Shown: piece after piece, positions 1-64,000 of the stretch
Layout of the letters: each line of letters opens with the position of its first letter
Position numbering within the stretch: the stretch's first letter is position 1
Source of the DNA: Acidobacteriaceae bacterium
GTDB lineage: Bacteria > Acidobacteriota > Terriglobia > Terriglobales > Acidobacteriaceae
Reading direction: 5' to 3'
DNA length: 64,000 nt
Assembly (NCBI GenBank): GCA_030041045.1
Contig: JASHOQ010000018.1
Coordinates: forward strand, 1-64,000
Program-made: the position numbers and the translations under genes
The notes under the pieces: model-generated
What the model saw: only the letters and a program-made list of their open reading frames with translations
Database searches by the model: none
Told to the model about the DNA's origin: nothing

Positions 1-37
1 TGCCCCAGGTCCCGCCTTTGGGACCTGGGAAACCACA
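1..37. repeat. REP-like palindrome, family 1 (copy 1)
   Basis: The element contains the inverted arms CCCAGGTCCC and GGGACCTGGG around a short loop, followed by AAACCAC. Near-identical copies occur at 9471-9508 and, inside a coding region, at 32908-32944. It lies downstream of the leftward gene that ends at 205. No open frame uses it here. Confidence 0.75.
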
Positions 38-61
38 GTCCCTAACCCGGCATGAAATCGG

Positions 62-102
62 TTGCCCCATCCTTTCCGCGCTTTTTGGGGAAAGTGTGGG
101 AG
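62..102. repeat. REP-like palindrome, family 3 (copy 1)
   Basis: TTGCCCCATCCTTTCC and GGGGAAAGTGTGGGAG form an imperfect inverted repeat around a T-rich loop. The same arms (CCCA-CCTTTC with GAAAGG-TGGG) recur at 24255-24299 inside a gene. The rest of bases 103-204 holds only a short run of CCCTGA units (about 188-205) of the type seen at 6187-6256. Confidence 0.55.
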
Positions 103-204
103 TCCAGCGCTTCGGCGTTTGCCTGTCTGCGGGTGCCCCATCTGCGCGCCCTCTGGCCAGCGCGCCTTTGTTTCTGCGCCAGATCCCTGACCCCTGACCC
201 CTGA

Positions 205-780
205 TCAGAAGATCGTATAGCTCAATCCCACGCTGCCGCCGTAGGGCCACAGCGTCGGCTTCACGCGCCACTGCTGGTATTCGAAGTCGACGGCTCGGAT
301 GGTAAGCCGGTGCTTCCACCGGTAATCCAAACCGCCGCCATAGGCAAAGTTGCCCGCGTGGCCTGTCAGCCAGTTGCCCGTCCCGCTGCCCCAGCCGAAC
401 AGGACCTTCCCATACGGCTCCAGTCCATGCCAGTCCACGATGGGCACGCGCGGGCCGATCATGTAGGTGTTCTCCCCGATTCCCTGGGTAGAGCCGGGTG
501 GAACATACTCATTGAAGCGCAGCCAGTGTCCCTCGGCTTCAATCTGCACCCAGCGCGTGAACCGTGCGTCCACGTAGGTGCCCACGCCATAAAGCCGGTT
601 GGGACTGGTCTCCGCAACGCCGGCGCCCGCGTAATCGGGCTGGAACATGGAGCCCTCCGCGCCGGCCGAGAGCGAGAATTGTCCCTGGTACGCCGTGGGA
701 GCCACTTGTGCGTGGCTGGAAAGAGCCGGAAAGGAAAAGACAACAAGCAGGAAGGCCAGGGCAGGCCGTTTTGTTTCCAT
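205..780 (-). CDS. Secreted outer-membrane beta-barrel protein
   Basis: This is a 191-residue protein with a clear Sec signal peptide (residues 1 to about 25, hydrophobic core followed by SSHAQ). The mature part is rich in Gly, Tyr and Trp, with alternating hydrophobic and polar residues. It ends in the aromatic tail LSYTIF, whose C-terminal Phe is typical of proteins inserted by the BAM machinery. It matches the small outer-membrane beta-barrel class (about eight strands) common in acidobacteria. Function and ligand cannot be told. It stands alone on the minus strand downstream of the M48-like gene, separated from it by a long hairpin element at 870-980. Confidence 0.7.
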   Translation of the reverse strand: METKRPALAFLLVVFSFPALSSHAQVAPTAYQGQFSLSAGAEGSMFQPDYAGAGVAETSPNRLYGVGTYVDARFTRWVQIEAEGHWLRFNEYVPPGSTQGIGENTYMIGPRVPIVDWHGLEPYGKVLFGWGSGTGNWLTGHAGNFAYGGGLDYRWKHRLTIRAVDFEYQQWRVKPTLWPYGGSVGLSYTIF

Positions 781-869
781 CGCACATCCAGTTCTGGGAG
801 AAAAGTTTTGAGTTCCGTCGATCTGGTTCAGATCCCAAATTCAACCTCAAAAGCCGGTCGCACGCTTTC

Positions 870-980
870 GGCAGATTCAGAGTTGCCGACGGCGGGTTTG
901 ATGCAGTTGTGTGGCTTTTCCCTCAAGGAAAAGCCACTCTGCACTACCCTTTCAGCGGCACGGGAAACTCTGAATCTGCC
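870..980. repeat. 111-bp long-hairpin element (MITE-like or structured RNA)
   Basis: A perfect 15-bp inverted repeat (GGCAGATTCAGAGTT at 870-884, complement at 966-980) encloses a second perfect 11-bp hairpin (GTGGCTTTTCC at 911-921 with 927-937, loop CTCAA). Between these, further complementary blocks occur in matching order (GCCG/CGGC, GGGT/ACCC, TGCAG/CTGCA), so the whole element can fold into one long interrupted hairpin. It fills the space between two leftward genes. There is no terminal T run, so a simple terminator is unlikely. Confidence 0.7.
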
Positions 981-1031
981 CCGATTGCGCGGGACCGGCT
1001 GACTGTTGGCTTCTCGGGCGAGCCTGGTTTT

Positions 1032-2942
1032 TTACTGCGGGTTCTGTGCCGTCGCAGGTTGCTGATCTTGCAGTTGTTGTGGCGCCGCAGTGGCGCCGTT
1101 GACCGGTTCTCCTGCCTGGGGCTGCGCTGCGGGCTGGTCGCCGGCTGCAGGCGTCGGGGTTGCGGGCGCTGCCGCCGGAGCCCCTGCCGGGGCTGTTGAC
1201 CCGTCAGCCGGATTTGGTGCGGCCGCGGGCGCGCCGGCCGGAGCCGCTGCCGGCTCCGCGTTGGCCAGGTCATACCGCTGCAGCTTGTAGAAGACCGGCG
1301 TCACCTCGAACGGCATCTTGTCGCGCGCGTTCATGGGCGCATACCGTTTGGCGTTGAGCATGTGCACCCGGTCGTCCCACGGATCGGTCTTCAGCCAACT
1401 CCCCAGCGGAAGCGCCGCGGTCTGGTTGAGGTCGTCCCAGTCGATCTTGGGCGCCTGGTGCTCGAGATCGGTCATCCACGGCGTGCCATCCGGTTTCAGC
1501 AGGCTGTCGCCCAGTTTCGGCGTGTTCAGAGCCTTCAGTACAGTGCCCCGCTCCTGGAGCTCGGCGTAGAACAGCCCCGCCGTGGGCAGCTGGTCCTTGT
1601 ACATCGAAGCGTTCAGGTATTCCATGGCCTTCTTGGCCGCCGTCCCGTTGTCCACGTCGGTGTGATACATGGCGATGCGCTGGAAGGTCGACTCATCGGG
1701 GAACAGCAGCCGGTCGTTGAAGGCGTAACGCGTGTCGATGTGATGGCCCAGGGCGATGTGCGCCAGCTCCATCGCCATCACCGAGGCGATCGCCGGTTCG
1801 TTGGGCAGCGAGTCGATCAGCCCCTTGCTGACCAGAATCGTATTGCCCACCGTCGTGGCTTCCACTGTGTCCGTGAGCAGAATGCGGCAGTGAATCTGGT
1901 CGGTGAAGGCCAGGTTGTTAGGCACGATCAGGTTGATCACGATCTGTCCCAGCACCTTTTCTTCATATCCGCCCGGCGAGAGCGGCGCCACCAGCCCGGC
2001 CTCCACCAGCCGGTCGATCACGTTGTTTTCCGCCTGCGTAATCCACATGCGCGAGGCCTGCAGCGGGCCCACATCGGAGGAGTCGTCGCTCTGATCCACC
2101 GCGTCGTCCACCTTCACGCTTACGTTCTCGCTGTCGCGCGTGGGCAGCTTCAGGCTGTAGCCCCAGAAGTGCGTCTGCGCCTTCAGGCCCTGCGGCTTCG
2201 AGCCCGAGCCGACGTTTGACTCTTCCACGTAAATCGCCACCGGCAGCCAGATGCCCGGCTGCACGTTCATGCGCCAGCTGTCGAAGTGGAAATAGTGTGC
2301 CGAGGAGTCCTCAGAGGTGGGGCCGGTATAGGTGCCGTTGAAGCGCACCACGTTGCCGTCCTGGTCCTCAATCCAGATGCGCCCGTAGAAGCGGCCCATG
2401 CCCGCAACCCGCGGGTGCACGTCGAAAACCCACGTGCGCACCGAGCCCAGGAACTCCCGCCGCACATAGCTGAACACGTAGTGCTGCTGGTCGAATCCCG
2501 AGGGATCGACGAACATCATCTCCATAAACCCGGTGGGATTGTAGGTGTAGTTCTTGTCCAGCCCCAGCGCCTTGGTCAGGCCGGTGATGGCCTCAAACGA
2601 CCCCTTGAACCAGCCGTGTTTGACTTCGCCCCGCGGCTCGTAGGACTTGTCGAAGAACCCTTTGCCGAAGTCCACGCGGCTCAGCATGTATTGGTCGTCC
2701 ACCGGGACTTCGTACAGTTTCACGTCCGGCCGTGTGTCCTGAATATAGGTCTCCACCAGCGGCGTGCGTTGCTGAATGGCTTTGATCAGAACCTTCTCGC
2801 GCGCAATGGCTCTTTCCACCAGGGCGGCCTGCTCGGGGGTAAGTTGGTGCGCCTGCTGGTATTTTGGCTCCTTCTTCGCGTATACGCAGGTTGCACCCAG
2901 AGTGAGGACAAGGAAGGTTAGGGGGATCTTCCGAAACGTCAT
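1032..2942 (-). CDS. Secreted M48-like metallopeptidase homologue with altered zinc motif
   Basis: This is a 636-residue protein with a signal peptide (residues 1 to about 22). Residues 375-420 resemble the core of M48 peptidases (NEPAIASVMAMELAHIALGHH), but the zinc motif HExxH reads MELAH at 391-395, so the first metal-binding His is Met. A His-rich GHHID follows. The first 300 residues form a large domain that looks like those of other acidobacterial secreted proteins. The C terminus (about 570-636) is a low-complexity Ala/Pro/Gln tail. It is probably periplasmic or surface-exposed. Without the first His it may be a non-catalytic homologue. Start chosen at the ATG giving the signal peptide. 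Confidence 0.6.
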   Translation of the reverse strand: MTFRKIPLTFLVLTLGATCVYAKKEPKYQQAHQLTPEQAALVERAIAREKVLIKAIQQRTPLVETYIQDTRPDVKLYEVPVDDQYMLSRVDFGKGFFDKSYEPRGEVKHGWFKGSFEAITGLTKALGLDKNYTYNPTGFMEMMFVDPSGFDQQHYVFSYVRREFLGSVRTWVFDVHPRVAGMGRFYGRIWIEDQDGNVVRFNGTYTGPTSEDSSAHYFHFDSWRMNVQPGIWLPVAIYVEESNVGSGSKPQGLKAQTHFWGYSLKLPTRDSENVSVKVDDAVDQSDDSSDVGPLQASRMWITQAENNVIDRLVEAGLVAPLSPGGYEEKVLGQIVINLIVPNNLAFTDQIHCRILLTDTVEATTVGNTILVSKGLIDSLPNEPAIASVMAMELAHIALGHHIDTRYAFNDRLLFPDESTFQRIAMYHTDVDNGTAAKKAMEYLNASMYKDQLPTAGLFYAELQERGTVLKALNTPKLGDSLLKPDGTPWMTDLEHQAPKIDWDDLNQTAALPLGSWLKTDPWDDRVHMLNAKRYAPMNARDKMPFEVTPVFYKLQRYDLANAEPAAAPAGAPAAAPNPADGSTAPAGAPAAAPATPTPAAGDQPAAQPQAGEPVNGATAAPQQLQDQQPATAQNPQ

Positions 2943-3052
2943 GTCAAGCTCCTCGGTGGATTCTTGCTTTGCGGGTCTCGAGCTCTCTGCTCACATCGCA
3001 GCCAGGCAGCTCAAGGCGAGACCCTGTGTTGTTTGCTTCAGTTTGAAGTTTC

Positions 3053-4090
3053 CTATGCCAGTTGGAACGTGATGACGATGTTCGTCGTCAGGTCCACCGG
3101 CCGGCCGTCGCGCGTTGCCGGACGAAAGCGAATCTGCTGCGCCACTCTGCGGGCCTCTTCGTCCAGCCCGTGGCCCAGCCCATGAATTACGCCCTGCACA
3201 ACCACCTGGCCCGTGGCCAGGAAGGTGACCCGTAAAACCACATCTCCTTGCACGCGCAGTTGCCGCGCTTCGCTCGTGTACTGTACCGGCGGCTTGGAGA
3301 GCACTTCAAGATTGGTCTCCGCCGGCGCTACCGTCTGCTTTACAACCGGCGTCTGCGCCACCTCAGTGGGAATGCCCGCGGAGGCCACTTTGCCGTAGCT
3401 GGCGTTGCTCGTGCCCGTGGCTCCGGGAATGTCGGCGGAGGCCACCTTGCCCACCACGCCCGCATTCGAGCCTGAGCGCGTTCCATTGCCGATTCCCGTT
3501 GAGCCCACCACTCCATGCGGCGCTACCGCCGGACCCTGCATGCCGCCATAGGGATTGCCGATGGCGGCCACCGTGGCCGGCTTGAACGCGTTGGGATTCG
3601 GCGTCACGCCAAAAGTTTCGCCCAGGTGCACGGGCGCCGTGGAAGGGTGAACCTGCGGCGTCTGCGCCGGCATGGCCGCCGTCAGCGCGGCCTTGGGCTG
3701 CGGCGCCAGAATCACGGCAGGCTTGGCTTCCTTCACCACCGGCATCGCCAGCTTGGCTTCCATCTGGATTGCCTTCGGCTCCGGCTTCGGCTTCGGCATC
3801 TGGATCTTCTGTTGGTCCAGCGTGATCTTCGGCGGCGTCGGCGGCGGAGGCAACTTGGGCAACTCCGGCGTCTTCATCCTCATCGGCGGCGGCGGATTGT
3901 GCGGCACAATCAATTCCGTCATCTCGTACTGGTGCTCCACCAGCACGTGCCGTGCAGTCATGCTCACCACCAGAACGATTGCCAGGATCATCCCATTAAT
4001 GCAGGTGCTCGTAATAAATGAGGCCGTTCGTCCTTCTGGCTCCGGCAGCAACCCGAATGGAGTCCGTCCGGCGGAGTAAGTCATCGACAT
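3053..4090 (-). CDS. TonB-family energy-transducer protein
   Basis: This is a 345-residue protein with a short cytoplasmic N terminus, one membrane segment (about residues 28-47), a long Pro/Lys-rich periplasmic spacer (about 60-250, with PPPP and KPKPEPK runs) and a C-terminal TonB domain of about 75 residues (LRVQGDVVLRVTFLATG, then RFRPATRDGRPV). TonB proteins pass energy from ExbB/ExbD to outer-membrane receptors. No exbB or exbD lies nearby, so the partner is elsewhere. It is the first of three leftward genes (TonB, M48-like, beta-barrel) that share an envelope theme but are separated by gaps. Confidence 0.8.
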   Translation of the reverse strand: MSMTYSAGRTPFGLLPEPEGRTASFITSTCINGMILAIVLVVSMTARHVLVEHQYEMTELIVPHNPPPPMRMKTPELPKLPPPPTPPKITLDQQKIQMPKPKPEPKAIQMEAKLAMPVVKEAKPAVILAPQPKAALTAAMPAQTPQVHPSTAPVHLGETFGVTPNPNAFKPATVAAIGNPYGGMQGPAVAPHGVVGSTGIGNGTRSGSNAGVVGKVASADIPGATGTSNASYGKVASAGIPTEVAQTPVVKQTVAPAETNLEVLSKPPVQYTSEARQLRVQGDVVLRVTFLATGQVVVQGVIHGLGHGLDEEARRVAQQIRFRPATRDGRPVDLTTNIVITFQLA

Positions 4091-4664
4091 GATTTATTCC
4101 TCACTTCCGGCCGCACCTGCGGCACAGGATCGCTCAAAAAATATCATCGCAAGCAAGGTTATCGCCGGAAACCGAAGACCGCGGCTCTTCGCGGTTCTGG
4201 ACTTCCATCCCATCAAGCCGGGCGGCCATGCGACTGAACTTGCCACTTCCGTTGCGCAAAACACCTGCTCGAATGGAAACGATAGGAGAAAACCTCATTC
4301 CTGTGTGGGGGATCGGTGCAATGGACAGTAAGCTGCCGTCCCGTTTTCCGGGATCTGCGTCTTGATAGGGAATCTCCCCTTGCCGCGCCTCGATCATTGC
4401 GTTCCTACTACCCTGTGACCAAGGCGTACGGCAAAATGAACTCAATCCCTTGATTCCGCGGGAAATCCTGCCAACTTGCGTCCGTAATCGGTGCCTCGGG
4501 TACACTCGATCAGCTGCGCCCCCTTGACATATCGTCATTTGGAGGTCCGCCGTGAGCCGCAAGCTCGGAGTCTGGTGGGGCGAACGACTCCTCCCGGTCT
4601 CAACACGCACTACTGTAATAGACTCAAGGTTACCGAAACTGTTCGCGAAAGGACAGTCTTTTTT
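4091..4664. other. Intergenic region between the TonB gene and galE
   Basis: This 574-bp divergent region must hold the promoters of the leftward TonB gene and the rightward galE. Open frames here are short, lack ribosome sites and resemble no family. I see no RNA gene or strong hairpin. A ribosome-binding GAAAGGA at 4647-4653 supports the GTG start of galE. Confidence 0.5.
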
Positions 4665-5690
4665 GTGAAGATTCTGGTTACCGGAGGTGCCGGGTACATA
4701 GGTGGTACCGTCGCCGCCCTTCTTGCTGAAAAGGGACATCTTCCGGTAATTTTCGACAACTTCGGCCACGCCCGGCGCGATCTGCTCCCCGCGGGCATTC
4801 CCGTGGTCGAGGGGGAGCTGGCTGACGGCTCTCTCCTCCGCCGGATCTTTCTCGCCGCCCGCGATCAGAAACAGCCCTTTGACGCCGTGCTCCACTTCGC
4901 CGCCCTCATTGAAGCCGGCGAATCCATGCTCCATCCCGAGCTCTTCTTCCGCAACAACACCGCCGGCACGCTCACCCTGCTCGAGGCCATGCACGCCGCG
5001 GAGGTCCGCCGCCTGGTCTTTTCCTCGACCGCTGCCGTCTATGGTGAGCCGGATTCGGTGCCCATTGACGAAGACGCGCGGCTCAAGCCCACCAACGCCT
5101 ACGGTGAATCCAAACTCCTCGTCGAACAGATGCTCGCCTGGTTCAACCGCATCCACGGCCTGCGCTACGCTTCTCTGCGCTACTTCAACGTCGCCGGAGC
5201 TGCCGAAGGGCCGGCCGGCATCGTCTCCAGCATCACTCGCGGCGAAGCGCATGACCCCGAAACCCATCTCATCCCGCTGGTGCTCGACGTAGCCCTCGGC
5301 CGCCGCCGCTCGATCCGCATCTATGGGCAGGACTATCCCACGCCCGACGGCACCTGCATCCGCGACTACATTCACGTATCCGACCTGGCCGAAGCCCATC
5401 TGCTCGCGCTCCAGGCTCTCGACGCGCATGCCGAAATCAGCCCACGCCTCGTCTTCAATCTGGGCAATGGCCACGGATTCAGCGTCCTCGAAGTCATCGC
5501 ATCCGTCCGCCGGGTCACCGGCCATCCCATCCCCGTGGAAAACCACCCCCGCCGTCCCGGCGATCCCGCCGTTCTGGTAGCCAGTTCCGCCCGCGCCGCC
5601 AGGGAACTGGGCTGGAAACCCCGCTACACCCAACTCGACGACATTGTCCGCACCGCCTGGGCCTGGCACCAGAAACGATACGTCACGTGA
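4665..5690 (+). CDS. galE: UDP-glucose 4-epimerase
   Basis: The enzyme interconverts UDP-glucose and UDP-galactose in the cytoplasm, supplying galactose for glycans. The protein is 341 residues, the normal length. The NAD-binding motif GGAGYIG sits at residues 7-13, the catalytic pair YxxxK is Y146-K150 (NAYGESK), and the family signature DYIHVSDLAEAH is present. I chose the GTG at 4665 because MKILVTGG is the conserved N terminus and GAAAGGA lies just upstream; the open frame itself extends further left without similarity. The leftward polysaccharide operon at 54.5-63.8 kb could use its product. Confidence 0.93.
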   Translation: MKILVTGGAGYIGGTVAALLAEKGHLPVIFDNFGHARRDLLPAGIPVVEGELADGSLLRRIFLAARDQKQPFDAVLHFAALIEAGESMLHPELFFRNNTAGTLTLLEAMHAAEVRRLVFSSTAAVYGEPDSVPIDEDARLKPTNAYGESKLLVEQMLAWFNRIHGLRYASLRYFNVAGAAEGPAGIVSSITRGEAHDPETHLIPLVLDVALGRRRSIRIYGQDYPTPDGTCIRDYIHVSDLAEAHLLALQALDAHAEISPRLVFNLGNGHGFSVLEVIASVRRVTGHPIPVENHPRRPGDPAVLVASSARAARELGWKPRYTQLDDIVRTAWAWHQKRYVT

Positions 5691-5794
5691 CCTTGGGAAC
5701 CCCTTCGGAAACGGAAAGGTATGGCTGTGCGTGCTGATAAGAAATGGCTTATCCTGTTCCACGAGCCTCCGCCTTTCCCCGGACGGGAACAATG

Positions 5795-5820
5795 GGGCCG
5801 AGGATTTTCCTCCTCGGCCC
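5795..5820. terminator. Perfect 10-bp hairpin downstream of galE
   Basis: GGGCCGAGGA (5795-5804) pairs perfectly with TCCTCGGCCC (5811-5820) across a TTTTCC loop. It is 105 bp after the galE stop. There is no U tract after the stem, so it may end transcription with Rho help or protect the mRNA end. Confidence 0.45.
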
Positions 5821-6186
5821 TAAGTAATCCGCCCTGTATTCCTTACGTAAGATTGTGCAACCGGATGGCTTCGTTGCATCTCCAACAAACGTGGTAGTCG
5901 CTTTTGCACCTTGAGGGTACTTCCCACCATGACCAACCCGAATCAAAAGGAGTTGTTCCGCTCTTTTTCCCGAATCCGGGCTTTTTTTGACTTCCTTGTC
6001 CTCTTTAGTGGTATTTCCACCCGCTCCAACCTCAGCCGCACCCAGCGACGCCCGCTCGACGCCCGCGGCATCTTCCTCTTCCGCTCCAAATAGCGTCTGC
6101 CGCCTACTCCCTTCTCCCTCGTCTCCCGCCAACCCGCGAACGTCCGCCGCAGGCGAACGCGAACTTGCCAACTCGCCAACTCGCTG

Positions 6187-6256
6187 CCCTGACCCCTGAC
6201 CCCTGAAACCTGAAACCTGATCCCTGACTGACCCCTGATCCCTGATCCCTGTTCCC
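6187..6256. repeat. CCCTGA-type degenerate tandem tract
   Basis: The tract is a run of variants of CCCTGAC, CCTGAAA and CCCTGAT, 6 to 9 bp per unit. Related tracts occur at about 188-205, 14148-14164 and, in both orientations, at 26926-27002. Here and at 14148 the tract ends in GTTCCNNTACAAT just before a gene start. Confidence 0.6.
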
Positions 6257-6257
6257 T

Positions 6258-6263
6258 TACAAT
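6258..6263 (+). promoter_or_regulatory. Possible -10 box of mqnC
   Basis: TACAAT (one mismatch to TATAAT) lies six bases before the ATG of mqnC, which would put the transcript start at or near the start codon and make the mRNA leaderless. No good -35 is visible and no ribosome site precedes the ATG. The same GTTCCNNTACAAT string precedes the gene at 14204. Confidence 0.35.
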
Positions 6264-6269
6264 CGACTC

Positions 6270-7337
6270 ATGGCCCTCACCCGCGCCGCGGCCCTCGACT
6301 ATTTCCGCTCGCCTGACCTCATCGGCCTCGGCTTTGAGGCCGACGCCGTGCGCCGCCGTTTGCATCCGGAAGGGGTAGTCACTTACATCATCGACCGCAA
6401 TATCAACTACACCAACTTCTGCACCGAGTACTGCACCTTCTGCGCCTTCTACCGCCCGCTGCCCAAGCCCGGATCGGCAAAACCGGACGCGCGCTCGCAG
6501 GAGGGCTACATCCTCGACTTTGAAACCATCTGCGCCAAAATTGCCGAGACCCTGGAGATGGGCGGCACCGGCGTGCTCATGCAGGGCGGCCTGCATCCCG
6601 ACCTCAAGATCGACTGGTTCGAGAATCTCTTCCGCGGCATCAAGCAGCGCTTTCCTTCCATCTGGCTGCACTGCCTCTCGGCTTCGGAGATTCTCGCCAT
6701 CGCCGAGTACTCAGAACTTGACCTGCGCACCACCATCGCCCGCCTGCGCGACGCCGGCCTCGACTCCATCCCCGGCGGCGGCGCGGAGATTCTCGACGAC
6801 GAGGTGCGCTTCCGCATCGCCCGCCTCAAGTGCCGCACCGAAGAATGGGTGAGCGTGCACCGGACGGCACATGAATTAGGCATGCGCACCACCGCGACCA
6901 TGATGTTCGGCGTGGGCGAGACCTTCGAGCAGCGCGTCAACCATTTTGAGGTAGTACGCCGCCTGCAGGACGAGACCGGCGGCTTCACCGCCTTCATCCC
7001 CTGGAGCTTTCAGCCCAAGCACACCGCGCTCGGCGGCCGCGGCTGGGACGAGGCCACCAGCGTCGAATATCTCAAGGTCCTCGCCATCGCCCGCCTCTAT
7101 CTCGATAACATCGAAAACGTGCAGGCCAGTTGGGTCACGCAGGGCCTCAAGGTGCTCGAGCTCGGCCTCCACTTCGGCGGCAACGACGTCGGCTCCGTCA
7201 TGCTCGAAGAGAATGTGGTGCGCGCCGCCGGCACCAGTAACTGCACCACCGAAGAAGAGCTGCGCCGCATCATCCGTGACGCCGGCTTCCGCCCCGTCCA
7301 GCGCGACACGCTCTACCGAACGATGTTTTTGAATTAG
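6270..7337 (+). CDS. mqnC: Cyclic dehypoxanthine futalosine synthase, radical SAM
   Basis: MqnC cyclises dehypoxanthinyl futalosine in the futalosine route to menaquinone. The 355-residue protein has the radical-SAM cluster motif CxxxCxxC at C51, C55 and C58 (NFCTEYCTFCAF) and the MqnC-type start IDRNINYTNFC. The stretch LMQGGLHPDLKIDW and the C-terminal HFGGNDVGSVMLEENVV fit MqnC/MqnE family members; its length and N terminus favour MqnC over MqnE. No other mqn gene is in the window, as is common when the pathway is scattered. The organism therefore probably makes menaquinone by this route. Confidence 0.9.
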   Translation: MALTRAAALDYFRSPDLIGLGFEADAVRRRLHPEGVVTYIIDRNINYTNFCTEYCTFCAFYRPLPKPGSAKPDARSQEGYILDFETICAKIAETLEMGGTGVLMQGGLHPDLKIDWFENLFRGIKQRFPSIWLHCLSASEILAIAEYSELDLRTTIARLRDAGLDSIPGGGAEILDDEVRFRIARLKCRTEEWVSVHRTAHELGMRTTATMMFGVGETFEQRVNHFEVVRRLQDETGGFTAFIPWSFQPKHTALGGRGWDEATSVEYLKVLAIARLYLDNIENVQASWVTQGLKVLELGLHFGGNDVGSVMLEENVVRAAGTSNCTTEEELRRIIRDAGFRPVQRDTLYRTMFLN

Positions 7338-7539
7338 CCCTTAACTGCAGGCGCGCATGTCGGTCGTCGACCGGCCGGGTCGGGATCCAGAGCGAAGATA
7401 TCCGCGGACTCGACGCTGGGAAACAAATTCCATTTGCCAGACCTCGGGGTTGGCAAAAGAGATACGGCCAAGACGCCGTCCCTGCAGAAATGGTGTTTAG
7501 ACAGGCGAAACTATAAGCAGAGGCGAATAGGGGGCGAAA

Positions 7540-8322
7540 ATGTCAGACAATTCTTCCATCGAATGGACCGATGCGACATGGAACCCAGTTCGAGGCTGCA
7601 CGAAGATCAGCCCGGGATGCAAGCACTGCTATGCCAAGACATTTGCCGAGCGCTTCAGAGGGGTGCGTGGGCACCCATACGAAAGAGGCTTTGATCTAAG
7701 GCTGGTGCCGGAGAAGCTATCGGACCCTCTGAAGTGGAAACAGCCGCGCAAAATTTTCGTAAACTCGATGAGCGATCTCTTTCACCCCGAGGTGCCAGAC
7801 GATTACATAGTTCAAGTCTGCAAGGTAATGCTTGATGCCCACTGGCACACGTTCCAGGTCCTCACGAAACGCGCTGACCGTATGGCGATGCTGCTCAACT
7901 CAAAGCTTGAGTTCGCTTCGAAATTCCCACACATTTGGTGGGGGACGAGCGTCGAGAACAGAACGCACGGCTTGCCCCGAATCGCTCACCTCCGGAGCGC
8001 CCGCGTCGCGGTAAGATTCTTGTCCGTCGAGCCTCTTTTGGAGGACTTGGGCAAGCTGAATCTGCGAAAGATCCATTGGATGATCGTTGGTGGTGAGAGC
8101 GGAGCCGGCGCCCGGCCGATGGACCCGAAGTGGGTTCGCTCTCTCGAACGCCAATGCCGACAGTCAAACGTCGCTTTCTTTTTTAAACAGTGGGGGGGAG
8201 TCCGGAAAGGCGAAGCCGGACGCCTCTTGGATGGACGTACTTATGATGAATTACCATCACTGATCCAAGTCACTCCATATTCCGGTGGCAGGCATGACGG
8301 AATCGGGTTATCAAGATCGTGA
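7540..8322 (+). CDS. DUF5131 / phage Gp37-Gp68 family three-Cys protein
   Basis: This is a 260-residue protein of the DUF5131 (Gp37/Gp68) family, found in phages and accessory regions. The N terminus has the family signature IEWTDATWNPVRGC and a three-Cys motif C20-x6-C27-x2-C30, which resembles an iron-sulfur or radical-SAM-like site. Other family blocks are FVNSMSDLFH, FQVLTKR and the Gly-rich IVGGESGAGARPM. The biochemical reaction is not known to me. It overlaps the next gene, whose TcmP family is named as the partner of such three-Cys proteins. Codon use is less GC-rich than in flanking genes, which suggests acquisition by transfer. A purine-rich GGGGGCGAAA precedes the ATG. Confidence 0.85.
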   Translation: MSDNSSIEWTDATWNPVRGCTKISPGCKHCYAKTFAERFRGVRGHPYERGFDLRLVPEKLSDPLKWKQPRKIFVNSMSDLFHPEVPDDYIVQVCKVMLDAHWHTFQVLTKRADRMAMLLNSKLEFASKFPHIWWGTSVENRTHGLPRIAHLRSARVAVRFLSVEPLLEDLGKLNLRKIHWMIVGGESGAGARPMDPKWVRSLERQCRQSNVAFFFKQWGGVRKGEAGRLLDGRTYDELPSLIQVTPYSGGRHDGIGLSRS

Positions 8323-9445
8323 GCAATCAGAGCTCAAGCATTACGCTATTCGGCTTTATCTAGAGGCCGCGACTCGGATTCTCGGCTCGGCTTGGGATCT
8401 GAAGTACGTCGACTGCTGCGCTGGCCCATGGCTCTCTGCTACGGGTGACTACAGCGACACCTCATTCGGTATTGCCATTGAGGTTCTTCGGGATATGCGC
8501 CGAGAGCTTTCCACAAGAAATCGTGCACCCCGCGTGGAATGCCTTCTCATTGAAAAGGAGAAGGAACCGTTTCGCAAGTTGGAAGCATTCGCGAAATCGA
8601 AAGACTCCTCCGAGGTCGGAGTCCGCGCGGAGAACTGGGATTTCACCGGACACCTCGATGACATTGTCCGGTACTGTTCCACACCCCGAACGTTTCCGTT
8701 CATTCTTATCGATCCCAAGGGTTGGAAGCTGGCGGGGATATCCCAAATATCCCCCCTGCTGAAGCTGAAACCCGGTGAAGTGGTGGTCAATCTCATGTCT
8801 TCGTTCATCACGCGATTCGTCAACAACGAAGCCAGTGACTTCAGCGACTTGCTTGGAGAGGATTTTCCGGAGCTCCGCAGCCTGAGCGGGACCGAGCTCG
8901 AGTTTGCGGTGGTGAGGAAATACTGTGAATTGATAAAGCGGGAGGGAAACTATGCCTACGTTTGTGCGCTTCCCGTGATGAAACCAGATTCGGACGCGTT
9001 CAACTTCTATTTGATCTACGCAACCCGGCATCCAAAGGGTGTCGAGGTTTTTAAGAGCGCAGAGAAGAGAACCGAAAATCAGACCCACGTTGTGAGAGCC
9101 GATGTGCAGAAGCGCCAAAGGCAGGAGCGGAGCGGTAACTTCGAGCTATTCTCCGAGGACGTTCTATATCGAGAGCGCAAATACCAGCAACTTGCCCTGG
9201 AGAATCGAGAGAGGGCCAAGCGTGGCGTCATCCAGCTGTTGCGAGAGAGGGGCCAAGTGCCATACGACGAATGCTGGGCGGAGGCCCTGCAGTTTTCCGC
9301 GGTCTACCAAACAGATCTTCGAACCTGGACGGACGAATGGGAGCGGGAAGGAACGATCTCGATCATAGGGCGGAAGTTCCCATCGGAGCTGCTGCGGAGA
9401 GGCCACGGCCAAGTGCTCGAATTCCGCGGCATGTCCACGGTCTAG
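8294..9445 (+). CDS. tcmP: Three-Cys-motif partner protein TcmP
   Basis: This is a 383-residue protein of the TcmP family, known as the regular neighbour of three-Cys-motif (DUF5131) proteins. The N-terminal half looks like an SAM-methyltransferase fold: YVDCCAGPW at 38-46 corresponds to the usual D-x-F-x-G-x-G region, followed by LLIEKEKE and a later ILIDPKGW block. The C-terminal part (about 290-383) is helical and charged and probably binds a partner or nucleic acid. The start is either ATG 8294 or GTG 8285; either overlaps the upstream gene by about 30 bp, which indicates cotranscription. Function is unknown. Confidence 0.8.
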   Translation: MTESGYQDREQSELKHYAIRLYLEAATRILGSAWDLKYVDCCAGPWLSATGDYSDTSFGIAIEVLRDMRRELSTRNRAPRVECLLIEKEKEPFRKLEAFAKSKDSSEVGVRAENWDFTGHLDDIVRYCSTPRTFPFILIDPKGWKLAGISQISPLLKLKPGEVVVNLMSSFITRFVNNEASDFSDLLGEDFPELRSLSGTELEFAVVRKYCELIKREGNYAYVCALPVMKPDSDAFNFYLIYATRHPKGVEVFKSAEKRTENQTHVVRADVQKRQRQERSGNFELFSEDVLYRERKYQQLALENRERAKRGVIQLLRERGQVPYDECWAEALQFSAVYQTDLRTWTDEWEREGTISIIGRKFPSELLRRGHGQVLEFRGMSTV

Positions 9446-9470
9446 CCGAAATCACCGGTTCCGCTACCGG

Positions 9471-9508
9471 GTGCCCCAGGTCTCGCTTCTGAGACCTGGG
9501 AAACCACA
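9471..9508. repeat. REP-like palindrome, family 1 (copy 2)
   Basis: CCCAGGTCTC and GAGACCTGGG form the arms, with the same GTGCC prefix and AAACCAC suffix as copy 1 at 1-37. The arm change C to T on one side is matched by G to A on the other, so base pairing is kept. It follows the tcmP stop by 25 bp. Confidence 0.75.
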
Positions 9509-9524
9509 ACCCCCACCCAGCCCC

Positions 9525-9596
9525 TGTCATCCTGAGCAAGGTCGCCGCGGCGACCGCAGTCGAAGCCGAAGACCCGCCCTGTCGGGATCTGCGGTT
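9525..9596. repeat. REP element of the TGTCATCCTGAG type (copy A)
   Basis: The element starts TGTCATCCTGAGC and ends GGATCTGCGGTT, the same ends as the elements at 35311-35374, 37875-37914 and (inverted) 38296-38330. The middle is a different GC-rich hairpin. It sits directly after the family 1 palindrome in the gap between tcmP and the toxin gene. Confidence 0.7.
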
Positions 9597-9614
9597 CCGT
9601 CCTTAAAACCGTTT

Positions 9615-9630
9615 GTAGCTTTTATGCTAC
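9615..9630. promoter_or_regulatory. Inverted repeat, likely autoregulatory operator of the toxin-antitoxin module
   Basis: GTAGC-TTTTAT-GCTAC is a perfect inverted repeat ending 9 bp before the toxin start. It overlaps a possible -10 (TATGCT). Toxin-antitoxin modules are normally repressed by their antitoxin at such sites. The role is inferred from position. Confidence 0.45.
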
Positions 9631-9639
9631 ACTTACCCC

Positions 9640-9963
9640 GTGATCCAGGTAGTCCGCTATCAGCGCGAAGACGGACTCGAGCCATATACGGAATGGTTCC
9701 GCAAGCTGCGGGACGCGAAGGCCAAGGAAAGCATCGCTGTCAGGCTGCGGCGGCTGGAGGCGGGGAACTTCGGGGACTGCAAATCGGTAGGGGACGGCGT
9801 GAATGAGCTTCGCATCGACGTCGGCCCGGGCTATCGAGTCTACTGCGGAATTCACGGGAATCTGCTGGTGATTCTGCTTTGCGGCGGAGATAAGCGAACG
9901 CAATCGACGGATATCGCAAAGGCGAAGACACTTTGGACGGAGTGGAAGCGGAGGCAGAGATGA
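9640..9963 (+). CDS. RelE/HigB-type toxin of a toxin-first module
   Basis: This 107-residue protein fits the RelE/ParE superfamily class annotated as addiction-module killer proteins. Such toxins are usually mRNA interferases acting with the ribosome. Visible family blocks are the N-terminal strand IQVVRYQREDG, the helical middle KAKESIAVRLRRLEAGNFGDCKSVG, and the core ELRIDVGPGYRVYCG followed by LLVILLCGGDKRTQ. The start is GTG 9640. The ATGA overlap at 9960-9963 couples it to the antitoxin gene. Toxin-first order is typical of this subfamily. Confidence 0.8.
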   Translation: MIQVVRYQREDGLEPYTEWFRKLRDAKAKESIAVRLRRLEAGNFGDCKSVGDGVNELRIDVGPGYRVYCGIHGNLLVILLCGGDKRTQSTDIAKAKTLWTEWKRRQR

Positions 9964-10337
9964 AGAAGTGGATCGGCGTAGTTTCCCACCACGAGCGGGA
10001 AGTGGAGGAACTCCGCGCAGACCCCGAGTTTGCTGTCGAGTACCTCAAAGGAGCACTTGAATCTCTTAACAACCCCGATGATCGCGGCGTCAGCCTCACC
10101 ATGCTCCGCGCTCTGGCGGAAGCCTACGGCGGTCTTGGCGCGGTTGCCGCCAAGGCCGGCGTCAGCCGCGAGTCGCTTTACCGCTCGCTCTCGCCCAAGG
10201 GCAATCCCACGCTCAAGACGCTGGTCGCCATCCTCAACACGCTGGGCCTGCGCCTCTCCGTGGTTCCGGCGCCGGCCAAGGCGCGGCGCGCCAAGAAGAA
10301 GAAGAAGGCCAAGGCGTCCCGCAAACTCGCAGCCTGA
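9960..10337 (+). CDS. HigA-like antitoxin with lysine-rich tail
   Basis: This is a 125-residue protein. The middle is a Cro/XRE-type helix-turn-helix of the addiction-module antidote family (GGLGAVAAKAGVSRESLYRSLS followed by NPTLKTLVAILNTLGLRL). It neutralises the upstream toxin and probably represses the operon. I chose ATG 9960 because it overlaps the toxin stop as ATGA and follows a GGAGGCAGAG ribosome site; the frame stays open a little further upstream. The last 25 residues are a very basic Ala/Lys/Arg tail (ARRAKKKKKAKASRK), longer and more basic than usual for the family. Confidence 0.8.
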   Translation: MKKWIGVVSHHEREVEELRADPEFAVEYLKGALESLNNPDDRGVSLTMLRALAEAYGGLGAVAAKAGVSRESLYRSLSPKGNPTLKTLVAILNTLGLRLSVVPAPAKARRAKKKKKAKASRKLAA

Positions 10338-10372
10338 CGCTTACCTCGTCGTGAGCATTCCACGCAACAAAA

Positions 10373-10396
10373 AGCCCAGGGCTCGCGCCCTGGGCT
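10373..10396 (-). terminator. Rho-independent terminator for the leftward gene at 10473
   Basis: AGCCCAGGGC and GCCCTGGGCT form a perfect 10-bp stem with loop TCGC. Read on the minus strand it is followed by TTTTTGTTG, a good U tract. It is about 77 bp past the stop of the leftward gene and also lies after the rightward antitoxin gene. Confidence 0.8.
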
Positions 10397-10404
10397 GATC
10401 TTCG

Positions 10405-10446
10405 CTGCCCCAGGTTCCTCGTCCGCCGCGGCGGAGGGACCCGGGA
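10405..10446. repeat. Diverged relative of the family 1 palindrome
   Basis: CTGCCCCAGGTTCCTC starts like family 1, but the loop is expanded by CCGCCGCGGCGG and the right arm reads GAGGGACCCGGGAG. The arms still pair in part. It lies between the terminator and the stop codon of the leftward gene. Confidence 0.4.
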
Positions 10447-10472
10447 GCGCTGCATTGCAAGCAAGCGAAACT

Positions 10473-11396
10473 TTACTCCTGGTTTGGATCCTCGGCCGGC
10501 ACTGTCAGCTTTTGCCGCGGCGCGGGCTGGGGATTGCCCACGATTCCATCATCCGTGCCCTGCGCCCCACCCTGCGCACCGCTCGGTGCGCTGCCCGGCG
10601 TTGCATTGGTCGCATCGTTGTTGTCGGCCATCGCCGTCAGCTCCGTCTTCGAGTATTTGGGCGCGCTCACGTAGCCGTGAATGTGGTCCTTGGAGATGTC
10701 GTTGATCACCACTTCCACCGGCTGCGGGCTGTCGGGCTCGTAGAACATCACCGGCTGGTAGAGGTTCACATGCTTCTGCGTCAGGTCGCGGTCGTCCACC
10801 ACCAGCAGCAGGTCGGCGTAGCCCTGTTTCACGTTGGCCTTTTTCAGGCGCACGCTCAGCGGACCTTCGTGCTTGAAATCCTTTGACTTCACGATGTCGA
10901 ACTCGAAGTAATTGCGCTCGCCCTTTCGCTCCAGCACCACCAGCTCGCCATGTGTCCGGGCAATTGACCCGCTCAGCTCCGTGCGCGCGCTGGCCAGATC
11001 GCTGCGCGTCGAGTCAATCTCCTTGCCTTGCGCGTCCAGTTCTGACTCGATCTTCTTGAAGCGCTGATCCTGCGCGCTGGCGCGATGGATCGCCGCACGA
11101 GGCTTCGCCGTCCGCTGCGCTACGGGAGCTGCCGGCGCGGGCTTCGCCTCGCTCGTCACCAGATCGTTCACTTTGGCAGTGAGAGCATTGAGCTGGCTGC
11201 TGGTGGCATTAAGCTGGCTATTGGTGGCGCTCAGCTGCGCAGTCACCTGCGCATTCCGTGCCGCCAGGTTCGCCGCAGCATGGTGCTCATGCACGGCATA
11301 GCCGACACCTGCGCCGCCAATCAGTACCGAAACCACGAGGGGGGCAACACGCTTCGCAACCGGCCCGAGAACCGGGAACGCCGAATCTTCCGTCAT
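10473..11396 (-). CDS. Membrane-anchored coiled-coil protein of unknown function
   Basis: This is a 307-residue protein. One membrane segment lies at about residues 15-35 (VAPLVVSVLIGGAGVGYAV), followed by a coiled coil with heptad-like repeats (about 40-75, rich in Asn-Ser-Gln-Leu) and a second helical stretch (about 108-150). The domain at about 155-245 is probably a beta-rich fold (YFEFDIVKSKDFKHEGPLSVRLKK). The C terminus is disordered Gly/Ala/Pro. I do not recognise a named family. GGAGG lies upstream of the ATG, and a terminator closes the unit at 10373-10396, so it is a single-gene transcript. Confidence 0.7.
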   Translation of the reverse strand: MTEDSAFPVLGPVAKRVAPLVVSVLIGGAGVGYAVHEHHAAANLAARNAQVTAQLSATNSQLNATSSQLNALTAKVNDLVTSEAKPAPAAPVAQRTAKPRAAIHRASAQDQRFKKIESELDAQGKEIDSTRSDLASARTELSGSIARTHGELVVLERKGERNYFEFDIVKSKDFKHEGPLSVRLKKANVKQGYADLLLVVDDRDLTQKHVNLYQPVMFYEPDSPQPVEVVINDISKDHIHGYVSAPKYSKTELTAMADNNDATNATPGSAPSGAQGGAQGTDDGIVGNPQPAPRQKLTVPAEDPNQE

Positions 11397-11605
11397 CTGT
11401 CAACCTCCGGAGCCAAATCCTATTCTGTGGATAAGCACGTCCACTTCCAACCTAGCCCGCGAGTAACCGGCGCGAAATGTGCCATTTAGCCCGAGAGATC
11501 CCCTTCGGTAACATGGAAGAAAATTCCGCATTCGTGAAATTTTTTCCCGCTCGTGGGCGGGAGCCGATCTGCAGACCGGTTCACCTTTTTCGCGAGCGCA
11601 AGGCG

Positions 11606-12010
11606 TCAGGCCGCGCAGCACGGCTCGCACGCTGCCGGGCGCGGAGCCCGATCCAGTGCATACTTCGCCGGAGCACAGCAGGCCTTGGCCAGGCGTGCGC
11701 GGTCTGCCTGCATCGCCTTGCTGTCTTTCAGCCACGCAAGCGTCTGCCGCAGTATTTGAGCCGCCCCGGCGTGCGGAGGCATGGCAATGCGGTAGTGCAT
11801 CCACTTGCCGTCGCGTCTGGCTGCCACAAGGCCGGCTCTTCGCAAATGACCAAGATGCCGGGAAATCCTCGGCTGCGGAGCGCCCAGAATCTCCACCAGG
11901 TAACAGACGCAGACTTCCTGCTCTCCCATGAGATTGAGCAGCCGCAGGCGGGTGTTATCGCCGAGCGCCTGAAAGAATCGCTGCCTGTCGAACTGGGCCT
12001 TGCGGGCCAT
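11606..12010 (-). CDS. arsR: ArsR-family metalloregulator
   Basis: This is a 134-residue winged-helix repressor that should release DNA on binding arsenite. The recognition region reads ILGAPQPRISRHLGHLRRAGLV. The metal-site motif is CVCYL with C34 and C36 in the position of the ELCVCDL site of classic ArsR. Further cysteines occur in the tail (ACCAP and CEPCC), as in some ArsR types with a C-terminal arsenic site. It is divergent from arsM, with 75 bp between start codons. The likely -10 (TATATG on the minus strand at 12017-12022) places the transcript start at about the ATG, so the mRNA may be leaderless. Confidence 0.88.
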   Translation of the reverse strand: MARKAQFDRQRFFQALGDNTRLRLLNLMGEQEVCVCYLVEILGAPQPRISRHLGHLRRAGLVAARRDGKWMHYRIAMPPHAGAAQILRQTLAWLKDSKAMQADRARLAKACCAPAKYALDRAPRPAACEPCCAA

Positions 12011-12016
12011 GGCTTA

Positions 12017-12071
12017 CATATACGCTTTGACAAATATGATTGCAAGCGTTATATTCACTTTGCCAAATATG
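12017..12071. promoter_or_regulatory. Interleaved divergent arsR/arsM promoters with repeated operator
   Basis: On the plus strand TTGACA (12027-12032) and TATATT (12050-12055) are separated by exactly 17 bp and should drive arsM. On the minus strand TTGCAA (12040-12045) and TATATG (12017-12022), also 17 bp apart, should drive arsR. TTTGACAAATATG (12026-12038) and TTTGCCAAATATG (12059-12071) form a direct repeat with 12 of 13 matches, spaced 33 bp, and ACGCTT/AAGCGT (12022-12027/12044-12049) forms an inverted repeat. These are candidate ArsR sites. Confidence 0.7.
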
Positions 12072-12085
12072 TTGCGAGGTGAAAC

Positions 12086-12973
12086 ATGGCAGAGCTTCTT
12101 GATTCTGTCCGGTCGAAGTACGCCGCCGCGGCGGAGGCCGCCCTCTCCGGCAACCATGCAGGCGTAAAGGCAGTAGCGGAAGCCTTCGGCTATTCCGCGG
12201 AGGAACTGACTTCCATTCCGGCGGAAGCCAACATGGGCTTGTCCTGCGGCAATCCTACGGCGACCGCGCGCCTGCGTCCCGGTGAAGTTGTTGTCGACCT
12301 TGGCTCCGGTGGCGGTCTCGACGTGTTTCTGGCCGCGAAAAAGGTGGGGCCCGAGGGCCGCGCCATCGGCATCGACATGACTCCCGCCATGGTCGAGAGG
12401 GCGAAGGCAAGCGCGGCCGCCGGCGGGTACACCAACGTAGAGTTTTTGCAATCCACCATTGACAGCATTCCCCTGGCAGACGCTTCGGCCGATTGCGTCA
12501 TCTCCAACTGCGTTCTGAACCTTGCTCCGGACAAGACTGCCGTCTTCCGCGAGATTGCCCGCATCCTCAAGCCGGGCGGCCGCCTCGCCATCAGCGACAT
12601 TGCCTTGAAGGGCGAGCTGCCCGAAGCTCTCGCGCAGAGCACGGCCGCATATGTCGGCTGCATCGCCGGAGCGATTCGCATTGAAGACTATCGCGCCGGC
12701 CTGCTCGCTGCGGGGTTTGAGCACGTTGAGATCGTGGACAGCGGCGCGGACTTGAACGCCTATGCGAAGGTGGAGAATCAGGCCGGCTGCTGTTCGCCGG
12801 CGACGCCCGCCCACCCGTGCTGCACACCCGCATCGCACGCGGATTCACTCCCGCTGCACGCGGAGCTTTCAGAGCTGCTCAGCCAATTCGACGTGAACGC
12901 CGCAGCGGCAAGCGTGAAGATATACGCCGTCAAGCCCGGGGCCGCAGGCGCGGGCGCAACGGCGCGCCGTTAG
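12086..12973 (+). CDS. arsM: Arsenite S-adenosylmethionine methyltransferase
   Basis: ArsM methylates arsenite using SAM, giving methylated and volatile arsenicals. The protein has 295 residues. The SAM motif is DLGSGGG at 71-77, followed by [13 protein letters not shown]. The conserved cysteines of bacterial ArsM are present at C54 (GLSCGNP), C142 (ISNCVLNL) and C192 (YVGCIAGA). The C-terminal part carries a CC-rich stretch ([13 protein letters not shown]) that may help arsenic binding. GAGGTGA lies just before the ATG. It is followed by arsC after 26 bp, so the two form an operon under ArsR control. Confidence 0.92.
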
Positions 12974-12999
12974 CCGGCCTCCGGCTCATAGGAGTCACC

Positions 13000-13398
13000 A
13001 TGCTGAAGGTGATCTTCGCCTGCGTTCATAACGCCGGGCGGTCGCAGATGGCCGCCGCATTCTTCAATCAACTTGCGGACCCGCGCAAGGCATTTGCGGT
13101 CTCGGCGGGAACCCAGCCGGACGAACGCGTCCACGCTGAAGTGCAGGCCGCTATGCAGGAGGTGGGCTTCGACCTCAGTGCGGCCAAGCCCCGGAAACTC
13201 ACTGAGGAACTGGCAAAGAGCGCCCAGCTTCTTATCACCATGGGCTGCGGCGAACAGTGCGCCTCCATCCCAGGAGTGCGGCGGGACGATTGGTCAATCC
13301 GCGACCCGAAGGGGCTGCCTCGGGAGGAAGTCCATGCCATCCGCGATGAGGTCAGACGCCGGGTGAAAGAATTGGTTGAGCGTGAAGATGTGGGCTAG
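13000..13398 (+). CDS. arsC: Arsenate reductase, low-molecular-weight phosphatase type
   Basis: This 132-residue protein reduces arsenate to arsenite, giving the substrate of ArsM. The P-loop CX5R is C8 to R14 (ACVHNAGRS), and the second cysteine pair is in TMGCGEQC, as in the thioredoxin-linked class. The D-P motif near the C terminus (IRDPKG) supplies the catalytic Asp. I chose ATG 13000, preceded by AGGAG; the open frame extends further left over arsM sequence without similarity. No arsB or acr3 efflux gene is nearby, so detoxification here relies on methylation. Confidence 0.9.
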   Translation: MLKVIFACVHNAGRSQMAAAFFNQLADPRKAFAVSAGTQPDERVHAEVQAAMQEVGFDLSAAKPRKLTEELAKSAQLLITMGCGEQCASIPGVRRDDWSIRDPKGLPREEVHAIRDEVRRRVKELVEREDVG

Positions 13399-13595
13399 GG
13401 CCCGCGCTCTCCACCCGATCACCTGGCGTTCCACGTCCGGATAGGCCGTAGTCCGTGAGGCGGGGAATTGGAATGGACGCCCCACGCGCTGAAAGCCCGA
13501 GCCTTCGCAGCAGAAAAAATTCTCTCCATCCCATTCCAACGCCTCGCCGCGGTGATATTCTGGCGCGTCAATTCTCCTTGAACTGGGAGGACGAT

Positions 13596-14126
13596 GTGAA
13601 AAAAGCCATCCTGCTGGCGATGGGCGCAGTCTTGTTCCTTACCGCGTGCGGCCCTTCGTCCAAAGAAGCTCCCGGCATTCCGGTGAATAAGTGGAAAGGC
13701 CCCGCTTACCGTCTTGCCTTCGACGCCAAAGCGCCCAAGCCGAATGCGTCGGGCGTCACGCTGCCGGGCATCAGCTTCACCGCCAACCCGGACGCGCTGG
13801 AAACCAGAGCCACGCTCGTCGTCCGCTACGACTCTTCCGGCGTAAAGTCAGACAGCCTGGTCGTCAACCAGATCGTCCTGGCCCCGTTCGATATCTCCGG
13901 AGCGAACGGCGCCCTCTCCGCCGACACCATGGACATTGCCGACAAGGGTCTGGCGCACCTGTTCACCACCTACTGCGTCAAGGGCAAAGTGAACGTCACG
14001 GTTTTGCTGGCGCGCTCCTCGCTCAATCCCAACCCGACTGATAGTGATATCGATTACGCGCGCCTGTCAGACTGGTTGCCCACGGAGGTCGTGTTCAAGA
14101 ACCCACACCCCGGCTGCAAGCCCTAA
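13596..14126 (+). CDS. Small secreted lipoprotein, unknown function
   Basis: This is a 176-residue protein starting at GTG 13596, with GGGAGG five bases upstream. The N terminus is a lipoprotein signal (KKAILLAMGAVLFLTAC) whose lipobox Cys is followed by GPSSKE. The rest is a soluble domain with no motif I recognise; it contains a single later Cys (TTYCVKG) and one near the end. It is transcribed alone between the arsenic genes and the ligase gene. A role in arsenic response is possible only by position. Confidence 0.65.
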   Translation: MKKAILLAMGAVLFLTACGPSSKEAPGIPVNKWKGPAYRLAFDAKAPKPNASGVTLPGISFTANPDALETRATLVVRYDSSGVKSDSLVVNQIVLAPFDISGANGALSADTMDIADKGLAHLFTTYCVKGKVNVTVLLARSSLNPNPTDSDIDYARLSDWLPTEVVFKNPHPGCKP

Positions 14127-14203
14127 GCCGCGTGAGCCTGCAGCTCCCTGATCCCTGATCCCCGTTCCGCTACAATGGCCGCAAGCGCACACGAGGTCAT
14201 TCC

Positions 14204-15310
14204 ATGCGGCCCTCTTTCTCGCTCGGCATTGAAGAGGAGTACCAGACCGTCGACCCGGTCACGCGCGACCTGCGCTCGCACATCCAGACCGAGATGCTTG
14301 CCCAGGGCAAGCTGCGCCTGCAGGAGCGCGTCAAGGCAGAGATGCATACATCCGTGGTCGAAGTGGGCACCGGCATCTGCCGCAACATTGAAGAAGCGCG
14401 CGAAGACATCTATGACCTGCGCCGCGAAATGATCAAGCTGGCCCGCGAGCACGGCCTGGAGCTCGTCGCCGGCGCCACGCACCCTTTTGCCGACTGGCGC
14501 ACGCAGGACATCTACCCCGACCCGCGCTATCACCAGGTGGTGAAGGATCTCCAGCTCGTGGCCCGCGCCAACCTCATCTTCGGCCTGCACGTGCACGTCG
14601 GCATCGAAGACCGCGAAGCCGCCATCCGCATCATGAACTCGATGCGCTATTTTCTGCCGCACATCATGGCGCTGGCCACCAATTCGCCTTTCTGGCTGGG
14701 CCTCAACACCGGCTACAAGGGTTATCGCGCCAAGGTCTTCGAGAATTTTCCCCGCACCGGCATCCCGGACGCGTTTTCAAGCTACTCGGAATTCGAGAAC
14801 TACGTCAGCCTGCTGGTGCGCACTAACTGTATCGACAACGCGAAAAAAATCTGGTGGGACATTCGCCCCCACCCCTTCTTCAACACCGTCGAGGTCCGCG
14901 CCTGCGACATTCCCCTGCGCGCCGAAGAGACCGTCGCCATCGCCGCGCTCATCCAGGCCGTGGCCGCTTATCTTTACAAGCTGCACGCCGCCAACCAGGA
15001 CTTCCGCCAGTACACGCGCTCCTTGATTGCCGAAAACAAATTCCGCGCCGTGCGCTACGGTCTCGACGGCAAGCTCATCGACTTCGGCAAGCAGGAAGAA
15101 ATTCCCCTGCGCGATCTCATTGAAGAAATTCTCGTGCTCATCGATCCCGTAGTCGACGAGCTCGAGAGCCGCAAGGCCATTGACGGCATTCGCACCATTT
15201 TGAAAACCGGCACCGGCGCCGACCGCCAGCTCAAGGTCTTCGAAGAATCGAAAGGCGACCTCAAAGCCGTGGTCGATTACATGGCAAAGGAAACCGCTGA
15301 GGGATTGTGA
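14204..15310 (+). CDS. YbdK-type carboxylate-amine ligase (GCS2 family)
   Basis: This is a 368-residue ATP-dependent ligase of the glutamate-cysteine ligase 2 family, joining a carboxylate to an amine; members have weak glutamate-cysteine ligase activity in vitro, and the true substrate is mostly unknown. The family start SLGIEEEYQTVDPVTRDL, the VEVGTGICRNIEEA segment, FGLHVHVGIEDRE and the ARTNCIDNAKKIWWDIRPHP-like block are all present. A CGAGG ribosome site precedes the ATG, and TACAAT at about 14168 may be its -10. An M29 peptidase and an aldo/keto reductase follow in the same direction with short gaps. Confidence 0.87.
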   Translation: MRPSFSLGIEEEYQTVDPVTRDLRSHIQTEMLAQGKLRLQERVKAEMHTSVVEVGTGICRNIEEAREDIYDLRREMIKLAREHGLELVAGATHPFADWRTQDIYPDPRYHQVVKDLQLVARANLIFGLHVHVGIEDREAAIRIMNSMRYFLPHIMALATNSPFWLGLNTGYKGYRAKVFENFPRTGIPDAFSSYSEFENYVSLLVRTNCIDNAKKIWWDIRPHPFFNTVEVRACDIPLRAEETVAIAALIQAVAAYLYKLHAANQDFRQYTRSLIAENKFRAVRYGLDGKLIDFGKQEEIPLRDLIEEILVLIDPVVDELESRKAIDGIRTILKTGTGADRQLKVFEESKGDLKAVVDYMAKETAEGL

Positions 15311-15433
15311 CGTGCGAAGGGAAGCGAGCGCCCGGCGCTATCCACTCTGCCATTTCGATCTGCGGTGACTTTCCTCTAACATGGAGAGATTGTTGTCAAC
15401 GCCGATCTGCTCTCCGGAGTCCGAGCACAATCG

Positions 15434-16480
15434 ATGAACGAAACCGCCGCGCATCTGTTGTCGATGGATTTCCCCGCTGAGTTCACGCAGGGCGCGCATT
15501 CGGCCGTCTTCACCTGCCTGCGCATCGACCCAAGGGAAAAAGTCACGCTCATCACCGATCGCGCCACGGAGCCGATCGCCGCCTCGCTGGCCGCGCAACT
15601 GGCCACGCGCGGCTGCGCCTGGAACGCATTTGTTCTGGAGGATCTCGCTCCGCGTCCGCTCACGGATATGCCTGCGGCGGTGCTCGCGGATATGGAATCC
15701 TCGCAGGTTTCCATTTTTGCCGTCCAGGTGCAGCCCAACGAGCTCGGCTCACGCATGCAGATGACGGACGTGGTCAATCGCCGGCGCATGCGCCACGCGC
15801 ACATGGTCAACATCACGCCCCAGATCATGTGCCAGGGCATGCGCGCCGACTACGATCTTGTCGACCGGCTCTCGCAAAAGGTGCTTGAGCGCGTGCGCAA
15901 AGCCACGCGCATTCGGGCCACGACAGCCGCCGGCACCAGCATCGCCGCCGACATGAATCCCGCCTACAAATGGTTCAAGACTTCGGGCATCATCTCGCCG
16001 GAAAAATGGGGCAACTTGCCCGGCGGCGAATGCTTCACCGCGCCCGGCGAAGTGAACGGCACCTTCGTCGTCGATGGCGTCGTGGGCGACTGGCTCTGCG
16101 CGCGCTACAGCCTGCTCGAACGCACGCCACTCACCGTCGAAATCGCCGCCAACCGCATCACGCGCTGCGCAAGCGCCAACAAGCAGCTCGAAGCCGACTT
16201 CTGGGCCTATACCCACGGCGACGAAAACTCCGACCGCGTGGGCGAGTTCGCCATCGGCACCAATGTCGGCGTGGAGCGCGTTATCGGCAATATCCTGCAG
16301 GACGAGAAATTTCCCGGCATCCACATCGCCTTCGGCAACCCTTACGGCGAGCACACCGGCGCGCCCTGGCGTTCTTCCACGCATATCGACGTGGTCGGCC
16401 TCGGCTTCAACATCTGGCTCGAAACCGATGCGGGTGAAGAGCAGATCATGCGCGAAGGGCGCTTTTTGATCGAGGCGTAG
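15434..16480 (+). CDS. M29-family aminopeptidase
   Basis: This is a 348-residue protein of the thermophilic aminopeptidase (M29) family, a cytoplasmic two-metal exopeptidase. The family metal region is recognisable: PGGECFTAP, then GEFAIGTNVGVE, DEKFPGIHIAFGNPYGEHTG and STHIDVVG, supplying the expected Glu, His and Asp ligands. Length is slightly below typical M29 enzymes of about 370-410 residues. It lies between the carboxylate-amine ligase and the aldo/keto reductase; whether these act together is unknown. Confidence 0.82.
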   Translation: MNETAAHLLSMDFPAEFTQGAHSAVFTCLRIDPREKVTLITDRATEPIAASLAAQLATRGCAWNAFVLEDLAPRPLTDMPAAVLADMESSQVSIFAVQVQPNELGSRMQMTDVVNRRRMRHAHMVNITPQIMCQGMRADYDLVDRLSQKVLERVRKATRIRATTAAGTSIAADMNPAYKWFKTSGIISPEKWGNLPGGECFTAPGEVNGTFVVDGVVGDWLCARYSLLERTPLTVEIAANRITRCASANKQLEADFWAYTHGDENSDRVGEFAIGTNVGVERVIGNILQDEKFPGIHIAFGNPYGEHTGAPWRSSTHIDVVGLGFNIWLETDAGEEQIMREGRFLIEA

Positions 16481-16528
16481 TCAGATGCCTGCGTCGGCGT
16501 TGCTATCGCGCTCATCTATGCTGTTGTC

Positions 16529-17512
16529 ATGAGCATTTCGGTCGTTTCTTCTCTCCGCACCCTCGGCAACTCCGACTTGCAACTCTCGCCCATCGGCTTC
16601 GGCGCGTGGGCCCTTGGCGGCGCCGGCTGGCAGTTCGCCTGGGGACCGCAGGACGACAACGACTCGATCGCGGCCATTCACCGCGCGCTCTCGCTCGGCG
16701 TCAACTGGATTGACACCGCCGCCATCTACGGCCTCGGCCACTCGGAAGAAGTCGTGGCGCGTGCGGTCAAGAGTTTCCCGGGGCCGCAGAAGCCCTACAT
16801 CTTTACCAAATGCTCGCGCCGCTGGAACGCCGACGGCTCCATTTACAGCTCACTTGAGCCGGGCTCGCTCGCCGAAGAGCTCGAAGGCTCCTTGCGCCGG
16901 CTGGGCGTGGAGACAGTCGATCTCTACCAGATTCACTGGCCCAATCCCGACGAAGAGATCGAGCGTGCGTGGGAAGCACTCGCCACGCTGCGCCGGCAGG
17001 GCAAGATCCGCTGGATCGGCGTCTCCAACTTTTCTGCTGCGCAGATGCAGCGCATCCAGCGCATCGCGCCCATCACCAGCCTGCAGCCGCCGTATTCCAT
17101 GCTGCGCCGCGCCGTGGAAGAAACCGTATTGCCTTTCGCGCAGGCCAACGGCATTGGCGTCATCAATTACTCGCCCATGCTCTCAGGCATGCTGACAGGC
17201 AAAATGACCGCCGAACGCGCTGCCTCGCTGCCGCAGAACGACTGGCGCCGCAACAATGTCGAATTCGCGGAACCGCGCCTCAGCCGCAATCTGCGCCTTG
17301 TCGATCTGCTGCGCGCAATCGGCAGTGCGCACGGGGTCGAGCCGGGCGTGGTCGCCGTGGCCTGGACCCTGCACAACCCCGCCATCACCGCGGCCATCGT
17401 CGGCGGCCGCAGCGCCGGCCAGGTGGAGGAACTCGCCCCCGCGCTCGAGTTCCGGCTCAGCCAAGACGAGTTCGCGCGCATCAACGCGTTTTTGAGCGCC
17501 AATCCGGCGTGA
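16529..17512 (+). CDS. Aldo/keto reductase
   Basis: This is a 327-residue NADPH-dependent oxidoreductase with a TIM-barrel fold. The N terminus LGNSDLQLSPIGFGAWALGG is typical. The catalytic tetrad can be placed at Asp (NWIDTAAIYG, which also supplies the Tyr), Lys (IFTKCSRR) and His (YQIHWPN). The C-terminal cofactor-binding block VAVAWTLHNPAITAAIVGGRS is also present. It most resembles the general bacterial AKR class acting on aldehydes. It is the last gene of the three-gene run from 14204. Confidence 0.88.
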   Translation: MSISVVSSLRTLGNSDLQLSPIGFGAWALGGAGWQFAWGPQDDNDSIAAIHRALSLGVNWIDTAAIYGLGHSEEVVARAVKSFPGPQKPYIFTKCSRRWNADGSIYSSLEPGSLAEELEGSLRRLGVETVDLYQIHWPNPDEEIERAWEALATLRRQGKIRWIGVSNFSAAQMQRIQRIAPITSLQPPYSMLRRAVEETVLPFAQANGIGVINYSPMLSGMLTGKMTAERAASLPQNDWRRNNVEFAEPRLSRNLRLVDLLRAIGSAHGVEPGVVAVAWTLHNPAITAAIVGGRSAGQVEELAPALEFRLSQDEFARINAFLSANPA

Positions 17513-17615
17513 ACCTGCGTCCGCGCGCCTCGCCGGCCGCAAGCCGGACTCTTTCGAGCGGTTTCAGAGTTAATGCAGCCATTTTGAGCACTGAGCAGGG
17601 TGGCTTTTAATTCCA

Positions 17616-17644
17616 CCCCGGCAAGCAGGATTCGCTTGCCGGGG
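17616..17644. repeat. REP-like palindrome, family 2 (copy 1)
   Basis: CCCCGGCAAGC (17616-17626) pairs perfectly with GCTTGCCGGGG (17634-17644). Related hairpins are at 22685-22713 and, inside a gene end, at 28013-28043. Upstream at about 17563-17613 are pieces (TTCAGAGTT, ATGCAG, GTGGCTTTT) in the same order as in the hairpin element at 870-980, perhaps a decayed copy. No gene is supported in 17513-17772. Confidence 0.6.
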
Positions 17645-17726
17645 GCCCCGGTTTGGGGAAAAAGCCAATTCGCTTGGTCGACCTCTGGGGCACAGCAACG
17701 CTGCAACCGCTGTAGGGCAAACAAAA

Positions 17727-17750
17727 ACCCCTGGCTATTGAGCCAGGGGT
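17727..17750 (-). terminator. Rho-independent terminator for the leftward gene at 17773
   Basis: ACCCCTGGCT and AGCCAGGGGT form a perfect 10-bp stem with a four-base loop. On the minus strand it is followed by TTTTTGTTTG. It lies 23 bp past the stop of the leftward gene. Confidence 0.85.
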
Positions 17751-17772
17751 CTTGCCAACAAGCTGGGCAGCC

Positions 17773-18291
17773 TTACATCGCCGCCACAAAACTCGGTACC
17801 ATCCCTGCCGCGTGATCCTGCATCAGCTGCGTCATGCGCGCGGCCATTCCGGTATACATGCTTGCCGCACGGAACGCGTTGATGCGAACACCTTCGCTCG
17901 CCTGCGTGAAGCCGTACTGGCACAGAGCCGTCAGCACGCATACGCGAATCTGCATGGCGTCACTGTGCAGCGTCTCGATCAGCAGTCGATCAACACCCTC
18001 ACAGTGCTTGGCTGCGTAATCAGCCATCTGCAGCAGAACGCGCGCGTTCTGGTACATCACCCACAGGCCTTTCGGGCCCTCCATGCGCTTCCAAGCGTCC
18101 TCAGGGGTGGCGCTGAGGCCCTCTTTCCAAAGGAAGTGATCGCTGAGCTCACGCGCGCTCCAATCGGGACGCAAGCGAGACAGCAACGATTCCCAGGTTT
18201 CAGCATTGCGGCGGCGCATGTTCATCCGCCAGCGACCAAGGATAAGCGCAGTTGCTACGATTGCTGCAATTTGAATCAACGGCAGAATCAT
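17773..18291 (-). CDS. Membrane-anchored protein of unknown function
   Basis: This is a 172-residue protein. One N-terminal membrane segment (residues 1-20) is followed by basic residues, which places the rest in the cytoplasm. The soluble part is helical, with the blocks WSARELSDHFLWKEGLSATPEDAWKRM and YGFTQASEGVRINAFRAASMY. I recognise no family. A strong terminator closes it at 17727-17750. It may follow the leftward genes at 18504 and 19392, but a 212-bp gap separates it from them. Confidence 0.6.
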   Translation of the reverse strand: MILPLIQIAAIVATALILGRWRMNMRRRNAETWESLLSRLRPDWSARELSDHFLWKEGLSATPEDAWKRMEGPKGLWVMYQNARVLLQMADYAAKHCEGVDRLLIETLHSDAMQIRVCVLTALCQYGFTQASEGVRINAFRAASMYTGMAARMTQLMQDHAAGMVPSFVAAM

Positions 18292-18503
18292 CGGTGCGAT
18301 CCTTTTTTACCGTGTTCTGGTGACTAACAGTGCAGTCACCGGGGCCCGGTCAGCATTTCGGTTACGTATTACTATACCCGGAATCTTACTGATTTCTCTA
18401 CAACATTCTTCGATTTCAAATCCACTTTTGTGTCAAAATCCGCCAATCGAGAGGACAATGGACTAAAGTAACCAATGCGCGCATTGGCGCGGGGTTTGCG
18501 CTC

Positions 18504-19295
18504 TTACGGCCGTTTGTTCTTCCGCCCCGAGGTCGCCGAGTCCGTGGCTGCAATGCGCATGGAGCGCGCCGCCCCGGCCACAGCCAGCAGAACGCTTTGC
18601 ATCTGCGGGCTGAATTCGCGCCGCTCGGCTTCGTGCTGGGCGAAGCTGAAGATCCAGTAAAACAAGCTGCAGAGGTAGGTTGCCGCCACGAATTGATCGA
18701 CTAACAAGTACTGCGGCCCGGCCGTCTGGTGGGAGTGGACCATGGTCGCGGTCAGGGAAGCCAGCGAATAAAATCCGAGACCGGTGGCGATCTGCAGCTC
18801 GCGGTCCTTCCATCCAATAGAGAGAAGCTGGCTGCATCCGGCCAGCGCCAGGAAGAAGAGAACGCGCAAAATCGAGTCGGTTTGCAGCAGCCGGCCCAGC
18901 AACTGCCACTGGTGCAGGTGAGCAAGGTGCGCGAACGCCGTCGCCTCGGTAAACGGCCAGATTGCCATGCCGGCAATGGCGATCAGGATCCCGAGCACAA
19001 ACGCCGTTGCCGGGGGAAGCGTTTTGCGGTAGGGGCGGAAGATGGCCCAGGTGAGCTCAACCAGGACGCAGAACTGCAGCGCCCCGTCCAGAACGCTCTC
19101 GTAGAAATAAGTATGAAGAGCCTGGTGCGGCCAATCGCGCAGCACAAAGAAGTAGAGAACACTTCCCGCCAGGCACTCCAGGTTGTAGATGAGAAAAAAT
19201 GGAAACGACCGCCATGCATGCCGGTAAATCAGGAGGATGATGAGAACCGCAAACGCCAGATTTCCGGCGACGAAAATCGCAGTTTCCAAGCTCAC
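18504..19295 (-). CDS. Polytopic (about seven-segment) membrane protein, unknown
   Basis: This is a 263-residue protein with about seven hydrophobic segments from residue 5 to 235 and a basic cytoplasmic tail. There are short charged loops and no transporter signature. It contains scattered His (AFAHLAHLHQW, MVHSHQTAG). I do not recognise a named family; its layout resembles small acidobacterial membrane proteins of unknown role. It lies 96 bp downstream of the secreted repeat-peptide gene on the same strand, so the two may be cotranscribed and functionally linked. Confidence 0.6.
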   Translation of the reverse strand: MSLETAIFVAGNLAFAVLIILLIYRHAWRSFPFFLIYNLECLAGSVLYFFVLRDWPHQALHTYFYESVLDGALQFCVLVELTWAIFRPYRKTLPPATAFVLGILIAIAGMAIWPFTEATAFAHLAHLHQWQLLGRLLQTDSILRVLFFLALAGCSQLLSIGWKDRELQIATGLGFYSLASLTATMVHSHQTAGPQYLLVDQFVAATYLCSLFYWIFSFAQHEAERREFSPQMQSVLLAVAGAARSMRIAATDSATSGRKNKRP

Positions 19296-19391
19296 ATCAG
19301 CCTCTCACCCGAGCACAGACACAATCATATCTTGATTATCGGCGAATCGGCTGGAAGCATCCTACAACAATCGGGGAACCCCGTTCAGGGC

Positions 19392-19757
19392 TTAACTTAC
19401 CAAGCCGCCATTGAACGGGGGCAGCGGATCGATCGGCGAACTCAGCGCCAGGCCCCCATTGAACGGAGGCAGCGGATCGATCGGCGAACTCAGCGCCAGA
19501 CCCCCATTGAAGGGAGGCAGCGGATCGATCGGCGAACTCAGCGCGAGACCCCCATTGAAGGGAGGCAGCGGATCGATTGGCGAAGTCAGCGCCAAACCGC
19601 CGTTGAACGGAGGCAACGGATCGATTGGCGAAGCCAGCGCCATACCACCGTTGAACGGAGGCAGCGGATCGATTGGAGATGCCTTTGCTTGTGAAAGACC
19701 CCAAATAGCCAAAGCTGAGATCAGTAAGAGGCTGCGTATTTTTGTTCTGGAATTCAT
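19392..19757 (-). CDS. Secreted peptide of six tandem 16-residue repeats
   Basis: This is a 121-residue precursor. Residues 1-26 are a textbook signal peptide ending QAKA, with a signal peptidase I site before SPIDP. Everything after it is repeats: six copies of SPIDPLPPFNGG plus a four-residue linker (MALA, LALT, LALS three times, and a shortened LVS). The mature chain has one acidic residue per repeat, no Lys, Arg or Cys, and three to four Pro per repeat. Across the 12-residue core, every codon that differs between copies differs silently, so the minus frame is under selection. GAGGGG lies before the ATG. I recognise no family; a structural cell-surface peptide or a multicopy peptide precursor are both possible. 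Confidence 0.75.
   Translation of the reverse strand: MNSRTKIRSLLLISALAIWGLSQAKASPIDPLPPFNGGMALASPIDPLPPFNGGLALTSPIDPLPPFNGGLALSSPIDPLPPFNGGLALSSPIDPLPPFNGGLALSSPIDPLPPFNGGLVS
19395..19679. repeat. 48-bp tandem repeat tract (six copies)
   Basis: The DNA of the repeat-peptide gene is a contiguous tandem array with a 48-bp period and no spacers. Copies differ mainly at third codon positions of the minus frame (for example CCA/CCG, AAC/AAT, GGT/GGC/GGG). Confidence 0.95.
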
Positions 19758-19796
19758 GGTGTCCCCTCAGGAAAAAACGTGTTGCGCAAGCCAGAC

Positions 19797-19812
19797 TACC
19801 CTAAACTGGGTA
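19797..19812. promoter_or_regulatory. Inverted repeat upstream of the repeat-peptide gene
   Basis: TACCC-TAAACT-GGGTA is a perfect 5-bp inverted repeat 40 bp before the start codon, in the 293-bp divergent gap. The gap is AT-rich for this genome (TATAGT-like sequence at about 19830) and should hold the promoters for both flanking genes. A regulator-binding role is only a guess. Confidence 0.3.
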
Positions 19813-20050
19813 TGCCTCTACCACGAAAGTACTATACATCCAAATTTTCATTTGAATAGCGCTTTTGTTGCCTCAAACGGAATTAATTTGCAGAAAAAAC
19901 GGACAGGTTCTCCATTTCTTCGCCTTTTCGGCGCCAACCTCCCGCACCAGCCGACACTTTTTCCCCTTCGGAATATCATTGGTCAACAGGTTGCAGCCGT
20001 TCCGGCGCCACTTCCCTCCATCCGGATGCCCGCTGCGGGACGGATTCTTT

Positions 20051-21322
20051 GTGATTCCTGAGCTCCGCCAATCCTTCAATTCCCGCTTCCAGCCGGCGGA
20101 CTACACCAGGCTGCTCGCGCGGCTCGAAGAGCTATGCGGCGTGAGGGTCGAGTTTCGCGTGGCCGAGACGCCCATTTTTATCCCGCAGGAGCGGCTCGAA
20201 GAGATGGCAGGCACAGGTGCCCAGCTCACCCAGTCGCTGCTTGGCGATGCCGCGTATCTGGCTGCGGCGCGCAACGCCATTCCGCCCGGATTCTGCGCCG
20301 CCCATCAGACCGCGCATCCGCATTTTCTTACCGCGGATTTTTCGCTCATTCGCAATTCCAGTGGCCAGCTCGAACCGCGTCTTGTGGAAATGCAGGCGTT
20401 TCCTTCGGTCTATGCGTACCAGGCGGTTCTATGCTCCGCCTACCGCAGCGTGTTTGCGCTCGACGGCTCGCTGCGCATCTTTCTTGCGGGATTGAGCGAA
20501 GAGGATTATTGGTCTCTTCTGAAGAAGACCATCGTGGGCAACTGCGACCCGGAAAACGTGATTCTCTCCGAGCTCGATCCACTGCATCAGAAGACACGGC
20601 CCGATTTCGAGGTCACTGCGCGGCGCCTCGGCATCGCCGTCGTCGATATCCGTTCTCTCGTAACCGAAGGCAACCGGCTGTTCTATCGCAACCTCTCCGG
20701 CCGGCTCACGCCCGTTCGCCGCATTTATAACCGCGCCATCGCCGACGAGCTGATCGCGCGCGCAGTGCGTTTGCCGTTCGACTGGACCCACCCCTGGGAA
20801 GTGGAGTGGGCCGGCCATCCCAATTGGTATTTCCTCATCAGCAAATTCTCAATTCCGTGGCTGTGCCGCGGGCCGAGCGGCTCCACGTACGTTCCCCCGG
20901 CCGTTTTCCTCGACGATTTTCTCCGCGGCCCGGGGCGCCAGGTGCTCGCGCAAGCCGGTGTCCCGCTGCCAGCCGGCCATCGTCCTGAAGCCGTGCTCGA
21001 GGGCCTCCTGCTCAAGCCGCTGTTCTCCTTTGCCGGGAAGGGAATTGTCTTCGATCCCACGCAGGCTGAGCTGGATGCCATCCCTGTGGCGCGTCGCAAA
21101 GACTTCCTGCTGCAGCAGCGGATGCACTTCGAGCCCACCATCGAGACGCCCTGCGGACCCACGCAGGCTGAGATCCGCATCCTCTATCTCTGGCCCGACG
21201 CCGGCCGTCTCACGCCGGCGCTTGCTCTGGTTCGCCTTGGCCGCGGAAAAATGATGGGCGTCGACCACAATCGTAACCAGACGTTTGTCGGCGCCTCGGC
21301 CGCGTTTTTTCCGGCCCCGTAA
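20051..21322 (+). CDS. ATP-grasp-like conserved protein
   Basis: This is a protein of about 423 residues from GTG 20051; the frame is open back to TTG 19865, but that part lacks conserved character. Segments resemble ATP-grasp enzymes: FIPQERLEEMAG near the start, IYNRAIADELIARA in the middle, and LLLKPLFSFAGKGIVFDP, whose Lys and Gly-rich loop would bind ATP, then QQRMHFEPTIETPCGPTQAEIRILYLW with the Glu and Arg pattern of the metal site. The substrate is unknown; a peptide- or amide-forming ligase is likely. It is divergent from the repeat-peptide gene, so a link is conceivable but unproven. Confidence 0.55.
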   Translation: MIPELRQSFNSRFQPADYTRLLARLEELCGVRVEFRVAETPIFIPQERLEEMAGTGAQLTQSLLGDAAYLAAARNAIPPGFCAAHQTAHPHFLTADFSLIRNSSGQLEPRLVEMQAFPSVYAYQAVLCSAYRSVFALDGSLRIFLAGLSEEDYWSLLKKTIVGNCDPENVILSELDPLHQKTRPDFEVTARRLGIAVVDIRSLVTEGNRLFYRNLSGRLTPVRRIYNRAIADELIARAVRLPFDWTHPWEVEWAGHPNWYFLISKFSIPWLCRGPSGSTYVPPAVFLDDFLRGPGRQVLAQAGVPLPAGHRPEAVLEGLLLKPLFSFAGKGIVFDPTQAELDAIPVARRKDFLLQQRMHFEPTIETPCGPTQAEIRILYLWPDAGRLTPALALVRLGRGKMMGVDHNRNQTFVGASAAFFPAP

Positions 21323-21486
21323 ACACCCGAGTGCACAATCTTAGAGAAATCCAAAAATCCATCGAAACAAAAGGGATGAACCGCCATGCATAGTTACTCA
21401 CCGGAAAACTTTGGTGCCGTTTTTCACAGAGATAAAATCCGCTAGAGTGGCGCAGATAACCGATACTGGAATTCGGGTGGGCTCCC

Positions 21487-21849
21487 ATGAAGTTTTCGAA
21501 TACCGCCTTTTCTGCTTCCGTTCAAGAGCCGGACTCTCAGACGGCGCGCCAGGAAGTTCGTTGTGCAGTGCGCTTCCCTCTTTCGCTGCCGGTGGTGGTG
21601 GAAACCCCCGGGGGCGGCGTGCCCGCGCTCACCAAGAATGTCTCTTCCAACGGCGTGCTTTTCGAGCTCGACCACGACCTATCTGTAGGCGTCGACATCC
21701 ATTTCGACCTCAGGATGCCACGTACGGTTCTTGGCACTCCCCACGATGTGCTAGTTCATTGCACCGGTCGTGTGGTACGCTGCTCGTTAAGCCAAGACCT
21801 GCATCTCGCCGCCGCCACCATCGATGAATACCAATTTGCGGAGCGGTGA
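21487..21849 (+). CDS. PilZ-domain protein (c-di-GMP receptor)
   Basis: This is a 120-residue single-domain PilZ protein. The c-di-GMP-binding motifs are visible: RxxxR as RCAVR at about residues 25-29 and the D/NxSxxG-type box as NVSSNG at about 51-56, followed by HFDLRMP and GRVVRCS. It likely changes the activity of a partner when cyclic di-GMP rises. Its stop overlaps the start of the next gene by 4 bp (GTGA), so the two are translated together. A GGGTGGG precedes the ATG. Confidence 0.85.
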   Translation: MKFSNTAFSASVQEPDSQTARQEVRCAVRFPLSLPVVVETPGGGVPALTKNVSSNGVLFELDHDLSVGVDIHFDLRMPRTVLGTPHDVLVHCTGRVVRCSLSQDLHLAAATIDEYQFAER

Positions 21850-22622
21850 GACCGGAGTTCCTTTGGCGCCAGCCAACTATGGATTTTCTGGACGAAGCTC
21901 CTGAAGGCGAAGTACTTGACACGGTAAAACCGGGGACAATCCGCATCATCCTTGCGGATTCTCAGGCCATCTACCGCGTGGGCATTCGCAAGGTTTTTGC
22001 TCTGGAAGACGATCTTCGCGTGGTGGCCCAGGCCGACTCTCTTGACAGTCTGCGCGCGGCCATCGAGCGCTACCCCACTGACGTGGTCCTCCTCGAAGGC
22101 GGGCTTCTGGCCGGCACCACCAACGTAATCCCCGAGCTTCTGCGTCTGGCGCCCGATGTCAAGCTGATCGTGCAGGCGGTCGCGGCCGACGAGAACCACA
22201 CCGTGGAACTCTACCGGCGCGGCGTGCGCGGCATCGTCAACCGGTCGATTTCTCCTGATTTGCTCGTCCGCTGCGTGCGCCGCATCGCCGCCGGCGAAAC
22301 CTGGATCGACAACCAGTCGGTCAACTGGGTCATCGAGGCCTATCGCGCCCAGGCCGCCGCGCTGGTGAGCCCGCGCAGCCAGCCGCGCCTCTCGCCCAAG
22401 GAGCTGGCCATCATCACCTGCATCACCCAGGGCAAGCGCAACAAGGAGATCGCCTTCCAGCTCGGCACCACCGAGCAGGTGATCAAGAACTACCTGCGCA
22501 AGATCTATGACAAGCTCGGCGTCAGCGACCGCCTCGAGCTGGCCCTCTACTGCCTGCACAACAAGATCATCCAGACCGACGTGGATGAGGAGATCGTGGC
22601 GCAGAAGATCGTGACCAGCTAA
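21846..22622 (+). CDS. LuxR/NarL-type regulator with degenerate receiver domain
   Basis: This is a 258-residue protein with a receiver-like domain (about 31-150) and a LuxR helix-turn-helix (about 180-245: LSPKELAIITCITQGKRNKEIA). In the receiver the phosphoacceptor Asp is replaced by Glu84 (VVLLEGG), the switch Thr/Ser by Ala (VQAVAAD), and the conserved Lys by Asn (GIVNRS). It should therefore act without phosphorylation. GTG 21846 overlaps the PilZ stop; an alternative ATG is at 21879. Pairing with PilZ suggests cyclic di-GMP-linked gene control. Confidence 0.85.
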   Translation: MRPEFLWRQPTMDFLDEAPEGEVLDTVKPGTIRIILADSQAIYRVGIRKVFALEDDLRVVAQADSLDSLRAAIERYPTDVVLLEGGLLAGTTNVIPELLRLAPDVKLIVQAVAADENHTVELYRRGVRGIVNRSISPDLLVRCVRRIAAGETWIDNQSVNWVIEAYRAQAAALVSPRSQPRLSPKELAIITCITQGKRNKEIAFQLGTTEQVIKNYLRKIYDKLGVSDRLELALYCLHNKIIQTDVDEEIVAQKIVTS

Positions 22623-22684
22623 AGCATTTTCTGGGTAGCTATATCCCGAAGACGGAAAGCAGAGTCGACGCGACCAACCCGGGG

Positions 22685-22713
22685 CCCCGGCAAGCGCTCC
22701 TCGCTTGCTGGGG
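22685..22713. repeat. REP-like palindrome, family 2 (copy 2)
   Basis: CCCCGGCAAGCG (22685-22696) pairs with CGCTTGCTGGGG (22702-22713) with one G-T wobble. It lies in the 178-bp gap between two convergent genes, where it could also end transcription from both sides. Confidence 0.6.
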
Positions 22714-22800
22714 TGGGACCAACAGGGAGCGGCGACCTTGCGAAGGAACGAAGAGGGCACAGTAACTCAGAAAATGCCGTAAGCCACCCCGCCTATCGTC

Positions 22801-23346
22801 TTATTCGGACTTCCTTCCGTCGCAGGCGAGCGGCTGCGCATCGCTGCGCCGCGCCTTCTCGAGCAGCCGGATCGTCTCCGCCAGCTCCGCCTTGCTCAGG
22901 TGCCCCAGCAGCTCCTTCGGCGCCTTCTCGATCTCCGCATCCATCTTGCGCAGCAGCTCCAGGCCGGCTTCGGCAATCTGCGTCCGCACCACGCGCCGGT
23001 CGCGCGGGTCGCGCCGCTGCCGGATCAGCTTGAGCGCCTTGAGCCGGCCCAGCAGGCGCGTAATGTCCGGCTCCTCCGTAATCATGCGCTCGCCGATGGC
23101 GTTGCAGGTGAGCCCCTCGCGCTCCGCGCCGCGCAGAATGCGCAGCACGTTGTACTGCGTGGCAGTAATGCCCCACGCCCGCGTTCTCTGCTGGATGGCC
23201 CGCTCCAAGAAGTCCGCGGTGCGCAGCAGGTTCAGAATCGCCTCCTCTTCGAGGCTCGAGAACGGCTTTTCCTGCGCGATCTCCCGTTTCAGGCTGGCCA
23301 AATCCGCACCCCGCCGCGCGCCGCGCGTTATGGCTGCAACGCGCAT
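22801..23346 (-). CDS. MarR-family transcription regulator
   Basis: This is a winged-helix regulator of about 181 residues. The blocks TQYNVLRILRGAEREGLTCNAIGERMITEEPDITRLLGRLKALKLIRQRRDPRDRRVVR match MarR helices 2-5 and the wing with its DxRDRR signature. I chose ATG 23346, directly after AGAGGGCG; a TTG at 23388 is possible. It is divergent from the molybdenum hydroxylase operon, with 251 bp between, and may control it. Confidence 0.85.
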   Translation of the reverse strand: MRVAAITRGARRGADLASLKREIAQEKPFSSLEEEAILNLLRTADFLERAIQQRTRAWGITATQYNVLRILRGAEREGLTCNAIGERMITEEPDITRLLGRLKALKLIRQRRDPRDRRVVRTQIAEAGLELLRKMDAEIEKAPKELLGHLSKAELAETIRLLEKARRSDAQPLACDGRKSE

Positions 23347-23493
23347 CGCCCTCTGTTTAAGATGGCGCAGGCCACTTCCTCGTTGCAACAGATAATTTCC
23401 CGCCTGGATCCGTTCCCGCTCTCCCCGCGCTCATTGACGCAAGGTGAAAACCGATTTCCGCCCGCCTTCCCAATCTGCGGGCATGGGGACTAA

Positions 23494-23512
23494 TATAGTG
23501 CTCGAGATCGAG
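23494..23512 (+). promoter_or_regulatory. Possible -10 and MarR operator upstream of the molybdenum hydroxylase operon
   Basis: TATAGT (23494-23499) is directly followed by the inverted repeat CTCGA-GA-TCGAG (23501-23512). This is a plausible -10 overlapped by a regulator site, about 85 bp before the first gene. No clear -35 is visible. Confidence 0.35.
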
Positions 23513-23597
23513 TATTCTCGCCGTCGTCCTCCGGAAATGCGCACCGCGGCGCGGCGATTCCATCCCCGGAAACACTCTCGCACCCGGAGCAGCCGTT

Positions 23598-24380
23598 ATG
23601 GCGGACATGGAAGATCGGAACCAGTCCCGGCAACAGGCCGAAAGCCCTTCGAAAACCATTACCAGGCGCCGCTTCATTCTCGGCGTCATCGCCGGCGGAG
23701 CCGCGGTGGGTGCGGCGAGCTACCGCTTTCTCGCGCCGCCCGCGCACGGACGCAACGGCGGCGAAAGGCTCATCACTCTTCTGGTGAACGGCAAGCCGCG
23801 GCGCGTGGAGGTGATGAAGCAGGAGACGCTCGCCTTCACCCTGCGCTACAGGCTCGGCCTCACCGGCACCAAGCTCGGCTGCGACCGCGCCGAGTGCGGC
23901 GCCTGCACCGTGCTCCTCGATGACGTGCCCCACTACAGTTGTTCCGTGCTCACGCACACCGTCCGCGGCCGCAGCGTCACCACCGTCGAGGGCCTTGCCG
24001 CGCCTGACGGCACCCTGCATCCGGTGCAGCAGGCCGTGATCGATCAGCAGGGCTTCCAGTGCGCCTTCTGCATGTCCGGCTTCATCATGTCCGCCGTCGG
24101 CTTCCTCAAGACCAATCCCAACCCCACGCGCCAGGAGCTTGCCCACGGCATCAGCGGCAATCTCTGCCGCTGCCAGGACTACAGCAAGATCCTCGACGCG
24201 TTCATGCGCGGCGCCGAATACATGCGGAATGGAACCGGTGGCCGGCAAACGGCCTTGCTGCCCACCCTTTCACCCAAGAACGGCGAAAGGATGGGGCAAC
24301 GAATCGTCGCGCTTTCGTCCGGCGGCGGCGAAAGCATGAGCCAACAGACAGGGGCGGCAAACACCGCGAGGAGGGCTTAG
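23598..24380 (+). CDS. Tat-exported [2Fe-2S] subunit of a xanthine dehydrogenase-family enzyme
   Basis: This 260-residue subunit carries two [2Fe-2S] clusters: the plant-type site CDRAECGACTVL with the following HYSC, and the second site QCAFCMSGF with NLCRCQDY. The N terminus is a Tat signal (TRRRFILGVIAGGAA), so the enzyme complex is probably periplasmic. The last 30 residues are not conserved and are encoded by a REP-like palindrome (24255-24299) and following sequence. The molybdenum subunit starts two bases after the stop. Substrate is not evident from sequence. Confidence 0.88.
   Translation: MADMEDRNQSRQQAESPSKTITRRRFILGVIAGGAAVGAASYRFLAPPAHGRNGGERLITLLVNGKPRRVEVMKQETLAFTLRYRLGLTGTKLGCDRAECGACTVLLDDVPHYSCSVLTHTVRGRSVTTVEGLAAPDGTLHPVQQAVIDQQGFQCAFCMSGFIMSAVGFLKTNPNPTRQELAHGISGNLCRCQDYSKILDAFMRGAEYMRNGTGGRQTALLPTLSPKNGERMGQRIVALSSGGGESMSQQTGAANTARRA
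24255..24299. repeat. REP-like palindrome, family 3 (copy 2), inside the Fe-S subunit gene
   Basis: TTGCTGCCCACCCTTTC (24255-24271) and GAAAGGATGGGGCAA (24285-24299) form an inverted repeat like the intergenic copy at 62-102. It is read through in frame and encodes part of the C-terminal tail (LLPTLSPKNGERMGQ). Confidence 0.6.
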
Positions 24381-24382
24381 CC

Positions 24383-26914
24383 ATGGCGGAAACGGCCCCG
24401 GTGGCATCCACGAAGGCGGAAAAAGAGCAGCCCAGGTCATTTGGAAGCGGCTTCAAGCTGATCGGCAGGGACTACGCGACCCCCGACATGATTGCCAAAG
24501 TGACGGGGGCGTCGAAGTATGCCGAAGATTTTCGCGCCGAGGGAATGCTGTTCTGCCGGCTTGCCCTGAGTCCCATGCCGCACGGCCGCATCAGGAGCAT
24601 CGACGCGAGCGAAGCCCTCGCCCTGCCGGGCGTGAAGGCCGTGCTCACGGCGGACGACATCCCCGTGCAGGCAGATTACCTGGACGACAACGGCAGAACC
24701 ATCAAAGCCAGCAAGTGGGGTGAGCGCGCGCTGACCAATGAGCCGGTTTACCAGGGTGAGCCGATTTTTGCCGTGGCTGCAGTGGACGAGCTGACCTGCG
24801 CGGAAGCCATCGAACGCGTGAAGGTGGACATGGAGCCTCTGCCCTTTGTCATCGATCCGTTGGACAGCTTGCGGCCGGACGGGCCGAATCCGCGCGCAGA
24901 CGGGAATGTGTGGGTGCGGCCGGCGCCGCCCGCTCCTCCTGCGCCCGCGCTGACCTCGCTCAAGTGGACCAGCGCGGACTTTGCCGATTACGACAAGGGC
25001 GAATTGCCCATGGGGCCTGCGCCGGACACGTGGAAGTATGGCGACGTGGATGCGGGCTTCAAGGCTGCGGCGCTGATTCTCGATGAGTCCTTTGTCACCC
25101 CGGACGTGAGCCACCAGTGCCTTGAGCCGCGCACGGCCATGGCCTACTGGCAGAACGGCAAGCTCTACATGCACACGGGCACGCAGAGCACCTTTCAGAC
25201 CGTGCCGGCGATCGCGCGCTGGATGAACCTGAAGACCGACGACATCGTCCTGATCAGCGAATACACCGGAGGCGGGTTCGGCAGCAAGATCACGGGCGGC
25301 GTGACCATGATCATTCCCGCGCTGCTCTCGCGCAAGCTGAATGCGCCGGTGATGATGCGCATCAGCCGCCAGGAAGAGCACTTCATCGGGCGCGCCCGGC
25401 CCAGCGTGATGGGACGCGTGAAGGTGGGTTTCGCCAAAGATGGGCGCATCACCGCCCTCGACATGTACACGGTAACCAACGCCGGTTCCTACGATATGTC
25501 GGGCGACGGCGAAACCGCGGGCCGCATTATTTCTCTGCTTTACCAGCCGCAGGCCATGCGCTGGCGCGGCCTCAGCGTGATGACTAACACGCCGCCGCGC
25601 AGCGCGCAGAGTGCGCCGGGCGGGATGCAGGGCATTGCCATCCTGGAGCCGGTGCTGTCGAAAGCCGCGCGCAGGCTGGGCGTGGACCAGGTGGCCCTGC
25701 GCGATGTGAATTGCCCTGAGGGCAAAGCGGAGTATGGCGCGCCGAACCAGGAAGGCAAGCGCCACTACACCACCAGTTGCTTCATGCGCATGGCGCTGGA
25801 GCATGGAGCGGAACAGTTCCGGTGGAAAGAGCGCTTGGCGCAGCCGAAGAAGAGCGGCGCCAAGGTGCGCGGCCTGGGCGTGTCGCTCAGCTGCTACGTG
25901 GGCGGGACCATCGGGTTCGATGGGCTGATCGTGGTCACTCCCGAAGGGCGCGTGCGTTTCCACTCGGGAATCGGCAACCTGGGAACCGAATCAGTGATCG
26001 ACGTGCATCGTGCGGGCGCCGAGATGCTGGGCGTGCCCTGGGAAGTGTGCGATGTGGTGTGGGGCGATACCTCGCAGATTATGCCCTATACCTGCGTGAG
26101 CGGCGGCAGCCAGACCACGCATGCCATGACGCGTGCTGCCTATGCCGTGGCTACGGAGTGCAAGCAGAAGCTGAAGGAAGTTGCGGCCAAAACGCACGGT
26201 GGAACTCCTGACAACTACGACGTGGTGGATGGCCGCGTGGTGCGCAAGGGCGGCGGCACAGTGATGACGCTCTCGGAAGCCGCGCAGAAGGCGATCGAGC
26301 TGGGCGGGATCTACGACGGGCACCAGGCGCCGGACGACGTGCACAAGCAGACCAGGGCCGCGGTGGCCGCGCTGGCCGGCCGGGGACTGGTGGTCTCCGC
26401 CAAGGACAAGTACCCGCGCGACGGCGACACCTATTCCTTTGTGGCCTGCTTTGCGGAAGTGGAAGCCGATGTGGAGACGGGCAAATATTACATCACCGAT
26501 TTTCTGGCGTACGGCGATGTGGGCACGGTGCTTCATCCCCACTCCCTCGGCGGGCAGATGCTGGGCCGCTCCACTCTGGGCATTGCCCACGCCATCGGGC
26601 AGAAGTGGGTGATCGATCCCCAATACGGCGTCACCGTTGCCGAGCGCTTCTACCAGAACAAGCCGCCCACCATCCTCGATGTGCCCGTCGACATGCAATG
26701 GAACGCGCTGAACATTCCCGACCCGGAGACGCCGGTGGGCTCGCGGGGCGTGGGTGAACCGCCTGTGGGCGGCGGCTGCGCGGCGATTTTGAACGCGCTG
26801 AGCGATGCCCTCGGCGACGAGATCTTTGAGCGCGCGCCGGTGAATGCGGATACGATTCTGGCCTCGCTGGAAGCGGGAAGACCGATGCAGCAGCCTTTGG
26901 TGGCCAGCATTTAG
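24383..26914 (+). CDS. Molybdopterin-binding catalytic subunit, xanthine dehydrogenase family
   Basis: This is an 843-residue hydroxylase large subunit. Family blocks include the N-terminal VTGASKYAEDF, the molybdopterin loops EYTGGGFGSKITGG and RSAQSAPGGMQG, and the C-terminal SRGVGEPPVGGG in which E792 is the expected catalytic base. The ATG at 24383 follows GAGGAGG. It has no export signal of its own and would be carried across by the Tat signal of the Fe-S subunit. Together with the FAD subunit and cytochrome b it makes a molybdenum hydroxylase that feeds electrons to the membrane. Confidence 0.9.
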   Translation: MAETAPVASTKAEKEQPRSFGSGFKLIGRDYATPDMIAKVTGASKYAEDFRAEGMLFCRLALSPMPHGRIRSIDASEALALPGVKAVLTADDIPVQADYLDDNGRTIKASKWGERALTNEPVYQGEPIFAVAAVDELTCAEAIERVKVDMEPLPFVIDPLDSLRPDGPNPRADGNVWVRPAPPAPPAPALTSLKWTSADFADYDKGELPMGPAPDTWKYGDVDAGFKAAALILDESFVTPDVSHQCLEPRTAMAYWQNGKLYMHTGTQSTFQTVPAIARWMNLKTDDIVLISEYTGGGFGSKITGGVTMIIPALLSRKLNAPVMMRISRQEEHFIGRARPSVMGRVKVGFAKDGRITALDMYTVTNAGSYDMSGDGETAGRIISLLYQPQAMRWRGLSVMTNTPPRSAQSAPGGMQGIAILEPVLSKAARRLGVDQVALRDVNCPEGKAEYGAPNQEGKRHYTTSCFMRMALEHGAEQFRWKERLAQPKKSGAKVRGLGVSLSCYVGGTIGFDGLIVVTPEGRVRFHSGIGNLGTESVIDVHRAGAEMLGVPWEVCDVVWGDTSQIMPYTCVSGGSQTTHAMTRAAYAVATECKQKLKEVAAKTHGGTPDNYDVVDGRVVRKGGGTVMTLSEAAQKAIELGGIYDGHQAPDDVHKQTRAAVAALAGRGLVVSAKDKYPRDGDTYSFVACFAEVEADVETGKYYITDFLAYGDVGTVLHPHSLGGQMLGRSTLGIAHAIGQKWVIDPQYGVTVAERFYQNKPPTILDVPVDMQWNALNIPDPETPVGSRGVGEPPVGGGCAAILNALSDALGDEIFERAPVNADTILASLEAGRPMQQPLVASI

Positions 26915-26925
26915 AAGCAGGGAAC

Positions 26926-27002
26926 AGGGATCAGGGGTCAGGGATCAGAAAGACGCCGAGCGGCGCGAGACTGAACCCTGACACCTGACACCTGAAACCT
27001 GA
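26926..27002. repeat. CCCTGA-type repeat in both orientations
   Basis: Two tracts of opposite orientation face each other: GGGATCAGGGGTCAGGGATC (from 26928) and CCCTGACACCTGACACCTGA (from 26976). They can form an imperfect stem-loop in the 99-bp gap between the molybdopterin and FAD subunit genes, while transcription presumably reads through. Confidence 0.6.
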
Positions 27003-27013
27003 TGGAGTGAGTC

Positions 27014-28072
27014 ATGGCAGTCTTTCGCGATGTGATGCCCGCCTTCGACCTGCTGCAGCCGGATTCGGTGGCTGAAGCAACCCGGCTGCTCGATGAAAAC
27101 GGCAGCGGCGCCTGGATCATGGCCGGCGGCCTGGACAGCTTTGACTGGCTCAAGGACCGCATCAAGAAACCGGGCGTGCTGGTGGATCTGAGCGGCATCG
27201 ACGAGCTCAAAGGAATTCGCGTCTCCGGCGACGGCGTCGAAATCGGCGCCATGACCACGCTCACTGAAATTGCCAACAACCCCGAAATCCGCAAAAACTA
27301 TAGCGTCCTTTCCGACGCGGTCTCCGTCGTCGCCTCGCCGCAGATTCGCAACCAGGGCACGCTGGGCGGCAACGTCTCCCAGGACACCCGCTGCTGGTAC
27401 TATCGCGGCGGCTGGCCCTGCTACCGCGCCGGCGGCAACATTTGCTACGCCGACACGCCCGTGGGCCGCAACCGCGAGCACGCCATCTTCGGCGCCGACC
27501 GCTGCGTGGCCGTCCATCCCTCGGATTCCGCGCCCGCCCTGATCGCCCTCGACGCCAGGTTCGTCATCCGCTCCGCCAAAGGCGAGCGCGTGGTCGACGC
27601 TGAAGACTACTTCATCGGCCCGGATGTCGACATCACCCGCCTCAACATCCTCGCGCCCGGCGACCTGCTCACCGCCATCCGCATCCCCGCAGCGTGGTCG
27701 GGCACAAAGTTTTACTTCGAAAAGGTGCGCGACCGCAATGTGTGGGATTTCCCCCTGATGAACGTCGCCTCTGCGATGGAAGTCAACGGCGGCAACATCA
27801 GCCGCATCCGCATCGCCGTGAGCGCGGTCGCCCCGCGGCCCATGCGCCTGCGCAACGTCGAATCCGCTGTTGTGGGCAAACCTGTCGACGCCTCCACCGG
27901 CGAAATGGCCGGCAAGCTCGCCGTCCAGGGCGCTGTGCCTTTGCAATTCAACGCCTACAAAATCCCCCTCATGCGCAACCTGGTCAAGCGCGCCATCTCT
28001 GGCGTTCCCATGCCCCAGCAAGCCAAGAGCGGGCTTGCCGGGGACCCCATTCCGGAGGCGTCATGGAGCTGA
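27014..28072 (+). CDS. FAD-binding subunit with four-Cys insertion
   Basis: This 352-residue medium subunit binds FAD (WIMAGGLDSFDWLKD at the first FAD loop and QGTLGGNVSQDTR at the second). Directly after the second loop are three cysteines (C127, C136, C144), with a fourth at C164, in the region where 4-hydroxybenzoyl-CoA reductase holds an extra [4Fe-4S] cluster. A similar cluster is likely here. The last 20 residues (QQAKSGLAGDP and on) come from a REP-like palindrome. Its end overlaps the cytochrome gene by 10 bp. Confidence 0.85.
   Translation: MAVFRDVMPAFDLLQPDSVAEATRLLDENGSGAWIMAGGLDSFDWLKDRIKKPGVLVDLSGIDELKGIRVSGDGVEIGAMTTLTEIANNPEIRKNYSVLSDAVSVVASPQIRNQGTLGGNVSQDTRCWYYRGGWPCYRAGGNICYADTPVGRNREHAIFGADRCVAVHPSDSAPALIALDARFVIRSAKGERVVDAEDYFIGPDVDITRLNILAPGDLLTAIRIPAAWSGTKFYFEKVRDRNVWDFPLMNVASAMEVNGGNISRIRIAVSAVAPRPMRLRNVESAVVGKPVDASTGEMAGKLAVQGAVPLQFNAYKIPLMRNLVKRAISGVPMPQQAKSGLAGDPIPEASWS
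28013..28043. repeat. REP-like palindrome, family 2 (copy 3), at the end of the FAD subunit gene
   Basis: CCCCAGCAAGCC (28013-28024) pairs with GGGCTTGCCGGGG (28031-28043) with one mismatch. It encodes the FAD subunit tail in frame and lies just before the ribosome site (CCGGAGGCG) of the next gene. Confidence 0.6.
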
Positions 28073-28926
28073 TTCAGTGGGCCACCAATCCCTGGGGCCA
28101 GCACGTGCCCGCGCACATCGCCTGGGGACTCATCTGGGTCGCGGGCCTCTTCGGCCTGCTCTTCATGATCGTGCACGCACTCTACGTGGCCTTCGTCGCC
28201 GGCCCCAAGGCCTTCCAGAAAAACCCTGTACCCGTTGCCGAATCCGCCATTCCTGAGCGCGTTCCCCGCCACTCGCTAGCCGCGCGCCTCTTTCACTGGG
28301 TCATGGCCGCATCCATGCTCACGCTGCTGGTCACGGCCTTTCTGCCCAAGATGGGCGTTCAGTTCAACTGGGTCCTTTATCACTGGATCGCCGGCGTCGT
28401 CCTCACCGTTTCCATCCTCTTTCACGTTATCCACTCGTCCTTCTTTCTCGACTTCTGGTCCATCTGGCCTGACCGCATCGATATTCGCGACTCCATCAGC
28501 CGCTCTCTGCGCTTCTTCGGCAAGCCCGCGCCTGCGCCGCGCCGCTTCGCCAAGTACCCGCTCGAAAACAAGATCTACCATCTGGTCATCGTCATCGCCG
28601 GCCTGGCCGTCATCGCCACCGGCCTGTTCATGATGAAGCGTATTGAGACGCCCATCTTCTCGCGCAATCCTTACCTCTTCAGCGACATGACCTGGGGCCT
28701 GATGTATGTGCTCCACGGCCTGGCCGGCGTGGGCCTCATCGCCCTGGTCATGGTCCACGTCTACATGGGAGTCCGCCCGGAAAAACTGCCCATCACCAAG
28801 TCGATGATCTTCGGCTGGATGAGCCGCGATTATTACCTTGAGGAACACGATCCGGAGCGCTGGGCGGTCGACAAGCCTGCGAGCCCTGAAAAGAAACAAG
28901 GCTACGCCGCTAGCGATGCCGACTGA
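28063..28926 (+). CDS. Membrane cytochrome b subunit
   Basis: This 287-residue protein resembles the di-heme cytochrome b of formate dehydrogenase and Ni-hydrogenase. It has about five membrane segments; likely heme ligands are in LFHWVMAAS, LYHWIAGV with FHVIHSSF, and VLHGLAGV with VMVHVYMG. It would pass electrons from the periplasmic molybdenum hydroxylase to menaquinone. I chose ATG 28063, which follows CCGGAGG and overlaps the FAD gene stop. Confidence 0.87.
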   Translation: MELIQWATNPWGQHVPAHIAWGLIWVAGLFGLLFMIVHALYVAFVAGPKAFQKNPVPVAESAIPERVPRHSLAARLFHWVMAASMLTLLVTAFLPKMGVQFNWVLYHWIAGVVLTVSILFHVIHSSFFLDFWSIWPDRIDIRDSISRSLRFFGKPAPAPRRFAKYPLENKIYHLVIVIAGLAVIATGLFMMKRIETPIFSRNPYLFSDMTWGLMYVLHGLAGVGLIALVMVHVYMGVRPEKLPITKSMIFGWMSRDYYLEEHDPERWAVDKPASPEKKQGYAASDAD

Positions 28927-29371
28927 GCCGGATATGCCTGACGCGCGCAAAGAGGCCGGCATCGACCGGCTCTCAGACACCATTGAAGATTGCTACGAGT
29001 TCACGCTCTCCTACGCCGCGAAGGGCCTGGCCACCGACGAAGACAGCGACCTGGGCCGCCAGTTGCGCGAAAAGCTCTCCCATGCAGCGCAGGCCATGCG
29101 CGGCCTTCCCGACGCCTGCGCCGCAGCGGCTCGTGAGCTCGCGCTTGCGCCCGCGGCAACCTATGACCGATTCTTCGCCGTCCTCGCCCGCGATGCCGAA
29201 ACCTCCATCGCCGCGCTCGAGCTGGTGCTCGCGCAGCCGGTCATCGGCTCGCAATTGATTGACAACCTCAACGCATCCATTCACCTGCGCGCGCTGCTCA
29301 CGGATCTTTTTCTGGTCACGGAAATCTTCTCGCTCCGGCAGGCGCAGGCGAACCCCGCAGCAAAAGCGTAG
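28916..29371 (+). CDS. Helical protein of unknown function in the molybdenum hydroxylase operon
   Basis: This is a protein of about 151 residues from ATG 28916 (ATG 28934 also possible). It is almost all helical, without membrane segments or known motifs; ELSDTIEDCYEF-like and DRFFAVLARDAETSIAALELVL stretches suggest a helical bundle. It overlaps the cytochrome gene end and precedes the IscU-like gene by 9 bp, so it is in the operon. A chaperone or assembly role is possible from context only. Confidence 0.6.
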   Translation: MPTEPDMPDARKEAGIDRLSDTIEDCYEFTLSYAAKGLATDEDSDLGRQLREKLSHAAQAMRGLPDACAAAARELALAPAATYDRFFAVLARDAETSIAALELVLAQPVIGSQLIDNLNASIHLRALLTDLFLVTEIFSLRQAQANPAAKA

Positions 29372-29380
29372 AGTACGAAG

Positions 29381-29758
29381 GTGGGCGGCAAGATGTATTC
29401 GCCTCAAGTCCTCGATCACTTTGAGCATCCGCGCAACGCGGGGGTCCTCGAGCATCCTGACGCCGCTGCCCAGGTCGAAAATCCCGCCTGCGGCGACGTT
29501 CTCAAGCTCACGCTCAAGCTTTCCTTCGGGCAGATTGCCGAAATTCGCTTTCAGGCCAAAGGCTGCGTCGCTTCCATGGCCTGCGGTTCCGCGCTGACGG
29601 AGCTGGCGCTGGGCAAGTCCCCGGCCCAGGCCCGCACCCTGCGCAAGGAGGCTTTGCTCGCCGCCCTCGGCGGATTGCCTCCCGCCTCGCATCATGCCGT
29701 CCAGCTTGCGCTCGACACGCTCGATGCGGCTCTCGATCAGCTTCACGGGCGCGCCTGA
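29381..29758 (+). CDS. IscU/NifU N-domain-like scaffold lacking the third Cys
   Basis: This is a 125-residue single-domain protein of the iron-sulfur scaffold family. IscU normally binds a cluster with three Cys. Here C37 (PACGD) and C62 (KGCVASMACG) are present, but the LPPxKxHC site reads LPPASHHAV, so the third Cys is Ala106 after His105. C68 may compensate. The start is GTG 29381 (ATG at 29393 also possible). It probably serves cluster assembly for the Fe-S-rich hydroxylase. Its end overlaps the convergent mocA-like gene by 16 bp. Confidence 0.78.
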   Translation: MGGKMYSPQVLDHFEHPRNAGVLEHPDAAAQVENPACGDVLKLTLKLSFGQIAEIRFQAKGCVASMACGSALTELALGKSPAQARTLRKEALLAALGGLPPASHHAVQLALDTLDAALDQLHGRA

Positions 29759-30360
29759 GCCTTCGCCCCATAATCAGCCGGCGTGTTCATCCCCGAGCTA
29801 TCCATGGCCTCCGGCACCGGAACAGACACAAAGCGCCCGGCGTGCGCGCGCTTCACCTCGCGCGCGTTGCTGCTGACGGGCGCGCGCAGGATAGCCTCGA
29901 TCCACGCGCTCCCGGCCAGCAGCGGATGCCCGTGCCGTCCCTCGTGTTCCGGCGTCACCGCCCAAAATCCCCGCGTGACCGCCTGCGCAAACTCTGCGCA
30001 AAGCCGCTCAAGCGAGGCTGCGCTCAGCGGCGGGCAATCCACGGGCGTGATCATCGCCGCGTCGAACCCGCGCTCCAACACGGCGCGCAGACCCGTTTGC
30101 AGGGAGCTGAACTGTCCCCGCTCCGGCGCGGGATTCACCGCCATCTCCGCGCCGCACCGGGCAATCACCGGCTCCAGCCGCTCGGCATTGCGCCCCGTCA
30201 CCACCACCACGGCCTGCGTATGCGGCCGCAGCGCTCTGATCTGCGCCGCGAGCAGCGTCGTCCCGTCTTCTGTGTTTGGGGGCCAGGGCAGCAGCGCCTT
30301 GTCGGTGCCCATGCGCGCGGAGGCGCCCGCGGCCAGAATCAATCCGCACAAAGCCGGCAT
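29743..30360 (-). CDS. MocA/MobA-like molybdenum cofactor nucleotidyltransferase
   Basis: This is a 205-residue NTP-transferase that attaches a nucleotide (probably CMP, as in MocA) to molybdopterin. The signature LILAAGASARMGTDKALLPW is at the N terminus, with the substrate blocks TPVDCPPLS and HGHPLLAG. The ATG at 30360 is seven bases after the xdhC stop. Xanthine dehydrogenase-family enzymes with a cytosine dinucleotide cofactor need MocA and XdhC, which explains this gene pair. Confidence 0.85.
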   Translation of the reverse strand: MPALCGLILAAGASARMGTDKALLPWPPNTEDGTTLLAAQIRALRPHTQAVVVVTGRNAERLEPVIARCGAEMAVNPAPERGQFSSLQTGLRAVLERGFDAAMITPVDCPPLSAASLERLCAEFAQAVTRGFWAVTPEHEGRHGHPLLAGSAWIEAILRAPVSSNAREVKRAHAGRFVSVPVPEAMDSSGMNTPADYGAKAQARP

Positions 30361-30367
30361 GGCATTT

Positions 30368-31252
30368 TCACTTCTTGGCTGGCGCGGGCTCGCTCTCCGC
30401 GTTCTCATCTGCCGCGCCCGCCGCGCCGGAGCGGTTGCGGTGCGCCCAGCTCATGTGCGGCAGCGCGGCTTCCGCGTGCCGGCGGAACGCGATGAGTTCG
30501 GCCAGGATTGAAACCGCGATCTCCTCCGGCGTCACCGCGCCAATGTCCAGCCCCACCGGCGAGCGCAGCCGCTCGAACAGCTCCGGATCGAGCCCCTCCG
30601 CCACCAGCTCCCGCACCACCGTAATGGCCTTGCGCCGCGAGCCCACCATGCCGATATACCGCGCCTGCGTCTGCACCGCCCAGCGCAGGATGCGCATGTC
30701 GTCGCGGTGTCCGCGCGTAGCGATGACGATGTACGAGGACTCGTGCGGCGCCGGCTCCCTGAACACTTTATCGAAGGCTTCCTCGAAATCCAGCGCCACG
30801 AGGGCGCGCGCTCCCGGGAACCGCTCTGCGTTCGCATACGCCTCGCGGTCGTCGCACACGATCACTTCGAACCCGGCATTTTTGGCGGCCTTGAACAGCT
30901 CCAGCGCCACGTGCCCCGCGCCGAAGAGGTAGAGTAGAGGCGACGGCAGCACCGGCTCGATGAAGATCTCCAGCGTTCCCCCGCACACCAGCCCGGTGTC
31001 GTACTTCGGGTCCTGGTTCAGGTCGAAGCTCAGCGAGCACGGTTTCTCGTTGGCGATCACATCCCGCGCCGCGCGCCACACCTCGGCCTCGACGCAGCCT
31101 CCGCCGATGGTGCCCGCAATCGACCCATCGTCGCGCACCAGCATCTTCGCGCTCTTGAACGAGGGGATGGACCCGCGCGCGTTCACAATCGTGGCCACCG
31201 CTCCCCGGCGGCCCTCCCGCTGCAGCGCGACGATCTCCTCGTAGATATTCAT
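30368..31252 (-). CDS. xdhC: XdhC/CoxI-family molybdenum cofactor maturation protein
   Basis: This is a 294-residue protein that binds molybdenum cofactor, helps its sulfuration and inserts it in xanthine dehydrogenase-type enzymes. Visible blocks are GTIGGGCVEAEVW in the XdhC/CoxI domain, the Rossmann loop LYLFGAGHVALELF and the GMVGSRRK motif. The C-terminal 30 residues are disordered. It forms a two-gene leftward unit with the mocA-like gene, convergent with the hydroxylase operon it serves. Confidence 0.9.
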   Translation of the reverse strand: MNIYEEIVALQREGRRGAVATIVNARGSIPSFKSAKMLVRDDGSIAGTIGGGCVEAEVWRAARDVIANEKPCSLSFDLNQDPKYDTGLVCGGTLEIFIEPVLPSPLLYLFGAGHVALELFKAAKNAGFEVIVCDDREAYANAERFPGARALVALDFEEAFDKVFREPAPHESSYIVIATRGHRDDMRILRWAVQTQARYIGMVGSRRKAITVVRELVAEGLDPELFERLRSPVGLDIGAVTPEEIAVSILAELIAFRRHAEAALPHMSWAHRNRSGAAGAADENAESEPAPAKK

Positions 31253-31392
31253 CTCTCCCGATTATTGGATTTGCGGCAGGTCAAGTCAAACCGGGCCTAT
31301 CCTGGCACGGATCGCCGCTTACCCCATTGCCCTCTTCGCTCTTTTCAATTAACTTCAAAGACTCATGGTTTTCCTTTTGCGAGGGGATCGCA

Positions 31393-32262
31393 ATGTCGCA
31401 TGTCGTTCGCTGTTCCATCATTCAGGCCTCCAACGCCATTCCGGCCACGGAGCCGCTCGCCCGCCAGAAAGAGGCCATGGTCGAAAAGCACGTGGGCCTG
31501 ATCCGCCAGGCCGCCGCTGCCGGCGCGCAGATCGTCTGCCTGCAGGAGATCTTTAACGGCCCCTATTTCTGCGCCGAGCAATCCACTAAGTGGTACGAAT
31601 CCACCGAGCCCGTTCCCTCGGGCCCCACCGTCGCCCTGATGCAGCAGCTCGCCCGGGAGCTGCGCATCGCCATGGTCGTCCCCGTCTACGAGGTCGAGCA
31701 GGAGGGCATCTTCTACAACACCGCCGCAGTCCTTCACAACAACGGCGCCTATCTGGGCAAATATCGCAAGACCCATATCCCCCACGTGGCCCCCGGCTTC
31801 TGGGAAAAGTTTTATTTTCGTCCCGGCAATCTCGGCTATCCCGTTTTCGATCTCGGCTTCGTCAAAATCGGTGTGTATATCTGCTACGACCGCCATTTTC
31901 CTGAGGGCGCGCGCTGCCTGGGCTTGAACGGCGCGGAGATCGTCTTCAACCCCTCGGCCACGGTCGCCGGTCTGAGCGAGTATCTGTGGCAGCTGGAGCA
32001 GCCCGCCCACGCGGCAGCCAACGGCTACTTCATCGCCGCCATTAATCGCGTGGGGACTGAAGCGCCGTGGAACATCGGCGAGTTTTACGGCTCCAGTTAC
32101 TTTGCCAATCCGCGCGGCAAAATCGTCGCCCAGGCTTCGCGCGACAAAGATGAGGTGCTCACTGCAGACCTTAACCTTGACGAGATTGCCGAAGTGCGCC
32201 GCACCTGGCAGTTTTACCGCGACCGCCGGCCCGACCTCTACGGGCCGCTGGTCGCGTCTTAG
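31393..32262 (+). CDS. pydC: Beta-ureidopropionase (nitrilase superfamily)
   Basis: This enzyme hydrolyses N-carbamoyl-beta-alanine to beta-alanine, CO2 and ammonia, the last step of reductive pyrimidine breakdown. The 289-residue protein has the catalytic triad E52 (CLQEIFNGPYFC), K126 (YRKTHIPH) and C164 (YICYDRHFPE). FNGPYFCAEQ and HVAPGFWEKFYF are typical of beta-ureidopropionase and N-carbamoylputrescine amidases; the neighbours decide for the former. I chose ATG 31393, after GAGGGGATCG. Confidence 0.85.
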   Translation: MSHVVRCSIIQASNAIPATEPLARQKEAMVEKHVGLIRQAAAAGAQIVCLQEIFNGPYFCAEQSTKWYESTEPVPSGPTVALMQQLARELRIAMVVPVYEVEQEGIFYNTAAVLHNNGAYLGKYRKTHIPHVAPGFWEKFYFRPGNLGYPVFDLGFVKIGVYICYDRHFPEGARCLGLNGAEIVFNPSATVAGLSEYLWQLEQPAHAAANGYFIAAINRVGTEAPWNIGEFYGSSYFANPRGKIVAQASRDKDEVLTADLNLDEIAEVRRTWQFYRDRRPDLYGPLVAS

Positions 32263-32492
32263 TTCGCTTGGGAAGGGGTGCGACTTTAGAACTTGCTGTA
32301 AGGTTCGCCGGACGCGGCACGAAGTGTCAGGGCACGGCTTCAATCGTGCCATATTGATCTCGTTTTGAAAGGGCACGGCTTCAGCCGTGCCGAATTGAAG
32401 GCATGAAAGATCAGGGGCTTTAGCCCCTGCGGGAAATTTTTTTGAGGATCGCTGAGGGGACGCATGCAGCCACCTTCACCTCGGATTCGCGC

Positions 32493-33875
32493 ATGAGCAC
32501 GGCAACCATTCCCGCCATTCCCGTGGACCCGCAACTGCGCGAGCGCTTCAGCGAGCTTAAGCCGGCGCTCACCGCCCAGGCTGCGGTCATTGAGGCCGAC
32601 CGCTGCCTCAACTGCTTTGACGCGCCCTGCACCGCCGCCTGCCCCACGCACATCGATGTACCCGGCTTCATTAAGCGCATCGCCACCGGCAACCTGCGAG
32701 GGTCGGCGATCCGCATTCTCGACGCCAACATTCTGGGCGCAAGCTGCGCCCGCGTCTGCCCGGTCGAAGTTCTCTGCGAGGGCGCTTGCGTCATGCATCG
32801 CCAGAATCGCAAGCCCATTCAGATCGCGCTCCTCCAGCGCCACGCCATGGACGCCTTCGATGCCTCCGGCGAGTTGCCGCCGGCCTTGAATCAGCCCAAC
32901 GCGCCGGGTGCCCCAGGTCCCGCTTCTGGGACCTGGGAAGGCACGAAACTGCGCGTCGCCTGCATCGGAGCCGGTCCCGCGTCTCTGGCCTGCGCCGCCG
33001 AGCTCAAGCGCCGGGGCGCGCACGCCACCGTCCTCGAGCGCCGCGCGCTGCCCGGCGGCCTGAACACCTACGGCGTGGCCGAGTACAAGCTGCGCGCTGC
33101 TGAAAGCCTGCGCGAAGCAGACATGATCCGCCGTATGGGCGTCGAGTTCCGCTTCGGCGCGGACATCAACTCCGCCGCGGCTCTCTCGGAGCTCGAGTCC
33201 GAATTCGAATTCCTTTTTCTCGGCATCGGCCTCGGCGCCATGCAGCGGCTCGCCATTCCCGGCGAAGAAAACGCGGGCGTGATGAACGCGCTCGAACTCA
33301 TCGCCGCTTACAAGACCGGCCACCTGCGCGAGCTGCACGGCACCGTGGTCGTTGTCGGCGCGGGCAACACCGCCATTGATGCGGCCAACGCCGCGCGCCG
33401 TTTGGGCGCGGAAACCGTCTATCTCCTCTATCGCCGCAGCGAAAGCGACATCGCCGCCTTCGACTTCGAGTACCAGCACTCCAAGCAGGAGGGCGTGCAA
33501 TTCCTCTGGCGCCGCCAGCCGCTCGCCGTCCGCTCCGACGCGCACGGCCGCCTGCTCCTCGAAACCATCCAGGTCCGCCAGGTTGATCGCTCGCTCCTGC
33601 CCATCCCCGACTCGCATTACACCATCGCCTGCGATCTGCTCGTTCCTGCCATCGGCCAGTCGCCGCTGGCGCATCTTCTGGAGCAGGTGCGCGGCGTGGC
33701 TATCCGCGACGGCCGCATTGAGGCCGATCCGCTCACCGGCCGCACCGCCAATCCCCGCTATTTTGCGGCGGGCGACTGCGTCAACGGAGGCCGCGAGGTG
33801 GTGGATGCCGTGGCCGGCGGCAAGCGTGCCGCGCTGGCCATGCTCAACGCTGCGGAGGTTGCCGCTCATGCCTGA
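32493..33875 (+). CDS. preT: NAD(P)-dependent dihydropyrimidine dehydrogenase, PreT subunit
   Basis: PreT passes electrons from NAD(P)H through FAD and Fe-S clusters to PreA. The 460-residue protein has an N-terminal Fe-S domain (RCLNCFDAPCTAACPTHIDVPGF and GASCARVCPVEVLCEGAC), an FAD motif IGAGPASLACAAEL and an NAD motif VVGAGNTAIDAA. It is about 50 residues longer than E. coli PreT, partly because a REP-like palindrome (32908-32944) is read in frame as a Pro/Gly linker between the first two domains. Its end overlaps preA by 8 bp. Confidence 0.9.
   Translation: MSTATIPAIPVDPQLRERFSELKPALTAQAAVIEADRCLNCFDAPCTAACPTHIDVPGFIKRIATGNLRGSAIRILDANILGASCARVCPVEVLCEGACVMHRQNRKPIQIALLQRHAMDAFDASGELPPALNQPNAPGAPGPASGTWEGTKLRVACIGAGPASLACAAELKRRGAHATVLERRALPGGLNTYGVAEYKLRAAESLREADMIRRMGVEFRFGADINSAAALSELESEFEFLFLGIGLGAMQRLAIPGEENAGVMNALELIAAYKTGHLRELHGTVVVVGAGNTAIDAANAARRLGAETVYLLYRRSESDIAAFDFEYQHSKQEGVQFLWRRQPLAVRSDAHGRLLLETIQVRQVDRSLLPIPDSHYTIACDLLVPAIGQSPLAHLLEQVRGVAIRDGRIEADPLTGRTANPRYFAAGDCVNGGREVVDAVAGGKRAALAMLNAAEVAAHA
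32908..32944. repeat. REP-like palindrome, family 1 (copy 3), inside preT
   Basis: GTGCCCCAGGTCCCGC and the matching GGGACCTGGGAAGGCAC arm are nearly identical to the intergenic copies at 1-37 and 9471-9508. In preT the element is read in frame as about 13 residues (PGAPGPASGTWEG, about residues 139-151). Confidence 0.8.
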
Positions 33876-35283
33876 TCTTCGCGTAAGCAATTTTGCCGGC
33901 GCCATCCGCTCGCCCAATCCCTTCTGGCTCGCCTCCGCGCCGCCCACCAACACCGGCGAAATGATCGCGCGCGCCTTCGACGCCGGCTGGGGCGGCGCCG
34001 TGTGGAAGACCATCGGCGAACCCGTGACCAATGTCAGCTCGCGCTACTCCTCGATCGATTGGCAGGGTGAGCGCATCATGGGCTTCAACAATATCGAGCT
34101 CATCAGCGACCGCACCGTCGAAGAGAATCTGCGCGAGATGGCCGAGGTGAAGAAGCGCTACCCGCGCCACGCCGTCATTGCCTCGCTCATGGTCGCATCC
34201 AACCGCGAAGCCTGGCATGAGATCGTGGCGCGAGCCGAGGACGCGGGCGCCGACGGCCTGGAGCTCAACTTCGGCTGCCCGCACGGCATGAGCGAGCGCG
34301 GCATGGGCTCGGCTGTGGGCCAGGTTCCGGAATATACCGAGCTCATCACTTCCTGGGTCAAGGAGAAAGCGCGCACGCCGGTGCTGGTGAAGCTCACGCC
34401 CAACATCTCCGATATTCGCACCGTGGCCCGCGCGGCCAAACGCGGCGGCGCCGATGGCCTCTCGGCCATCAACACCATCAACTCCATCACCGGCATTGAT
34501 CTCGATACCTTTGTCCCGCGCCCCAACGTCGACGGCAAAAGCTCTCACGGCGGATATTGCGGCCCCGCGGTGAAGCCCATCGCGCTGAACATGGTGCAGC
34601 AGATCATGGCCGACCCCGAAGCCGCGCTTCCGCTCTCCGGCATCGGCGGCATCGCCGACTGGCGCGATGCGGCGGAGTTTTTCCTTCTCGGCTGCGGTAC
34701 GGTGCAGGTCTGCACGGCCGTGATGCATTACGGTTACCGCATTATTGAAGATCTCGCCGAAGGCCTGGAAAACTGGATGCGCGCCAAGGGCTTCAACTCG
34801 CTCGACGACTTCCGCGGCCTCTCCGTTAGGTGCGTCACCGAGTGGAAGCACCTCAACCTCAACTACAAGATCGTTGCGCGCATCGACGAGCAGAAGTGCA
34901 TCGGCTGCGATCTTTGCCACATCGCCTGCTGGGACGGCGCGCATCAGTGCATCCATCTCGACCGCGTCTCCGGCCCCGTGGATGGCCACGTCGAGCTGCA
35001 CGCGATTCCTGCCGCGAAAGAATCCAAAAGCCGCGCGTCCCTTTCCTTTACTCCGGTCACGCGCCGCGAACGCGCCGTCGATCCCGCCGAGCACGGCCCT
35101 TATCCCACGCCGCTCGCCCGCATTCCGCGCGTGGATGAGACCGAGTGCGTGGGCTGCAACCTCTGTGCCTGCGTCTGCCCGGTGGATGGCTGCATCACCA
35201 TGATCCGCGCGGATCAAGGCGTCGCGCCGGAAACCTGGGACGAGCGGACGAAGGGAGCAGCGTGCGAAGTTCCACGGTCTTAG
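33868..35283 (+). CDS. preA: Dihydropyrimidine dehydrogenase, PreA subunit
   Basis: PreA reduces uracil and thymine to their dihydro forms. The 471-residue protein has an FMN barrel similar to dihydroorotate dehydrogenase (SPNPFWLASAPPTN, NFGCPHGMSERGMG, VKLTPNISDI, SGIGGIADWRDA) and a C-terminal ferredoxin part with two [4Fe-4S] motifs (CIGCDLCHIAC and CVGCNLCACVCP). It is about 60 residues longer than E. coli PreA at the C-terminal side. With PreT it forms the first enzyme of the pathway encoded here. Confidence 0.92.
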   Translation: MPDLRVSNFAGAIRSPNPFWLASAPPTNTGEMIARAFDAGWGGAVWKTIGEPVTNVSSRYSSIDWQGERIMGFNNIELISDRTVEENLREMAEVKKRYPRHAVIASLMVASNREAWHEIVARAEDAGADGLELNFGCPHGMSERGMGSAVGQVPEYTELITSWVKEKARTPVLVKLTPNISDIRTVARAAKRGGADGLSAINTINSITGIDLDTFVPRPNVDGKSSHGGYCGPAVKPIALNMVQQIMADPEAALPLSGIGGIADWRDAAEFFLLGCGTVQVCTAVMHYGYRIIEDLAEGLENWMRAKGFNSLDDFRGLSVRCVTEWKHLNLNYKIVARIDEQKCIGCDLCHIACWDGAHQCIHLDRVSGPVDGHVELHAIPAAKESKSRASLSFTPVTRRERAVDPAEHGPYPTPLARIPRVDETECVGCNLCACVCPVDGCITMIRADQGVAPETWDERTKGAACEVPRS

Positions 35284-35310
35284 ATTTTGCGTAAGCCTCC
35301 CGTCTCGCTT

Positions 35311-35374
35311 TGTCATCCTGAGCGACCGAGCGCACGCTTGGGCGGGCGCGAGGGAGTCGAAGGATCTGCGGTTG
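35311..35374. repeat. REP element of the TGTCATCCTGAG type (copy B)
   Basis: It starts TGTCATCCTGAGCG and ends AAGGATCTGCGGTT, with ATCCT/AGGAT and inner GC-rich arms able to pair. It lies 27 bp after the preA stop, in the gap before the dihydropyrimidinase gene. Confidence 0.75.
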
Positions 35375-35487
35375 CTTTTCAGGGAATTTTAGGCATACGC
35401 ACTCCCTAAGTGGAAGGCCAATATGGTTGAGGAATCGGCCGCACAGTACTCTTTTAAGAACAGCTTCTTATCGCAATGGAGTTTGTC

Positions 35488-36882
35488 ATGCGTACGCTGA
35501 TTCAGCACGGCACCATCGTCAACGCCGACTCCACCGTCAAGGCCGATCTGCTCATCGACGGCGCCAAGATCAAGGAGATCCGCGCCAGCATTCCGGCCAC
35601 CGTCGCCGAAACCGTCGTCGACGCCACCGGCCTTCTGCTGCTCCCCGGCGGCATCGACGCGCACACCCATCTCGACATGCCCTTCGGCGGGACGACCTCG
35701 GCCGACGATTTCCTCACCGGCACGCGGGCCGCGGCCATCGGCGGGACGACGACCATCGTCGACTTCGCCATCCAGGCCCGCGGAACCAAAATGCGCACCG
35801 CGCTCGACACCTGGTGGAAGAAGGCCGAGGGCAAGGCCTGCATCGACTACGGCCTGCACATGATTGTCACCGATTTGCCCGACGCCGGCCTCGAAGACAT
35901 GGACGACCTGGTGTGCGAAGGCGTGGCGAGCTTCAAACTCTTCATGGCCTATCCCAACGTGCTCATGGTCGATGACGCGACGATTTTCAAAGCGCTCAAG
36001 CAGACGGCGAAAAACGGCGCTCTCATCTGCATGCACGCGGAGAACGGGTCTGTAATTGATGTAATAGTCCAACAGGCCTTGGCGGAAGGCAAAACCGCGC
36101 CCATCTACCACGCGCTTACGCGGCCCACCGTGGCCGAGGCCGAGGCCGTGCATCGCGCGATTGCCATGGCCGAGATGGCCGGCGTGCCGGTCTACATTGT
36201 GCACCTTTCGAGCGAGGACGCGCTCAACCAGGTGCGCGAAGCGCGCGACCGCGGCCTGCCCGCCTTTGCCGAAACCTGCCCGCAGTATCTCCTGCTCTCC
36301 ATCGAAGACAACATGGAAGGCAGGGGCTGGGAGGGCGCCAAGTACGTCTTTACGCCGCCGCTGCGCGAGCGCATCAATCTGCCGAAGTTGTGGGACGGCC
36401 TGCGCAGCGACAACCTGCAGGTGGTCTCCACCGATCACTGCCCGTTTTGTTTTGAAGACCAGAAGGCGCTGGGCAAAAACGATTTCACCAAGATTCCCAA
36501 CGGGGGCCCGGGAATTGAAAACCGCTTGCAACTTCTGCATCATCACGGCGTGGGGCAGGGGAATTTTTCTCTGAATCGATTTGTCGAGCTCGTGTCCACC
36601 GCGCCGGCGCGCATCTTCGGCATGTATCCGCAAAAAGGCGTGCTCGCGCCCGGTTCCGACGCCGACATCGTGCTCTGGGACGCGAACGCAGACCACACCA
36701 TCAGCGCCAAGACGCACCACATGAAAGTGGACTACTCCATGTTCGAGGGCTTCCGCGTGCGCGGTAACGCGCGCGATGTCTACGCCCGCGGCGAGCTGAT
36801 TGTCTCCAAGGGTGAGTTTGTCGGCAAGCCCGGCCGAGGGCAATATCTGCGTCGCGAGGCCCGCGGCGGGGCGTGGAAGTGA
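35488..36882 (+). CDS. hydA: Dihydropyrimidinase / hydantoinase
   Basis: The enzyme opens dihydrouracil and dihydrothymine to N-carbamoyl-beta-amino acids. The protein is 464 residues. The binuclear metal site is complete in what I can see: H59 and H61 (DAHTHLD), the carboxylated Lys150 (SFKLFMAYP), H183 (MHAEN), a His in YIVHLSS and Asp in STDHCPF. I prefer ATG 35488, which has GGAG six bases upstream, over ATG 35476, which has none. It completes the pathway between PreTA and the ureidopropionase. Confidence 0.92.
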   Translation: MRTLIQHGTIVNADSTVKADLLIDGAKIKEIRASIPATVAETVVDATGLLLLPGGIDAHTHLDMPFGGTTSADDFLTGTRAAAIGGTTTIVDFAIQARGTKMRTALDTWWKKAEGKACIDYGLHMIVTDLPDAGLEDMDDLVCEGVASFKLFMAYPNVLMVDDATIFKALKQTAKNGALICMHAENGSVIDVIVQQALAEGKTAPIYHALTRPTVAEAEAVHRAIAMAEMAGVPVYIVHLSSEDALNQVREARDRGLPAFAETCPQYLLLSIEDNMEGRGWEGAKYVFTPPLRERINLPKLWDGLRSDNLQVVSTDHCPFCFEDQKALGKNDFTKIPNGGPGIENRLQLLHHHGVGQGNFSLNRFVELVSTAPARIFGMYPQKGVLAPGSDADIVLWDANADHTISAKTHHMKVDYSMFEGFRVRGNARDVYARGELIVSKGEFVGKPGRGQYLRREARGGAWK

Positions 36883-36907
36883 GGAGGCAGCGAGTCAGCA
36901 AGCCTGC

Positions 36908-36931
36908 GAGTTAGCAAGTTAGCGAGTTAGC
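36908..36931. repeat. Short GAGTTAGC tandem repeats
   Basis: Units of the form GAGTTAGCAA-GTTAGC-GAGTTAGC repeat about three times right after the hydA gene. A related tract in the other orientation (TTGCCAACTCGCCAACTCGC) is near 6167-6184. The remaining sequence to 37000 shows nothing else. Confidence 0.5.
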
Positions 36932-37000
36932 CTGTTCATGCGGAAATGAGATTCAAAGCAATCCCAGGTTGCAAAAGCGAAACCTAAGGCACCCGGCGGA

Positions 37001-37786
37001 TCATGGCACAATTCCAATCGCGGCCCGCATGGCCAAAGTCTGCCTGACAAGGTCTGCCTTGACCCACGAGTTGTACTTTTCGAGTGCTTCTTCCAGCTGG
37101 ACCTCTGTGCAGAACCCGGCCGCTATAAGCTGCTGGGCCACGTGCTGAAGCGTACCGCTCCACAAATAGCTTTGCCGTGCAAACTCCGGTTCGTCGCGGT
37201 TGACCACCTCGTCCTGCGCCCGGCTGCTCACGTTAACGAGGCCTGCTGACTGCAACAACTCAGGAAAATGATCCGCCATTTCGTTATCCCAGCCGTTGGC
37301 GCGCCTCCATGCGAGGAATGCCTCGTAGCACACCTTGAACCCCGGCGGAGGTTCGGGTTCCCATTGGTTTTGATTGTGGTTGTAATCGAGAACCACGACC
37401 ATGCCGCCGCGTTTGGCAGCTCGCTTCATGTTCTCGATCGCCAAGCCAGGCTCGGCAATCCATTGCAGCGCTCGAGCAGACGTTACAATGTCGAATTGCT
37501 CACGAAACGTCAAAGCGGTTGCATCTCCGCGCTCGAAGCGCAGGTTCTTAATCCCGGCGTGCTCCGTTCGCGCCATCTCGAGAAGTGCCTCGTCCCGATC
37601 AACGCCAACCGCATACCCCCCGGGCCTCACCGCTTCCGCAATGCCGGCGGTAATCGCGCCGGTGCCGCAGCCAACGTCAAGCACAGACAATCCCGCCCGC
37701 AAAAGCTCAGCGAGACAGCGGTGACTTTGTTCGAGAGTTCGCCACCCAAGGATGCGAGGATCGGAGCGGTGCAGCTGAGCGGGCAT
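37001..37786 (-). CDS. Class I SAM-dependent methyltransferase
   Basis: This is a 261-residue cytoplasmic methyltransferase. Motif I is VLDVGCGTGAITAGIAE, motif II region YAVGVDRDEALL, followed by FDIVTSARALQWIAEP and a hydrophobic strand VVVLDYNHNQ. The substrate is unknown; the fold and WEPEPPPGF loop fit small-molecule methyltransferases. I chose ATG 37786, right after AAAGGAA; a longer start at 37858 adds a stretch without similarity. It separates the two halves of the pyrimidine cluster. Confidence 0.75.
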   Translation of the reverse strand: MPAQLHRSDPRILGWRTLEQSHRCLAELLRAGLSVLDVGCGTGAITAGIAEAVRPGGYAVGVDRDEALLEMARTEHAGIKNLRFERGDATALTFREQFDIVTSARALQWIAEPGLAIENMKRAAKRGGMVVVLDYNHNQNQWEPEPPPGFKVCYEAFLAWRRANGWDNEMADHFPELLQSAGLVNVSSRAQDEVVNRDEPEFARQSYLWSGTLQHVAQQLIAAGFCTEVQLEEALEKYNSWVKADLVRQTLAMRAAIGIVP

Positions 37787-37874
37787 TTCCTTTCCACAAT
37801 AGAACAGGAGAGCATGGTGTTTCACTGATTTTTCGGTTGAGCGCTTCGCGACCTCCATTCCATCTTCCCCGCGC

Positions 37875-37914
37875 TGTCATCCTGAGGAGCGCAGCGACGA
37901 AGGATCTGCGGTTG
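37875..37914. repeat. REP element of the TGTCATCCTGAG type (copy C), left end of a GIY-YIG unit
   Basis: TGTCATCCTGAGGAGCGCAG to AAGGATCTGCGGTT, with ATCCT and AGGAT able to pair around a GC-rich loop. It ends three bases before the stop codon of the GIY-YIG gene and is inverted relative to copy D on the other side. Confidence 0.8.
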
Positions 37915-37917
37915 CGC

Positions 37918-38265
37918 TTAGGTTTCCGCGCGGTCGAGTGCCCTACGGTAGTCGGCGGGCTCGTACTCGTACCAGTCGCGGCTCAGATCGGCCCAAACTG
38001 GGTTCGCTGCCTCGATGAGCGCGATCTTCTTTGCGCGCCTCCAGCCCTTCAACTCCTTTTCCCGCGCAATCGCCTTGTTTACTTCCTGATATCGCTCAAA
38101 CCAGACGAGGCGATCGCAGTTGTAGCGGGCCGTAAAGCCTTCGTGCTCTTTCCATTTGTGCTCAAAAACACGTTTGCGTAGATCGCCGGTCACCCCGATG
38201 TAGAGCGTGTGGCTGCGGCTGGCCACAATGTACGTAAAGTAAGAGCCCTCGTGCATGGGCCCCAT
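37918..38265 (-). CDS. Small GIY-YIG nuclease-family protein
   Basis: This is a 115-residue single-domain GIY-YIG protein. The hallmark is FTYIVASRSHTLYIGVTGDLRKRVFEHK, with the catalytic Arg (LRKRV) and the later Glu (IAREKELKGWRRAKK). Small proteins of this class are widespread and their function is poorly known; the domain cuts DNA in homing endonucleases and repair enzymes. The gene is tightly bracketed by inverted REP elements (37875-37914 and 38296-38330), so the whole 456-bp segment looks like one unit. Confidence 0.88.
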   Translation of the reverse strand: MGPMHEGSYFTYIVASRSHTLYIGVTGDLRKRVFEHKWKEHEGFTARYNCDRLVWFERYQEVNKAIAREKELKGWRRAKKIALIEAANPVWADLSRDWYEYEPADYRRALDRAET

Positions 38266-38295
38266 CGTACACGATCGGGAATGTGATCGAAGAAC

Positions 38296-38330
38296 AACCG
38301 CAGATCCTTCGGCTTCGCCTCAGGATGACA
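38296..38330. repeat. REP element of the TGTCATCCTGAG type (copy D), right end of a GIY-YIG unit
   Basis: AACCGCAGATCCTTCGG to CCTCAGGATGACA is the reverse complement of the ends of copy C. It starts 30 bp upstream of the GIY-YIG start codon. No obvious target duplication flanks the pair. Confidence 0.8.
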
Positions 38331-38420
38331 ATCGCTTTTGCAGGGTTCGGCTGGCCGGTCGCTTATATTCTTCGCCGCGTTCCTATTGGTGTTCCTGTAT
38401 AACGACTACACGGGACAGCC

Positions 38421-39836
38421 ATGAGCACCGTCGACCCATCCTTGTCGAATCGCGACCTGCGCCCCACGCCGCCCGAGCGCCGCACCTGGGGCTTTTATAA
38501 CTACACCGCGCTGTGGTTCTCCATGTGCATGGAGATCACCACCTACCAGCTCGCCTCCTCGCTCATCGCCAAGGGCATGGACTGGAAGCAGGCCATCGGC
38601 ACGGTGCTTTTGGGCAATCTCATCGTGCTGGTGCCCATGCTGCTCAACGCGCATGCCGGCGCCAAGTACGGCATTCCGTTTCCGGTCTTCATCCGCGCGC
38701 CCTTCGGCGTGCGCGGCGCCAATCTCGCTGCCATTCTGCGCGCCATTGTGGCCTGCGGCTGGTTCGGCATTCAATCCTGGATTGGCGGCACGGCCATCGA
38801 CGCCATGCTCCAAGTCATCTGGCCCAAGGCCGCGGGCAACGCGGCCGTCCTGTGGGCGTGCTTCCTCGGCTTCTGGCTTCTGAACATGGCTGTGGTCTGG
38901 CGCGGCGTTGACTCCATCCGCCGTCTGCAGGCCTTTGGCGCGCCCTTCATGTTTGTGATGGCCGCGGCGCTGCTCATCTGGGTGCGCATGAAGGCGGGCA
39001 GCTTCGGCACCATGCTATCGACGCCCAGCCAGTTCCACTCCACGCGCGCGTTCCTGCGCGTCTTCTTCCCCTCGCTCACGGCCATGGTGGGGTACTGGGC
39101 CACGCTCGCGCTCAACATTCCGGACTTCACACGCTACTCCAAATCGCAGAGCGCGCAATCCTGGGGACAAGCCTTCGGTCTTCCCGTGGCCATGGTGCTC
39201 TACACCTTCGTCGGCATCTCCGTCACGTCGGCGTCGGCGGTGCTCTTCGGCCACGCCATCTGGAACCCCATCGCGCTCATCGGCGCATTCCACGAGCCTG
39301 TCGTGGCCTTCATCGCGCTCGTCGCCATTCTGGTGGCCACGCTCAACGTGAACATCGGCGCCAACGTGGTCTCGCCCTCGAACGATTTTTCCAATCTCTA
39401 TCCGCGCCTCATCAGCTTCCGCACCGGCGGCCTCATCACCGGCTTTCTCGGCCTGGCCATGTGCCCGTGGAAGCTGCTCGCCACGCCCGACGCCTACATC
39501 TTCGGCTGGCTGGTGGGTTACTCCGGGCTGCTCGGCCCCGTGGCCGGCATCATGGTGGCCGACTACTTCCTCATCCGCCACACGGAACTCGACGTGAATT
39601 CGCTCTATCACCGCGAGGGCGTCTATCACTACAGCAAGGGCGTCAATCCCCGCGCCATGGTCGCGCTCGTCCTCGGCGTGGGCATTGCGCTGATAGGCCT
39701 CGCCGTCAAGCCGCTGCATTTCTTGTATGACTACGCCTGGTTCGTGGGCTTTTTCTCGGCGGGCGCGATTTATATCGCCCTCATGCGCCTGGCCGCGCCG
39801 GCGCAGTTGCCCCAGAGCGCGGAAGAAGTGGCGTGA
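38421..39836 (+). CDS. NCS1-family nucleobase/allantoin/hydantoin permease
   Basis: This is a 471-residue membrane transporter with about 12 segments, of the NCS1 family that imports cytosine, uracil, allantoin or hydantoins with cations. Family blocks are LWFSMCMEITTYQLASSL in the first segment, IRAPFGVRGANL, VACGWFGIQSWIGG, NIPDFTRYSKSQ and NVNIGANVVSPSNDFSNLYPRLI. Standing in the reductive pyrimidine cluster it most likely imports uracil, thymine or dihydropyrimidines. Confidence 0.9.
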   Translation: MSTVDPSLSNRDLRPTPPERRTWGFYNYTALWFSMCMEITTYQLASSLIAKGMDWKQAIGTVLLGNLIVLVPMLLNAHAGAKYGIPFPVFIRAPFGVRGANLAAILRAIVACGWFGIQSWIGGTAIDAMLQVIWPKAAGNAAVLWACFLGFWLLNMAVVWRGVDSIRRLQAFGAPFMFVMAAALLIWVRMKAGSFGTMLSTPSQFHSTRAFLRVFFPSLTAMVGYWATLALNIPDFTRYSKSQSAQSWGQAFGLPVAMVLYTFVGISVTSASAVLFGHAIWNPIALIGAFHEPVVAFIALVAILVATLNVNIGANVVSPSNDFSNLYPRLISFRTGGLITGFLGLAMCPWKLLATPDAYIFGWLVGYSGLLGPVAGIMVADYFLIRHTELDVNSLYHREGVYHYSKGVNPRAMVALVLGVGIALIGLAVKPLHFLYDYAWFVGFFSAGAIYIALMRLAAPAQLPQSAEEVA

Positions 39837-39906
39837 AGAGCACGAGCGTTTAAGCGGGGAACCTCTGCTGATTGACACCGTCTTTTCATGGTTCTAAGCT
39901 ACACGC

Positions 39907-40173
39907 ATGGAGATCGAATTCACCCCGGAGCAAAAGTCGTACATCGACCTCGCCATGGAACAGGGACGCATTCAGAGCCCTGAAGAAGCCGTCAAAGATG
40001 CGCTCTCTTTGTGGGAAGAGCGCGAGCGAGCGCGACTTGATTTGCTTGCTGAAATCGATGCAGGCGACAGCTCTTTCGAAGGCGGTGAGATAGTTTTCGA
40101 ATCAGAAGAATCAATCGCGGCGTGGATCGAGGGAGTAAAGCAAAGGGGGCGCGCAAAACTCGCGCAAGGCTGA
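39907..40173 (+). CDS. ParD/CopG-like antitoxin
   Basis: This is an 88-residue protein with an N-terminal ribbon-helix-helix-type region (MEIEFTPEQKSYIDLAMEQGRIQSPEEAVKDAL) and an acidic C terminus that would wrap the toxin. The stop overlaps the toxin start by one base (TGATG), which supports a ParDE-type module. It lies between the permease and aminotransferase genes. Confidence 0.82.
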   Translation: MEIEFTPEQKSYIDLAMEQGRIQSPEEAVKDALSLWEERERARLDLLAEIDAGDSSFEGGEIVFESEESIAAWIEGVKQRGRAKLAQG

Positions 40174-40475
40174 TGCGCCTCTCTCTATCTCGGCGTGCTC
40201 AGCTGGATCTTGATCAAATCTGGACTTACATTGCCTCAGATCGGGACGCGACCGCGGCTGCTGATCGAGTGGTGGACTCAATTGCGACGGCTCTTTCTCT
40301 TCTGAGCCGCAATCCATACCTTGGCAGGCGCCGCGATTCGGATCTGCGGCCGGGACTACGCAGCCAACCGGTTGGCAATTACATCATCTTTTATCGAGTC
40401 AATTCGGGCACAATCAAGATCGTGCGGATTCCTCATGGCAGTCGTAACATTCGCCTGATTCTCGGCGATAGATAG
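40173..40475 (+). CDS. ParE-type toxin
   Basis: This is a 100-residue RelE/ParE-family toxin; ParE members block DNA gyrase. Typical blocks are LSRRAQLDLDQIWTYIA, AADRVVDSIATALSLLSRNPYLGRRR, LRPGLRSQPVGNYIIFYRV and IVRIPHGSRNI. I chose ATG 40173 because it overlaps the antitoxin stop. It ends one base before the stop codon of the convergent aminotransferase gene. Confidence 0.87.
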   Translation: MRLSLSRRAQLDLDQIWTYIASDRDATAAADRVVDSIATALSLLSRNPYLGRRRDSDLRPGLRSQPVGNYIIFYRVNSGTIKIVRIPHGSRNIRLILGDR

Positions 40476-41849
40476 CTATTCCGCCAGCGCATCCGCAATT
40501 CCCAAATGCTCATCCAGCGCCGCAATCCCCAGGTCCAACTCTTCCTTGGTCACGATCAGCGGCGGGGCGATGACGAAATGCGAGACCCACCCCTGGATCG
40601 AGACGCCTTGCGCCATCATCTTGGCCGCGACCTGGTCGACGACCAGCGGCTTGCCTTCCACCTTGTCGCGCATGGTGTTGAAGGGCTGCTTGGTCGCGCG
40701 GTTCTTCACCAGTTCCACGGCAAAGAAGAGTCCCAGACCGCGCACGTCGCCCACGGAAACATGCTTCGCCTTGAGCGCTTCCAGCTTCGCGCGCACATAG
40801 GGTTCGAGCTCTGCTGCGCGCTCCACCAGCTTGAGCCGCTGCATCTCTTCGATGGTGGCCACGGCCGGTCCCAGAGTGAGCGGATGCGCCTCGTAGGTGT
40901 GGCCGTGCGAGAAATAATGGTCTTCGAAATAATCGGCAATCTTCTTCGTCGTGGCGCACAGCCCCAGCGGCACGTACGCAGACGTGATGCCCTTGGCCGT
41001 CACCAGAATGTCCGGCTTCACGCCCCAGTTGTCCACGGCGAACCATTTGCCTGTGCGTCCCCAGCCGGCCATCACCTCGTCGGCAATCAGCAGCACGCCG
41101 TGGCGGTCGCATATCTCGCGCAGCCGAGGAAAGTATTCCGGCGGAGGAACGAGTACGCCGTTGGTGCCGACCACGGGCTCGACGATGATGGCCGCCACGT
41201 CGCTCTCGTTGCGGATCATGTGCTCGATGTAATCGGCGCAGGCAATGTTGCACGCCGGATAGGTGTGCTTGATGGGGCAGTCGTAGCAGTTCGTCTCCGG
41301 CGCGAACACCACATTGGCGATCTTTCCCGCCGGCTCCATGGCCCAGCGCCGCGGGTCGCCGGTGGCGGCAAGCGAGCCCGCCGTCGATCCGTGATAGGAG
41401 CGGTAGCGCGAAATGATCTTGTTCTTGCCTGTCACCATGCGGGCAATCTTGAACGCGGCTTCGTTGGCCTCAGTCCCGCTGGTGGCAAAGAAGAATTTTT
41501 CTATTCCCTTGGGAAGGACCTCGAGGAGCTTCTCGCTGAGGCGCGCACGAGACCTGGTGGCGTAGCCCGGCGCCGCATAGCAAAGCTCGCGCGCTTGCTC
41601 CGCAATGGCCTCTACCACGCGCGGATTCTTGTGTCCCAGGTTCACGCACATCAGCTGCGAGCTGAAGTCGAGATAGCGCTTGCCCGCGCCGTCGGTAAAC
41701 CAGCAGCCCTCCGCATCGGCAACATACAGCGGCTTCCAGCTCTTCTGGAACCGCCAGGTGCCGTAGTTGGTTTCGCGTGTGATGCTCGCGATCTGTTCGC
41801 TGGTGAGAGAGTCCGTCGTGGATTCTGTGCCTGTAAGTTGTGTGCCCAT
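40476..41849 (-). CDS. Class III (omega) aminotransferase
   Basis: This is a 457-residue PLP enzyme. The Lys for PLP is in ILVTAKGITSAYVPLG, the Asp in LLIADEVMAGWGRTG, and the family sequences GTEANEAAFKIAR and FSHGHTYEAHPL are present. It also has cysteine pairs (NCYDCPIKHTYPACNIAC) typical of one subgroup. In this setting it could move the amino group of beta-alanine to pyruvate, giving malonate semialdehyde, the exit from pyrimidine breakdown; other amine substrates cannot be ruled out. Start chosen at ATG 41849. Confidence 0.83.
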   Translation of the reverse strand: MGTQLTGTESTTDSLTSEQIASITRETNYGTWRFQKSWKPLYVADAEGCWFTDGAGKRYLDFSSQLMCVNLGHKNPRVVEAIAEQARELCYAAPGYATRSRARLSEKLLEVLPKGIEKFFFATSGTEANEAAFKIARMVTGKNKIISRYRSYHGSTAGSLAATGDPRRWAMEPAGKIANVVFAPETNCYDCPIKHTYPACNIACADYIEHMIRNESDVAAIIVEPVVGTNGVLVPPPEYFPRLREICDRHGVLLIADEVMAGWGRTGKWFAVDNWGVKPDILVTAKGITSAYVPLGLCATTKKIADYFEDHYFSHGHTYEAHPLTLGPAVATIEEMQRLKLVERAAELEPYVRAKLEALKAKHVSVGDVRGLGLFFAVELVKNRATKQPFNTMRDKVEGKPLVVDQVAAKMMAQGVSIQGWVSHFVIAPPLIVTKEELDLGIAALDEHLGIADALAE

Positions 41850-41928
41850 GGAAGTGCGACCTCCGCACGCATCCATGCTATCAGTCGGGCATTCGGCCAG
41901 GCGGGCCAATTCGCCGCCGGTTCTCGAT

Positions 41929-43647
41929 TCAGGATTGCGCGCTCCGGCCGTCTCGCAAAAGGAAATCGAAGTCGCAGCCTTGGTCGGCCTGGAGCACGCA
42001 TTGCTCAAAGAGCTTCGCGTAGCCGCGCCGGACCGGTTCGCGCCGCGCCGGCTTTTGTTTCCACGCATCGAGCCGCCGCTTGATCTCCGTTTCATCTACC
42101 AGCAGATCGAGCGCGCGCGCCTCCACGTCGAGCCGGATACGGTCGCCCGTTTCCACAACGGCGAGCGGCCCGCCCACGGCGGCCTCGGGCGTAATGTGCA
42201 GGACGACGGTTCCGAAGGCGGTCCCGCTCATGCGCGCATCGGAAAGGCGCACCATGTCTTTGATGCCCGCGCGCGCCAGCTTCATGGGAATCGGCAGCGA
42301 ACCCGCCTCCGGCATCCCCGGCTCGCCCCTGGGCCCGGCGTTGCGCAGCACCAGCACGTCTTCGGCGCGCACGTCGAAATCCGCTGCGTCGATCCGCGCC
42401 GCCATCTCCTCGATCGAATCGAAGACCACCGCGCGCCCCGTGTGGCGCTTCAGCTCCGGCGATGCCGCGGACTGCTTGATGACGGCGCCGCGCGGCGCCA
42501 GGTTTCCGCGCAACACCGCAATTGCGCCTTCTTTCTTAAGCGGCGCTGCGAGAATTCGAATCACATTCTGCCCCGGAACTTCTTCGGCTTGCGCAATCGT
42601 ATCGTCAATCGTGCCTCTGGCGACGTTGCGCGCACTCAGCCGCAAAAAGGGCTTGAGTTGCTTGAGCAGCGCCGGTACTCCGCCCGCGTGATGCAAATGC
42701 TCCATGTAGTGCGCGCCTGAAGGCTTCACATCCACCAGCACCGGAACCTCGCGGCCCACGCGGTCGAGCGCATCCAGATCGAACTCCACGCCCGCGCGGC
42801 CGGCAATGGCGGCCAGATGAATCACCGCGTTGGTTGAGCCGCCGATCGCCTGCAGCACCACCATGGCGTTGTGCACGGAGTCAGCCGTGATCAGCTCATC
42901 CGGCCGTGGGCTCCCGCGCTTGGCCATCTCCGCCGCGCAGCGCCCGCTGGCCTCGGCAATGCGCTTGCGGTCGGCGTGCACTGCCGGCGCGGTCGCGCTC
43001 ATGGGGAGGCCGAGCCCCATCGCCTCCAGCACGCACGCCATGGTGCTGGCCGTGCCCATCACCATGCACGTGCCCACGGAAGGCGCCAGCCGCCCGCTGA
43101 TTCGTTCCATCTCCGCCGCATCGATTCTTCCGCCGCGAAATTCGCTCCACAGCCGCCGGCAATCCGTGCACGCGCCCAGCACTTCGCCGCGATAATGGCC
43201 CACCACCATCGGCCCCGTGGGCAGCAACACCGTGGGCAGATTTGCGCTGGCCGCGGCCATGGTCTGCGCCGGCAGCGTCTTGTCGCATCCGCCGATGGCC
43301 ACCACCGCGTCCATCGGCTGCGCGCGCATCATCTCCTCGGTATCCATCGCCATCAGGTTGCGCAGAAACATCGAGGTGGGGTGCGCAAAGCTTTCGTGAA
43401 TGGAGATGGTGGGAAACGCCATGGGCAATGCGCCCGCCAGCAGCACGCCGCGCTTCACGCATTCCATCAGCTCCGGAACGTTGCCGTGGCAGGGATTGTA
43501 ATCGCTCGCCGTGTTGGCAATGCCCACAATCGGCCGCTCCAGCGCATCGTCGGAGTAGCCCATGGCCTTGATGAAAACCTTGCGCAGAAAAAGCGAGAAC
43601 GCCACGTCGCCGTACCCGGGCAATCCCTTGCGCAAGCCGGAGCTCAT
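41929..43647 (-). CDS. IlvD/Edd-family dehydratase
   Basis: This is a 572-residue Fe-S dehydratase of the dihydroxy-acid/sugar-acid family. Cluster cysteines are in NPCHGN, IGGCDKTLPAQ and the later SVGTCMVMGTASTMAC; the C-terminal blocks GRAVVFDS, LVLRNAGPRGEPGMPE and LSDARMSGTAFG are typical. Its start MSSGLRKGLPGYGDVAFSLF resembles a subgroup of sugar-acid or related dehydratases rather than classic IlvD. I chose ATG 43647, preceded by GGGAGAA. Substrate unknown; it follows the aminotransferase upstream by 79 bp on the same strand. Confidence 0.85.
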   Translation of the reverse strand: MSSGLRKGLPGYGDVAFSLFLRKVFIKAMGYSDDALERPIVGIANTASDYNPCHGNVPELMECVKRGVLLAGALPMAFPTISIHESFAHPTSMFLRNLMAMDTEEMMRAQPMDAVVAIGGCDKTLPAQTMAAASANLPTVLLPTGPMVVGHYRGEVLGACTDCRRLWSEFRGGRIDAAEMERISGRLAPSVGTCMVMGTASTMACVLEAMGLGLPMSATAPAVHADRKRIAEASGRCAAEMAKRGSPRPDELITADSVHNAMVVLQAIGGSTNAVIHLAAIAGRAGVEFDLDALDRVGREVPVLVDVKPSGAHYMEHLHHAGGVPALLKQLKPFLRLSARNVARGTIDDTIAQAEEVPGQNVIRILAAPLKKEGAIAVLRGNLAPRGAVIKQSAASPELKRHTGRAVVFDSIEEMAARIDAADFDVRAEDVLVLRNAGPRGEPGMPEAGSLPIPMKLARAGIKDMVRLSDARMSGTAFGTVVLHITPEAAVGGPLAVVETGDRIRLDVEARALDLLVDETEIKRRLDAWKQKPARREPVRRGYAKLFEQCVLQADQGCDFDFLLRDGRSAQS

Positions 43648-43889
43648 CGCGCGTTCTCCCAACGGCGCCCGTGGCCGCGCATGCACTCGCCCGCCATCGG
43701 CGCGGGTCCTTCGTTGAATCCGCAATCCATAGGCCGTTTTCGCCAGAGCCATCATAGCAGCGCCCGCTCTCCGCTTTCCGCGCCCCCGCACCCGCGTCTG
43801 CGACGCTCTTCCATAACCGTCCGCGTGCCAAAATGTCTCTGCTTTCCTACAATGCCCTTGAGAATCGCTTCAGCAACGGAGGTTGCCGG

Positions 43890-45044
43890 ATGCGGAAATG
43901 GGCACTCGCGGCCGCGCTCGTGGCAATCGCCGCCCCCGTCTCCGCCGGACGGCCGGCAGTCACCCACGCGGTCACTGTGAGCCAGCTCGCGCAGATGCTG
44001 GACCGCGTCCACCACCGCTGGGACGGCAGGCTTGCCAAACAGATCTCCGACATGAAGCTCACCGAGCGCCTGAGCGCGTCCCGTCTCGCGCGCCTTCAAA
44101 CGCAACTGCCCGGTTCGCAATCCAGGGAAGCTCTGCTCGCCATCGCCGGCGAATCGGCCTTTCTCGATCTGCCCGCGGACGAGATCCCCTCGAATCCCGC
44201 ACCCTCCACCGCCGCGCAGGCCGCGCTTCTTGCTGAGGCGAGCGCTTTCGTGAGCAAGACCATCGATCGATTGCCCAGCTTCACGGCCACGCGCGAGACC
44301 ACGCGCTTTGAGGGAACGGCCACGGTGATCTCCGGCCGCCTGCAAACCGAATTCTTCACCCTCAATCTCTGGCGTGCGCCCTCCGCGGTCAACTGGGAGT
44401 GCCCGGGTGAGCCGAAGATCGGCTACCGGCGCCTCAGCATCATCGACCGCACGCGGGTCGCCGTGGTTTATCGCCACGGCCACGAACTGCATGCGCTCGG
44501 CGAAAAGGGAGGGGAATTCGAGTGCCCCGAAAACAGCGTGAGCACCACGGAAGAATTCGGCCAGGTGCTCGCGTGGATTCCTGGCGCTATTGCGCAGGGC
44601 AAAGTAACCTGGAGCCACTGGGAGCGCGGCGCCGCCGGCCTGGTTGCCGTCTTTCAATATTCCGCGCTGGTGCCGTTGAGGTCCGCCGAGCCGGTCGCGG
44701 GGCGCGGGGAAATCGCCCTCGACCCGGCCAACGGGACCATCCTCCGGCTTACGGAAGTACAGTCCTGGGGCGAGCATGAGGCGGGATACAACGGCAATCC
44801 GGGATACGATGCGACTGTGGAATGCGAACGCGAAGTTGATTTTGGCCCCGTCAACATAGGCGGCAGCGTCTTCTACGGCCCCGTTCACCGCGTGGCCATC
44901 TATCGCGCCCCCATTCTCTGGCCGCGCGGATCGGCCCCGGAGATCGATGCAATTTACCGCCAGAACGGCCTGGCCGAGTCACCGCTCCTCGAGTACCTGA
45001 ACGACGTCACCTTTACGGGTTATCGCCTCTACAGCGCGCGGTAA
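43890..45044 (+). CDS. Secreted protein of unknown function
   Basis: This is a 384-residue protein with a signal peptide (residues 1 to about 19, MRKWALAAALVAIAAPVSA). GGAGG precedes the ATG at 43890. The mature part has an N-terminal helical segment and a large beta-rich domain (FTATRETTRFEGTATV, WSHWERGAAGLVAVFQYSALVP, and a Gly/Tyr-rich end). I recognise no named domain; it resembles acidobacterial secreted proteins of unknown role. It is a single gene, with 226 bp of unremarkable sequence after it. Confidence 0.65.
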   Translation: MRKWALAAALVAIAAPVSAGRPAVTHAVTVSQLAQMLDRVHHRWDGRLAKQISDMKLTERLSASRLARLQTQLPGSQSREALLAIAGESAFLDLPADEIPSNPAPSTAAQAALLAEASAFVSKTIDRLPSFTATRETTRFEGTATVISGRLQTEFFTLNLWRAPSAVNWECPGEPKIGYRRLSIIDRTRVAVVYRHGHELHALGEKGGEFECPENSVSTTEEFGQVLAWIPGAIAQGKVTWSHWERGAAGLVAVFQYSALVPLRSAEPVAGRGEIALDPANGTILRLTEVQSWGEHEAGYNGNPGYDATVECEREVDFGPVNIGGSVFYGPVHRVAIYRAPILWPRGSAPEIDAIYRQNGLAESPLLEYLNDVTFTGYRLYSAR

Positions 45045-45270
45045 CCCGCTCTGAGCGCTGCCTCAAACCCCTCGCGGTACCCCTCCCGCGCTCCTCTGCG
45101 CGGCCCTTCACCCCGGCGCGAGTGCAACTAAAGAAGCATTTTGGCCGGAGTACACACGTCGGTAACATACAGGCGGGAGGTCGGTCAAGATCGCCCCGGT
45201 TTGGGCCGGCAGGCCGTCAGCAAGCGCAGCAAGGCGTGTGCCTGCCGCGCGAGCAACTTGACCATGCGCG

Positions 45271-47796
45271 ATGACGTTTAGGGTGAAGGCTCTCGTGTGC
45301 TTGGTGGTGGCTGGCGCTGTGGCGAGCCTGAGCCTGACCTCCGGCCACGCCTCCGTCGAGTGGGTGCACTTTACGGTGTATCTGCTCGCCATCCTGCTCA
45401 GCTCGGGAATGAAGGTGGCGCTGCCCAAGACCGAAAGCACCGTCTCCGTCAATTTCCCCTTCATTCTTCTCGGCATTCTGCAGATGTCCCCGCTCCAGGC
45501 CGTCATCCTTGCGGTTTCGAGCGTGGTTGCGCAATGCCGTTTCCGCGTGGTCAAGCCGTTTACGCTGGTTCAGATTCTCTTCAATGTGGCCAGTGTCACC
45601 ACCGCCACGGTGCTTGCCTGCCTCACCTACGCGGAGTGCCTCAGGCTTCTCAACGGCGAGGTCACGCCGGCGCTCGCTGTCGCCTCCACGGTTTTGTTCG
45701 TCGCCACTTCGGCTCCCGTCACCCTCATCCTCGCCTGGGATTCGCACACCTCTCCGCTGACCGAGTGGCGCCAGGAGTACCTCTGGTACACACCCTTTTA
45801 TCTCGTCGGCGCCGTCATCGCCGCGTCCGCGAACTTCATCGGCGACCGCTACGGCTGGCTCACTTCGCTGCTTCTCATTCCCATGGTCTACATCGTCTAC
45901 CGCGCTTACTGCGCGCAGATGGCCATTGTGCGCGACCGCGAGCGCCACGTTCTGGAAACCGAAGCCCTGCATCTGCGCACCATTGAAGCGCTGGCCATGG
46001 CCGTCGAAGCCAAGGACCAGAATACCCATCGCCATCTGATGCGCGTCCGCGTCTACGTCACGGAGCTGGGCAAGGTGATGGGCCTCGAAAAGCCCCTCAT
46101 GCAGGCGCTCACCAGCGCGGCGTTCCTGCATGACATCGGCAAGCTCGCCGTTCCCGAGCACATCATCAACAAGCCCGGCAAGCTTACCCCGGAAGAGTTC
46201 GAGAAGATGAAGATTCATCCCGTCGTGGGCGCCGACATTCTCGAACGCATCAATTTCCCTTACCCCGTCGTTCCCATCGTGCGCGGTCACCACGAGGCGT
46301 GGGACGGCAGCGGCTATCCCGACGGACTCAAGGGCGAAGAGATCCCCATCGGCGCGCGCATCCTCACCGCCGTCGACTGCTTCGATGCGCTTGCCTCCGA
46401 CCGGCCCTATCGCAAAGCCATGTCCATCGACGAAGCCATGGCGTTCGTCAAGAAGAGAGCCGGCATCCAGTTCGACCCCGCCATCGTCAAGCTGCTTGAA
46501 GAGCGTTATCCGCAGCTCGAGGAACTGGCGCGGCAGGAGATCGAGCGCGGCATGAAGCCGCTCAAGACCGATCTCTTCATTGAACGCGGCGCCGCGCCGG
46601 GCAACGGATTCGAGCCGGAGCCGGGAAAGATGCCCGCATCGGTGCCGGCAAACGCGCAGCCTGCCGGCGCGCACGAGCTCGTCGCCGCTGCCGGCCAGGA
46701 GGCCAAGCTGCTCTTCGAGTTAAGCCGGCTCATGGGAACCTCACTCGGCGCCGGCGATTTGAGCGCCATGCTCGCGCGCCTTCTGCACACGCTCATTCCG
46801 CACGATTGCCTCGCCGTCTACCGCAAGCGGGAAGATTCCATGGTCCTGCTCTTTTCCGAAGGCCGCCTTGCTGAAGCCTTCTCGGGCGACCCCATTCCCG
46901 TCGGCGAAGGTCTCTCCGGCTGGGTTGCCGAAACCAGCCGGCCCATCTTCAACGGCAATCCCACGGTCGAGCCCAATTTCCGCCGCGGCAGCGCGTTGTT
47001 CACGGAAAACAGCTCCGCGCTTTCGATCCCGCTCCTCGATCTTCGCGGCGCCGTGTTGGGCGCTCTCACCCTCTGCTCCAGCTCGAGCGCCGCATTCACG
47101 CGTGACCACCTTCGCGCGCTCGAGGCTGCCGGCGCCGGTTTTTCGCTCTCGCTTGAAAACGCGCTGCGCGTTTCCGCTCCCCGGACCGACGCTGCATTTG
47201 ATCCCCTCACCGGGCTCATGAATGCGCGGCAATTTTACGCGCGCCTCGAAACGCAAATCGGAGCCCAAATCGAAACCCACGTCGCAGCCCGCGCCGCCGT
47301 CGAGGGCGGAGCCGGCGTGGATACTAATAGCGGCGCGCCGGCGGCAAAAGCCAAGTCGTCCGCGCCGGCGTTCGCCGTCGCCGTCTGCGATCTCAATTCC
47401 TTCAAAAACGTAAACGACCGCTACGGCCAGTTCGCCGGCGACGCCCTGCTGCGTGTTCTTGCGCGTGAGTTTCGCCGCTCGGTGAGCGACACCGAAGCCC
47501 TGGCCCGCACCGGCGGCGACGATTTCGCTCTGCTTTATACGGACGTGGCTATCACTCCCGCGGAAATTCGCCTCCAGGCGCTCAAGCAGGCCGCGCACCG
47601 CGCGTGCATGGAGCTTGGAATCGAGCTCGACGTCTCGCTCTGCGCCGGCATCGCCGTCTGCCCGCGGGATGGCTCCACGGCCGAGGAGCTTCTCGGCGTA
47701 GCCCAGCGCCATCTCATCCAGCGCAAGCAGCTCTTCTACGAGGAACGCCGGAAAGCCGAAGCCTGTTCCGCCCTCGAGGGCTCCTTTTCGCTATGA
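45271..47796 (+). CDS. Membrane HD-GYP / GAF / GGDEF signalling protein
   Basis: This is an 841-residue protein. Residues 1-215 hold about seven membrane segments, a sensor-like region. An HD-GYP domain follows (HDIGK at 287-291, HHEAWDGSGYPDG at 340-352), normally a cyclic di-GMP phosphodiesterase, with the metal and GYP residues in place. A GAF-type sensor lies at about 475-640 and a GGDEF domain at 645-830, whose motif reads GGDDF at 748-752. It may thus be a phosphodiesterase with a weak or inactive cyclase. Its stop overlaps the following permease gene by ATGA. Confidence 0.88.
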   Translation: MTFRVKALVCLVVAGAVASLSLTSGHASVEWVHFTVYLLAILLSSGMKVALPKTESTVSVNFPFILLGILQMSPLQAVILAVSSVVAQCRFRVVKPFTLVQILFNVASVTTATVLACLTYAECLRLLNGEVTPALAVASTVLFVATSAPVTLILAWDSHTSPLTEWRQEYLWYTPFYLVGAVIAASANFIGDRYGWLTSLLLIPMVYIVYRAYCAQMAIVRDRERHVLETEALHLRTIEALAMAVEAKDQNTHRHLMRVRVYVTELGKVMGLEKPLMQALTSAAFLHDIGKLAVPEHIINKPGKLTPEEFEKMKIHPVVGADILERINFPYPVVPIVRGHHEAWDGSGYPDGLKGEEIPIGARILTAVDCFDALASDRPYRKAMSIDEAMAFVKKRAGIQFDPAIVKLLEERYPQLEELARQEIERGMKPLKTDLFIERGAAPGNGFEPEPGKMPASVPANAQPAGAHELVAAAGQEAKLLFELSRLMGTSLGAGDLSAMLARLLHTLIPHDCLAVYRKREDSMVLLFSEGRLAEAFSGDPIPVGEGLSGWVAETSRPIFNGNPTVEPNFRRGSALFTENSSALSIPLLDLRGAVLGALTLCSSSSAAFTRDHLRALEAAGAGFSLSLENALRVSAPRTDAAFDPLTGLMNARQFYARLETQIGAQIETHVAARAAVEGGAGVDTNSGAPAAKAKSSAPAFAVAVCDLNSFKNVNDRYGQFAGDALLRVLAREFRRSVSDTEALARTGGDDFALLYTDVAITPAEIRLQALKQAAHRACMELGIELDVSLCAGIAVCPRDGSTAEELLGVAQRHLIQRKQLFYEERRKAEACSALEGSFSL

Positions 47797-48680
47797 GGCC
47801 GGCTCTCTCCGCGGCAAAATGGTTGGCGCGTACCCTGGCCATCGTGCTTTTCGTTCTGGTCGGTTCAACCCTTCTCGTCCGCTTCGCTCCCGGATACCTG
47901 AGCGATGCGCGCGAGATGGATGCGCGCTACGGCGACGCCGCCCGCGTTGAGCTCTCCGCGGAAGCGGCGCGCAGCCATTCGCTTCCGCACCTTCTCGCCG
48001 TTGAAGTGTACGGATGGGCGCACGGCGATGCCGGCTTGTCGCGGCAATACGGCGTTCCCGTCTCCGCTCTTCTCGCCCCGCGCCTGGCCGTGACCGGTGG
48101 CCTTCTGCTGCGCTCGCTCCCGCTTGCCTGGGCGCTTGCTTTGCTGGCTTCGCTCGCCTCCAGCGCCATCCGCAATCGCTCCCTGGCCCTGCTCTGGCAA
48201 GGGCCCGCGGCGCTGCTGCTCGCCGTGCCCACCGCCGCCATGGCCACCGTGTGCCTGCTCGCCGGCAGTGGGGGCCCGGTGCTGGTCATGGCGCTTCTGC
48301 TCGCGGCCCGCGACTTCAAATTCCTCCATCACGCGCTGCGCAAGGCCTGGCTCGATCCCCATCTGCTGCACGCCCGCGCGCAAGGCCTGCGCGCCCATCG
48401 CCTCATGGCCGCGCACATCCTCCCCTCCCTCGCGCCCCAGCTTGCCGCGCTGGCCTCGCTTTCGCTCGTCACCGCGCTCAGCGCGCTGGTTCCTGTCGAG
48501 GTGATCTTCAACGTGCCCGGCCTTGGCCAGCTCGCCTGGAACGCAGCGCTCAACCGCGATCTTCCCGTGCTTCTGGCCGTCACCATGATCATGGCCCTCG
48601 CCGTCACGCTCGCCGGCATGCTCTCAGGGCGACAGGACGCCCAAGGAGAAGCCCAGCAGGAAGTCTGGAGGAGCGCATGA
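47793..48680 (+). CDS. Peptide-type ABC transporter permease, DppB-like
   Basis: This is a 295-residue membrane permease of the dipeptide/oligopeptide/nickel family. It has about six hydrophobic segments; the EAA-like loop is in AHILPSLAPQLAALASLSLVTALSALVPVE, with VIFNVPGLGQLAWNAALNRD at the family end. Short for DppB. ATGA overlaps on both sides couple it to the signalling gene before and to the second permease after. Confidence 0.82.
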   Translation: MRPALSAAKWLARTLAIVLFVLVGSTLLVRFAPGYLSDAREMDARYGDAARVELSAEAARSHSLPHLLAVEVYGWAHGDAGLSRQYGVPVSALLAPRLAVTGGLLLRSLPLAWALALLASLASSAIRNRSLALLWQGPAALLLAVPTAAMATVCLLAGSGGPVLVMALLLAARDFKFLHHALRKAWLDPHLLHARAQGLRAHRLMAAHILPSLAPQLAALASLSLVTALSALVPVEVIFNVPGLGQLAWNAALNRDLPVLLAVTMIMALAVTLAGMLSGRQDAQGEAQQEVWRSA

Positions 48681-49474
48681 GGCTCAAGCTCGTCGCCGCA
48701 TTCCTGCTTGCCGCAGTCATCCTTGCCTCCGCGATCATCGTCGCCAGGCCCGGCGCAAGTTATTCCCGGCAGGATCGCTCGAGCCTGCTCGCCGGCGCCT
48801 CGCTCCGCCATCCCGCGGGCACTGACGCGCTCGGCCGCGACCGCCTGGTGCGCGTGGCCGCCGCGCTTCTGCTCAGCCTGGTCGGCGCGTTCCTCGCCTC
48901 GGCGCTTACCACTTCCATTGCCGCCGGCATGGGCACGCTCGCCGCCTTCGCTCCCCGTCCCATCGGCGCGCTCTGCCTGCTGGGCTGCGATGTTTTCCTG
49001 GCGCTTCCCTGGATGTTTCTGCTCATGATGGTGCGCTCGGCGCTTCCTCTTTCGGCTTCACCGTTGAGCTCGGCGGCCATCACCTTTCTCGTGCTCGCCG
49101 CGCTCGGCTGGCCGGCCTGTGCGCGCGCCGTCCATCGCGGCGCCCTCAACCTGCGCCGCGCCGATTGGATGCTGCACGCGCGCGCCTCCGGCCTGCGCGG
49201 CATCCAGCTTGTCCGCTGCGTCACGCCCAACCTCATCCCGCTCCTTCTTCCGCAATTCCTCGTCTCCATTCCCGCCTTCGTCATTGCTGAAGCCAATCTC
49301 GGCGCCATCGGCCTCGGCATCGGCGAGCCGCTGCCTTCCTGGGGCGGCATGCTGCTCGAGCTCGACAACTCCGCCATGCTCTTTGCCACGCGCTGGGTCT
49401 ACTTTCCCGTAGCCTTGCTGGTGCTGGTTCTGCTTCTTCTTGAAGCCGTCGCCCCCAGCGACCTTGAGGCGTGA
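48677..49474 (+). CDS. Peptide-type ABC transporter permease, DppC-like
   Basis: This is a 265-residue permease with about six membrane segments. HPAGTDALGRDRLVRVAAA is the N-terminal DppC signature and ARASGLRGIQLVRCVTPNLIPLLLPQF the EAA loop, followed by EANLGAIGLGIGEPLPSWGGML. It pairs with the DppB-like permease. The stop abuts the start of the binding-protein gene. Confidence 0.87.
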   Translation: MRLKLVAAFLLAAVILASAIIVARPGASYSRQDRSSLLAGASLRHPAGTDALGRDRLVRVAAALLLSLVGAFLASALTTSIAAGMGTLAAFAPRPIGALCLLGCDVFLALPWMFLLMMVRSALPLSASPLSSAAITFLVLAALGWPACARAVHRGALNLRRADWMLHARASGLRGIQLVRCVTPNLIPLLLPQFLVSIPAFVIAEANLGAIGLGIGEPLPSWGGMLLELDNSAMLFATRWVYFPVALLVLVLLLLEAVAPSDLEA

Positions 49475-51109
49475 ATGACGCGCCTCTCTCGCCGCCTCGT
49501 CCACTGCTGCGCCGCGGTCGCGCTCGCAGCTGCTTTTGCCCGTCCCTGCATCGCGCAGGCCGCGCCGCGTCTTCCCGGCGAACTGGTCTGGACCATCGGC
49601 TACGACCCCAAGACATTCGATCCCGCCAAGGTCGACGATCAGGAATCGGAGATGGTTCGCTATCTCACCGCCGGCGTGCTGCTGCGCTTCAACCGTCTCA
49701 CGCAAAAGGTTGAGCCGGAGCTCGCGCAGAGCTGGAGCCTTTCTGAAGACGGCAAGATGGTCACCTTCAAGCTGCGCCCGAATCTGAAATTCTCTGACGG
49801 CTCCAGCCTCGCAGCGCAGGATGCCGCCTGGTCCATCCGCCGCGTGCTCGATCCCGCAACCGCCTCACCCGTTGCCGAGGAATTCCTCTCACCCGCGGGC
49901 GTGAGAGTGGAAACGCCCGGCGCATCCACCGTCATCGTGCATCTGCCGCAGCGCGTTATCGGCATCGGCAAAGTCTTCGACGAGATCGCCATCGAGCCCG
50001 CCAACCATCCCAGTGAAGCGCGCGTTACCTCCGGCCCCTTCGTGCTCGCCGACTATCGCCGCTCGCAGTACGTGCGCCTCCGCCGCAACCCATCTTTCTC
50101 GTCGGCAGCCGGCGCCGGTCCTGCGCTTGCCGCCGGTGTGCGCCTCGATATTCTCGAAAACCCCGAACAGGAAACCCGCCTCTTCGAGCGCGGCGAGTAC
50201 GACCTGATCCAGAACCTCGCGCCCGACTACTTTGAGCTGCTCAAGAGCCGCGATCTTTCTTCTGTCCGCGATCTCGGACCCTCGCTGAACACCGAGCAGA
50301 TGTGGTTCAACCAGTTTCCCTTGGCGCCCATTCCCGCGTGGGAAAAGGCGTGGTTCTCCAACCGCGCCTTTCGTGTCGCGGTCTCCCAGGCCATTCATCG
50401 TGACGATCTCGCCCGCATCGCCTATCTTGGCCACGCCACGCCCGCCTACGGCTTCATCTCGCCGGCCGACGCGGCGTGGCACGACGCCAGCCTCACCGCT
50501 CCGCGCACGGATGTGGCCGCGGCCAAAGCCGGTTTGGCGCGCGCCGGCTTCCACTGGCACGGTTCGCACCTCGAAGACGCGTCCGGTCACCCGGTGAGGT
50601 TTTCGATCCTGACGAATGAGGGCAACGCCGCGCGGCAGAAGATGGCCACGCTCATCCAGCAGGATCTGGCCGCGCTCGGCATCGACGTCACCGTGGTGGC
50701 TCTTGATTTTCCCGCGCTCATCGAGCGCCTGATGCACACGCAGGATTACGAAGCCTGCCTGCTGGGCCTGGAAAACGTCGATCCCGATCCCAACGCGATG
50801 ATGAATCTCTGGCTCAGCTCCTCGCCCAATCACCAGTGGGATCCGTCGGAAAAAACGCCGGCCACGCTGTGGGAAGCCGAGATCGATCGCGAGATGAATT
50901 TGCAGGCGAGCACACGCGTTGATTCCGAGCGCAAGCGCGCCGTCGATCGCGTCCAGGAAATCGTCGCTGACGAGCAGCCGTTCATCTATCTCGTCTACCC
51001 CAACGTCCTGGTTGCGATTTCCCCGCGGCTGCAGGGCGTCCGCCCGGCCGTGCTCGCGCCCAGCCTGGTCTGGAACGTCCAGGACCTTCGCCTTGCGGAG
51101 GCGCGATGA
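49475..51109 (+). CDS. ABC transporter substrate-binding protein, family 5 (DppA/OppA-like)
   Basis: This is a 544-residue periplasmic binding protein. The signal peptide is residues 1 to about 29 (hydrophobic core then CIAQA). Family 5 blocks are GYDPKTFDPAKVDDQESEMV, AQSWSLSEDGKMVTFKLRPNLKFSDG and SGPFVLADYRRSQYVRLRRN. These proteins bind peptides, nickel or opines; the ligand cannot be told. Unusually it lies after the permeases rather than first. Confidence 0.87.
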   Translation: MTRLSRRLVHCCAAVALAAAFARPCIAQAAPRLPGELVWTIGYDPKTFDPAKVDDQESEMVRYLTAGVLLRFNRLTQKVEPELAQSWSLSEDGKMVTFKLRPNLKFSDGSSLAAQDAAWSIRRVLDPATASPVAEEFLSPAGVRVETPGASTVIVHLPQRVIGIGKVFDEIAIEPANHPSEARVTSGPFVLADYRRSQYVRLRRNPSFSSAAGAGPALAAGVRLDILENPEQETRLFERGEYDLIQNLAPDYFELLKSRDLSSVRDLGPSLNTEQMWFNQFPLAPIPAWEKAWFSNRAFRVAVSQAIHRDDLARIAYLGHATPAYGFISPADAAWHDASLTAPRTDVAAAKAGLARAGFHWHGSHLEDASGHPVRFSILTNEGNAARQKMATLIQQDLAALGIDVTVVALDFPALIERLMHTQDYEACLLGLENVDPDPNAMMNLWLSSSPNHQWDPSEKTPATLWEAEIDREMNLQASTRVDSERKRAVDRVQEIVADEQPFIYLVYPNVLVAISPRLQGVRPAVLAPSLVWNVQDLRLAEAR

Positions 51110-51948
51110 ACGCCGGCCCGCTTCTTCGCGTCGATCTCGAGGCCGGCTATGCCGGCAAGCCGGTGCTGCGGTCGATTCGTTTTGAACTTCAGCGCGGCGA
51201 GGTCCTCGGCCTGGTGGGTGCGAGCGGCGCCGGCAAGAGCACCCTGGCTTCCTCTCTGCTCGGCCTCTTGCCCTGGCGCGGCGGCAGTGTTCGCGGCGAA
51301 GTCGTGCTCGAAGGCGAAAACCTGCTCGCTCTTGCGCCGCGCAAACTGCGCACCATCCTGGGCCGCAGCGTGGCCCTCATTCCCCAGAGCCCCATGACCG
51401 CGCTCAACGCCGCCATCAGCCTCGAAAGCCACTTCCGTGAAGCCTGGAAAGCCCACCGGCGCACGGATCGCGGCGCTCTGAACGCCCGCGTGCTGGAGCT
51501 CCTGGCCGAAGTGCAGTTGCCGCCCGATCGCGACTTTCTCCGCCGGCGTCCATCCCAGATCAGCGTCGGCCAGGCGCAACGCGTGCTCATCGCTCTGGCT
51601 CTGCTGCACCGCCCTCCGCTTCTCATCGCCGACGAGCCGACCAGCGCACTCGATCCCGTCACGCAAGCGCAGATCGTCCAATTGCTGCGCACGCTGAGTC
51701 GCCGCCACCATGTCACGCTGCTATACATCTCCCACGATCTCGTCTCCGTGCTGCAGCTCGCCGACCGCGTCGCTGTTATCGACCGGGGAGCTCTCGTGGA
51801 GAGCCTGCCGGTTACGGAGCTGGCTCGCGCACAGCATCCCTCCACGCTCGCGCTTCTGCACGCGCTCCCGGTCCCGGTTGAGGTCCTTTTGAGCTTCCGC
51901 GAGCCCTCGTTGAGCGAGGAAAAATCCATTACTTTTAGCCAATCTTGA
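51106..51948 (+). CDS. Peptide-type ABC transporter ATP-binding protein
   Basis: This is a 280-residue ATPase. The Walker A is GASGAGKST, the Walker B LLIADEPTSALD and the switch His is in YISHDL. The ABC signature reads ISVGQAQRV instead of LSGGQ. Peptide importers usually have two ATPases (DppD and DppF); only one is here, so it may act as a homodimer. ATGA overlap with the binding-protein gene. Confidence 0.85.
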   Translation: MNAGPLLRVDLEAGYAGKPVLRSIRFELQRGEVLGLVGASGAGKSTLASSLLGLLPWRGGSVRGEVVLEGENLLALAPRKLRTILGRSVALIPQSPMTALNAAISLESHFREAWKAHRRTDRGALNARVLELLAEVQLPPDRDFLRRRPSQISVGQAQRVLIALALLHRPPLLIADEPTSALDPVTQAQIVQLLRTLSRRHHVTLLYISHDLVSVLQLADRVAVIDRGALVESLPVTELARAQHPSTLALLHALPVPVEVLLSFREPSLSEEKSITFSQS

Positions 51949-52365
51949 TGGTTACCGACGTAAATGCGCAGAGCACGGCATCGGCACTGGCTAAAAGGTA
52001 ATTCCACTTACTCGCCACGCGTCGATTGTCGAGTGGTCTGCTAATTGCCCCTTACACCGGCCTCTCCGCCAACTTATTCATCTTTCTAGTAATCCTGCAC
52101 TTCGCCGCTCGTCCGCAAGCTGCCCGCAGAGGCATTTGCACACTATGCAATTCCTTGCATGTTATTCGAGTAACGTTACAAAAATGAGGTACAGAGCGGT
52201 GATCCACACTACAACCTGCTGGCAATTGATGACCAAAGTCCATAAAACTATAAATCGAGTTACAGGCGACAAGCATCCCGAACGAGGTTCGCCATCCAGG
52301 CAACGCAGTCTATTGGTCAACCTAAGAATTGCATTGAAATCATCTGCGAGATCGCGGAGGTATAT
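51949..52365. other. AT-richer intergenic region before the subtilisin gene
   Basis: This 417-bp gap is clearly less GC-rich than its surroundings. It holds two inverted repeats (52145-52179) and ends in GGAGG at 52356-52360, five bases before the subtilisin start. Small frames in it show no family likeness. It is probably a promoter and regulatory region. Confidence 0.45.
52145..52179. promoter_or_regulatory. Pair of palindromes, candidate regulator sites
   Basis: ATGCAA-TTCC-TTGCAT (52145-52160) is a perfect inverted repeat and is followed at once by GTTATTCGAGTAACGTTAC, which holds the perfect palindrome GTAACGTTAC (52170-52179). They lie about 190 bp upstream of the subtilisin start. Confidence 0.4.
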
Positions 52366-54282
52366 ATGTTACGGGCACGCTATCTAATGGTCGTCGGGTT
52401 ATTGCTGGCACTTACCGGCACACTATCGGCAACGGCTCAGTCAACAAGCAGCAAGATCTCACCCGACCTCCAGGCGCTTATCGCTTCAGGTTCCCCGTCG
52501 CAAAACGTGCAGGTGATCATTCAGTACAGTAATCCGCCTTCAAGCTCTTCCACGTCTTCAGGGTCTTCATCATCTTCAGGGTCTTCAGGAGGGCTGCTGG
52601 GCGGCCTGCTGGGGGGCGTGGTGGGACTTGTGGGTGGACTGGTGGTTGGCCTGGTGACCATTGTCCTGGGCGTGATCAACGGAATCGTCGCCATCGTGCC
52701 TTTGGGGCAAATCAACAGCATTGCGGCAAACCCGAATGTGATTTATATCTCGCCCGACCGCACCGTGACCTCGCGCCAGGAAGTGACCATTACGGCGGCT
52801 GAGTATACAACCGAGCCCATCAATGCTCCCGCCGTCTGGCAACAGGGCTATATCGGCACCAATGTCGGCGTTGCCGTGATCGATAGCGGCATCACTCCGG
52901 TGCCCGACCTCAACAGCAACTTGCTCACGCTGCCTCTGAGCCTGCCCACACTAGCGCAGCTTCGCGCCTCGGAAAATGAGGATCCGCCCTTCAGCACCGG
53001 GCGCATCGTTTACAGCCAGAATTTCGTTTCCGGACAGGATGACGCCTACGATCATTACGGCCACGGCACGCTGGTCGCCGGGCTCATCGCCGGCAACGGC
53101 GCTGATTCCACCGGCCCCGAGTATTTCCGCACCTTCCGCGGCGCCGCGCCCAACGCCAACATTGTCAACCTGCGCGCTCTCGATGAGAACGGCGCCGGAA
53201 CCGACTCTTCCGTCATCGCCGCCATCCAGCAGGCCATCTCTCTCAAGGACACCTTCAACATCCGCGTCATCAATCTTTCGCTCGGCCGGCCCATCTACGA
53301 GACCTACACCCTCGATCCGCTTTGCCAGGCCGTGGAGCAGGCGTGGAAAGCCGGCATCGTGGTCGTGGTGGCCGCCGGCAACGACGGCCGCGACCTGAAT
53401 GAAAACCCTGAGGGCTACGGCACCATCAATTCGCCCGGCAACGATCCCTACGTTGTCACCGTGGGCGCCATGCGCACCATGGAGACCGCACCCATCAACG
53501 ACGACCTCATTGCCAGCTACAGCTCCAAGGGGCCGTCGTTCATCGATCACTTTGTGAAGCCCGATATCGTCGCGCCCGGCAACATCGTCACCAGCCTTGA
53601 ATTCGACGACGATCCGCTCGCCGACGAGAACCCTTCCTTCTACACCTGGTATTCCTTCTATCAAACCAACGGCAGCGAAACGCCCTCTTCGGAATACTTC
53701 CCCATGAGCGGCACCAGCATGTCCAGCGCCGTGGCCAGCGGAGCCGTAGCCGATCTGCTGCAGGCTGCGCCCAGCCTCACTCCCGATAAGGCGAAGGCTT
53801 TGCTCATGGTCAGCGGCGACCGCACCTACTTCCCGCTCACCAGCAGCGTGGTCGCGGACGGCGTGACCTACAACGCCAATTACGACGTCTTCACCGTCGG
53901 CGCCGGCTACCTCGACATTGCCGCCACCATCAACGCCGCGCAGACCATCGGCTCAACCGTTCCCTCCGGAACCGCCATGTCGCCCATCGCCGTCTACAAC
54001 GCGGACAACGGCGAAACCACCGCGGTCACAGAATCCGGTTCGCTCTGGACCGCTGCCGGTCCCTGGTCGGCATCGGCCGTCTATGGCGGCCGCGCCTTCA
54101 TCAGCGGCACCAACTCCGCCGCGCTGTGGGGCACAACCGGCCTCTACGGCGAAGCGGATCCCGACGGCTTTACCGTCCTCTGGGGCAAGACCGTCCTCTG
54201 GGGCAAGAGCACGCCGGAAGCCGAGACCGTCCTTTGGGGTAAATCCGGCGACGGCACTGCCTCGGTTCCCCTCGAATACTGA
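52366..54282 (+). CDS. Secreted S8 (subtilisin) serine peptidase
   Basis: This is a 638-residue peptidase with a signal peptide (residues 1 to about 24). The catalytic residues are D173 (VAVIDSGI), H233 (HYGHGTLVAG) and S451 (MSGTSMSS), with oxyanion N339 (VAAGND). The prodomain (about 30-140) resembles inhibitor I9 but is split by a Ser-rich then Gly/Val/Leu-rich insert (about 57-108: runs of Ser, then GLLGGLLGG and VVGLVGGLV), which could span a membrane. The C-terminal 110 residues carry repeated TVLWGK-type motifs. It should act outside the cytoplasm. Confidence 0.87.
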   Translation: MLRARYLMVVGLLLALTGTLSATAQSTSSKISPDLQALIASGSPSQNVQVIIQYSNPPSSSSTSSGSSSSSGSSGGLLGGLLGGVVGLVGGLVVGLVTIVLGVINGIVAIVPLGQINSIAANPNVIYISPDRTVTSRQEVTITAAEYTTEPINAPAVWQQGYIGTNVGVAVIDSGITPVPDLNSNLLTLPLSLPTLAQLRASENEDPPFSTGRIVYSQNFVSGQDDAYDHYGHGTLVAGLIAGNGADSTGPEYFRTFRGAAPNANIVNLRALDENGAGTDSSVIAAIQQAISLKDTFNIRVINLSLGRPIYETYTLDPLCQAVEQAWKAGIVVVVAAGNDGRDLNENPEGYGTINSPGNDPYVVTVGAMRTMETAPINDDLIASYSSKGPSFIDHFVKPDIVAPGNIVTSLEFDDDPLADENPSFYTWYSFYQTNGSETPSSEYFPMSGTSMSSAVASGAVADLLQAAPSLTPDKAKALLMVSGDRTYFPLTSSVVADGVTYNANYDVFTVGAGYLDIAATINAAQTIGSTVPSGTAMSPIAVYNADNGETTAVTESGSLWTAAGPWSASAVYGGRAFISGTNSAALWGTTGLYGEADPDGFTVLWGKTVLWGKSTPEAETVLWGKSGDGTASVPLEY

Positions 54283-54382
54283 TCCACGCCTACGATACTT
54301 TCCACGCTCACGACACACGGCCGCGCTCGTTTATCCCTCCTCGAGCGCAGTCGTGAGCGCGTTTGCAGCGTTCTAAGTAATT

Positions 54383-54441
54383 GTGCAGGGCGAGTCAACG
54401 CAGTCGAGCCGTCGCGAACCCAGGAAGCGACGGCCCTGCAC
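54383..54441. terminator. Structured hairpin between two convergent genes
   Basis: GTGCAGGG (54383-54390) pairs with CCCTGCAC (54434-54441) and CCGTCGC (54409-54415) with GCGACGG (54427-54433). The right arm is continuous over 15 bases, while the left arm is split by an 18-base bulge. It sits between the convergent subtilisin and wecG genes; another weak hairpin is at 54323-54348. Confidence 0.5.
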
Positions 54442-54488
54442 ATGAACTGCGCATCCCCACGGCATTTCCTGAGGTGCTCTTGCCGGTC

Positions 54489-55352
54489 TCAAACCACGCG
54501 CCGCACTCTCGCCAGCTGTTGCGCAATGTGCCACAGGAACGCGGGATTGTTGCGCAGGTAACGCCGGCCCAGCCGCCTGGGATCCTGCATCAGCCGGTGC
54601 ACCCACTGCAATCCCGCGCGCTTCACCCAGCGCGGACAATCCCTGATCAGCCCGGCGTGATAATCGAACGCGGCGCCCACTCCTGCCAGCAGCGGCGCTC
54701 CCAGCCGCTCCGCGTACCGGGCCATGAATCGCTCCTGTTTCGGCGTGCTCAGCCCCACCCACACAATGTGCGGACGGGCCCGGCGCACGCGTGCGCAGAT
54801 CTCTTCTGCCTGCGCCTCCGTAAGCGCGCCAAACGGCGGCGTCCAGGTTCCCACCACCTGCAGTCCCGGGAATCTGCGCTCCAGGGCCGCGCGCAGCATC
54901 TCCGCCACGCCCGGCTTCCCGCCGCAGAGGAAGTTCCGATATCCGCGCTCCACCGAACGCACGCACATCGCCGCCATGAACTCGGGCCCGAAGACCCTAT
55001 CCATCTCCCGCAACCCCTGCATGCGTCCCACCCACGTCATGGGCATGCCATCCGGAGCATTGACCACGGCGCCGTTCAAAATGCCGCGAAACTCCGGGTC
55101 CCTCTTCGCCTCCATCACCCCGTGCACGCCGGTCAAGCAGATGTATCCCGCCTCGCCCGCCGCGATCCATCGCTCGGCCAGATCGACCGCCCGCGCTAAA
55201 TCGATCGCCGACACCTGCACGCCCAGCACATCGGCATGCGCGTGCTGCAGCGGGCCATCGCTCCTTCCCGCACCGGCGCCGCCCGGGCCAGCCGCCGTCC
55301 CGCCGCTTCCTGCGTCGCCGTTTTCATCGCACACATCCATCGCCCGGCTCAT
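54489..55352 (-). CDS. WecG/TagA/CpsF-family glycosyltransferase
   Basis: This is a 287-residue glycosyltransferase that adds a sugar, often N-acetylmannosaminuronate or N-acetylmannosamine, to a lipid-linked intermediate. Family blocks are YICLTGVHGVMEAKRDPEFR, NAPDGMPMTWVGR, HIVWVGLSTPKQERFMA and GVGAAFDYHAG. The first 35 residues are Gly/Ala-rich and not conserved. It is the last gene of the polysaccharide operon and abuts the sugar-phosphate transferase gene. Confidence 0.9.
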   Translation of the reverse strand: MSRAMDVCDENGDAGSGGTAAGPGGAGAGRSDGPLQHAHADVLGVQVSAIDLARAVDLAERWIAAGEAGYICLTGVHGVMEAKRDPEFRGILNGAVVNAPDGMPMTWVGRMQGLREMDRVFGPEFMAAMCVRSVERGYRNFLCGGKPGVAEMLRAALERRFPGLQVVGTWTPPFGALTEAQAEEICARVRRARPHIVWVGLSTPKQERFMARYAERLGAPLLAGVGAAFDYHAGLIRDCPRWVKRAGLQWVHRLMQDPRRLGRRYLRNNPAFLWHIAQQLARVRRVV

Positions 55353-56876
55353 TCACACTCCACGCATGGCAAAAAACAGCGTATGGATCAGAATCGCGGC
55401 ATCCAGAAACAAGTTGCGGTTCTGAATGTAATAGAGGTCGTAGTGGACGTTCTCGTGAATCCGGAACTCCCGGTCCGCACTCAGTTGCCACAATCCGGTG
55501 ATGCCGGGCGGAACCTGCAGCCGCCGTTGGTGCGCGTGCGCATGCCTCTCCACCAGGAACGGCATCTCCGGCCTCGGGCCCACCAGCGACATGCTGCCCA
55601 AAAGAACATTGAACAATTGCGGCAGCTCGTCCAGGCTCGTCCGCCTCAGGAACCTTCCCGCCCGCGTGATGCGCCGGTCGGCGGGGCTCACCGGAGACAC
55701 GTCGTACTTGGCCGCGTGGCGGCCCATGGTGCGAAATTTGATGATCTCGAAGACGCGCCCCCCGCAACCCACCCGCTTCTGCATAAACAGCGCCGGTCCC
55801 GGCGAATCCATCCGCACCCACAGGGCAATCGCCAGCATCAGTGGGGCCAGAACAACCAGAAGGATCGAAGCCAGCATCAGGTCCAAGGCCCTTTTTGCCA
55901 GCGCCGAGCGTCCCGGAGCCGAATCGGCTCTCGCCGTCAGCAGAAGTCCGTCGGCCTGCAGCAGCTCCGGCTGTTGCCATGCCTCGGCGCCGGAATGGGC
56001 GAGATACAAAACGCGCATGCCCATTCGCTCCGCCATCTGCGCTGCCTCCGCCGATTGCGTTGGCGACGCGTTTTCGCTCGCCATCACCAGCACGTCGCAG
56101 GCGCAGGACTCGAGAAGCCGCTGCACCTGCCCGTGGCGTACGGGAACCGAGCCCCGCCCGCGATATCCCAGCGCAAACATCCATCCCGCCTGCGGCGAAA
56201 CACCGTCCTCGATTACGGCAATCGGCCTCATTCCCAGTTGCGGCGAATCGAGCAGCGCTGAAACCACGCGCCTGGCCGCGCTGCCGGCGCCGTACACCAC
56301 CACGCGCTCCACGCCGCGCCCCCGTCTGCGCAGCCGCCGCATGGCCCCCGCGAGCAAATGCTTTTCCAGGACCAGGAACAGCGGCGCCAGAAAAAGCGAT
56401 GCCGCCCATGCGGCCAGAGAGAAATGCCCGTCGAGCAGGAAGCCGAGCGGCAGCAGCATCAGCAGTGCAACCGTCGAGCTCCTCAGCGCGCGCTCGGTTT
56501 CGCGAATCTGCAGCAGGCTTCCGCCGTCGGCATAGCTCCGGTCGCCGCGGTTCAGCAGCACCACCAGCACGCCGGCAAGCGCCGCAGGCGCCATCGCCGG
56601 CCGCATCGCCATGCCCAGCTGCGCACCGCTCCACGTCGCATGAAGATCAAGGGGGCGAAGAAAAATTTCGCCCAACAGCACGCCCGCGCCGGCCGCCAGA
56701 AAGTCTCCAAGCGCGGCGAATGCGCAAAACGCTCTCCTGAATTGCTCGGACGCAGAACGCCGCCGTGCCCCGCTCTCTTCGGTAAGTTCGAAGCGAGGCT
56801 CGGCCGCGCCAGGCGCGCTCGCCGCGTACTCGGCCATCTCCGCATCGAACACCAGTGGCTGGTCGGCTGAGCTCAT
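55353..56876 (-). CDS. Polyprenyl-phosphate sugar phosphotransferase (WbaP-like)
   Basis: This is a 507-residue initiating transferase that places a sugar phosphate on undecaprenyl phosphate. N-terminal hydrophobic segments (about 60-190) are followed by a Rossmann-like CoA-binding region (VERVVVYGAGSAARRVV) and the catalytic C-terminal domain (KRALDLMLASILLVVLAPLM, FMQKRVGCGGRVFEIIKFRTM, RRTSLDELPQLFNVLLGSMSLVGPRPE). I chose ATG 56876, which overlaps the upstream gene stop as ATGA; the open frame continues further but belongs to the neighbour. Confidence 0.92.
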   Translation of the reverse strand: MSSADQPLVFDAEMAEYAASAPGAAEPRFELTEESGARRRSASEQFRRAFCAFAALGDFLAAGAGVLLGEIFLRPLDLHATWSGAQLGMAMRPAMAPAALAGVLVVLLNRGDRSYADGGSLLQIRETERALRSSTVALLMLLPLGFLLDGHFSLAAWAASLFLAPLFLVLEKHLLAGAMRRLRRRGRGVERVVVYGAGSAARRVVSALLDSPQLGMRPIAVIEDGVSPQAGWMFALGYRGRGSVPVRHGQVQRLLESCACDVLVMASENASPTQSAEAAQMAERMGMRVLYLAHSGAEAWQQPELLQADGLLLTARADSAPGRSALAKRALDLMLASILLVVLAPLMLAIALWVRMDSPGPALFMQKRVGCGGRVFEIIKFRTMGRHAAKYDVSPVSPADRRITRAGRFLRRTSLDELPQLFNVLLGSMSLVGPRPEMPFLVERHAHAHQRRLQVPPGITGLWQLSADREFRIHENVHYDLYYIQNRNLFLDAAILIHTLFFAMRGV

Positions 56877-58063
56877 AACGAGGTCCGCTCCCACGTCTCG
56901 GTGCGCAGGCGCGCGGCGCGCCGCGCGCCTCTCTTCGCTGCAAACTGCGCCATCAACCCGCCGTACAGGTCGATGTACTGCTCCGCCAGGGCTGTCTGGG
57001 AAAACTGCGGATTGACCACCGGTTCGCTCTTCGGCTGGCGCAGCGCCTCGGCGATTGCGTCGGCAAAGCGCGCCTCCGCGCCGGCGCCGAGGTTCACATA
57101 TCGGCATTGTTCGCCGCCCACTTCGCGCAGCGGCGGAATGTCGGAGCAGATTACGCGTCCGCCTGCCATCAGCGCTTCCACCACCGGCAATCCGAATCCC
57201 TCCGTGATCGAAGGCGCCACCACCGCATCGCAGTGCGCGTAGCACCATTGCAGTTCCGGGTCGGAAAGCCCTTGGAGCAGTTGCACGCGCTGACTCAGGC
57301 CGCTGCGCGCAATCAGGTTCACAATTCGCGTCGTCTCCGGTCCCGTCATGCCCACCACCAGCAGCAGCGATCGCGGGTCGATTTGGCCGCCGCGCAAGAG
57401 TCGCGCAAACGAGCGCAGCAGGAAGGGAACGTTTTTGTTCCGCCGGTGCTGCGCCACGCACAACAGAAACGGTTGCCCCTGCCAGCGCGGTATCGGTGAC
57501 GCGGCCGGGCCGCATTGCGCCGGCTCCACGCAGTTGTAAATGCGCGTGGCCTTGGCCCACACGGACGCGGGCATATAATCCCGCAGCCTGCGCCTGGTCG
57601 CGTCGGAGACGCAGGCAATGGCGTCGGCGTTGGTGAGGCATTGCCGCAGCGTGATGCGGTTGAACACGAATTTCGGAAATCCGAAGTTGCGCGGAATCTC
57701 GTAGGGATACATGTCGTGCAAGGTGACCACCGTAGGGCAGGGAAACGCCCGCGCATGCACCGGCATGGGAAATGTGAAATGCACCAGGTCCACGCCCAGC
57801 GCGCCGGCTAGCTGAGGCAGCTTGCGGTAGTGCCACCAGTTCCGGCTCAGCGACGAATGCCCCATTTCGGCGATGTGCGTAAGCAGGCGCCCGTCTGCAA
57901 CCAATCCCACTTCCGGAAGCAGTTCCGCCTGCCACGGCGCCACCACCACATGCAAAGCGGTAATCTCCGGCCGCCGCAGCAGGCAGTGCGCGGCATTGAA
58001 CGCGTGCCGCTGCAGTCCGGAAATCCCCGAAGAGAACGATGCGGCAGAGAGAAGGATCTTCAT
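56873..58063 (-). CDS. Glycosyltransferase family 4
   Basis: This is a 396-residue GT-B glycosyltransferase. The start MKILLSAASFSSGISGLQRHAFN follows GAGGAGGG. The C-terminal donor-binding half has LLVVGMTGPE, LSDPELQWCYAHCDAVVAPSITEGFGLPVVEALMAGG with the EGFGLP motif, and LREVGG. It would add one sugar of the repeat unit. Both ends overlap neighbours by four bases. Confidence 0.9.
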   Translation of the reverse strand: MKILLSAASFSSGISGLQRHAFNAAHCLLRRPEITALHVVVAPWQAELLPEVGLVADGRLLTHIAEMGHSSLSRNWWHYRKLPQLAGALGVDLVHFTFPMPVHARAFPCPTVVTLHDMYPYEIPRNFGFPKFVFNRITLRQCLTNADAIACVSDATRRRLRDYMPASVWAKATRIYNCVEPAQCGPAASPIPRWQGQPFLLCVAQHRRNKNVPFLLRSFARLLRGGQIDPRSLLLVVGMTGPETTRIVNLIARSGLSQRVQLLQGLSDPELQWCYAHCDAVVAPSITEGFGLPVVEALMAGGRVICSDIPPLREVGGEQCRYVNLGAGAEARFADAIAEALRQPKSEPVVNPQFSQTALAEQYIDLYGGLMAQFAAKRGARRAARLRTETWERTSL

Positions 58064-59397
58064 TGCGAACCCTCCTCGAGCGCGAACGGAAGGCGAGCGC
58101 TCGCGCCCACGCGGGCCGCGTCCTTGCCTCGGGCCAGGAGCCGCACCAGGGGCACGTAGACAAGCAGCGCCACCGGTCCCAGGCAGAGCCGCGAAACCGC
58201 CATTCCCTCCAGCCCTGCTCGATTGAGGAGAAGAAGCATCAGCGGCAGCATGGCCGCCCTGCCCGCAAGGTTGATGCAGGCAACGGTGCGGAATCGCCCC
58301 AGCGCCAGCAGCGCGTAGTTGCCCGTCACGCTCAGGCCGGTCAGCGCAGAGCCCAGCACGATGATGGGCAGAATCTTTTCCGCGCTCCGCGCCACCGCCG
58401 CGCCCGCCCAGATGCGCATCAGCCAGTCGCCCGCGGCCAGCAGCCCGCAGGCGCAGCAGCCCACGGCCGCCAGGTTGCACGCGAGCGCTTTCGCGAGCGT
58501 CCTGCGTAGCTCCTCGCGTGACATTGATGCCGCGCGTCCGGCCAGATAGGGGAACAGAAAATTGAGTCCTGAGCCCGGCAGCCCGGCGATGGGTTGCGAA
58601 AACTGCACGCACAGCGCGTACGGGGCCACGGGCAGCGCCCCCAGCGTCACGCCCAGCAGGATGCGGTCGAACTGCGCAAAGATCACGAAGCCCACTGCCT
58701 GCATCCAGGCGAAGGCTCCCATGTGCAGCAGCGAGCGCGTGGCCTGCGGTTCAAATGCCGGAACCAGCGCGGCGCGTCCCACGAGTTGCTGCACCCGGCG
58801 CAACTGCATGCATGTCCCCAGGAAAGCAAAAACCCCGGTTGCCGCCAGAATGCTGGGCGCGCGGTCTCCGTGCAGCGCAAGCACGGCTGCGGCGGCGAGC
58901 GTCAGCAGCCTGGTCGCGGTGCTGATGCGCACGGTTTCACGGTATTGCTCGAAGGCGCGCTGCGTGCTCACGGCCACGGTTTCCACGGCGCGCACCAGGA
59001 TCAGCGCGCTGCCGATGCGCAGCGCGGTCAGGCTTTCGGCAAACGGCACCGCTGCAAAGGCGGCGATGTGGCGCGCCGCCAGCGGCGCCAAGGCCCATGC
59101 AAACACCGTGATCACGGTCCCCAGCACAAGGTTGATGCCCAGCGTGCCGCGCACCGCGTGCGCCATCGCCTGCTTGTCGCCCTCGCCGCGCAGCCGCGCC
59201 ACGCGTTGAATATTGGCGTCGCCAAAGCCCGATGCGATAATGCCGCCGGCGCTCACCACCGCGGTGGCGATCATCCACAGCCCGTATTCCGGCCCGCCCA
59301 GCCGGTGCAGCACGATCGGCGCCGCCAGCAGCATGCCCGCCGGGAACGAAGCGTAGTCGAGAACGCCGTAAGCGGCATTGGTCAGGTGCCTCTTCAT
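58060..59397 (-). CDS. Wzx-like polysaccharide flippase
   Basis: This is a 445-residue membrane protein with about 12 to 14 segments, of the MATE/MOP polysaccharide-transporter family. It opens with LTNAAYGVLDYASFPAGMLLAAPIVLHRLGGPEYGLWMIA, typical of Wzx proteins. It should flip the lipid-linked repeat unit to the periplasm. Between wzz and GT4 genes, with ATGA overlaps. Confidence 0.87.
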   Translation of the reverse strand: MKRHLTNAAYGVLDYASFPAGMLLAAPIVLHRLGGPEYGLWMIATAVVSAGGIIASGFGDANIQRVARLRGEGDKQAMAHAVRGTLGINLVLGTVITVFAWALAPLAARHIAAFAAVPFAESLTALRIGSALILVRAVETVAVSTQRAFEQYRETVRISTATRLLTLAAAAVLALHGDRAPSILAATGVFAFLGTCMQLRRVQQLVGRAALVPAFEPQATRSLLHMGAFAWMQAVGFVIFAQFDRILLGVTLGALPVAPYALCVQFSQPIAGLPGSGLNFLFPYLAGRAASMSREELRRTLAKALACNLAAVGCCACGLLAAGDWLMRIWAGAAVARSAEKILPIIVLGSALTGLSVTGNYALLALGRFRTVACINLAGRAAMLPLMLLLLNRAGLEGMAVSRLCLGPVALLVYVPLVRLLARGKDAARVGASARLPFALEEGSQ

Positions 59398-60719
59398 GCG
59401 GCGCCTCGCTTTGCGCGTTGACGGGGAAGAATCCCGCGTAACCCGCCGCGCAGAACCGGCAATACGTCGGCCGCCAGCGTCTTGCGCGGATCGTGGCTCT
59501 CGATCCTCGACCAGTGCTCGCGGAAAAGAATCAGCGCCGCCGCGCTTGCCACGGAGAGAAACGTAAGCAGCGCCGTGAGCAGCATGCGCGGCGGGAACGA
59601 CTTCTTTTCGGGCACGCCGGGCGCATCGATCACGCTCACGGCGGGCACGTCCCGCGCTTCCTCGATGCGCGCCAGTTCATACTGCTGCGTGAGCAGCTCG
59701 AATGCGGCCTCTTCCGCCTTCACGCGGCGATAGAGGTCGGCGTAAGGAACCGCCAGCCGCGGAAGCTGGCGCAGCGGCGGATACAGTTCGCCGTCGTCTT
59801 CGCCGGCCCCCGCCGGATCGCCTCCGGCTTCGGCCTGCGCGGGCGCGCCGCTGCCCGTCATCTTTTCGAGCCCGCTCTCGAGCGTGGCAATGCGCGCTTC
59901 CGCCTCGCGCACGCGCACATTGTCGTCGCCGTACAACTGCCGCAACGATTCCAGATCGGACTGTTGAATCAGCAGCTCCGCCTGCACCCGTTCGCTGCCT
60001 TCCACCATCGCCCGCGTCTGGTCGCCCAGGTCGATGGTCCCGCTCTTGGTTGAAAATGCGCTCAGATCGAGCTGCGCCTGCTCCAGGTCCGCCTGCACCG
60101 CATGCAGTCTTTGCTCAATGAACACGCGCTCCTGGTGCGCGGCGGAAACGTTGGTCCGCGTAACCAGCTTGTTCAATTCGTCCAGGTACCCTTGCGCCAG
60201 GTCGCGCGCGCGCACCGGGTTTTCGTCCTCGACCTCAATCGTGATCACGCCGCTTTTTTTGTCGTCCGTGATTTTTGTGCAGCGCGCCAGGTGCTTGGCG
60301 GTGTCGATGCGGTAGCGCTTGTGGTAAACGCGCTGCAGATCGAAACGGTCGATCAGGTGCCCGCTCACCGTGCCGCTGCGCAGCAGGTTGATGAACAGGG
60401 CGGTCGAGGAATGCCCGCCGAGCAGCCCGCTGGCGAGGCTGCCGATCGATCCCAGGTTTCCAGCGTGCGCCGTGAGCGCGGCCAGCATCAATGCATTTGA
60501 ATTCGGCTGGTCGGGAGGCATGATGCTTGCCCCCGATTTGTAGCGCTTGGGAATCAGGAAAGCGATGCTCAGGCTCGCCAGCAGTGAAATGATCGCTACC
60601 CGCGCCAGCGTGCCGCGACGAGCCCACAGCAGCCGCGCGCGCACCGCCCAGTGCTCCTGTGCGAACGGCTGCGCAGGGTCCACGGTCTTGAGCCGTTCGA
60701 GCGCCGCGTTCGCCATCAT
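59394..60719 (-). CDS. Wzz-type chain-length determinant, no kinase domain
   Basis: This is a 441-residue inner-membrane protein with two membrane segments (about 40-56 and 385-410) enclosing a large coiled-coil periplasmic part (YKSGASIMPP at the first segment and the ITIEVEDENPVRARDLAQGYLDELN block). It belongs to the Wzz/GNVR family that sets polymer length and bridges to the exporter. It lacks the C-terminal tyrosine-kinase domain of Wzc; no kinase is found nearby. Confidence 0.88.
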   Translation of the reverse strand: MMANAALERLKTVDPAQPFAQEHWAVRARLLWARRGTLARVAIISLLASLSIAFLIPKRYKSGASIMPPDQPNSNALMLAALTAHAGNLGSIGSLASGLLGGHSSTALFINLLRSGTVSGHLIDRFDLQRVYHKRYRIDTAKHLARCTKITDDKKSGVITIEVEDENPVRARDLAQGYLDELNKLVTRTNVSAAHQERVFIEQRLHAVQADLEQAQLDLSAFSTKSGTIDLGDQTRAMVEGSERVQAELLIQQSDLESLRQLYGDDNVRVREAEARIATLESGLEKMTGSGAPAQAEAGGDPAGAGEDDGELYPPLRQLPRLAVPYADLYRRVKAEEAAFELLTQQYELARIEEARDVPAVSVIDAPGVPEKKSFPPRMLLTALLTFLSVASAAALILFREHWSRIESHDPRKTLAADVLPVLRGGLRGILPRQRAKRGAA

Positions 60720-60729
60720 CGCCGCCTCC

Positions 60730-63700
60730 TTACAACGTCGCCGCCGCTACGCCCGCCGTCAGCGCCACTGAGGCGGCGAGCTGCCCGGTCGCGAGCAGGT
60801 TCCTCCACAGGACGGACGCGCCGATGATTTTCTGCGGCACCACCACCACGTCGCCGGGGTTGAGCCGCGTGGCCAGCACATCGCCTCCCAGCCACCCTCC
60901 CGACCGGCGCCCCACCACCGATCCGTTGGCGCGGATGATGAAAATCTCCTTGCGGTCCGCGCTGGCGCTGGCGCCGCCCGCGCGGCTCAGGTACCATCCC
61001 GCGGATTTGTCCGGCGAAAAGGTGAGCGCGGTGGCGTTGTACACCTGTCCCGTCACCAGCACAAATCCGGGCCGCTTGGGGATGGTCACCACGTCGCCGC
61101 GGCGCAGCTCGATGTCCGCCGCCGTTCCCGCCCATCGATCGATGTCCGCCGTTATCTGAATCACCATGCGGCCCGCGGGTGGATGGCTTTTGAGCTCCGC
61201 AATCACCTCGTCCTGCTGCGCCTTGATGGTCTCCAGCGCCGCGCCCGCGTTCGCACTGTTGACCGTGGGCGAGAGCCGCGCCGCCGCCGAACTGGTCTCG
61301 ATCTGCCGGATCAATTCATCGCGGCTCTTCTGTTCCAGCTCCTTCACCTGCTCGCGTACCAGCACCGCGCCCATGGGATAGGCATCGGGCAGCATGCCTC
61401 CGGCCCGCCGCAACACCGAACTGAGCCGCTCACCGTCTTCGAATCCATAGTTGCCCGGATATTTCACCTGCCCCTCGATCGTCACCGTCTGCCCGATTTC
61501 GTTCCATCCCGTCATCTGGTGAATCATCAGCGTGTCGCCCGGCTTGAGGGCAACGTCGGCCCCCGCGTCCGCGCCGCTCACCGCGGCGCCAATCTGCACC
61601 GTCACCAGATTGTCGGCCACGCTCTTGCCGCTCACCACGTGGTAGCTCGTCAACTCCGCGCTCTCCAGCATGGCGTCGCGCTTGAATCCTCCCGCCATCC
61701 TCACCAGCTGCGCCGCCGTCATCCCCGCAGACATTGGATAAGTTCCCGGGCGCAGCACTTCGCCAAGCACGCTCACTTTGGGCGCATCGGCCTCGTAGCG
61801 GCCGTAGACGCGAATGGTGTCGAACGGCTCCAGGTTCACGTCGGCATTGCCGATCAGCAACTCGGGCACATTGAACGCGATCGTCTCCGCGTGCAGATCG
61901 GGGGCCACCAGGCGCACGATTTCCCCGTGCGCCGCCGGCTCCGGCAGCAGGTCGCGGTAGCTGTGCAGTGCGTCGCTCAAGCGCATTCCGTCGTGGAAGG
62001 CCAGCCGCCCGGGGCGCGCCACGTGCCCTTCGAGGTACACCACGCGCGCGCTGTAGGGCAGAATCGGTTCCACATAAATTCGGTCTCCATCCAGCACCTT
62101 GAAGTCTCCGGGTTCTTCGCCCGGCGGGTCCTCGGCCAGATCCACGCGCACCGTCTCCCGCTCATGGTCGGTACCGATGCGTTCGATGCGAACCTGGCCG
62201 GGAGACGCCGCCGCCGTGAGCCCGCCCGCATCCGCAATCACCGCATCCAGCGCCGCGTCGCCGGACTTCAGCTCATAAATCGCCGGCCGCTTCACCGCGC
62301 CCCAAATAGCCACCTGCGCGCCCGCGGGGGGCACCAGCAGCGTGTCTCCGCTTTCGAACCGCTCGCTGCCATTGTGGATTCCGTGCAGCAGAAAATCGTA
62401 AAGGTCCACGGTCTCCACCAGTTGCTTGTCGCGATAGTGGAGCAGCGTGCGCAGCGAACCCGCGGAGGTTGGCCCGCCGGCGGCATAAAGCGCGCTCAGC
62501 GGCGTGGCCAGCGCGCTGATGTCGTAACCGCCCGGCCGCTGCACGTCGCCCACCACGTACACGCGCACCGAGCGCACTCCCGTTGCCGTCACCGCGCACT
62601 GCGCATTCCTGTACTGCTGCTTCAGCGCCGCTTCAATCAGTCCTTGCGCGCGCTCGAGCGTAAGCCCGGCAACCTCCAGCGGCGCCGTGTCCGGCAAAAG
62701 GATCCGGCCCGCGCGATCCACCGTCCGCGTGATGCTCTGCGTCACTCCGCCCCACAGGTCGATGGTGAGTGCATCGCCCGGACCCAGCACATAGTCCGGT
62801 CCCAGCGGCACATCGAGCGGCGTATCGCGCCCCGCGAGCCCGCGCGCGGCCGCCAATGCGTCGCGCTCCAGGAAAACATCGGAGCCGAAGCGCTTCAACC
62901 GCTCCGTCGCTTCCGGAATCTGCGTGTACAGGTCGCGCATCGATTGCAGGTTGTAAGGTGCCGCCTCGCGCAGCACCTTCGGCACTTCGGTTGAGGAATT
63001 CGCCGGCTCGTTGCGCGGCCGCAGTTCTCCCGCCGTGGCCCGGTTCAATCCGTAACCGTCCATCGGATTCATCGGCAGCGCCGTCCCGCTCGCTTCTCCT
63101 TGAAGCCGGTCAATCGTCAACCCGTTCGCCTGCGTTGTGCCCGCCGTGCGCAGCGCATCGGCAAAGTTGCCGTCCGCGAGGCTCAGCGCCGGTCGCTCCG
63201 GCAGCGCTTCGCCGGCTTCGCCTTCCTCGGCCGCGCTCGCCTCGCCGTTCCCAGATTCGTCCTCTCCCAGGTAGCCCCGGGCGCGAAGATACGCGGCAAT
63301 CCCTGCGCGCAGCGTGGCATTGGCTTCAATCTCGCTGTAGAACATGCCGTCGGAGATCTCATCCGCGCTCGTATCCACGCCCTGTTCCTTCAGCCGCTCG
63401 GCTAGGAGTGACTTGAGTTCGACCATCAGGTCCGGATTCTGCTCCAGGATCTCCACGATCCGGCTCGACGAAATCGTCATCGCCGCCGCCGCGCCCGCCG
63501 GCGATTGCGACGTTTCGCGCGTGGTCCCCTCCGCTCCCCCGTTCGCCGGCGAGGCAGGCCCGTAGCCGTTCGCCGGCGCGGTCTGGTCCGAACCCTGGCT
63601 CGCCGTGTTCTGATCGCCGAATCCGGCCGTCGCCTGGCCCCGCGCCGCCGCGCCCAACGCAAGCCATGCGCATAGGACCAGGGCCGCAATCCATCCCCGG

Positions 63701-63828
63701 CGCGCCAACCAACTGCGCGCCGCAATCTCCCGCCGGCAGATGCGCCGGGCCGGGCCATTCCTCGCTGGAGAAGTGGGGCTCAGCAACATGGTGTTTCCGT
63801 TCTTCGCTTTCGACACTAAGGAATCCAT
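60730..63828 (-). CDS. Wza-like polysaccharide export protein with multiple SLBB domains
   Basis: This is a 1032-residue protein, about three times the length of E. coli Wza. A signal-like segment at about 46-65 (WIAALVLCAWLALGAAARG) is followed by a low-complexity region with a helical block (SRIVEILEQNPDLMVELKSLLAERLK). The poly-export domain (DYVLGPGDALTIDLWGG, DRAGRILLP) is near 345-435, with a run of about four to five SLBB domains (VYVVGDVQRPGGY, YLEGHVARPGRL, VLGEVLRPGTYP, IEGQVKYPGNYGF, VTGQVYNAT). It is the first gene of the leftward polysaccharide operon and should form the outer-membrane exit channel. Start ATG 63828 or 63789. Confidence 0.9.
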   Translation of the reverse strand: MDSLVSKAKNGNTMLLSPTSPARNGPARRICRREIAARSWLARRGWIAALVLCAWLALGAAARGQATAGFGDQNTASQGSDQTAPANGYGPASPANGGAEGTTRETSQSPAGAAAAMTISSSRIVEILEQNPDLMVELKSLLAERLKEQGVDTSADEISDGMFYSEIEANATLRAGIAAYLRARGYLGEDESGNGEASAAEEGEAGEALPERPALSLADGNFADALRTAGTTQANGLTIDRLQGEASGTALPMNPMDGYGLNRATAGELRPRNEPANSSTEVPKVLREAAPYNLQSMRDLYTQIPEATERLKRFGSDVFLERDALAAARGLAGRDTPLDVPLGPDYVLGPGDALTIDLWGGVTQSITRTVDRAGRILLPDTAPLEVAGLTLERAQGLIEAALKQQYRNAQCAVTATGVRSVRVYVVGDVQRPGGYDISALATPLSALYAAGGPTSAGSLRTLLHYRDKQLVETVDLYDFLLHGIHNGSERFESGDTLLVPPAGAQVAIWGAVKRPAIYELKSGDAALDAVIADAGGLTAAASPGQVRIERIGTDHERETVRVDLAEDPPGEEPGDFKVLDGDRIYVEPILPYSARVVYLEGHVARPGRLAFHDGMRLSDALHSYRDLLPEPAAHGEIVRLVAPDLHAETIAFNVPELLIGNADVNLEPFDTIRVYGRYEADAPKVSVLGEVLRPGTYPMSAGMTAAQLVRMAGGFKRDAMLESAELTSYHVVSGKSVADNLVTVQIGAAVSGADAGADVALKPGDTLMIHQMTGWNEIGQTVTIEGQVKYPGNYGFEDGERLSSVLRRAGGMLPDAYPMGAVLVREQVKELEQKSRDELIRQIETSSAAARLSPTVNSANAGAALETIKAQQDEVIAELKSHPPAGRMVIQITADIDRWAGTAADIELRRGDVVTIPKRPGFVLVTGQVYNATALTFSPDKSAGWYLSRAGGASASADRKEIFIIRANGSVVGRRSGGWLGGDVLATRLNPGDVVVVPQKIIGASVLWRNLLATGQLAASVALTAGVAAATL

Positions 63829-64000
63829 CCCTGTGGCGTGTCATATGCGCGTCAGGAAATTGTCATTCCTTTGTTTTGCCCGCGAATATCCTCAGGGAAT
63901 TCATCGCATACGGGCGAAAAAAGAAGAGAAGCCTCAGGCTTGGCCCTTCCTTTGCTTCCGCCATCGCGCCGCAACCCAGGCGTAATGAATTCCCGCCGTC
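63829..64000. other. Upstream region of the polysaccharide operon
   Basis: These 172 bp precede the Wza-like gene and should hold its promoter. They are somewhat AT-richer than the genes. I see no strong promoter match or gene before the window ends. Confidence 0.35.

Follow-up and report, generated by a model that had tools for sequence, protein, structure and literature searches.

A tandem-copy secreted peptide and its adjacent seven-helix membrane protein as a possible signal–receptor pair in Acidobacteriaceae

The Acidobacteriaceae DNA stretch analysed here, in its full length of 64,000 nucleotides (the window), contains a gene for a secretory chain made of six tandem copies of one short proline-rich peptide, which belongs to a large uncharacterised family: the core of the peptide is constant within a given genome and is rewritten from species to species, and the copies differ at approximately 30% of silent sites. 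There is about an even chance that the gene is the precursor of a short secreted, lineage-specific peptide signal and that the adjacent seven-helix (7TM) membrane protein is its receptor. The combination of a guarded core, species-wise change, one or many copies and a co-changing membrane protein makes a private signal with its receptor the best explanation. The broader proposal, a family-wide bacterial pheromone system in which tandem-copy peptides rewritten in almost every species would be read by a co-evolving adjacent 7TM receptor, is held more tentatively, at somewhat less than even chances.

The precursor (121 aa) was recognised from the open reading frame list, the codon pattern and its homologues. 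Its position at 19392–19757 had been given correctly in the initial annotation, while the strand had to be corrected to minus, with the ATG at 19757 and the stop codon at 19392–19394. Plus-strand reading frames across the array were rejected because the silent changes fit the minus-strand frame. The 26-aa signal peptide (19680–19757, minus strand) ends in AKA, as had been proposed, with the cleavage site predicted by eye, and an N-terminus of the same type recurs in the homologues. It is followed at 19395–19679 by six units, identified with Tandem Repeats Finder and a codon print-out (19632–19679, 19584–19631, 19536–19583, 19488–19535, 19440–19487 and 19395–19439); the first five have 16 aa each and consist of SPIDPLPPFNGG plus MALA, LALT, LALS, LALS and LALS, respectively, and the sixth has 15 aa and ends with LVS. 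The array (19408–19673; period 48, 5.5 copies, 92% matches, score 413) was by far the top-scoring tandem repeat in the 64-kb window. The codon print-out reproduced the pattern that had drawn attention to the gene: eight codon positions of the 12-residue core vary among the six copies, every change is synonymous, and amino acid changes are limited to the linker. The mature chain contains Asp and is free of Lys, Arg and Cys. Besides the array itself, three matches were obtained in its own genome (5.23 Mb, 142 contigs), namely the antisense strand of the array and two sites with E values of 0.3 and 1.8. The precursor peptide had no match in Pfam, NCBIfam or PADLOC, in agreement with the earlier statement that no family with this motif was known, and the PADLOC models of anti-phage defence recognised no family among five proteins of the locus at E ≤ 0.01.

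The initial annotation recommended a motif search, which did find relatives, but SPIDPLPPFNGG itself was not conserved and nearly every species had another unit. When 199 related genomes were searched at the protein level, the matches in the same genus (g1) were signal peptides with different short units repeated in tandem behind them; a back-translated unit pattern scanned across the genome contigs found no relative because the unit is not conserved. The homologues kept both the reading frame and the signal peptide, and their copies differed mainly by silent changes; broken frames, missing signal peptides and mostly replacement changes had been named beforehand as arguments against the annotation. 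From 75 records, five were set aside (L121 as spurious, L118 as a second piece of G061, and L063, L072 and L084 for runs of N), and four of the remaining 70 had fewer than two copies, either as true single copies (G060, G011) or at contig ends (G028, G075). The 66 arrays thus left, 57 in g1 and nine in a second genus (g91), contained 65 distinct units, and in all 66 a signal-type N-terminal segment preceded the copies. The units were proline-rich and 12–24 aa long (median 17), e.g., IPMSPFPTKTAA, GPMTPAPTPPGPTFA (19 copies in a one-contig genome) and EPIWPLPPAVKTAAA. The copies numbered 2–19 per array (median 5), which are lower bounds because many contigs break inside the array. Such breaks were seen in many g1 contigs, for example L054, L058 and L076 with L208. 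Lys and Arg together numbered zero in 34 units, one in 30 and two in 2, and Cys was absent from 63 of the 66. The first unit began at most 36 residues from the start codon, i.e., near the end of the signal peptide, in 43 of the 66 arrays, the others having a spacer. The most common linker residue at positions -1 and -3 was Ala (30 and 34 of 66 genomes, respectively), and no constant protease site was seen in the linkers of these arrays. The unit of G030, a genome outside the 66, was the same as that of G020, which indicates that close relatives can have a unit in common. Finally, a single short peptide without repeats followed the signal peptide at the same place in L062, L090 and G023, and likewise in four members from genera g3 and g105; the peptides of the single-copy members had 10–19 residues, indicating that a unit can stand alone.

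The comparison of copies within 61 arrays separated core from linker sharply. With the core defined by its prolines (from X-Pro through the last Pro) and copies counted only at a match of at least 70% to the unit, pN/pS was 0.016 in the core against 0.365 in the linker at equal pS. Among 595 core codon columns, 239 had silent changes only and 11 changed the amino acid (pS 0.295, pN 0.005), and the corresponding figures for the 413 linker columns were 105 and 101 (pS 0.300, pN 0.109). A cruder count over whole units gave 345 columns with silent changes only and 100 with amino acid changes, for a pN/pS of 0.136. Copies hardly differed from each other in a few arrays (G025, G021). Judged from these codon comparisons, purifying selection maintains the core in every genome, and the copies are kept as one exact peptide.

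The promoter region of the precursor (19788–19836, minus strand), delimited by an alignment of ten loci and a model, includes a box TACTTTCGTGGTAG (19818–19831) and a dyad TACCCAGTTTAGGGTA (19797–19812) followed by TAGTCT. The ten aligned upstream regions, including its own, have in common TACTTTYGTNGTAG with few deviations and then, within approximately 16–17 nt, a dyad ending in GGKTAsTCT. We considered a resemblance of the TACTTTTGTNGTA box to what we take to be BlaI/MecI-type operators, and of the dyad to what is presumably a NarL-type 7-2-7 site. The sequence-only model R1 built from the aligned loci had a single match in its own genome at E ≤ 10. It found the promoter at E < 0.02 in 64 of the 80 same-genus genomes (65 places, G007 having two) and at E ≤ 1 in 65, as a rule with one strong locus per genome, and in most loci the expected reading frame lay downstream, some loci running into contig ends or runs of N. 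The two strong loci of the G007 bin (L063, L094) have different flanking versions, and the first hardly differs from the G037 locus, suggesting that the bin is mixed. Of the 15 genomes without a promoter match at E ≤ 1, G005, G021 and G058 had arrays nonetheless, as did G030 at a contig end. Among named records, the promoter pattern occurred in 13 contigs, all titled as Acidobacteriaceae or Acidobacteria MAGs, four of which had palsa, fen or bog as isolate names. Outside g1 the matches of the model within the family were weak; of 16 regions fetched, nine in g91 had repeat reading frames, one (G259, also g91) reached the contig end without one, and the six from other genera had none. In another genus, a weak promoter-model match was seen between an ATP-grasp-like gene and the PilZ-regulator genes, with no peptide reading frame at that place (L157 in G380).

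In g1 and g91, the two genera compared for synteny, the genes followed, wherever contigs extended far enough, in the order MarR, LuxR-type regulator, PilZ, ATP-grasp-like protein (not always present), divergent promoter, peptide, 7TM protein, a 172-aa protein, aldo/keto reductase and M29-type peptidase. The 172-aa protein (17773–18291, minus strand), encoded by the next gene downstream of the 7TM gene, has a hydrophobic helix at its N-terminus and a helical domain (model pLDDT 83.6) and is a possible partner on the basis of synteny and alignment; it had no match in Pfam or NCBIfam, nor in Foldseek at E ≤ 0.001. On the other side, the plus strand encodes a protein of 120 aa with a PilZ domain (21487–21849; Pfam PilZ E 5.6e-10, syntenic) in one unit with a LuxR-type regulator of 258 aa (21846–22622; Pfam GerE E 5.8e-13, and Response_reg E 3.9e-5, below its cut-off), in whose receiver Glu replaces the phospho-acceptor Asp in 70 of 70 orthologues. 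The upstream-region comparison placed the promoter of this PilZ-regulator unit at 21408–21448 (plus strand), with ACTTTGGTG at 21408–21416 and TAGAGT at 21443–21448: of the 56 regions upstream of PilZ, 52 contained ACTTTNGTG, compared with 14 of 1120 stretches drawn at random from these loci, and in 40 of the 56 a TAVAKT box stood behind it, mostly 35 nt on. The ACTTTNGTNGTA box of the peptide promoter resembles ACTTTNGTG, so the peptide unit and the PilZ-regulator unit are probably co-regulated. The divergent neighbour between them (19865–21322, plus strand, start codon uncertain) is weakly ATP-grasp-like (CP_ATPgrasp below cut-off, E 0.047) and had matches in 30 other genomes of the genus; this sub-threshold match in a non-constant member of the locus was the sole candidate for an enzyme modifying ribosomally made peptides (RiPPs).

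The proposed receptor (263 aa; 18504–19295, minus strand) was characterised by AlphaFold, conservation, charge bias, co-occurrence and co-variation. Its model consists of seven long helices and a C-terminal helix (pLDDT 91.3, pTM 0.84), and in 71 of 71 members Lys and Arg lie mostly on the C-terminal side of the membrane, predicting an N-out, C-in topology. Inner loop 3 is nearly invariant (entropy 0.42), and there are other invariant residues. The outer loops reach entropies of 2.3–2.75, and no other part of the chain compares with them except the very C-terminal end (2.75) and helix 2 (2.27). Foldseek gave no match at E ≤ 0.001; the best had an E value of 0.043, with TM-scores of at most 0.48 by query, and most of the matches listed were GPCR domains, with LYCHOS and one rhodopsin also present. 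VIA Z values of up to 13.1 are at a level common for helical bundles, and no sequence of the PDB was matched by the profile. As far as the models go, the likeness to GPCR-type folds is that of helical bundles, and what we claim is an arrangement, not homology. In Pfam, NCBIfam and PADLOC the protein of the window had a single, sub-threshold Pfam match (Lys_export, E 0.33), and scans of the 71 members gave scattered weak matches, each in a few members, and no recognised signalling domain. No match was found in plasmids, and phages gave one marginal match (E 0.01). In many genomes of the genus (L060, L083, L113, L057 and others), a second, more diverged 7TM copy with approximately 25–35% identity to the query stands right behind the first.

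In the genus the 7TM protein occurred along with the peptide: of 80 genomes, 63 had both, two the peptide alone, four the 7TM protein alone and 11 neither. Presence of the 7TM protein was taken at E ≤ 1e-40, with G074 and G075 added as partial genes at contig ends, and the list of peptides takes in three masked arrays. Both contigs with the peptide alone (G029, G079) end inside the array, and three of the four genomes with the 7TM protein alone (G023, G037, G048) show the start of a peptide, which leaves G012. Six of the 15 genomes without a promoter match (G004, G010, G017, G027, G036, G051) have kept the regulator and the PilZ protein and lack both the array and the 7TM orthologue; they may belong to one clade, in which case the losses may be few events.

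The two partners also varied together. Among 38 genomes, with the distances of RR, the 172-aa protein and the reductase held constant, the partial correlation between unit and 7TM distances was 0.33 (p 0.0005), and 0.31 for the unit against the outer loops of the 7TM protein. The PilZ protein, taken as a control and nearly as variable as the 7TM protein (mean p-distance 0.47 vs. 0.57), gave 0.015 (p 0.39). The 172-aa protein also co-varied with the unit (0.26, p 0.0005); the ATP-grasp gene, compared in 26 genomes, did so somewhat (0.17, p 0.026) and the reductase marginally (0.12, p 0.05), so that exchange of linked segments could explain part of the signal; the value for RR was -0.20. In 21 non-overlapping close pairs, the Spearman coefficients were 0.58 for unit and 7TM protein (p 0.006), 0.51 for unit and outer loops (p 0.017), 0.34 for unit and control (p 0.14) and 0.47 for 7TM protein and control (p 0.03). 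For this analysis the unit phase was set by hand in G336 and G013, where the automatic phase was rotated. Mantel-type tests are liberal for related sequences, and these results support, and do not prove, co-evolution of the peptide with the 7TM protein.

The 7TM profile reached well beyond these two genera, with matches in 230 of 300 family genomes at E ≤ 1e-6 and in 25 of 151 class genomes at E ≤ 1e-8, 19 of the latter from the same family; many of the matches are distant relatives. Repeat reading frames were found 5' of the 7TM gene in 15 of 20 further regions (genera g19, g113, g35, g119, g40, g117, g39 and g91), and in G228 and G117 the pair was present with no match to the other genes of the module in the fetched stretch. 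In four regions (G279, G216, G293, G268), those of the g3 and g105 members mentioned above, a single short peptide followed the signal peptide at that place, e.g., SPLQYLLDVWRLG or TEIWRWIMSL, and the fetched region of G205 had no repeat reading frame at the 7TM gene. Among 20 more distant 7TM relatives, 13 had a small signal-peptide reading frame at most 700 nt upstream, and all 13 of these contained PxP or PP, in motifs such as GGNPHP, TGTDPEP, GPGDPNPLGH and SGSDPRP. The same test applied to 85 long reading frames of the window gave seven small secreted frames and three of PxP type, and another window background gave 14 and 5 of 93. In the distant regions themselves, the background was one and zero of 10, counting complete reading frames that overlap neither the 7TM gene nor its peptide; a cruder count there (13 and 10 of 24) was too high because pieces of the 7TM gene and the peptide gene had entered it. 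In regions L244–L262, small secreted [DN]PxP proteins, some with a hydrophobic C-terminus, precede the distant 7TM relatives. By their sequences, these proteins and 7TM relatives perhaps constitute a wider peptide-7TM family.

If the peptide is a signal, the precursor would be exported via Sec and its units cut apart within the linkers, and N-terminal trimming would be halted by the X-Pro at which each unit begins; no dedicated protease for the units was identified. The released peptide would then bind the variable outer face of the 7TM protein, whose conserved inner loop and C-terminal helix would relay the signal into the cell, perhaps together with the 172-aa protein. The LuxR-type regulator, whose own promoter has the ACTTTNGTG box too, may exert control. 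Several copies per chain would raise the dose, as in fungal pheromone precursors.

Adjacency, co-occurrence and co-variation would be expected equally if the 7TM protein exported, cut or modified its own peptide and changed with it as an enzyme or transporter does with its substrate, and the nearly invariant inner loop 3 and the other invariant residues could serve catalysis. However, the peptide already has a Sec-type signal peptide, the family scans placed no protease, transporter or modification family above the cut-off, and it is the outer loops, besides the C-terminal end, that are the most variable, not an interior pocket; we consider this explanation unlikely. An adjacent, polymorphic and co-varying pair of a proline-rich secreted peptide and a membrane partner is also what a toxin with its immunity protein may look like, the peptide inhibiting related competitors and the 7TM protein protecting the producer. 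Usual antimicrobial peptides are cationic, in contrast to the units, which are mostly uncharged or have one Lys or Arg, and unlike mobile bacteriocin genes the locus has stayed in position, flanked by the same genes in two genera, with no plasmid match for the 7TM protein. Toxin-immunity by itself also leaves the promoter box in common with the PilZ-regulator unit unexplained, and seems to us about as unlikely.

Of the three roles suggested in the initial annotation, those of multicopy peptide precursor and of signal gained from the core conservation, the conserved promoter and the co-occurring, co-varying 7TM protein; the third, a surface fibre, was weakened because some members have one short peptide without repeats at the same place. 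A structural repeat protein, i.e., an extended proline-rich envelope chain with repeats free to drift from species to species, would agree with secretion, proline content and tandem repeats of up to 19 copies, but these single peptides, the near-absolute conservation of the core within arrays against the looser linker, and the 7TM partner that occurs and varies with the peptide make it improbable. The few arrays with hardly any differences between copies would fit a recently expanded repeat without selected function, a mere by-product of mutation. The contrast of silent and replacement changes contradicts it, with a pooled silent divergence of approximately 0.30 and a core pN of 0.005 suggesting that most arrays are old and selected; given also the conserved promoter and synteny, such an origin is highly improbable.

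The arrangement favoured here, a private peptide signal with a 7TM receptor, has counterparts in several known systems. In Saccharomyces cerevisiae the alpha-factor is a pheromone made from a tandem-copy precursor and its receptor Ste2 is a 7TM protein. The P-factor of Schizosaccharomyces pombe (PMC6342294) likewise comes from a secreted tandem-copy precursor with varying copy number, and both the peptide and its 7TM receptor Mam2 are diverse. The acidobacterial genes resemble these systems in the secretory signal followed by several copies of one short peptide in varying number, and in the diversity of both the peptide and the 7TM protein, the latter being a putative receptor here; they differ in being bacterial, in showing no Kex2-type sites, in the adjacency of the 7TM gene and in having no mating, and sequence homology with the fungal systems is not expected. 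Fungal KEPs, the Kex2-processed repeat proteins, consist of a signal peptide and highly repeated cores that are very diverse between species, many of them without homologues, are cut by Kex2 and are located in 22% of cases near DUF3328 genes (PMC7329392). The signal peptide and the repeated cores diverse between species are features in common, but the linkers here end in small residues and no DUF3328 Pfam match was found among the scanned neighbours. Gram-positive agr-type systems encode a polymorphic short secreted peptide beside a co-varying membrane partner, as appears to be the case here, whereas the Sec-type signal peptide, the tandem copies, the 7TM partner without a kinase domain and the acidobacterial host set the present genes apart. 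Multicore RiPP precursors also contain several core peptides, with a leader that is usually read by modifying enzymes; the present precursors instead begin with a signal peptide of the Sec type, and no modifying enzyme was recognised. In the open-licence literature without preprints, no bacterial precedent was recognisable from titles and abstract starts, and titles and abstract starts of open-licence literature likewise revealed no work on peptide signalling in Acidobacteriota.

Acidobacteriota are among the commonest bacteria in soil. If the pheromone system is real, each lineage would have a private channel, a bacterial parallel to the fungal pairing of alpha-factor or P-factor with a 7TM receptor, and PxP-peptide/7TM pairs would extend still more widely across the Acidobacteriaceae. 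Dozens of matched natural pairs would then allow direct study of peptide-receptor co-evolution, and ligands would be predicted for a set of bacterial 7TM proteins. From a hypervariable peptide and a 7TM partner that varies with it, one could read off which soil bacteria communicate with, or inhibit, which others.
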